Origin: Cochliopodium minus
Lineage: Eukaryota > Discosea > Himatismenida > Cochliopodiidae
Assembly (NCBI GenBank): GCA_024220525.1
Contig: JAMYWO010000223.1
Location: forward strand, 36,375-69,228
DNA length: 32,854 bases
Reading direction: 5' to 3'
Positions 1 through 32,854 of this stretch are shown piece by piece. The notes beneath the pieces are model-generated. The model did not search any database. It saw only the letters and a program-made list of their open reading frames with translations, and had not been told where the DNA came from. The first letter of the stretch is position 1; each line of letters starts with the position of its first letter. A program made the position numbers and the translations under genes.

Positions 1-12
1 AATTTTGTTTAC

Positions 13-3000
13 CTTCCAAAAAAATTTTTGTCTCCATCTCTTCCTTCGTATGAATCACGTCCACATCTTCCGTCGTGCCCATCATTACCATTTCGCCCAT
101 GAGAACCGTTATGTCCTCTGTGACCATGACCAACTACACAATTTCCTTCGTTATCATATCTAGCAGGACCTCCACTAAAAAATAAAAAATAAAAATTAAA
201 AAATAAAAAGGTGGGAAAATAAAAAATAAAAAATTTGAAATAAAAAATAGAAAATAAAAAATAAAAAATAAAAATAAAAATAAAAAAAAAATTTATTTAA
301 AAAAATTTAATATGTTACCTTCCTCCTGAACCTCTTTTATTTTTTTTGATTTTTTCAATGAAATTATTTTATTATAATTTTTTTTTTTTTTGTTCTTACC
401 CTGAACCGCCATGACCACCACTACCTCCACATCCTTTTTCTCCTCCAATTCCCTTTGCACCTCTCCAACCCATGAAACCTGCTCTTACCTTTTAAAATAT
501 GATTTAAAATAAAAATAAAAAATTCAAAGATTAAAATAAAAAAAAAATAACTTATAAATAAAAAATTAAAAAAAAATTATAAAAATTAATCAAAAATAAA
601 TTAATAATAAATTAATGAAAAATGAACGAAAAATACATCAAAGCATAAAAGATGAAATAATCTATGGTCTGTTGATTCCACAACTACGTTCGATCCTCTT
701 CCTGCATGGCCTCCATCTCCGCCTATTTAATTTAATAAAAATTTATAAACAAAAATCTTTGTCTTTTCTTTACCAGATTCCCCATCTCCTCCATCTCCTC
801 CATCGCCACCTTTACAAAATTAAAAAGAAAGTAGATTAACATCATATGGTAAAAATTGAGAAGATTTTAAAAAAGTTCTTACCATCTCCTCCATCTCCTC
901 CTATTGAACAATTTTGAGAATTTTTTAAAATTTTTTTTTTTTAAAAAATAAAAATATTTTTTTTTTACCATTTTCTCCATTTCCTTTTGTACATCAGAAA
1001 ATAATTAAAATTAAAAGAAAAAGCAACCGAAAAAATCACCTCCATTTTGGCCATACCCAAATGCATTTGCTCCATCTCTTCCTCTTGCTCCATCCCCTCC
1101 TCTTCCTCCTTTATTTTTTTTTAAAAAAGAGAATAATTTAATAAAAATGAATCTAAAACTATCTAATGAGAATTTTACCATCTCCACCTCTTCCACCTTT
1201 TATTCAAAAATATTTTCAAACAAAAAAACAAAAAATAGTTTTTATAAAATTCCAAACCATCTCCTCCCTTTCCACCATCACCACCTTTATTTAAGAATAT
1301 TATTTAAAAAAAAAAAAAATAAAAAAAAAACAATAAAATTTATATTTTTTAAAATTTTTTTTTTTTCAAACCATCTCCTCCCTTTCCATCAATGAGAATG
1401 TAACCATAGTTCAAACTGAGTTTTCCTTCATACGATCCATTGATGTAAAGAGTCTCAGACTCGTACCCATTCAAAGAGTAATACATGTCCACATTATTAG
1501 ATCCGTCCACTCCTCTTTCTCCTTTTGAGCCATGTCCCCCATTACCTCCTCTTGTTCCACTAGTACCATGTTTATTTCCAGTGTCTAAAAAAATATTTTT
1601 TATTTCAAATTTCAAATTTCAAATTTCAAATTTCAAATTTCAAATTTTTTATTTTTTATTTCAAATTTTTTATTCAAATTTTTAATTTCAAAATTTTATT
1701 TTTTATTTTTTATCAAATTTTTTATTTTTTATTTCAAATTTATATTTCAAATTTTTATTTCAAATTTTTTATTTTTTTATTATGAATTATATATTTTTAT
1801 ATTTTTTTATATTTTATATTTATTTATTTTTAAAATTTATTTTCATTTTACATCCATCTTTTCCTCTGTGTCCTAGATGCCCATTATTTCCGTTGCACTG
1901 AAAAAAAAGAAAAAAAAAATATAAATCAACCCTCATACAAAAAGAATTAACACAAAAGTTTAACTTACCCCCCTTCTTCCATTCAAAGCACCTCCCAAAA
2001 CAAAATCTATCTTTTTATATCTAGAAGTTGCTGCTATTTGTTTGATTACATTAGGATCACTTGGAAAAACAGAAATTAAAAAAAAAAGAAAAAAATTGAA
2101 TGTAAAGAAAAAAAAAAGTAAAATAAAAACAAATTTTAAAAAGATTTTTAAAAAAAAAAGTTAAAAAATTGATGCAAAATAAAAAATAAAATAAAAAGTA
2201 AAATAAAAATAAAATAAAATAAAATATTTAAAAAAACAAATCTAAAGATATTAAAACCTCAAACGAGTTTCATAAATACTAACAAAAAAGGGGCGTATCT
2301 GCAAAGTGATCAAATCATATCTAAATTCTTGTCTTGTCAACCAATCTTTCAACCTCAGTTTCATTTGCAAAATGGCTCTTTCATTGGCAAACTGTTTGTA
2401 GTTGGAAGATAAAGCGTTGGAATCTATTTTGGTGTATGAAGCGTTGGTGAAGAGTGGCACAAAGGGAGGTTGGAATAACAATTTCATGTTTTCTGGTATT
2501 TTCTGTTTTTCTTCAGTGTTAGTGACCACTTCATCATGTTGTAACTTTTGTAGCTTTGACATCCAGTTTTGCATTTCGTAAACTTCATTTTTTTTTAAAA
2601 AAAAGGATATTAAATTTTAATTTAAAAATTTTTAATGCGAAATAATAATGTTTTTTTTAATAAAGATTAAAAAAAGTTTTTTTTGTTAAAAATTTTTAAT
2701 GGGAAAAATAAATGTTTTTTAAAAATAATTACCTGTTTTGCAACTAAAAGTATATTTCTTGGCAGATTTTTCTAGTTTTTCCTGTTCTTTTTTTAAGTTT
2801 GCTTTCTTATCTTTTATGTTTTCAGCATACTTGTTGAGATATTTTTGGGAGATTGTAATGAGCTCAAAACACCACTTTTGATTTGGAATGTCAAGGTGGA
2901 ACACTTTTTGGTTGGTGATGACGATCACTTTGCTTGGCTTTTCTCCTTTCTCCACGCTTTTCTTGTTTTTCCACAACATCAACATGTTAGGTAAAACCAA

Positions 3001-3549
3001 TCTTGCATATTTCTCATCGAAATTGTTTAATAATCCTCCTCTCATTGATATGTTACCTTTTTTTTTGATAATAAAAACAGATAAAGATAATTAAAAATAT
3101 TTATTTGGGATGAAAACTCCATGGATTTTTTTTATATTGTCTCCGAAACTCATAATTTAAAATCTGATATTGAGGATTTTATGTCTCCTCTTTCAATACA
3201 TACCATCAACCAATATTTGAACTGTATTTGATTTTGTTTGTTGAGGTCTATAATAGCTTTGATTCACCAACATTTGATGTTCTACTTGATCATCTTTCCT
3301 CCCATAATTGGAGATATGATAATTATCACTCACTCCCAATATCTTGACTTGCATGGGAGTGAGATTGAAGGATGAAGGATTAATATTTGGTTGGGAGTCA
3401 AATGAATAGAAATTCTCCTCTTCGAATTGGATCTGATCCAGATTTGGAGCTGAAGGCATCGTATTAAAAATATTTGATCCACAATAGTTGCAAAAATTTT
3501 GATTCATCTCCATCAATTGATAACCACAATTAGAACATGTATTCTCCAT
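13..3549 (-). CDS. Zinc ribbon-PH-collagen-like glycine-rich protein, 3' end outside window
   Basis: I rebuilt sixteen exons, all in phase: 3549-3204, 3056-2733, 2582-2258, 2059-1969, 1897-1852, 1584-1372, 1284-1258, 1196-1179, 1108-1040, 983-969, 900-883, 809-774, 722-637, 488-400, 333-319 and 174-13. The last is followed by a GTAAAC donor, so the gene continues off the left edge; at least 626 residues are visible. ATG 3549 is the first Met, followed at once by a C4 zinc ribbon (Cys5, 8, 20, 23). A PH-like domain covers about residues 116-250 and ends in the typical Trp helix (YEMQNWMSKLQKL). From about residue 350 the chain is Gly-X-X or GGDGG-type repeat, interrupted by a non-repetitive block (SLNGYESETLYINGSYEG). 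No signal peptide is seen, so a cytosolic, membrane-phosphoinositide-associated role is likelier than secretion; that is inference. I do not know this combination from a named family. Confidence 0.8.
1598..1655. repeat. Tandem heptamer TTTCAAA repeat in an intron
   Basis: About six perfect copies of the 7-bp unit TTTCAAA lie in the intron between exons 1584-1372 and 1897-1852 of the collagen-like gene. Degenerate copies continue to about 1770. The reverse complement, TTTGAAA followed by TAAAAA, recurs in other introns and spacers near 236, 5235, 7108, 11906 and 18238. Confidence 0.85.
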
Positions 3550-3740
3550 TCTGAAAAAATTATGTTAAAATTTTGCTCAATATTTTTTTTTATATTTTTA
3601 TAAGAAAAATATGTTGGAATTTTCTTTTTTGGGAAGGATTGATGTTAGGATGGAATAAAGAAATATTGTTGCCTTGCTTCGATCTTCTCGAAAAAGATCT
3701 AAAGATAGTGAAGGAATAGATTTATAAATTAAAAAAAAAA
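3550..3740. promoter_or_regulatory. Divergent intergenic spacer, putative bidirectional promoter
   Basis: These 191 bp separate the start codons of the minus-strand zinc ribbon-PH gene and the plus-strand coiled-coil gene. The stretch is AT-rich with no coding potential. It includes an inverted repeat around GATCTTCTCGAAAAAGATC near 3680. Promoter function is inferred from the head-to-head arrangement only. Confidence 0.3.
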
Positions 3741-4659
3741 ATGATTGGATCTATTTTGAAGGATATCGAGAAGATTGAATCTTTTCTGACGAATCAAAAT
3801 CTTCATACACAAGAAAATGTCATTATTGAATCCAAAATTCTTACAATTGAAAAAAGTAGAAGAAAGGAATTGGAGAATGGCAAAATAACAATTCAAATAT
3901 AAATTATATTTATATATTCTGGGAATAAAAAATTGATAAATACCTTTATATATAAATTTTTTTTTATTATTTCAGAAATGATTGAAGCAAATAAGAAGAT
4001 TGAACTATTGATCAGCAAAACACAAGAAAGATTAGAACTCGAAAAAAAAGTGATAGAGTTGGAAAGTGTTCTCTCATCCAAATCAATTCAATTTAGCCAA
4101 TCATTGAATGTAAAACAAAAATAATATTAATTTTTTTCAAAAATGATCTTTTCTTTCCAAAAAAAAAATTAAAAAGGAAAAAGAAATAGAAAATGAAAAG
4201 ATGAGGATATATTATGAAGAGATAATAGAAAAATTAAAGATGCAAGAGAAATATTTCTATGAAAAAAATGAAAAAACAAGTATAAAAAGAAAAAAAAATC
4301 AAATAAACAATTATTTTCTTTTCAAAAAAAAAAAAAAAAAAGAGTTTGAAATAACAGAAAAACTAAAAATAAAAGAAGAAATGTTGGAAAGGATTACAAG
4401 CGAGTGCAACATATATAAAGAAAAATGTGAAAATATGGGAATAGAGAAAAAGAGAATGGAGGAAACAATTCTTCAGTTGAGAAAGAAATACGAGGAATCC
4501 ATTCTTAAAATTGATAACAATCAAGAATTCTTTTACAAAAGAAAGATAGAGGAGTTGGAGAAAAAATTGGAGAAACAAAACCAAAATTTATCAAAGAAAA
4601 AAAAAGTCAATTCCATCAACCCTAATCCCGTTTCTGTCAAGTTCAATATTGATAAATAA
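3741..4659 (+). CDS. Coiled-coil protein, 230 aa, function unknown
   Basis: Proposed exons are 3741-3879, 3976-4109, 4177-4279 and 4343-4659, giving 231 codons ending in TAA. The product is almost entirely charged helix rich in Glu/Lys with heptad-like Leu/Ile spacing (for example KKIELLISKTQERLELEKK), which indicates a long coiled coil. It ends in a short Asn/Pro-containing tail. The first intron reads best as GC-AG (donor G/GCAAAA at 3880), because the codons just upstream (SRRKELEN) look coding; a GT donor at 3856 in the same phase is the alternative. The third intron is exactly 63 nt, in frame and stop-free, so a six-frame view reads straight through it as a poly-Lys stretch. No family is recognised. 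Confidence 0.6.
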
Positions 4660-4803
4660 AAATTTTTAGTTGGAGATTGTTAGATCTATTTTAAATCAAT
4701 TAATTTTTTTTCTTGTAAAATTTATGTTCAATTTAGTCAATATTTACTTAATGAATTATAAAATTAAGAAAATTTTTTTTTTTTTTGAGAATTGATTTTA
4801 AAA

Positions 4804-4924
4804 CAAAAATTTACCTTATTCAGTGGAAAATTTTGATCTTACAACCTCCACATTCTTTTGGATCTTCTTTGTCAAATTGGTATTTGAGAAGGCAAGTTTT
4901 CAGTCTTGAAATTAGGTTTTTTTT
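4804..4924 (-). pseudogene. Decayed copy of a FYVE-like gene exon end
   Basis: The reverse strand closely matches the 3' end of the exon at 30513-30805 of the FYVE-like gene, including its splice-donor context (GTAAATTT). Shared words include TCAAGACTGAAAACTTGCCT and GATCCAAAAGAATGTG. In this copy a 3-bp insertion and a net 8-bp loss break the frame, giving a TGA soon after the NFKTENLPS equivalent. A second stop falls just before the donor. Neither neighbouring exon is present. Because intronic sequence is retained, this is a DNA-level duplication and not a retrocopy. Confidence 0.75.
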
Positions 4925-5115
4925 GTTGTTTTGAATTCTCCAAAATTGGACTTTATTTGTAAAATTATCTTCGTTGGTTGATTAATCTTTAAAGTAAACA
5001 AAATTATATCTTTTACTTTCTTTTAAATATTTAATCAATTAATAATTAATTTTTGGACAAAGATAAATCAAAAAAAAATAGAGATGGAGTGTGAATTAAT
5101 AAATAAAAAGAGTTT

Positions 5116-6280
5116 TTATTTGTTTTTATTTTTATCACTTTTGAAAGTATAAATTGAACCCTTTGCAACCCATTCCTTATATAACTTGTCAGTTCCCATC
5201 AACCAATCCCTTTTTCAAAAGAAAAAAAATAAAAAATTTGAAATAAAAAATTTGAAATAAAAATTAAAATAAAATAAAAAAAATAAAAAAAAAAAAAATT
5301 TATTTTATTACCAAAAATGATATCCTCCAAAATTAGAATTTCTTCCATATTGATAATGATGAAAATCATGACTCTTTTTTTTGTTTTTTTTTAAAAAAAA
5401 GAATTAATATGTTTGTTAAATTAAAAAAAGAGAAAATTTTTTACTTTGGGACCTCCGTACAAAAAGTTTATCAATCTCAAAGGATGAAATGCTTTTTTAA
5501 AAAAATAATAAATAAATAATATAAAAAATAAAAAAAAATAATTTTTTTTTCAAACGTAAATAAAATCCAGAATGAGAATCTGTTGATCTCATTGTTCTAA
5601 AAGCGATCCAAATCTTTTTTTTTAATTTTAAGAAAAAAGATGATGTTAAAAAGATATCATGTTAAAAAAAAAAAAAAAGAAGAGAAATTACCCAATACGT
5701 GAAGATGTGACAACCTTGAAAATAACCCATCAAAAAAGGACCACTCATTAAAGGAAGAAGGAAATTGCTTTTATTTAAATAAAAATGAAATTAAAAAATG
5801 ATATAATATAAAATAAAAAAAAAAAAATAAAATGAAATAATTAAGAAATAAATGAAATAAAAATAAAAATAAAAATAAAAAAAATAAAATGAAAAAAAAT
5901 TTTACAATAAAAATTCAATTGGATGAGCAAGTTCCCCTGTTGTGGAATATGGAGCGGTGAATTTGTGGTGGACCTTGTGCACTTTGGCATACAAATATTT
6001 TGTGTGCATTAATCTGTGAACCCAATAAAACAAAGTGTCTTCCAAAATATTGAACACAATGAACTGGATCCAAAAAACTTTCCTATCATTAAATATAAAA
6101 TAAATAAAATAAAAAAAAATAAATAAAAAAATATTTTTTAAAGGTATACATGGTTGGTAAATTCTCTGTGGCGTAGAATCCAAAAAATCTTAGGAGTGGA
6201 TATGATAGTGTTGTTAGTGGAAGAAGTTGTATAAAATGATCTTTCAAAAGCTTGAAGAAATTATCCCATATCTCTTTCAT
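5116..6280 (-). CDS. C4-methylsterol oxidase / fatty acid hydroxylase family protein
   Basis: There are seven exons: 6280-6150, 6082-5906, 5767-5692, 5613-5556, 5491-5445, 5373-5312 and 5209-5116. They give 214 residues ending in TAA. The three histidine boxes of the membrane di-iron hydroxylase superfamily are intact: HRLMH (66-70), HKVHH (79-83) and HDFHH (165-169). The C-terminal DWLMGTD motif is typical of the sterol C4-methyl oxidase (ERG25/SMO) branch. Hydrophobic segments around residues 15-40, 46-64 and 100-125 fit an ER membrane protein. At 214 aa it is shorter at the N-terminus than yeast ERG25, with only a brief leader before the first box. The likely role is oxidation of the C4 methyl of sterol intermediates. 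A fatty acid or other sterol-desaturase substrate cannot be excluded from sequence alone. Confidence 0.87.
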
Positions 6281-6849
6281 ATCTACATCAGAATTCTAAC
6301 ATTATAAGACATTGAATAGAAATTGATGATATAACCATCATTTATAACGATCGGGAGTTTTTATTTAAGTATTTTTACCTTTTGTAATTTGTATTGTTGA
6401 AATATTTTGTAATGATCAAGCAGTATATAAGGAACATTGAAGAATAGGAAGATCTATATTTTTTTCGAAACAAAGAATTTTATCTTTTCTCTGTATAAAG
6501 AAATATTTTCTTGTGATTTACAAATTCATGAACTATGAATGTTCCAAATGTGATAATCACAAATTCAGAAAAATGCGAATTTAAATAATGGAATAAGCTT
6601 TGCAACATTTTTTTTTTTTTTTAGTTTAAATTCACAAATCTCATACATTTTTCAATTGAAAAGATCTTGATTCTTCAAGAATCATTATTGAACTCAAATG
6701 TTTGTGAAAACCATGATTAATAATACTATTATATTGTGAATCTTTAATTGTATGATTTAAGAGAAAGTAACAAGATCCAGATCCCATTAATTCTTTTTGA
6801 AAAAATTTTTTTTTTTTTTTTTTTATTATCGTAATTTCAACAAGATCAT
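6281..6849. other. Spacer without an assignable gene
   Basis: This is AT-rich sequence between the sterol oxidase start and the putative flavin-reductase 3' exon. On the minus strand 6641-6800 is open and reads like protein (around GSGSCYFLLNHTIKDS), preceded by an AG acceptor in a poly-A tract. It could not be joined in phase to the neighbouring exon ending at 6850, so I leave it unassigned. Confidence 0.4.
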
Positions 6850-8469
6850 TCAAAGCATATCAACATTAAAATTATTCAAAATAGTGTTTCTGGCTTGTAT
6901 TTCAAACCCATAAGAATTAGGGCGAGGAAACTGGTGTTTTTGTTGGAAATAAAGCTCATTGGAAAATCTTTTGCAGCAAAAAACAGAGTTTTTGAAGTCT
7001 TGGACAACAATGGTATGAACTTTTTCATCATTTTTGAGATCATCATGCATTTGATTGACACAAGAATTAAAACGAGAATAAGGAATTGTGTCTTCTCCCT
7101 TTTAAAAAAATTTGAAATAAAAATTTGAAATAAAAAATTTGAATTAAAAAATAAAAAATAAAAAATAAAAAATAAAAAATAAAAAATAAAAAATAAAAAA
7201 TAAAAAATAAAAATAGAATAAAAAANAAATAAAAAATAAAAAATAAAAAATAAAAAATAAAAAATAAAAAATAAAAAATAAAAAATAAAAAATAAAAAGT
7301 AATAAAAATAAATTAAAAATTTAGAAATAAAAAATAAAATAAATTATTTTTTTGATTTACTTTGCATTCAAGTTGAACCAAGCTTTCTTTGATTCTTGGT
7401 GCTTTGATTTTTTCAGAGGGAACAGGTGTCAAGCCACTTTGTTCTATTTCGGAAACACCATACTCAAAGTTTCCGCTACAATAATTGACTTGGCTCGAAA
7501 GGTGTTCTGTGCTGCTATTTACAACGAACCTAAAAAATTTATTAATTTTAAAAAATAAAGTTATAATTAAAGAAAATATATTGATTTGGAATTAAAAATA
7601 AAAATAAAAATAAAAATAAAAATAAAATAAAAATAAAAATAAAAAATATTAAAATTAAAAGAAAATAATGATAATGATAATGATAATAATAAAAATAAAA
7701 ATAAAAATAAAAATATTAAAATTAAAATTAAAATAAAATAATAAAAAATAAAAAATGAAAATAATTTTAGAGTTAATAATTAAACAATCAAAAATAAAAA
7801 ATAAAAAAATTATAAAAAAAATGAAAAAAATAAAACAAATTAGAAATAAGAAAAATAAAAATAAAAATTTTTTTACTCTCCAGTTTCTTTGTGAAGAAAT
7901 TTTTAATTTTGAATGTCATTTATTAAAAAAAAAAGAAAATTCTTTTTTTCTTTTTTTACCCAATATATTTCTCAATGTATCTTTATTATGAAAAAAAAGT
8001 TTTTAATTTTCGAATTATTCTCGAAATTCTTTTTGATCATTTTACCTTTTTCTGTTCCATCTTCTTTGTAGGAGAATGAGAGGGAGATGGTTGGTGGATT
8101 CTCGCTCACAACATTAAAGAATGAAAATGGCGCCAAATTTGTTTTTCCATCCTTGGAAATGGTGGAAACAAATGCAATAGGACGAGGGAGCTTAAAATAT
8201 TTCAAAATTATATTTAATTATTATTCAGAGAAATAAAAAAATAAAAAAAAATATATATCGTTATAAATCCTCAAATAGATTTTAAATTTATTTATCATTA
8301 GATTTACAACTGTTTGGATCATTGCAGAATATTTCTCAGATCTATTCATATTTTCCCAATCCAAGGTTATTGTTTCTTCTTTCACTTCGACCTTATCTCC
8401 TGGCTTCCAATCTTTATTTGGAGGTTCTATTTTAACTATTCTATCTGAATGGATTTTCTCTTCTTGCAT
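6850..8469 (-). CDS. Flavin reductase-like (FMN-binding split barrel) protein; C-terminal exon uncertain
   Basis: Exons are 8469-8308, 8190-8046, 7980-7960, 7886-7877 and 7529-7361, with a tentative last exon 7098-6850. The first five encode a recognisable flavin-reductase-like domain: LPRPIAFVSTISKDG, then NLAPFSFFNVVSENPPT, then KDTLRNILETGEFVVN, then a region ending in KESLVQLECK. This family binds FMN and is often of unassigned oxidoreductase function. The GETGE-like stretch requires a 10-nt microexon (7877-7886, reverse strand AAACTGGAGA) next to a 21-nt one; both fit phase and family consensus exactly. After VQLECK the usual barrel end is missing. The tentative exon (GEDTIPYSRFNS onward, stop TGA at 6850) fits in phase 0 but does not resemble the family. 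The intron before it holds the (AAAAAT)n array with an N, so missing exons are possible. Start chosen at ATG 8469, just inside a poly-A tract. Confidence 0.72.
7136..7330. repeat. (AAAAAT)n simple-sequence array with an ambiguous base
   Basis: About 25 or more tandem AAAAAT hexamers are interrupted once at 7214-7226, where the only N in the window sits (7226). The array lies in the last intron of the flavin-reductase-like gene. Length collapse or a bridged assembly gap is likely here. Confidence 0.9.
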
Positions 8470-9495
8470 TTTTTTTTTTTTTTTTTTCAATTTTTATTTT
8501 TTTTTCCCTCTTTGATTTAAAAATCAATCTCCTCTTTGTAAATTATTCTTTCCAAAAACTCCCGCTAAAGAAAAAAACTCCTATCAATCTAAATCTTTGA
8601 AATCCTTTTCAATTACTTTTTACCAACCTTTAAAAATTGCTTATCAATTTGTTTAGTGGAACTATTGTTAAAGAATTCAGTGGGTGGACAATTTTTTGAG
8701 AAATGACTTTAATTAATTTTAATAAGGTTGTTAAAGTTTGAAAATTTTTAATTTATTCAAATTAAGGATTGACCATCAAAAAAAAACATTTTGCTTTTGT
8801 AAAAAAGATGAAATCAAAAACTCAAAATCAACTTTGATAAATTGTCAAGAATTAGGAGAATCTCTTTTGGAAATAAAAAAAAAAAATGAAGAACAATAAA
8901 AATAACAGAAGGGGAAATAGCAATAATAACAATAATAATGGGAATAATAGTAATAAAAGAAAAGTTAATGAGGGATATTGGGTTGACAATAAAAAGAAAT
9001 TGGAAGAGTAAAAAAAAAAAAAAAATCAAACAGTGAATAAAAATTGAATAAAATTTAAACTCCATACTTGATTATACAACAAATATACCCAATATTCCAA
9101 AATTTATAAAATAAATAATTTTTTTTTGGCGCCATAAAATAATTAAATTCAATTCAGAATTTAATAAAAAATTTACCTAAATTTTTTTTTTTTTTTTACT
9201 TTTTCATTAAAAAATTGTTTAATTATATTCTCTCTTGCTTATTCCTTTTTGGAAACAAAATTAAAAAACAATGGTTTGTATTGCAGCTTTTAACTGCTTT
9301 CATCCTATTCCTGACAGGACATAAAACTCTGTTTATTCAGAATTTTATAAAAACAAAAAAATAATCTTAAAATAAAAAAATGATCTTAAACTCTGATCTT
9401 AAATAGAAAGCAAATATAGTTTATATTTTTTTATTTTTGATTGATAAATTTTCTTGTAAAATTTTCAATTTTTTTTATTTTTTTTAAATTTAAGA
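8470..9495. other. Kilobase spacer with coding-like scraps only
   Basis: This spacer lies between the starts of the flavin-reductase-like gene and the macro-domain gene. On the plus strand 8806-8900 reads as a plausible helical fragment (SKSTLINCQELGESLLEIKK) after an AG acceptor, ending in TAA. It is overlapped in another frame by a 41-codon Asn-rich ORF (8886-9011). No donor site links either to other exons. A 17-codon ORF at 9271 (MVCIAAFNCFHPIPDRT) is likewise unconnected. I see no tRNA or rRNA. Confidence 0.4.
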
Positions 9496-10390
9496 ATGTT
9501 CAAAGATCAATTAAGCCCAGAAATAATAAACGACATATATTTTGAGTGTGACAAAGACGTACAACTATGCATCAATAAAATCAGAAAGATGTTGAACATA
9601 GAAGAAGACAACTTTGAAACAGACACCGTAAACTCCACCAAACAAACTAAATTCACAATAGAAGAAATTGTTGGTGATTTATTTAAATGTGATGTAAACA
9701 GTTCAATGGCACATTGTAAAAAAAAAAAATTTAATTTTTTTAAAATAATTTTTTGATTTTTTTTTTTAAATTTTAATTCTTTTTTTTTAAAAGGTGTTTC
9801 TAAAGATCTTAAAATGAGTAAAGGAATAGCTGTTTTGTTTGTAAAAAAATTTGGAAGAGTGGATGAACTTGAAAATCAACACAAAGGTAATTTTTTTATT
9901 TTTTATTTTTATTATTGTTAAAATTTTTTTTTTTTTTTAAATTTTTTAATACTTTATTTTTAAAATACTTAAAAGGTATTGGAGAAAACGCAATATTGAA
10001 AGATAAGGAAAGGTTTGTTTTCTACATGATAACAAAGCTCAAATATTTCAACAAACCCACCATGCAATCTGTAAAACAGTGCCTCCAACATATGAAAGAG
10101 TTTATTCTTGAAAATGACATTAAAACGATGTCAATTGTAAAAAAAAATTTTTAAATTAAAAAATAAATTAAAATATAAATCAAAAAATAAATTAAAAAAA
10201 AATTTAAAAAAAAATTTTTTACAGCCAAGAATCGGATGGTAAATATTTTTTCTTGAATTATTATTAATTTTTATTTTTTTTTCAATTAAATTTAAGTGGT
10301 CTTGATGGTTTGTTGTGGACGAATGTTAAGAAAGCAATCATAGAAATTTTCGAAGATACAGATGTTTGTTTCAAAGTGTATCGAATTTAA
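9496..10390 (+). CDS. CUE-like domain fused to TARG1/OARD1-type macro domain
   Basis: Five exons (9496-9715, 9794-9886, 9976-10136, 10225-10238, 10297-10390) give 193 residues ending in TAA. Residues about 54-193 align along their length with human TARG1/OARD1 (C6orf130), which removes ADP-ribose from glutamate/aspartate and deacylates O-acetyl-ADP-ribose. The landmarks are VGDLFK, SMAHCVSKDLKMSKGIA, PRIGCGLD and the C-terminal CFKVYRI. The catalytic pair matching human K84 and D125 is present as Lys125 (MITK) and Asp166 (CGLD). The 14-nt exon 4 encodes exactly PRIG plus part of Cys163. The N-terminal ~36 residues (LSPEIINDIYFECDKDVQL onward) look like a CUE-type ubiquitin-binding three-helix bundle that human TARG1 lacks; that call rests on pattern only. 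Cytosolic or nuclear action is expected. The gene converges on the E2-F-box gene with 79 bp between stops. Confidence 0.88.
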
Positions 10391-10469
10391 ATGAATCCAA
10401 TAAAATAAAATTTACAAAAATCTCATTTTTTTTTTTACATTTTATTTTTAATAAATATTTTTTTTTTTA

Positions 10470-13400
10470 TTAGTAAAATTTATCGTTAAAATCTTTTCCA
10501 TATGTTGTTTTTGTGCTGTGATATCTCTTGTCGCTGCTGTTCATGATAGAGTCTTTCAAAAGACGAGTCAATTGAGTTGCAGAAGGAACATTAACATAGA
10601 TGAAATCGAAAAAGTCGTAGAAGTTGTCCACTTGCATTATTTTCGTGCAGCGTTCATAAAGGTTTTGTTTCATCTCCTCTGAAGGAGTACCAAGAGTCAA
10701 ATTGTAATGTTCCAACATATCTCTCCATGATTTCCCTAATAAAAAATTTTGAATTTAACTTTTTATTATTTTTTATTTATTTTGTTTTTTAAATATTTGA
10801 ATTATTTTGTTTTTAATTATTTTGTTTTTTAATTTTAAATAAAATTTTTGTTATTTTTAAATGTAAAATACCTTTTGGACAACTGATATTAGAAATGAAA
10901 TAAGCTTGGAACATCAGTAAACGGAGGGAGACAATGGTAGCATCGAAAGTTTTGTTGATTCTTTCGTGACTTTCTTTGGCTCTCTCTATCTTCTCCAAAC
11001 CAGGCATCTTCTGCAACATCCATCTCACATTTCTGTCACTTGCTTCCGAGAAAACTTCTTTTGCGACATCCGTCCATCTGTATCTTGACAAAGTTAAAAG
11101 AACCAAAAATGATCCTTTATTAAAAAAAAAAATTATTTTTTTTAATTTTATTTGAAATTTATTTTCATTTTTTTAATTTTATTTTTTCTACGATAAATTT
11201 TATTTTTTAAAGAATTTTTTTTAAAATTACCTAAATCTGGAGTCTCAGATTTGTTCCTTGCATCTTCGTATTTGATAAAATTGAGAACGGCCCTGTCGCA
11301 TTTTTTCTCCAGTTGAGGATATTTGCTTGCGTAATAAAGTAGCATGTGATGGAATTGACAATATCCCAACAAAGCTTTCTCTGACATTTGTAATGTGACA
11401 TTTTCTTGCCTTTAAATATTAAAATAAAAATAATGATAAAAAATAAATTAAATTTTATGAAAAATGTAAAATTAAAGATGAAAAATGTAAATAATAATTG
11501 AAAAATTGAAATAAAAAATAAAAATAATCATGAAAAATATATAAATTAAAAAATAAATAAAATAAAAAGAATAAAAAGAATTAATAAAAAATATATATAA
11601 ATAAAAATAAATAAAATTATAGAATAAAAAAAAATTAATAAAAATTATTAAAAATAAAATAAATAAAAATGAAATAAAATTTTTACATTAATGAAACAAT
11701 CATAGAATTCATCATTTTAGGAAGAATAGCCAAAACTCTGTCAGCATCATTGCGCTTACTTGGATTGATCTTGCTGAGGGAGTTGGTAAAGATTTTTTGG
11801 GAATTGTTGGCATGTCCCTTTGTGAGAATCAAGGGGATGAAGTGTTTGAATTCCACTCCCCAAATCGATTTTTTCACACCCAAGTTTTCAAAAGCTAAAA
11901 AAATTTGAAACAAAAAATTTGAAATAAAAAATTTGAAATAAAAAATAAAAAATAAAAAATAAAAAATAAAAATTTGAAATAAAAATTTGAAATAAAAAAC
12001 TAAATAAAATAAAATAAAATAAAAAACTAAATTTAATAATGACTTTAAATAAAAAAAAAAAGAAATGTTAAAGAAAATCATAAAAAAAACAGAAAAAAAA
12101 AATGAACAATTTATCAAAAAAGAAGATGTTTAAAAATGTGGACATGTCCAAAATTTACAACTTTGTTAGCGGATAATAATTTATAACTAATAAATATTGA
12201 ACTGTTGTAAAATTTTGTACATCTCCATTAAAAATGAAAAATGAAAAAAATAATTTTTTTGAATTTTAGTTTTTCTTACCATACCAAGATATAGGATCAA
12301 TGAAACTTGTGACTTCTTTGATTTCAAAACTATTAGGATGATAAACGACATTGACACCGAAACCCAAAATAGTGTGAGGATCATCAAAAGAAAGTTTGGT
12401 GTGGAAACAAGACAAATCCCTCAACTCCTTTATCTGATATCTCTTAATAAACTCGTAGAAGTAAGGACTGCTGCGGGAGAAGTTGTGCAAGTCGATGAAA
12501 GTGGTGAGGTAGGAGATGATCTTCTTCATTACTCCCGATCCCATTCTCTTGAAGTAATCCAACGTGGTTGCTGGTTGGTTGTTATTGTTGGTTCTTTTGG
12601 TTTCAACAATGTTTTGTGAAATGGTGTTGACTTCCTTCTTGACTTCAACAACTATGAAAAAAAAAAAAAAATTTTGTTAAATTTAATTTTAAATCAAAAA
12701 ATATTTTCAAAAATTTCTTGTAAAATTTTTTCAAAAAAAGATGAAAAAATATAACACAAAAATTTGATCAAAAAAAAACAAAAAAAATTTACCTTTTTCG
12801 GGGACTTTCTCAATTACTTTTTTGGTTTCTTCTTTTGGTTTGTTCTCTACCCTTTTTGTCTCCTGTATTCCCACAGATTTGGTGTTGACAATAACTGTGT
12901 TTTTACTGTTATTGTCGTTGTTGTTGGGAGAAGGCTTCTTGGGAGAGGAAGCGACTCTCACTTTCTTGGGAGGGATGTATAACGATGCCATTTCGAGATA
13001 GCTTTTCTTGGGTGCTGATTTAGGTTGTACTATTTCAACAGGTGTTGTAGAAGTGGATGTGGAAGATGTTGAGGGAGTTGTAGATGTAGGTGGAGTTGAA
13101 GATGTTCCTTTTTTTTCTTCGATCACTTTTTCAACGATCTTTTCAACAGATTCCACTTTGATTTCTTGTTGGATGGTTTTATTCTCCATGATGGATGATT
13201 CATCTTTATTATTCAGTTTAATATCATTTATTTTATTGCTGTTATCGAGGGTGGAGTTGTTTATAATCACATTTGTATTGCTGAAGAAAGATTTGGTGGA
13301 TTTGTTCTCGATGGATTCCAATGGGCGGGTGATGTTGGAAGGGGATTCAAGAGGCATCTCCTTCGATACAATCTGCTTCTTTCCCATCAAAATATCCAGA

Positions 13401-14318
13401 AAGCTCATCTTTACTGCAGGACCTGTGCTCTTCAAAGGAACGATATTTTCTTTGGGGATTGTTTTTTCAACAGGTCTCTGGATTTGTGGTTGTTGTATCT
13501 GTGGCTTTATTGGTTGTTGAATTTGTGTATTGTTAGATTGTATTTGTTGTTTTGGTTGGGATGATTGCTTATTTTGTTGCTCATTTTTCTTTTTGTTGAT
13601 GGTAGGATAGTCTTTCTCCTTGGAATTAATGAATTCTTCCTTCCTCTTCATCAAATCTTCCATCTGCTTTTTTTGTATCATCATCAATTCTTGTTTATCC
13701 AGCTCCCTCACATTATTACTGTGCTGTTTCTTTCTTATATTCACCATCTTATCTATCTCCTCCTTATTCTTCTTTGTGGGGCAATTGGGGCAATTAAATT
13801 TCTCTGCCTTATCGAAACATTCCATCAATGATTTTGCAGATACTTCATTTCTTCTATCTCCACCATACTCTTGAGGAACATTCTCATCAAATAAGAAGGA
13901 TTGCAATTGAAATAAAATACCTATTTTTTTATTTATTTATTTATTTATGGATTTAAGAGAAATTTTATTTTTTTTTACTCGAAATACTATAACAAGAAGT
14001 CCATCCTTCATAAGGTCCGGTCATATATTCTTTTAGCATATCTAGGCAGATATATTCTCCAAAAACATTTGGATGTTTGAGATAAGTGCTCACTCGTACA
14101 TTGGGTGGATTCGATGGATAATTCTCAGGGAAGGTCATCATAAGATGAAGATTAATATTCTTGAATACCCCTGTTTTTGGATTCAAAATGACATGCCATT
14201 TAAAGATATTATTCTCCTCAGGTTCGGCATATATGTTTTCAATTGGTTCTTCCCTAAGATCTTTGTAATCTCTTTGCAATCTATTGATTGCATTTTTTTT
14301 AATACTGCCACTATTCAT
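10470..14318 (-). CDS. E2 ubiquitin-conjugating domain-F-box-like fusion protein, 911 aa
   Basis: Seven exons (14318-13979, 13920-12793, 12651-12280, 11894-11687, 11409-11231, 11114-10872, 10735-10470) join in phase to 912 codons. Residues 1-124 are a UBC fold with the HPN motif (82-84), active-site Cys91 in YICLDML, and the GWTSCYS and LFQLQSFL elements normally seen after it, so the E2 should be catalytically competent. A CPNC pair (157-160) follows. Residues about 170-490 are a disordered Gln/Ser/Lys linker with QPQIQRP-type repeats. An F-box-like segment lies around 520-565 (MKKIISYLTTFIDLHNFSR). The C-terminal ~340 residues are helical (SEKALLGYCQFHHM; DRNVRWMLQKMPGLE; VSLRLLMFQAYF) and I cannot assign them. 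E2-only and SCF F-box proteins are usually separate, so this would put charging and substrate recognition in one chain. The ATG at 14318 precedes the E2 helix by about 10 residues. Confidence 0.87.
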
Positions 14319-14621
14319 TTTATTTTCAAGGGTGATTAAAATTTTGTTTTTTTTTTTATTTTTTTTTTTTTCGAAAAATGATTATTTTTTTTTTTTCCTT
14401 TATTTCAACTTTAATTTAAGTATTCTTAAATACAAAAATCTTTTCATTCTTCTCATCCTAAGAGAATTTTTTTAAAATGTCTTGCATATCTATTTAATCG
14501 AATCAATAATGAAAAAATATTAAAGAATTTAAATTTTTTCATTTTTTTTTTTTTTTTTGATTCTATTTATTGAAATTTCTTAATTTAATACTACTTTGAA
14601 GAGGATCAATTTGATTTATTT
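14319..14621. other. Tandem intergenic spacer, no features seen
   Basis: This is poly-T-rich sequence between the E2-F-box start and the glutathione transferase stop on the same strand. Plus-strand ORFs here are Phe/Leu runs produced by T-tracts and carry no family signal. Confidence 0.6.
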
Positions 14622-15860
14622 TCAAAGTTTATACAAATTATCAAACCCAATGTTATCAATCAACTTGAAATACTCTTCTTTAGGCAAAAAGTTCTTATCA
14701 ATCTTGTTGAAAATATCTTTACTTATTTTTGCCTTGTCCAAACTGTAAGGATAGTAAACAGAAAGCAAGTACTCTTCTCTTTTTATCCCTGGGTAAACAT
14801 GAGCTTGTACAGATCTTTCTAATCTATCAGAAGTGGTAGCTCTAACTGCAGGTCTAGAAGCAATGAGATCATACCAACCTCTTAGTTTTGGATATTCTAA
14901 TTAATATTAATTTAAATTTCAGAGAAATATTAAATAAAAAAAAAAAAAATGAACCCTTTATGAAATTATACTTTCTGTATTGTGGAATAGTTATCATTGC
15001 CCTCTCAAAAATTGTAAATAAAGCAATATCTACAATTGAATAAATTTCCCCTAAAAAATAATTTCCCTTTTCATTGTTAGTGAGGATGCCTTCAAGTTTG
15101 TTCAACATATCTTTGAATTTCTTCTTGCTCTCCTCTTCATTTTCCACGTTGGATTTAAGATACTGGAAAAATGCATTGGTGAAAGATTCTACCTCATTTT
15201 TGAGATACAATCTAGATTTCCAACGTAGATGCAAATCTTCAGGGAAAAGTTTTGGTTGTCTTTCTGGAAATCTTTCTTCGAGGTATTCTGTTTAATTAAA
15301 AAATAAAAAAAAATATTAAAAAAGGGTTTTTTGTTTTGATTAAATAAAAAAGATTTAAAAAACTGAAATCAAATTAAATTCACCCACTATTTCCAAAGAT
15401 TCCCACAAGTCCTTTTCCTTTTCATTGTCTCTAATTGCAGGAACAGTAGAAGGTTTAGAAACTTTGTTTAATGAAAAGGGGAAGTTAAAATATTTCACAG
15501 AAACAAATCTGAATTTTTTTTTGAATTACCCTTCATGAATTCTTGAGTTGTTTTGTTGTTTTTGAATTCAATAGGAACTTCAACGTATTCAATTTCATCC
15601 CAAAGTTTTTTTTCTACCTAAAAAAATACAAATGAATGAATTTTTATAAATCCTAATGTTTGGGATAAAAAAAAAAAGATCTTACAATCCTTTTTTTATG
15701 TAAATTCTGATTCAGAAAAGTGTTTAATAATTCTTACGCAATGTTTGCCCTTTGCTTTTTAAAAAGGAAAAAAAGATTTTTTAAAAAAAAGATATAAAAA
15801 TATATAATTTTTTACAGCAAAAGGGCAGAAATCACAGCAATAAAAAGTAATTTTCTTCAT
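14622..15860 (-). CDS. Glutathione S-transferase-like protein, Cys-type (omega/lambda-like)
   Basis: Exons are 15860-15816, 15754-15740, 15706-15686, 15617-15530, 15461-15384, 15287-14955 and 14896-14622. They total 855 nt and encode 284 residues ending in TGA. The N-terminal thioredoxin-like fold has a CDFCPFAQR active site (Cys9 and Cys12), the cis-Pro segment SKPSTVPAIRDN and the SNAIL-like glutathione contact as WESLEIVEYLEERFP. The alpha-helical C-terminal domain contains YFLGEIYSIVDIALF and EYPKLRGWYDLIASRPAVRAT. A ~55-residue C-terminal extension goes beyond the usual GST. The catalytic cysteine suggests thiol-transferase, dehydroascorbate-reductase or glutathionyl-substrate reductase activity and not conjugation. 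One link is uneasy: to keep frame between the 15-nt and 21-nt exons, a GC donor (GCGTAAG, 33-nt intron) must be used. Alternatively, a 12-nt exon (GGCAAACATTGC) keeps GT-AG but loses AQRA. Confidence 0.83.
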
Positions 15861-16005
15861 TTATAATTTTTTTTTTTTTATTTTGATTAATTATTATTTT
15901 TAAAATTTTTTAAAAAAAAGCAAAAAATAAAAAAATTTTAACTGAAAGTTTAAATAAAAACTGACTAAATATAATTTTTAGCTGAAAAAAAAATTAATTT
16001 AATTT

Positions 16006-16535
16006 TTAATTGCTATAAACATTTTTTATTATTTCAAATAAAAGGAATTTTGGAACTTTCAAGTTGAGTAGTTTCTGATTATTTTTCAAACACAAAACAA
16101 AGTAAAAAATTTTCTTTTTAAAAATTTTGCCTAAAAGAATGTGCCTTTCAGTGATATTTTTAAAAAAAATAAAAAAAATTAAAAAAAAAATAAAAAAAAA
16201 TTGTTGCCCCCAACTACTGAATTTTTTTTGACCATCTATTAAAATCAAGATAGAGGGGTCATTTCTGAAGAAAATAGGAGAAGAATAATCGTCAGTTGTG
16301 TTGTTGCCTAATTGACCTGATGAAATTTCCCCAAACACTTAACATCTCCATTATCTTAAAAATAAATAAAAAAATTAAAAAAAAAACATAAAAAAAAAAA
16401 ATATAAAAAAAAAATATTAAAAATTTTTTTTTAAAAAAAAACTTTATACAATATCTGATAAACATATGTCCCCATCCACAATTTACGCTATGTTAACCAC
16501 TTTCATCAAATATATTGAAAGAGTAATTAAACCTT
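16006..16535 (-). pseudogene. Decayed RCC1-repeat exons at the 3' end of the RCC1 gene
   Basis: Reverse-strand RCC1 landmarks survive in order: LITLSIYLMKVVNIA, then CGWGHMFI, then NGDVKCLG, then SSGQLGNNTTDDY, then a C-terminal VPKFLLFEIIKNVY. They lie in different frames. A single-base shift with a TAA separates NIA from CGWGHM (about 16490), and another shift separates CLG from SSGQLG (about 16320). Either the 3' half of the neighbouring gene is eroding or the assembly has homopolymer indels. Confidence 0.6.
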
Positions 16536-16643
16536 TTAAAATTAAATTTCAAAAAACATAAAATATTTAAAAATTAAAAAATTGAAATTAATAAAATTAA
16601 AAATTAAAAAATTGAAATTAATAAAATTGAAAATTTTTTTGAC

Positions 16644-18051
16644 CCAGTTCCTTTTAAAATTCCATCATCTATATTCAAAAATGTCAAATTTTTTTTTCAT
16701 TAATTTTTTTTTTCATTTCAATTTCTAACTGTTTAAAATGAACGAAGAGTGTGCAAATGAAAAAATATCCTTAACACTTTTGTCGTTTTTAATCAAATTC
16801 AGAGAAGGTCTATCAAATGTATCTCCCGCTCCATTAGAACCTAATAAATTTAAAAATAAAAAAAATAAAAAAAAATAAAAAAAAATCAAAAAAATCAAAA
16901 AAGTGAAAAATTGAAAACTATTTATCAAAAAAAAAAATAACGAAAACGTTTTTTTTTTTCCAGCTCCATAATAATCTCCATTTTCAGTGAGAACTAAAAA
17001 ATGAGTCCAACCACAAATCACTTTTTTTATTTTTACATTTTTTAAGACAATGACTTGAGTTTCTACAGGATAATCGAAATTTCCTAAAGTTAATAAAAAA
17101 ATTTTGAAAAATAAAACTAAATTAAATAAAACTAAATTAAAAAAAAAATTATTATTCAAATAAAAATAAAAAATAAAAATAAAAACTTATTATCATCAAA
17201 AAAAAATAGAAAAAGACCTTTTCGAAAGGCGTAATAGACAATCTTATCGTTTTTTCTTTGTATTAAAAAAAAATCTTTTGCACATCTTATATTGACCAAT
17301 CTGTTGTCTTTGAAAAGAAATTTGGGTGTAAAATATTTGCAACTTTCTCCAAGGAAAAACAAATCTCCATTTTCTTTAAAAAATAAAAAAATAAAATTTT
17401 TTAATCTCAATAAATAAATGAATGAAAAAAATAAATGGAAAAAAAGACAAATTTTCAAAAAAAAAAAAAAAAACTACCATGTATTAAAATTGAATAATTT
17501 GATCCACTCGCAATTTTTGTTATTTTTTTATCTTTCAAAACCAATGTAAACTCCTCGACATAAACTTTTGCAAGATAGCCTGTGAAATGTATCAAAAGTT
17601 AAAGATCAAGGTTTAAATTTCAAAATTTCAAAATTTTTATGAACCAGTAAAAAACAATTCTCCATTTTCTATCGAAAATTAATTTATTATAAATTTTAAT
17701 CAATATAAAAAAAATTTCCACCTTTCAATAATAAAGAATGTATATTCCCAATAGAGATCATCTTTATATTATCATCTCTCATCACAAGTTGGGGTGTATG
17801 TTTATCCTCATTATCTTTTAATCCGAGCTGACCTGATGTATTGTTGCCCATTGCATATAATTCTCCAAATTCTATCAAAAATGAATCAAGAAAAAGATAA
17901 ATGCTTTATTTTGATAATATTTTGTAATCCAAAGCATTTTATAAAGGGTAAAATCAATTTTATAACGAATATATAATATTTAAAATACGATTTGCAGAAA
18001 GATCAAGATATTACCATTATAAATAAAGGTATGATTCCCAAGGTTGCTCAT
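16644..18051 (-). CDS. RCC1-repeat (beta-propeller) protein, 3' end disrupted
   Basis: Exons are 18051-18015, 17871-17722, 17668-17645 (24 nt), 17579-17478, 17373-17218, 17083-16961, 16840-16730 and 16668-16644. Nearly every junction is phase 1. Repeats begin with the characteristic NGELYAMGNNTSGQLG and ENGDLFFLGES patterns and are spaced about 50 residues apart; ICGWTHFLVL and YYGAGSNGAGDTFDRP are further blade signatures. About five blades are readable in frame from ATG 18051. RCC1-like propellers act as GEFs or as ubiquitin-ligase and cytoskeletal scaffolds; no partner domain is visible here. Two oddities stand out. The intron between 16961 and 16840 appears to start with GA (GCTG/GAAAAA), since no GT donor fits the phase. 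If the last donor is not used, a TAG at 16725 ends the protein at about 236 residues. The following blades (16006-16535) are frame-broken. Confidence 0.72.
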
Positions 18052-18279
18052 TTTTTTTTTTTGAAGTATTTGTTTTCAAATTTTTTTGTGATCTTGAGAT
18101 TGTTGATCATTGGATATCACATAATTTGTAAAATAAATATTTCCTAACAAGATTCCTTTTTGACTTATTCATTTAAAGACTATCGGACCCAATTTTTTTA
18201 AAAGTAAGATTAAAATTAAAATAAAAATAAAAATAAAAATTTGAAATAAAAATAAAAAAAAAAAAAGAACAATAACAAA
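18052..18279. promoter_or_regulatory. Divergent spacer between RCC1 and hydrolase genes
   Basis: These 228 bp of head-to-head spacer have no coding signal. The hydrolase-proximal half is (AAAAAT)-like and contains one TTTGAAATAAAAA copy. Bidirectional promoter activity is inferred from orientation only. Confidence 0.3.
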
Positions 18280-19323
18280 ATGATCAATTATATCGAATTT
18301 AATGAAAAAGGTTTTTTTAAAAAATTTTTAACAAGATTAAGCTTTAAATCATTTTACCATTGAAGAAATAAAGGGAAAGCTTGAATATTTTACTTTTGGG
18401 GAAGTGAATGAATACGAAAAAGTTCTTATTGTCATACATGGACATTCTACAACAGGAAAGCTATTCGAATTCTGGAATGAGTCTTATAAATCTTTGAAAT
18501 TGAAAGTGTTGGCTCCCACACTTCCTGGATGGGGGAATTCCGTTTTTGACAAAATAGTCCCTGTCAAGTCTTTTCCAGAAATCTTGTCTAAAATAATCGA
18601 AAGAGAAAATGTCAACAGATTTTCTGTAATGGGAGTAAGTTTAGGGTAAAATTAAAAAGAAAAAAAAATTATTTTAAATTGAAAAATATGAAATAAAAAT
18701 TTTTTAAAATATTTAATTAGTTCTGCTTATGCTTGTGTTGTTTCTGAAAGATTTTTCAATAGAATTGACAATGTTTTGTTGGTTGTCCCTGTCTCACCTG
18801 CTACCAAGGAACGCCCCTTCATCAGGAAAGATGCAAAAATAGGAGAAAAAATATTTCTAAGCCTGGCAACTTCTAGTTTATTAAAAAACAAGTTTGGAAA
18901 CTTATTTTCAAGTAAGATTAAAATTTAATAATTTAAATTACAATAAAAAAATATTTATTTTTGAAATTTCTTTTAGATATGATCAAAAAAGATCCTTCAG
19001 ATTTTGTAAAGAAAAACAAAGCAGGCGATCTAGACAAAATGAATCAAGATCTCAAGAATCATGTGATCAATGAACTGAAAAGATCAGTTGAAACAACTAT
19101 GTTGGGAATATCCTCTTACCCTCAAAGCAACTGGGACTTTGATTTGGAAAAGTTTTCAAAGATCTCCAACTCTTTTCTTTTTGTAGCTTCTAAAGATGAG
19201 ATTGTGACAGAGTATCATACTGACTATTACTTTAAAAATGTGAAAAACATTCAGAAGAAAGTATTTGATGCAGATCATTTTGGTATTCTAAACCATTTTA
19301 ACGAAATTATACAAGAAATTTGA
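18280..19323 (+). CDS. Alpha/beta hydrolase fold protein
   Basis: Four exons (18280-18310, 18366-18645, 18721-18911, 18977-19323) give 282 residues ending in TGA. The first exon supplies the ATG (MINYIEFNEK), after which EIKGKLEYFTFGEV leads into the fold; a later in-frame GTG at 18404 is not the start. The fold shows strand beta3 with the oxyanion motif VIHGHSTTG, the nucleophile elbow GVSLG (Ser102, split by intron 2), acid Asp241 in FVASKDEIV and His268 in DADHFGIL. The catalytic triad is therefore complete. The lid region (about 125-200) is short and charged. This architecture is shared by esterases, lipases, C-C hydrolases and haloperoxidase-like enzymes, so the substrate cannot be named. 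No signal peptide or membrane anchor is evident, which suggests a cytosolic enzyme. Confidence 0.87.
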
Positions 19324-19638
19324 AACATAATTTTAAAAAAAAAATTAAAATAATTAAACCTCAAAATAATATTTGAAAATAAAAAAATTAAAATATTAAA
19401 AGAAAAAAATTGAAATAAAAAATAAATTTTAAAATGGACATGCAAGAAGGGAGGTTTGGATTCTTACAAGTATTGATGAATGGGGACAATCTTTGATCAA
19501 TGTTTTTCAGTTTGAAGTTTGCTTTTGGTGTTCAAGTCCACTAAATAATTTTGTTGAAAAAAGCAAAATTTGTAAAAAAAAATAAAAAAAATTTAAAAAC
19601 AAAAAATGAATGACAAAAAAAAATTTTATTTGTAGCTT
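19324..19638. other. Convergent 3' spacer, no gene seen
   Basis: This AT-rich stretch lies between the hydrolase stop and the aminopeptidase stop. A GC-richer patch at 19437-19560 (starting ATGGACATGCAAGAAGGG) has no ORF above about 20 codons and no family signal. Confidence 0.5.
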
Positions 19639-22600
19639 TTAGTTTGTTTTATGGATTGGTTGAGTCTCTTTTTTGAGCCATTCAAGTGCATGTTGGCTGA
19701 GGTGGTCCTTCAAGGTTTCGTAGACACTTTTGTTGTAGTTGTTCAACCATTCTATTTCACTCAAATCCATCAAAGAGGTATCACATAATTTTGTACAGAT
19801 AGGAATCTTTTATTAAAAAAAAAAAAAATTGAATTAAAAATAAATAATAAATAATTAATTAATAAAATGAAAATTAACAAAAAATCTCCTTTCACCTTTG
19901 TTATTGTTTCAAATTCCAAAAATGTTTTATTGTTAAACTTGTTTGGGGGGTTGGATAATCTTGTGACAATAAGAGATTCTAAAATCAAAATTAAATAAAA
20001 TTAATAAAAAAATTGATAAAATTAAAATAAAAAATTAAAAAAAAAAATAAATCAAAATAATAAAAATGAAATTAAAAAAAATAAAAAAATGGAAAAGTGA
20101 AAAAATGAAAAAAATACCAATTCTGATCCCAAACTTTCCGTTTTCATAATATCCAGGTTCTTGAATAAAATTATTAAAAACATTTTAAAAAAAAAGATAA
20201 AATATTAAAAAATAAATAAAAAAAAAAATTACCATTACTAACAATCATTCCAGGTTGAAAAGGGACCGATGAGTTTACTGCTCCCAAACGAGAATTGATT
20301 CCATCTTATTAAAATTTATATTTTTTCAGTTTTATTTTAATGAACAATTTACAAAAATTAATTAATTTTTCTTTTTTTTACGAGGTCCTTCGTGGACATT
20401 CAAAAAAGAACCTACACCATGACCTGTCCTGAAAAATTTTTTTTTCAATTTTAAAATTTAATTTAAAAAAGTGAATAAATATATTTACCCGTGCATGTAA
20501 TCAAGACCTTTTTTAAAAAAAATGAAAATAAAAAAATAAAAATAAAAAATAAAAAGTATAAAAATTATAAAATTAAAAACATAAAAATAAAAATAAAAAT
20601 AAAAATAAAAATTGTAAAATAAAAAAATAATGAAATAGAAAAAAATTATAAAATTAAAAACATAAACATAAAAATAAAAATAAATGAAGAATAAAACTAA
20701 ATAAAAAATTATAAAATACTAATTATATAAAAAAATAATGAAAAAAAATACAAAATAAAATTTAAAAAGTAAAAATAAAATGACAAATAAAAGAAATAGT
20801 AAATTACCATCTTGCCATAAATGTTTTCTCGCCAACAAATCCAATTGGAATCCATCTTTAATAAATTTAAAAAAATTAATTGACAAAAAAAAACCTTTTA
20901 ATTTTTTTACTGGTTCCAGAAGGGAAGACGGCAGAAGCAAGAGAAATGTGTCCTTGCAAAACTCTTGTGAAACATCTTTTTTCGAAAGGAGTAGGTGTTC
21001 CAAAATGGTGAGTACCTAATTAGTAAAATTTTAAACATCAATTCAATAAAAAAAAGAGAAATTAAAACGGGAAATAATCAATTTTCTTGAAAAATAAAAT
21101 AACTTTGAAACAAAAATTTAATCAAAAAAAAAAAAGTAGAAAAATAAAAAAAATAATAATTAAAAATAAAATGTTGAAAAAAAAAAATAAAAATTGAAAA
21201 AAATATTGAAAAATAAAAAAAATAATATTTAAAAAAAATTTTGAAATAATAATAAAATAAAATAAATGAAAATAAAATGAAAATTAAATGAAAATAAAAT
21301 AAAAAAATAGAAAAATAAAAAAAATAATATTCAAAAAATATTGAAATAATAAAATAAAATAAATGAAAATAAAATGAAAATAAAATGAAAATGAAATAAA
21401 AAAATAGAAAAATAAAAAATAATATTCAAATAAAATAAAATAAAATAAATGAAAATAAAATGAAAAAAAATTGTTAAAAATATAAAATAAGAAAAAAAAA
21501 ATTTTTACGAGTAACATCTGTTGTTCCATCTTTGTATTGAGCACCAGAATCACACAAGTAGATTTGATCTTTGACAACTTTGGCACAAGTTTCCTTTTCG
21601 GGCTTGTAATGGATAATAGAGCCATTGCCTCCCACTGCACTGATTGTGTCGAAGCTCAAACTTACAAAGTCCTTTTGTTTGCTTCTAAACTCTTCTAGCT
21701 TGTCTGCCACTGATACTTCCGTCAATGTATTATCTATAAAAAATGAATATAAAAAAAATAAAATAAAAATTATAGAAAAAACAAAAAAATGACATGTGTC
21801 AAAAAATAATTAATTTGTAAAATGAAATTCGTAAAATGAACAATATAAAATTTTTGAAATTTGTAAAAACAAAAAAAAAATGTTGTAAAAATTGTCATTA
21901 AAGTTAAAAAATAATTAATAAAACAAAAATGATATCAAAGTTTGTAAAATAAAAAAAAAAAAAATTTAAAAATAATGTGATATCTGTTTTTGAAAATAAG
22001 AAAAAAGTTGATAAAATTATGATTAAAATTCAAAAAAAATAAAAATGAAATTTGTAAATGGTATTAAATTTTTTTAAAAAAAAGTTTTATTTTACCTCCT
22101 TCTTGAAGTCTTTGTTCCAACCAAGCCAAAAACTCTGTCTTCGCAGCACCATCTCTAATGTGACAATTTCTCATCCCCTCAATCTCTCTCTCATTCTTGA
22201 GTCCCTTCTTAAGTTCTATAGGGGAGTCCTTGAAAACGATACTGGACTCATTGAAGCACTTGAAAACAGCAGCACTGATTTTGCTTTGGTCTAACAAAAT
22301 TTTGTTGGAAGGGTTTTTCTCGGAGTAACTTTTTAGTTCACTGAAAATTTGTTCATAAGGTTTCACTGTGACATTTTCTGTCTTGAAATATTTTTGGGCG
22401 TTCTCGTCGAGCTTTTTCTCTTCGATGAAGAGGATGCACTCATTGAGGGTCAACAAGACGTAGGACATTACGACCGGATTGTATGGTATATCGTTTCCCC
22501 TGATATTCAACAACCAAGCAATTTCATCTCTTTTTTTTTTTTACGAATAAATTTATAAAACTTGTTTTGTTTTGTTTTTTTTTTTTTTTTTTTGATAAAT

Positions 22601-23315
22601 AAAAATTATTATTGATTTACAATGTGGTTATAACAAATGCATCTGCCTTATTTTTTGTCATTTCTTTTCTTATTTCAGATAATTTATCTTTAGTATTTTT
22701 CCCAGTATATTCAACTCCCAACAACATTATCTTTTTGATTTCACTTTTTGGTTTATCCTCCCAGATCTTATCGATGAGATTCTCCTCTATAAAGACGAGA
22801 TTATCTTGGAATGGAGAAATGAAAGATAATGTAGCCAAAGTTGGATCTATTCCCAACTTAAAATTTTGTCCCACTACTTCTACAAGCCATGATTTAATCG
22901 TTGGACAATCATTAATTCCTTGTTTCATCAATATCCAATCATTGGTGAGTTGTTTTTCTGCTTGAAGCCAATATCTACCATCAGTCCATAATGCAGCCTT
23001 ATTTTTTGTTACAATTGCAGTTCCTATTTTCAAAATAAAGAATAGGGTAATGAATATTCCTGTTATATTTCGCTATTTCTTTAAAATAATTTTGTTTTAC
23101 CTGCTGATCCTGTGAAATCAGAAATATAAGATCTTCTTTTATCACATTCAGATAGATATTCGCTCTATATTTGAATTAATAAGAATATTTGATACTCATT
23201 TTTGCTTTTTTAGTTATAAATTTACATTATGTGAATCGGTGCTTGGAATAAGATAGGCATCAACACCAAATTTTTCAATCAATTGTCTCAAACCTGTTAA
23301 TTTATTTGTTTTCAT
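19639..23315 (-). CDS. Xaa-Pro aminopeptidase (aminopeptidase P, XPNPEP1-like)
   Basis: Thirteen exons (23315-23226, 23164-23101, 23023-22621, 22529-22096, 21733-21509, 21015-20911, 20855-20808, 20507-20489, 20428-20382, 20304-20233, 20159-20118, 19978-19896, 19806-19639) give exactly 600 codons, close to the 623 aa of human cytosolic XPNPEP1. The two N-terminal creatinase-like domains show [17 protein letters not shown] and [16 protein letters not shown], and the pita-bread domain follows. All five dinuclear-metal ligands are present: Asp392, Asp403 (KDGTTDVTR), His466 ([18 protein letters not shown]), Glu503 (NEPGYYENG) and Glu517 (FGIRIE). The enzyme removes an N-terminal residue preceding proline from peptides in the cytosol. 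No signal sequence or mitochondrial presequence precedes ATG 23315. Exon 8 is only 19 nt and encodes LDYMH. Introns around the catalytic region are small and phase 1 or 2. Confidence 0.96.
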
Positions 23316-23608
23316 TTCCTTTTTTATTATTTTTTTATTATTTTATTGACAGAAAAAGTTTTTCAACTTCCCAATTGAAACATTTGTGAAAATATGATCT
23401 TTGGTTAAAGTGAGGTAAAGATGAGATCTTTACTTTTCATAATACAAAAAAAAAAATTTAAATTAAATTGTTTTAGAGGAAGTTTTTGAAATTGCTTTTA
23501 AGTGTTTTAAAATGAATTGAAAACTCAACAAGAATTATATGAAATTTAAAGCAAATGTTTTAAAAAAAAAAAAATTCTGAAATTAAATTAATAATTTTTA
23601 AAAAAAAA
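23316..23608. promoter_or_regulatory. Divergent spacer between aminopeptidase P and USP genes
   Basis: This 293-bp head-to-head spacer is AT-rich and has no coding content. It carries repeats around GATCTTTGGTTAAAG and GATCTTTACTTTTC near 23396 and 23420. A shared promoter is inferred from orientation only. Confidence 0.3.
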
Positions 23609-24025
23609 ATGCAAGTACACAAAACATGGTTGTTGGCAACTGATGGATCTGATTGCTCATTTAGAGCACTTGAAAATATAAGCAGAATATGGTCCAAAGA
23701 CGATACAGTGGTATTTTTAATTGTGGCAAAAACAATTAGATTTGATGTTGATGATTATAAAGAAAGAAAAGAGAAGCAAGATAAAGAATGTGAATTAAAA
23801 TTGAAAAGATTTAAAGAATTATGCAAAAAGCACAACATCAAATTTAATACTGAAATAAGTCAAGGAGATCCAAGAGAGATCATATTATCTTCCTCAAAGA
23901 AACATCATGCTAATTATATTGTTATGGGATCCAGAGGTATGACTGGATTGAAGAGTATCTTGATGGGAAGTGTATCTACCTATGTTGTCGAGCAATCAAC
24001 CATTCCTGTTCTTATAGTCAAATAA
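23609..24025 (+). CDS. Universal stress protein (UspA family)
   Basis: This is a single intron-free exon of 138 codons with ATG directly after an A-rich leader and a TAA stop. The fold starts with a first strand and loop (TWLLATDGSDCSFRALEN) and ends with the ATP-binding signature G-2X-G-9X-G-S (Gly107, Gly110, Gly120, Ser121 in GSRGMTGLKSILMGS), followed by STYVVEQSTIPVLIVK. The pattern places it in the ATP-binding USP subgroup and not the UspA non-binding one. These small cytosolic homodimers are induced by stress or energy limitation; the exact function is usually unknown. Its lack of introns among multi-exon neighbours is compatible with an originally prokaryotic gene, though codon use is as AT-rich as the rest of the window. 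Confidence 0.95.
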   Translation: MQVHKTWLLATDGSDCSFRALENISRIWSKDDTVVFLIVAKTIRFDVDDYKERKEKQDKECELKLKRFKELCKKHNIKFNTEISQGDPREIILSSSKKHHANYIVMGSRGMTGLKSILMGSVSTYVVEQSTIPVLIVK

Positions 24026-24296
24026 AAATAATTTATATTGGAAATAAAGGAAAAAATAAAATAAAATTTTTTTTCGAGTTATGATCAAAGGATGTATCCT
24101 TTTTATTTGGATGTATTTCAACTATCTTCCAATCATAAATTTCAACAATCAAAAATATTTTTTAGTGTTAATATTCTTTCCCATAAATTTCTCATTAAAA
24201 CATGATCATCATTTATAGGATAATCTATTGTAATTGATCACATTATGAAAGATGATTGAAGATAAAAAAAAAAAAAATTTAAGTTCCAAACAAACG

Positions 24297-26770
24297 ATGG
24301 ATGATGTAATTACTTTATAAACAATGATATCTTGAAATATTCAATTTAAATAAAACATCTTTCAAATAGAATCAACAAGATCTTTCACTCATAGATTATC
24401 TCAAGAAATATTTCCCTCTAGAAAATTATACAGAAGAGATTACAGTAAATGATAAAGAGAAATGGAATGCAGGGATAATAAGACATCATTTTTTCACATT
24501 GCTTGGAATAAACATACAAATAGAAGGGATATTCTATCAATTCAAATATGAGGTAAGAAAAAAAAAAAGATCGGATATTTCCAAATCTATCCCCATCGGA
24601 TCCACTAATAAATTAAACAATATTAGATGTGCGTTGTAAGTAAATGGGGATCCCTCAATAAAGAAAGCAGAGGAATCATTCTGAGCAAAGATAAAGAATG
24701 GAAGATAGTATCAAGACCACTGGACAAGTTCTACAACCAAGAAGAATCAGAATGCCCAGTATCCAACAATGAATCCTTCAAAAAAATTTCGAAAGATCTC
24801 CTCTTCTCCGAAAAAGCAGATGGGACATGTATACAACTGTGGTACTGCGGTGAAGATGTGATCAAACAAAATTTCGAGAGGGTCGAGAACGAAGGGAAAG
24901 ATGATGAAAGACACAAAAAGCAAATGCAACAGGCTTCTCTTTTGTTGAATAGCACTTTACCTGGTGTGGAGAATTCCGAAAACAAGTCCAAGTCTGATCC
25001 TACTATTTCAAAGGAGGAGAAGCGAGGTTTGATTTTTCAGCGTACTGGGAAAAAGGACAAGCCTAACAAGCAGCCTTTTCATATGTGCAGATCTATAGAA
25101 GGATGGTAAATTTATAAAACAAAAAATAAAATAAAAAAAAATGTACATAATAAATTCAAAATTATTGAAAAATAATTTATAAAATTTGTAATTAATTTAA
25201 TCAAATAAAAAATAAAATAAAAATAAAATAAAAAATGTGTAGATAAAAATTAAAAATAATTGAAAAATAATTTGTATTTAATTTAATCAAATAAAAAATA
25301 TAAAACAAAAAATAATATAAAAAAAAATTCTTAAATAATTTTTGAAAAATAAAAATAATTTTTAAATTGTAAATGATTTAATAAACTATTTTTTAAAAAA
25401 TAAAAATAAAAATAAAAATTCTCACAAAAAAAAAAAATAAAAAATTTATATTAAGGAGAATTTCAACTTTGGGAAAAATCACTCCTGCTTCTTTGTTTGA
25501 TGACGCTTTCTTTGAATTGATGGGAGACGCCATAAAATTCATTCCTTCCCTCGACAAAAACAAAACATATTTATTTGAAGTGTGTACCGAGAAAAACAGG
25601 GTTGTTACCAAATATTCCAATGACAGAATTTATTTAATAGGAGCAAGAAATAACGAAGGTAAAAAAAAATTTTTAATATTTATTTTAATTATTTAAATTT
25701 TTATTTTAATTAAATTTAAATTATTTTTTTTTATTTTTTTATTTTTTTTTTTGTAGATGGAAGCCTTTTGTACCAAAATGATTTGGATCAACTTAAAGAA
25801 AAGTTTGGGGAAAGAGTTTTGAGACCCAGAATTTATACCCTTCAAAATGAGAACGTTGAAGACATCAAAGCTGCAAAGGAATGGATTGAAAAGATGTCAA
25901 AGTCTAATTTATTTGGTAAAAAAAAAGTTTTATTTCACTTAATTTCATTTTTTTTTTAAAAAATTTTTATTTAATTTTTAATTTTTAATAGGAGAAACAC
26001 CTGAGGGATTTGTAGTTTATCATAAAAATGAGCCTATTGCTAAAATGAAAAATTCTCTTTATTCAGATAGACACGGTTTGTCCCTTTTAAATTCGATCTT
26101 TTTTTATCGATTTATTTTTTATTTTTATTTTTTATTTTTGTTTCTGTTTTTGATTTTTGTTTCTTATTTTTAATTTCAAATTATTATTTTTTATTTTTAT
26201 CGATTTATTTTTTTTTATCCGTTTGTTTTTTATTTAGGTATCATTACAGGAAATATTCTTTTTAACAGAAATGTAGCAATAGAAAGATATTTTGATGGAA
26301 CTCTAGGTAAATTTTTTTTTGATTTATCAATTTGTAATTAATCAATAAAAAAATCAATTATAAAAGATGATGTCATCGGGGTGATGCAATCACCTGTCAT
26401 TTTATTCGTTGAAGAACTCAAAAATAAAGTCCTCACTCTTATGAAAGAAGTTTTGTCTTTGAAACAAATCATCAAAGAAAAGGCTCCATCTATCAGTTGG
26501 GAAGATCAAAAAGATTCCAAGAAAGAATTTGCTTTATATATAAAGTCCGAAAATTTGATCCCTGCTAAATTTAAAAACTTTTTTTTAAAGATGAGAGAAG
26601 TGATACGAGATGATAAGATTGATATCCAATCCCAATTCTTCATCTTTTTGCAATCTGGTGCTTGGAATACCAATTTCTTTTCTAATCATTGGAAGGAGAC
26701 AAATGTCCAAGAAATTTTGAATGAAGAAAACATTCAATCGAGGAATAATAAAGAAAAGAAGGATAAATAA
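24297..26770 (+). CDS. T4 Rnl1-like RNA ligase
   Basis: Eight exons (24297-24305, 24370-24552, 24627-25105, 25456-25658, 25757-25915, 25992-26075, 26238-26306, 26367-26770) join to 530 codons. The covalent nucleotidyltransferase motifs occur in order: an upstream RGIIL and WKIVSRPLDKFYN segment typical of Rnl1-type ligases, motif I EKADGT with nucleophile Lys127, motif IIIa-like LFEVCTEKNRVV (about 263-274), IYLIGARNNEG, motif IV EGFVV (349-353) and motif V KMK (362-364). A helical C-terminal domain (365-529) follows. The chemistry is ATP-dependent joining of 5'-phosphate to 3'-OH RNA ends, acting in RNA repair or tRNA splicing. About 90 residues between motif I and IIIa contain a charged, probably disordered insert. 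The first exon (MDD, 9 nt) is the weakest part of the model. No kinase or phosphodiesterase domain is fused, unlike fungal tRNA ligase. Confidence 0.88.
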
Positions 26771-27039
26771 AGAACTTATCTTAACTTGATAAATGAATAA
26801 TAATATTCTTTTTTTTTCAGTTAAATTATTTTTCTTTTCAAATTTCATTTATCAATATTTGAATCATTTATTATAGATTTGAATGATAAATGAATCAGGT
26901 CATTTTTTTTTGAATTTCAGTTATTTTCTCAATAATTTATTATTACGTATGATAAATAACTGTTTTATAAATTTAATAAATCGTTTTTTTTAAATGGCGC
27001 AAAAGAAGAAATTAAAACAAATAAATAATAAAAAAAAAA

Positions 27040-28299
27040 ATGGAATCATCTTTTATTACAATTGGAGCTGCTATATGTATTGGAATTGCTGGAATGATAT
27101 ATTTGATTTATAATCAAGTTTCACAAATTATGTATATGAGAAGAAAGAGAAGGGAAATGTCAGAAAAGGAAACAAAAGAAAATGTAACCACAAAAATTAC
27201 AAACGTAACGGAAAAATTTGAAAACATACAAGAAGAAAAAGAAACAACACCTTTAAGAATAGAAACAAGGAAAACAAACTTTGTAGTTGAAAAAGAAAAA
27301 GAAATTGAAGAAATAATCGAAACTGTAAATACCATGAGTGCTCTTCCTTTAATTGAAGAACTCAATGTAGTTGTACAAAATCAGATTGTTGTTGAAGAAG
27401 TTAAGCCTGTTCAAGAACGTATCCATACTGAGAAAACACAGGAAGAGGAATCATTTGAGGTGAACATGAATACATCCTTCACTGAAATCCCCAAGCCTAA
27501 ATTGAGATTCACAGAGAACAGATTGACTGATTTCAAAAATAAATTCGATTCTCTCTCAGAGAAATTGGAGGAAAAAATAAACAACAATTATTACACCCCC
27601 CAAATAGAAAAGACCAACAGCATGAAGTATACTTTCACCACCATTAAGCAACACAATGATAGTCTTGATGATATTGAATCTTCCATTGATGAGGACTTCC
27701 CACATGAACTTCATCCATCTGCACCTATAACTACCGAGAAAAATTTATTCAGATTATTTGCACAAGATGAGAATTATGGAGAAATGCCTTCCAACGATTC
27801 TCCTTCTCGCATCAAAGAAAGCATAATTGATGAAAGCGAGAAAGTATCAAACAAAGTGACCATCTCTGATAAGATCATAGAGGAGCTGGATTCTGACGAG
27901 GATTCTGATTTCAACGAGAAAGTGGAAGAAGAAAAAGAAAAACAACAATCTGAAGAAGAAGAGGAGGAAGATGTGATTTCCAGCGAAGTTGATGAAAAGG
28001 AAGAAAGTGAGGAAGAAGAATTGAAGAAAAGAAAAACAAAAGCAACCAAGAAGGATTCTTCTCGCAGAAAAACTGTCTCCGCTTTTATCGAACCTGAAAC
28101 TCCTCCTCAAAGAAAAAAAACTACTTCTGCTTCTGCCAAGAAGAAAAGCTCGAAGGATAAGGAGAATATCTCTTCCAATTCTAAATCCAGCAGACATTCC
28201 ATCTCTTCTTCTACCACCCAAACTCCAAATTCTTCGAGGGTTCTCCGTGATAGAAAATCCATCAAGACTCCTCGTCGTCAAGATTACGAATATTATTAA
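27040..28299 (+). CDS. Single-pass membrane protein with acidic and basic low-complexity tail
   Basis: This intron-free ORF of 419 codons starts at an ATG preceded by an A-rich leader. Residues 6-24 (ITIGAAICIGIAGMIYLIY) form a transmembrane segment followed at once by YMRRKRR, which predicts an N-out/C-in signal anchor. The body is mostly disordered: coiled-coil-prone stretches (FKNKFDSLSEKLEEKI), an acidic block near residues 285-330 (EEEEEED), then a basic Ser/Thr/Pro-rich tail with many SSRR and PPQRKK patches and a C-terminal TPRRQDYEYY. The basic tail could bind nucleic acid or chromatin, making an inner-nuclear-membrane or cortical tether conceivable. That is inference, and no family is recognised. 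The architecture resembles the protein at 28814-29739. Confidence 0.8.
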   Translation: MESSFITIGAAICIGIAGMIYLIYNQVSQIMYMRRKRREMSEKETKENVTTKITNVTEKFENIQEEKETTPLRIETRKTNFVVEKEKEIEEIIETVNTMSALPLIEELNVVVQNQIVVEEVKPVQERIHTEKTQEEESFEVNMNTSFTEIPKPKLRFTENRLTDFKNKFDSLSEKLEEKINNNYYTPQIEKTNSMKYTFTTIKQHNDSLDDIESSIDEDFPHELHPSAPITTEKNLFRLFAQDENYGEMPSNDSPSRIKESIIDESEKVSNKVTISDKIIEELDSDEDSDFNEKVEEEKEKQQSEEEEEEDVISSEVDEKEESEEEELKKRKTKATKKDSSRRKTVSAFIEPETPPQRKKTTSASAKKKSSKDKENISSNSKSSRHSISSSTTQTPNSSRVLRDRKSIKTPRRQDYEYY

Positions 28300-28491
28300 G
28301 TTTGAAATGGAGAATATACCATGTTGAATTATAATATATTTGCTTTTTTGAATACAAATGTTCTATTTAATTTTAGAATAACAAAAAATAAAAATTTTTA
28401 AACAAACATCCTTTTATTTTTGAATTATATTTTTGATTTCTCATGTTAATTTCCAAGATCTTTTGACATTCTTTTCCAATTACTATTTTGA

Positions 28492-28686
28492 TCAATTTCC
28501 TTTGAAAAATAATTCCCAATTCTTGTTTATTTGTTCTATTTTCTTGTAATTCTCTGCAATTGTTTCAGTGTCTTTTTTTATATTCAACAAAAGTTGATTA
28601 ACTGACTCCAAAGATATCCTCAAATTCTTTAGAGAATTGATTTCAGTGGTATATTCATTTTTTGTTGTATTTTTCTTTGTGCTCAT
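28492..28686 (-). CDS. Small coiled-coil protein, possibly DASH/Dam1 subunit Duo1-like
   Basis: This is a 64-codon single-exon ORF with ATG at 28686 and a poly-A tract just upstream, as for other starts here. After a polar N-terminus it forms one continuous amphipathic helix (NSLKNLRISLESVNQLLLN; ENYKKIEQINKNWELFF). Asn residues at helix positions and a terminal Asn-x-x-Trp resemble the conserved core of Duo1 or Dad2 of the kinetochore DASH/Dam1 complex, which couples chromosomes to microtubule ends. The match is by eye, short, and within a generic coiled-coil pattern, so other small helical subunits remain possible. It is convergent with the upstream membrane-protein gene (stop codons 192 bp apart). 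Confidence 0.5.
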   Translation of the reverse strand: MSTKKNTTKNEYTTEINSLKNLRISLESVNQLLLNIKKDTETIAENYKKIEQINKNWELFFKGN

Positions 28687-28813
28687 TTTTTTTTTTTTTT
28701 TAATATATTTGCTAATTCCAATTTACTCTGATGAAATGGTTTTCAATTGATGGGTAATTGTTCAATCCCAAATCCTAGTAATCTTTAAAGCCCAAAAATT
28801 TAATAAAAAAAAA

Positions 28814-29739
28814 ATGAAAAATTTGACATTTTACATCTTGATAGCTATATTTGGATTTATAGCAGGATCATTTACGAGTTTTACTTTCCTTGTACGATTA
28901 TCATTTCAAAACATACATTTCTCTCACAAACTAAAAATTTAATCGCCCTTTTATTTAAAAAAAAAAAGAAACAATTGGAATATGGAAAGAGATTGAAAGA
29001 AAAAGAGGAAGAGGGAGAAGATGAGGAGGAGAAGAAATTAGATAAGAAAATAAAGAAGCAACAAGAAATAAATGAAGGATTGTTGAAAAAAAAGGAGAAT
29101 AAACAGAAAATGATGCAACAAATGAAGCTGATCAAGGAGATAGCAGATATGATCGGTGTAAATAGAATGAAGCAAAACATATTTTTGCAAGATATAGCTA
29201 AAATGGTGAGAAATATCCTCTCAGAGGAGAATGGAAAGGAGAAGATTGTCAGATTTCAAGATTACATTAATACGAACAATAATAACAAGACTCTTGTAAG
29301 TAATAATCCGAATACAAACAATAATCCCAACAATAAAGATGCTCAGGTGTTTAAAAGTCTTAAAAACAAATTATTTGAGACAAATAAAGGGAATAATACA
29401 GCCAATAATACCACATCCACTCCTAATAACAATAACAACCAATCAAATAATAATTTGACACCCTCAAATACATCGAATACACCTTCCTATATCAGAAATT
29501 CAAGAGTGATTCCAACATTTGAAGAAAATGAGAATAATGAAGTGAATATGAGTAATATAAACAACATCAATAATAATAAAAGGAGAACCTATGATACCCC
29601 CATTTTGAATAATTATATCCAGAACAAACCTATACAAAATGAACATGATGTTGGGAAGTTTTTGTCTTCCAGCTTGATTTCAATGAAAGATTCTCAAAAT
29701 CAACAACCACCATCACAAAGAACTCTCCAATATAATTAA
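28814..29739 (+). CDS. Membrane-anchored coiled-coil, Asn-rich protein
   Basis: Two exons (28814-28891, 28969-29739) give 282 residues ending in TAA. Exon 1 encodes only a hydrophobic leader (NLTFYILIAIFGFIAGSF), a signal anchor or signal peptide. Exon 2 starts with a strongly charged helix (KRLKEKEEEGEDEEEKKLDK) followed by a more regular helix about 70-115 (MKLIKEIADMIGVNRMKQ). The final ~150 residues are Asn/Thr-rich and likely disordered. The donor is GTACGA and the acceptor sits in a poly-A tract; splicing is phase 0. No family is recognised. Short leader, coiled coil and polar tail parallel the gene at 27040, suggesting related roles or ancient duplication, but I see no convincing residue-level similarity. 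Confidence 0.72.
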
Positions 29740-29844
29740 AATTCAAAAAAAAAAACTAAAAATTAAATTATTTTCTTGTAAAAATTATAGTTATTTAATT
29801 GTTTTTTTCAAAATTAAATAGTTTGATCAATAAAAATTGGTGTT

Positions 29845-32695
29845 TTAGTTAAAATAAGAAGAATTCACAACTTCATTTTCACAGGCTGTACAAATTGGAT
29901 TGGATCCTCTCAAACATGGAACATTCAAACCAATCTTGTTGACACAACTCTCACAAAAGACTTGACCACAAAAATGACAATTCACTGGTTTCTTTGATAA
30001 GAGTCCACTCAACTTGTTATTACAAGTAGATGTCGAACATTTTTTGACACCAACAGGAGTCTTGAGTTCAAGTGAGAATTTGGTTTTGATACAAGGACTG
30101 CAAACTCTTTGTGGATCTTTGAAATTGTTGATAAATATTTTCCATGTACAATTTTCGCAAAAATGGTCTCCACAAACTAAAATTTTCATAAAAAAAAAAA
30201 TAATTAAAAATAAGAATAATAAAGTTTTTAGGATTTACCTTTGCATTCTTTTTTTGATTTTCCACTTATTTTGGTTTTGCAAGTTGAACAATTATTCGAA
30301 CTCTCTATTTTCTCAGGTAAAAGAGTAACTTTTCTGTAGCAAGGGGCACAAACTTTTTCATTTTTCAAAGAACCAGTTTTGTAAAGAAGGATATTATTGG
30401 AACAGCAATCTTTGCAGAAAAATTTGACGCAATTCTGACAAGGAACAGGTCTATAAAAGATTAATAATTAATTTTTAAAAAGAATTTTTTAATAAAAAAC
30501 AAAAAAATTTACCCTTTAAAAGTTGAAAATTTTGTTTTACAGCCTTCACATTCTTTTGGATCTTTGTCGAATTGGATGTCAGTTACTTCAGAAGGCAAGT
30601 TTTCAGTCTTGAAATTGGGGTTTTTCTCATTTTTGGGTTTTTCTGAAACTTCCAAGAAAGGAAAGGAAATGTGGGAAAGTTCTGTGATGGAAATTTGAGT
30701 TCCTTTTTTCTTCTCCCTTTCTGTGCTGTTAAGAATTTTATTTGTAATTGGTTCCCTTCTCTTTTTTTCTTGTTTGTTTGAGTATTTATTGTCCAATTTC
30801 AGAAACTTTTAATTAGCAATTAAAAAATAATAAAAAAATTAAAATGATCATTTTTAAGAAGATTTGAAAATAAAAAATAAAAAAACTAATTTTTTTTTAA
30901 ATGAATAAAGTCTCCCTATTTTACAATGAAAGAAAAAAAATAAATCAATCAAAAATTAATTATTAAATAAATCAAAACTAAGAATTGAAACAAATAAATA
31001 AAAAGAAGAATTAAAATAAAAACATGAATTCAAATTGAAATAATGGAAATATTGAAATAAATTTTTTTTTTTTTAAAAATGAAAAAATGAAAATAAATTT
31101 AAATGAATCAAAAATAATTTTTTTTTAAACAAAAATCAAAACAAATAAATTAATAAAAAAATAAAAAATTATTGTTACTCTGTAGATATTTTCTCTTATT
31201 ATGGCCAACTCATTCTTTTTTTCAGAACTGTCAAAAAATCCAGACTGTCCTTTCACCAATTTACTTGTATATACAAGTTGGGAGATTCTGTTGATAGCGG
31301 AGGCAGGGTCTTCCATTTTTTTGAGGAATTTGTTGGAGTCTATTTGATTGACGTTTGCTCCAGAAAAAGAGTTGAATTCATCTTCTGATGAAATTGTTTT
31401 GGTTTCATTGAAAAGCTCTGAATTTAAATCCTAAAAAAAATTTATGAACAATAAAAATAAGATAAAATAAAAAATTAATATAAATTTAATAAAAGATTAA
31501 AAATTAAAAATTAAAAATTAAAATTTAAAAAAAATAAAAATCAAATTAATAAATGAAATAAAGTTGAAATTTTTATTAATAGAAAAAAAAATAAGATTAT
31601 CAAAATATTGATTAAAAAAATAAAAAATTAAATTTGACTTTAAAAAATAAAAATTTAAATATTTTAAGAAAATCATAAATAAAATATTAATAATAAAATA
31701 TTAAAGAATTAAATTAATAAAAATTAGAAAAGACTTTACTTTAGAAATGCATTTAATAGCACAAGCAAACTCATTGAATTTAGGCAAGTTCATATCAAAA
31801 GAATATTTGTACTCCAAAAATAATTCTTCTTGCATCGTGATGCAGATGAGTTCTGTCATACTCAACAAAGATCCGTTTGAGAGTTTTATTTTCCATGTGT
31901 TCACTTTGTTTTTGCTTTCAATCAAAAATACTCTGTGTGAAATTGATGATCCTTTTTAAATAAAAAAAAAATTAAAAAAAATTAAAAAAATTAAAAAAAT
32001 TAAAAAAATTAAAAAAATTAAAAAAATTAAAAAAAAAAATTAATTAAAAAAATTAAAAATTAAAATTAAAATAAAAAATTAAATAAAAAAATATTGATAG
32101 TTAATTTTTTTTTTTTACCCAATAAAAATCCACATAAAGCAGAAAAAAGGGGAGATTCACAAGAAATCACTTGATTATCGAGAGAATCAATGACGACATG
32201 TCCGTTTTGTTGAATGGGAATGTTTTCGAGAGGGATGTCATCCAACACAACTTTTTCAGTGAAATTTCTTGTTTGTTGAGAATGAAAAGTCTTTTCGTTT
32301 TGAAGAAGATTTTCATCAACATTTTTCGAGAACCATTGTTCAAATTCTTTAAAAAATTTTTTTTTTAAAATAAAATTATTAAAATAATTAAAATTAAATT
32401 TTTTAAAATTATTAAAATTATTAAAATTATTAAAATTAAATTTTTTTTTTTTTTTTAACCTTTTGTTCCTATGTTTGAAGTATTTTCTTTTTTCATACAA
32501 ATAAATTTGGTAGTTTTTGGTAATGGACACTTCATTACGTCGAGAACACCATAGTAGTATTTGGCAGTGGCGTAATGGTCGAATCTCATGTTTATCTGTT
32601 TCACTCTGTATTGGAAAAGAAAATCTGTTTTTTCTAATTCATTGATCACATTTTGAGCTTCTGTTAGTGCATCCTCTGTTTTAGGTTTCGAAATT
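29845..32695 (-). CDS. Protein with three tandem FYVE-like zinc fingers, 5' end outside window
   Basis: Seven exons are visible (32695-32460, 32346-32119, 31951-31740, 31430-31179, 30805-30513, 30450-30239, 30176-29845), all in phase; the first starts with an acceptor, so more exons lie beyond the right edge. About 588 residues are visible. The N-terminal half (VINELEKTDFLFQYRVKQIN; GFLLGSSISHRVFLIE) is unassigned and could be a folded globular domain. The C-terminal ~230 residues hold three successive eight-Cys FYVE-type fingers: CEGCKTKFSTFKGPVPCQNC with FFCKDC; CSTCKTKISGKSKKECKVCG with HFCENC; and CSTSTCNNKL with NCHFCGQVFCESC. None has the basic (R/K)(R/K)HHCR patch that binds PI3P, so lipid binding is doubtful; protein binding at membranes is as likely. 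A damaged copy of part of exon 5 lies at 4804-4924. Confidence 0.82.
31960..32045. repeat. Tandem ATTAAAAAA nonamer repeat in an intron
   Basis: About six copies of a 9-bp unit (ATTAAAAAA) in tandem, in the intron between exons 32346-32119 and 31951-31740 of the FYVE-like gene. Confidence 0.85.
32347..32459. repeat. ATTATTAAA-type tandem repeat intron
   Basis: This intron of the FYVE-like gene is built mainly of ATTATTAAA/ATTAAATTT-type 9-bp units. In one frame it stays open and yields Asn/Phe runs that are not protein. Confidence 0.75.
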
Positions 32696-32784
32696 CTATT
32701 TCAAAAAGATTTTTTAATTTAAAATAAATTTTATTTTATTAACTATATTTAAATTGTAAAATATATTTCAAAAGAAATGAAATT

Positions 32785-32854
32785 TAAAAAATAAAAAATA
32801 AAAAATAAAAAATAAAAAATAAAAAATAAAAAATAAAAAATAAAAAATAAAAAA
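32785..32854. repeat. (AAAAAT)n array at the right edge
   Basis: At least ten tandem AAAAAT hexamers run into the end of the window. This is the same repeat as at 7136-7330 and is a likely place for the contig to have broken. Confidence 0.9.

Follow-up and report, generated by a model that had tools for sequence, protein, structure and literature searches.

A TARG1-type ADP-ribosyl hydrolase of Cochliopodium minus with a possible diverged CUE/UBA-like module at its N-terminus

Human TARG1 (C6orf130/OARD1) has about a dozen residues before its macro domain. Its catalytic residues are given as Lys84 and Asp125 in the accessible part of one account (PMC9411070), and the family is described, in the available portion of another, as less widespread and sporadic among eukaryotes (PMC4245714). 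According to excerpts of a further study, ubiquitin and ADP-ribose are found directly joined on proteins, and human TARG1 takes off PARP10 mono-ADP-ribosylation and frees ubiquitin together with ADP-ribose (PMC12000418). The part of a different study available to us reports weak activity of human TARG1 on Glu-ADPr-Ub (PMC13061329). Among CUE domains, work on SMARCAD1, again as far as the accessible text goes, indicates that ubiquitin cannot be bound without both the MFP and the di-leucine motif, and that CUE1 of this protein binds a partner other than ubiquitin (PMC6688830). A literature search, with most subscription papers and preprints outside its scope, returned no paper containing both TARG1 and a CUE domain, or both C6orf130 and CUE.

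The gene described here lies in a window (the whole stretch of DNA analysed, 32,854 nucleotides, G+C 24.6%) that corresponds to positions 36375-69228 of contig 223 in the Cochliopodium minus assembly (44,654,751 bases, 598 contigs). After removal of four GT..AG introns, 9496-10390 encodes 193 residues, and a macro domain of the TARG1 type occupies roughly 9652-10390. Residues 54-192 of this reading align without gaps to human C6orf130/TARG1 (PDB 2lgr; phmmer E 2.9e-40), and 68 of the 139 positions are identical (49%). Human Lys84 and Asp125 are kept as Lys125 and Asp166, as are Ser35, Gly123 and the PRIGCGLD loop; we assume an offset between the PDB chain and human numbering, which is borne out by the residues found. 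The Pfam Macro model gave 22.5 bits to this reading and 21.9 bits to the 234-residue reading proposed below, the latter just under the cut-off of 22. On sequence grounds the macro half is securely assigned to the TARG1-type ADP-ribosyl hydrolases, and the alignment confirmed both the TARG1 call and the catalytic set, Lys125 and Asp166, of a first-pass annotation of this DNA.

A protein search with the TARG1 gene gave four matches in the genome, all at its own locus (three candidates scored), and this is the only copy found in the 44.65 Mb eukaryotic assembly. The Pfam Macro model had 12 matches across the genome in a six-frame search; the gene at 9496-10390 was missing from them, and such searches therefore overlook real members that are split into exons. 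The same genome gave 23 PARP matches, so the ADP-ribose mark is probably written there. For the Deltex DTC domain there was no match in the genome, but the control genomes were likewise without one, so that this negative carries no information. At three loci (C50:45611-47227, C120:4750-6345 and C167:19067-20639) Macro and PARP matches share a strand and fall within some 1.6 kb, which suggests a family of macro-PARP proteins with what we take to be a PARP9/14-like architecture.

The first-pass annotation placed the start of the gene at the ATG at 9496. Its most likely start is at 8886 instead, and a six-exon model spanning 8886-10390 and coding for 234 residues is likely, with the following features.

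8886..9007, + strand: exon 1, probable first coding exon, MKNNKNNRRGN..NKRKVNEGYWVDNKKKLE plus 2 bases of the next codon
9008..9494, + strand: proposed first intron, 487 nt, GTAAAA...TTTAAATTTAAG
9209..9325, + strand: end of a dispersed repeat inside the proposed first intron, with matches elsewhere in the genome
9495..9715, + strand: exon 2, CUE-like helices (MFKDQLSPEIINDIYFECDKDVQLCINKIRKML), linker and start of the macro domain, from translation and hhalign to the CUE profile
9794..9886, + strand: exon 3, macro domain, aligned to C6orf130
9976..10136, + strand: exon 4, macro domain with the catalytic Lys (Lys125 of 193, Lys166 of 234), from the C6orf130 alignment
10225..10238, + strand: exon 5, PRIG(C) of the PRIGCGLD loop, from the C6orf130 alignment
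10297..10390, + strand: exon 6, catalytic Asp (Asp166 of 193, Asp207 of 234) to the stop codon, from the C6orf130 alignment

The ATG at 8886 follows a poly-A run, and the stop codon of its frame (9009-9011) overlaps the GTAAAA donor at 9008. Excising 9008-9494 joins the exons in phase to read ...VDNKKKLEE-MFKDQLSPEII..., and it is from these signals that we infer the splicing of the first exon, which encodes an Asn-rich tail and a candidate CUE helix 1. The new exon puts KKKLEE before MFKDQL, the expected place of that helix. The proposed donor begins as do introns 1 and 3 of this gene, and the acceptor resembles that of intron 4; the sequence preceding the ATG at 9496 ends ...TTTTTTAAATTTAAG, as does intron 4 of the same gene. 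The previously annotated 9496-10390 stretch does belong to the gene, but the start had probably been misplaced and the upstream exon with the candidate helix 1 missed. Two start codons of the window, at 3549 (-) and 9496 (+), are directly preceded by acceptor-like sequence (TTTTTTCAG and AAATTTAAG, each immediately before the A), and 5' introns may accordingly be common in the genome and first exons readily overlooked.

Coding potential was scored with a codon model trained on eight coding stretches of the window, a small training set, against a null of non-coding stretches that were also used in training the model and included parts of the proposed intron. Exon 8886-9007 scored 0.90 bits per codon, and the highest value for 224 non-coding stretches of 120 nt was -0.19; 9496-9591 scored 0.96, and the highest value for 268 such stretches of 96 nt was 0.21. 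A second frame of the upstream exon is also positive (0.64), and its last 18 codons alone (0.76) fall under the 1.01 of the top-scoring one among 390 non-coding 54-nt stretches. It is very probable that the N-terminal extension codes for protein.

The proposed first intron is 487 nt long, versus 58-89 nt for the other four, and the repeat end within it explains part of this length. The repeat at 9209-9325 had 40 scored matches among 78 candidates, this copy included, the other 39 being 81-94% identical; at least four of eight aligned copies run on into a longer shared element, which is partly masked. Other genome matches to 8480-9200 lie for the most part in the Asn-codon stretch and in simple A/T-rich sequence, and those to exon 8886-9007 cover mainly the former, so that this exon does not represent a repeat copy. 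A block at 9205-9375, considered as a coding exon or an RNA, was ruled out, as it holds the dispersed repeat end; Rfam gave no match to 9100-9500 at E up to 5.

A CUE pattern had been proposed for the extension in the first-pass annotation, with a Pfam search as its check. The Pfam CUE model (PF02845), with HMMER filters on, had no hit at E up to 10 in six sequences, two from the short and four from the long gene model. Across the genome the same model matched 15 places, five of them over the cut-off and none at this locus, in a six-frame search that cannot join two exons. One locus with a CUE match over the cut-off, L021 (C17:263060-263170), lies in a long open frame that by eye contains more CUE-like stretches; it also has a coiled coil and an end resembling, by eye, a SKICH/CALCOCO-type domain. 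With small CUE models in HMMER the short region scored 0.6, 0.9 and 2.0 bits, values also attained by 283 of 2000, 156 of 1000 and 283 of 2000 shuffles, and the region with the upstream exon scored 1.7 and 0.9 bits (367 and 301 of 3000 shuffles); with a longer stretch, 2847 and 494 of 3000 shuffles reached the score of the region. When known CUEs were put to the HMMER test, all 12 whole domains beat all 1000 shuffles, and 11 of the 12 did so when trimmed near F; a smaller test recognised seven of eight whole and six of eight cut domains. The failure of HMMER here is perhaps due to an inserted residue. A PDB search with the N-terminal region returned only noise (KRE28, E 2.9; THR2, E 0.17).

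A CUE-like signal was obtained with hhalign, using a profile of 12 CUEs of which four came from this genome and eight from elsewhere. The 52-residue extended region scored 19.2 (probability 39.5); its alignment covers 33 of the 37 columns and keeps the CUE register, with three helices in order and one inserted residue after MF. This score was reached by none of 200 and one of 1500 shuffles (1/1700 in total) and by none of the 385 segments taken as controls from open frames of this genome, frequencies that are optimistic and overstate significance, because the region had been chosen for its CUE-like look. The control segments are open frames from any of the six frames rather than verified proteins; L009-L013 (the TARG1 gene), L021-L024 (CUE loci) and any frame that was shorter than 110 aa, contained X or was of low complexity were left out, and all 385 others were scored. 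A 10-row alignment gave a score of 20.4 (probability 37.3, 35 columns), and without the upstream exon the score was 14.9 over 25 of 37 columns, reached by 2 of 200 shuffles. All 12 known CUEs, each compared with the other 11, outscore the region (24.1-58.2). Seven UBA domains scored 11.5-19.6 against the CUE profile, which overlaps the score of the region, so that CUE and UBA are not separable by score. The upstream exon was found by splice signals, yet it supplies LEE before MF, a partly independent success for the CUE fold. Judged from these profiles, the chances that the N-terminus forms a CUE/UBA-like three-helix fold appear about even. What stands of the originally proposed CUE pattern is a weak hhalign signal in the CUE register, clear only with the upstream exon; it goes unseen by Pfam and by the small HMMER models, and lies below every known CUE of the set.

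At the positions that would contact ubiquitin, hhalign places MFK in the extension where CUE domains read MFP, and the LL columns align to IR, with Arg for the second Leu. Of the 12 CUE sequences compared, 11 retain the Pro of MFP; in TAB2 and TAB3 the LL columns read LS, and the LL change alone is thus not decisive. With both contact motifs altered, ubiquitin binding by the predicted module is not supported, and the targeting to ubiquitinated substrates put forward in the first-pass annotation, though possible, gains no support from these residues.

The explanation we prefer, to which we would give an even chance, is that of a 234-residue TARG1-type hydrolase in which an Asn-rich and presumably disordered N-terminal tail would be followed by a diverged CUE/UBA-like three-helix module with a docking role, a short linker and the macro domain. 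By analogy with human TARG1, the macro domain most likely cleaves ADP-ribose off Glu/Asp esters, and perhaps off nucleic acid, through its Lys/Asp pair. The extension would most likely dock on a partner protein and so recruit the hydrolase to it. Docking in this general sense is favoured because the ubiquitin-contact motifs are altered and a SMARCAD1 CUE binds another partner; ubiquitin would be one candidate and not the default, and we hold it to be an improbable one.

Two alternatives concern what the extension is and does. As a special case of the docking explanation, the CUE-like module may bind ubiquitin or ubiquitin-ADP-ribose and so steer TARG1 to ubiquitinated or mono-ADP-ribosyl-ubiquitylated targets, which we think unlikely. 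The CUE-like profile signal in hhalign would fit such a role, and added ubiquitin affinity would be sensible in an enzyme that is weak on Glu-ADPr-Ub, as human TARG1 appears from the available part of PMC13061329; against it stand the Lys of MFK, the Arg at the second Leu of motifs that the accessible text of PMC6688830 treats as essential, a Pro missing here that nearly all CUE rows retain, and the precedent in that same text of a CUE with a non-ubiquitin partner. Alternatively, the extension could be a helical or partly disordered, lineage-specific region that is not a CUE and has no ubiquitin-related ancestry, which is quite possible, if a little short of even. The negative HMMER tests and the lack of anything above noise in Pfam and PDB point this way, no second copy was found in the genome, and none of the five bacterial and viral relatives that were fetched carries such an extension. 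Against this reading, the hhalign signal beats all the segments and all shuffles but one, with three helices in order, and helix 1 is completed by an exon found through splice signals.

A further alternative, compatible with either fold, is that the gene begins only at 9496 or at Met33, that 8886-9007 lies outside it, and that this TARG1 has 193 or 161 residues. GGCGCC occurs at 9128-9133, within the proposed first intron, and a GGCGC core at 26996-27000, 44 bases before an ATG at 27040; we take GGCGC(C) to be an E2F-like core, and its presence at these two places makes an internal promoter, and hence a 193-residue form, possible. The length of the proposed intron relative to the others also fits a short gene. 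However, 8886-9007 is coding-like and in phase, with a stop that overlaps a donor, the sequence before 9496 ends as intron 4 does, and a start at Met33 is at odds with the coding-like character of 9496-9591; we regard the shorter gene as rather doubtful. A third GGCGC place in the window (8129-8134) falls inside a flavin-reductase-like exon (7975-8217 (-), E 8.8e-6, just under the cut-off), the other two being outside recognised coding frames. Elsewhere in the window, a fatty acid hydroxylase is found at 5905-6189 (-) (E 2.8e-12), and the frames at 4823-4981 (-) and 30512-30808 (-) have by eye a common motif, DKEDPKECGGCKIKI and DKDPKECEGCKTKF, and are perhaps paralogous zinc-finger genes, one at each end of the window.

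If the module belongs to a ubiquitin-related family, the preferred 234-residue hydrolase would be a natural TARG1 in which to test whether evolution has made a dedicated eraser of the hybrid mark; if it does not, the protein is a plain TARG1 that carries a tail peculiar to its lineage. In the most specific version, for which the chances seem slim, a diverged CUE fused to TARG1 would recognise, through a non-canonical surface, ADP-ribose-linked ubiquitin or ubiquitin on an ADP-ribosylated target, and would remove both marks at once by cutting the Glu/Asp-ADP-ribose link.

Set beside known systems, the extension resembles CUE domains (PF02845; Tollip, VPS9, AMFR/gp78, ASCC2, AUP1 and TAB2 in the PDB) in the order and spacing of hydrophobic residues in three helices and in an LxxMF at the end of helix 1, and differs from them in the one-residue insertion after MF, the missing Pro and the Arg at the second Leu of LL. 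UBA domains are of similar length, but the extension is by eye without their MGF-type loop, and against a profile of the seven UBA sequences the region scores 14.5 (probability 4.4), less than on the CUE profile. Scans that started from a two-sequence alignment confirmed as relatives one of 217 pattern matches in bacterial and archaeal genomes (L035, Paenibacillus) and four of 97 in viral contigs (L036-L039, IMG/VR); a separate search of viral contigs for relatives of the 193-residue protein confirmed none. These TARG1-like macrodomains, a handful and not a survey, are 26-41% identical in the macro domain, and in all five the match is preceded by 12 residues or fewer, even on a stop-to-stop count; L038 and L039 are by eye without the ITK catalytic lysine and more distant. 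With human TARG1 (PDB 2lgr, 2eee, 2l8r, 4j5q, 4j5r) the protein has the catalytic pair and the PRIGCGLD loop in common, and it differs in the length that precedes the aligned part, which is 94 residues in the 234-residue model and 53 in the 193-residue reading.
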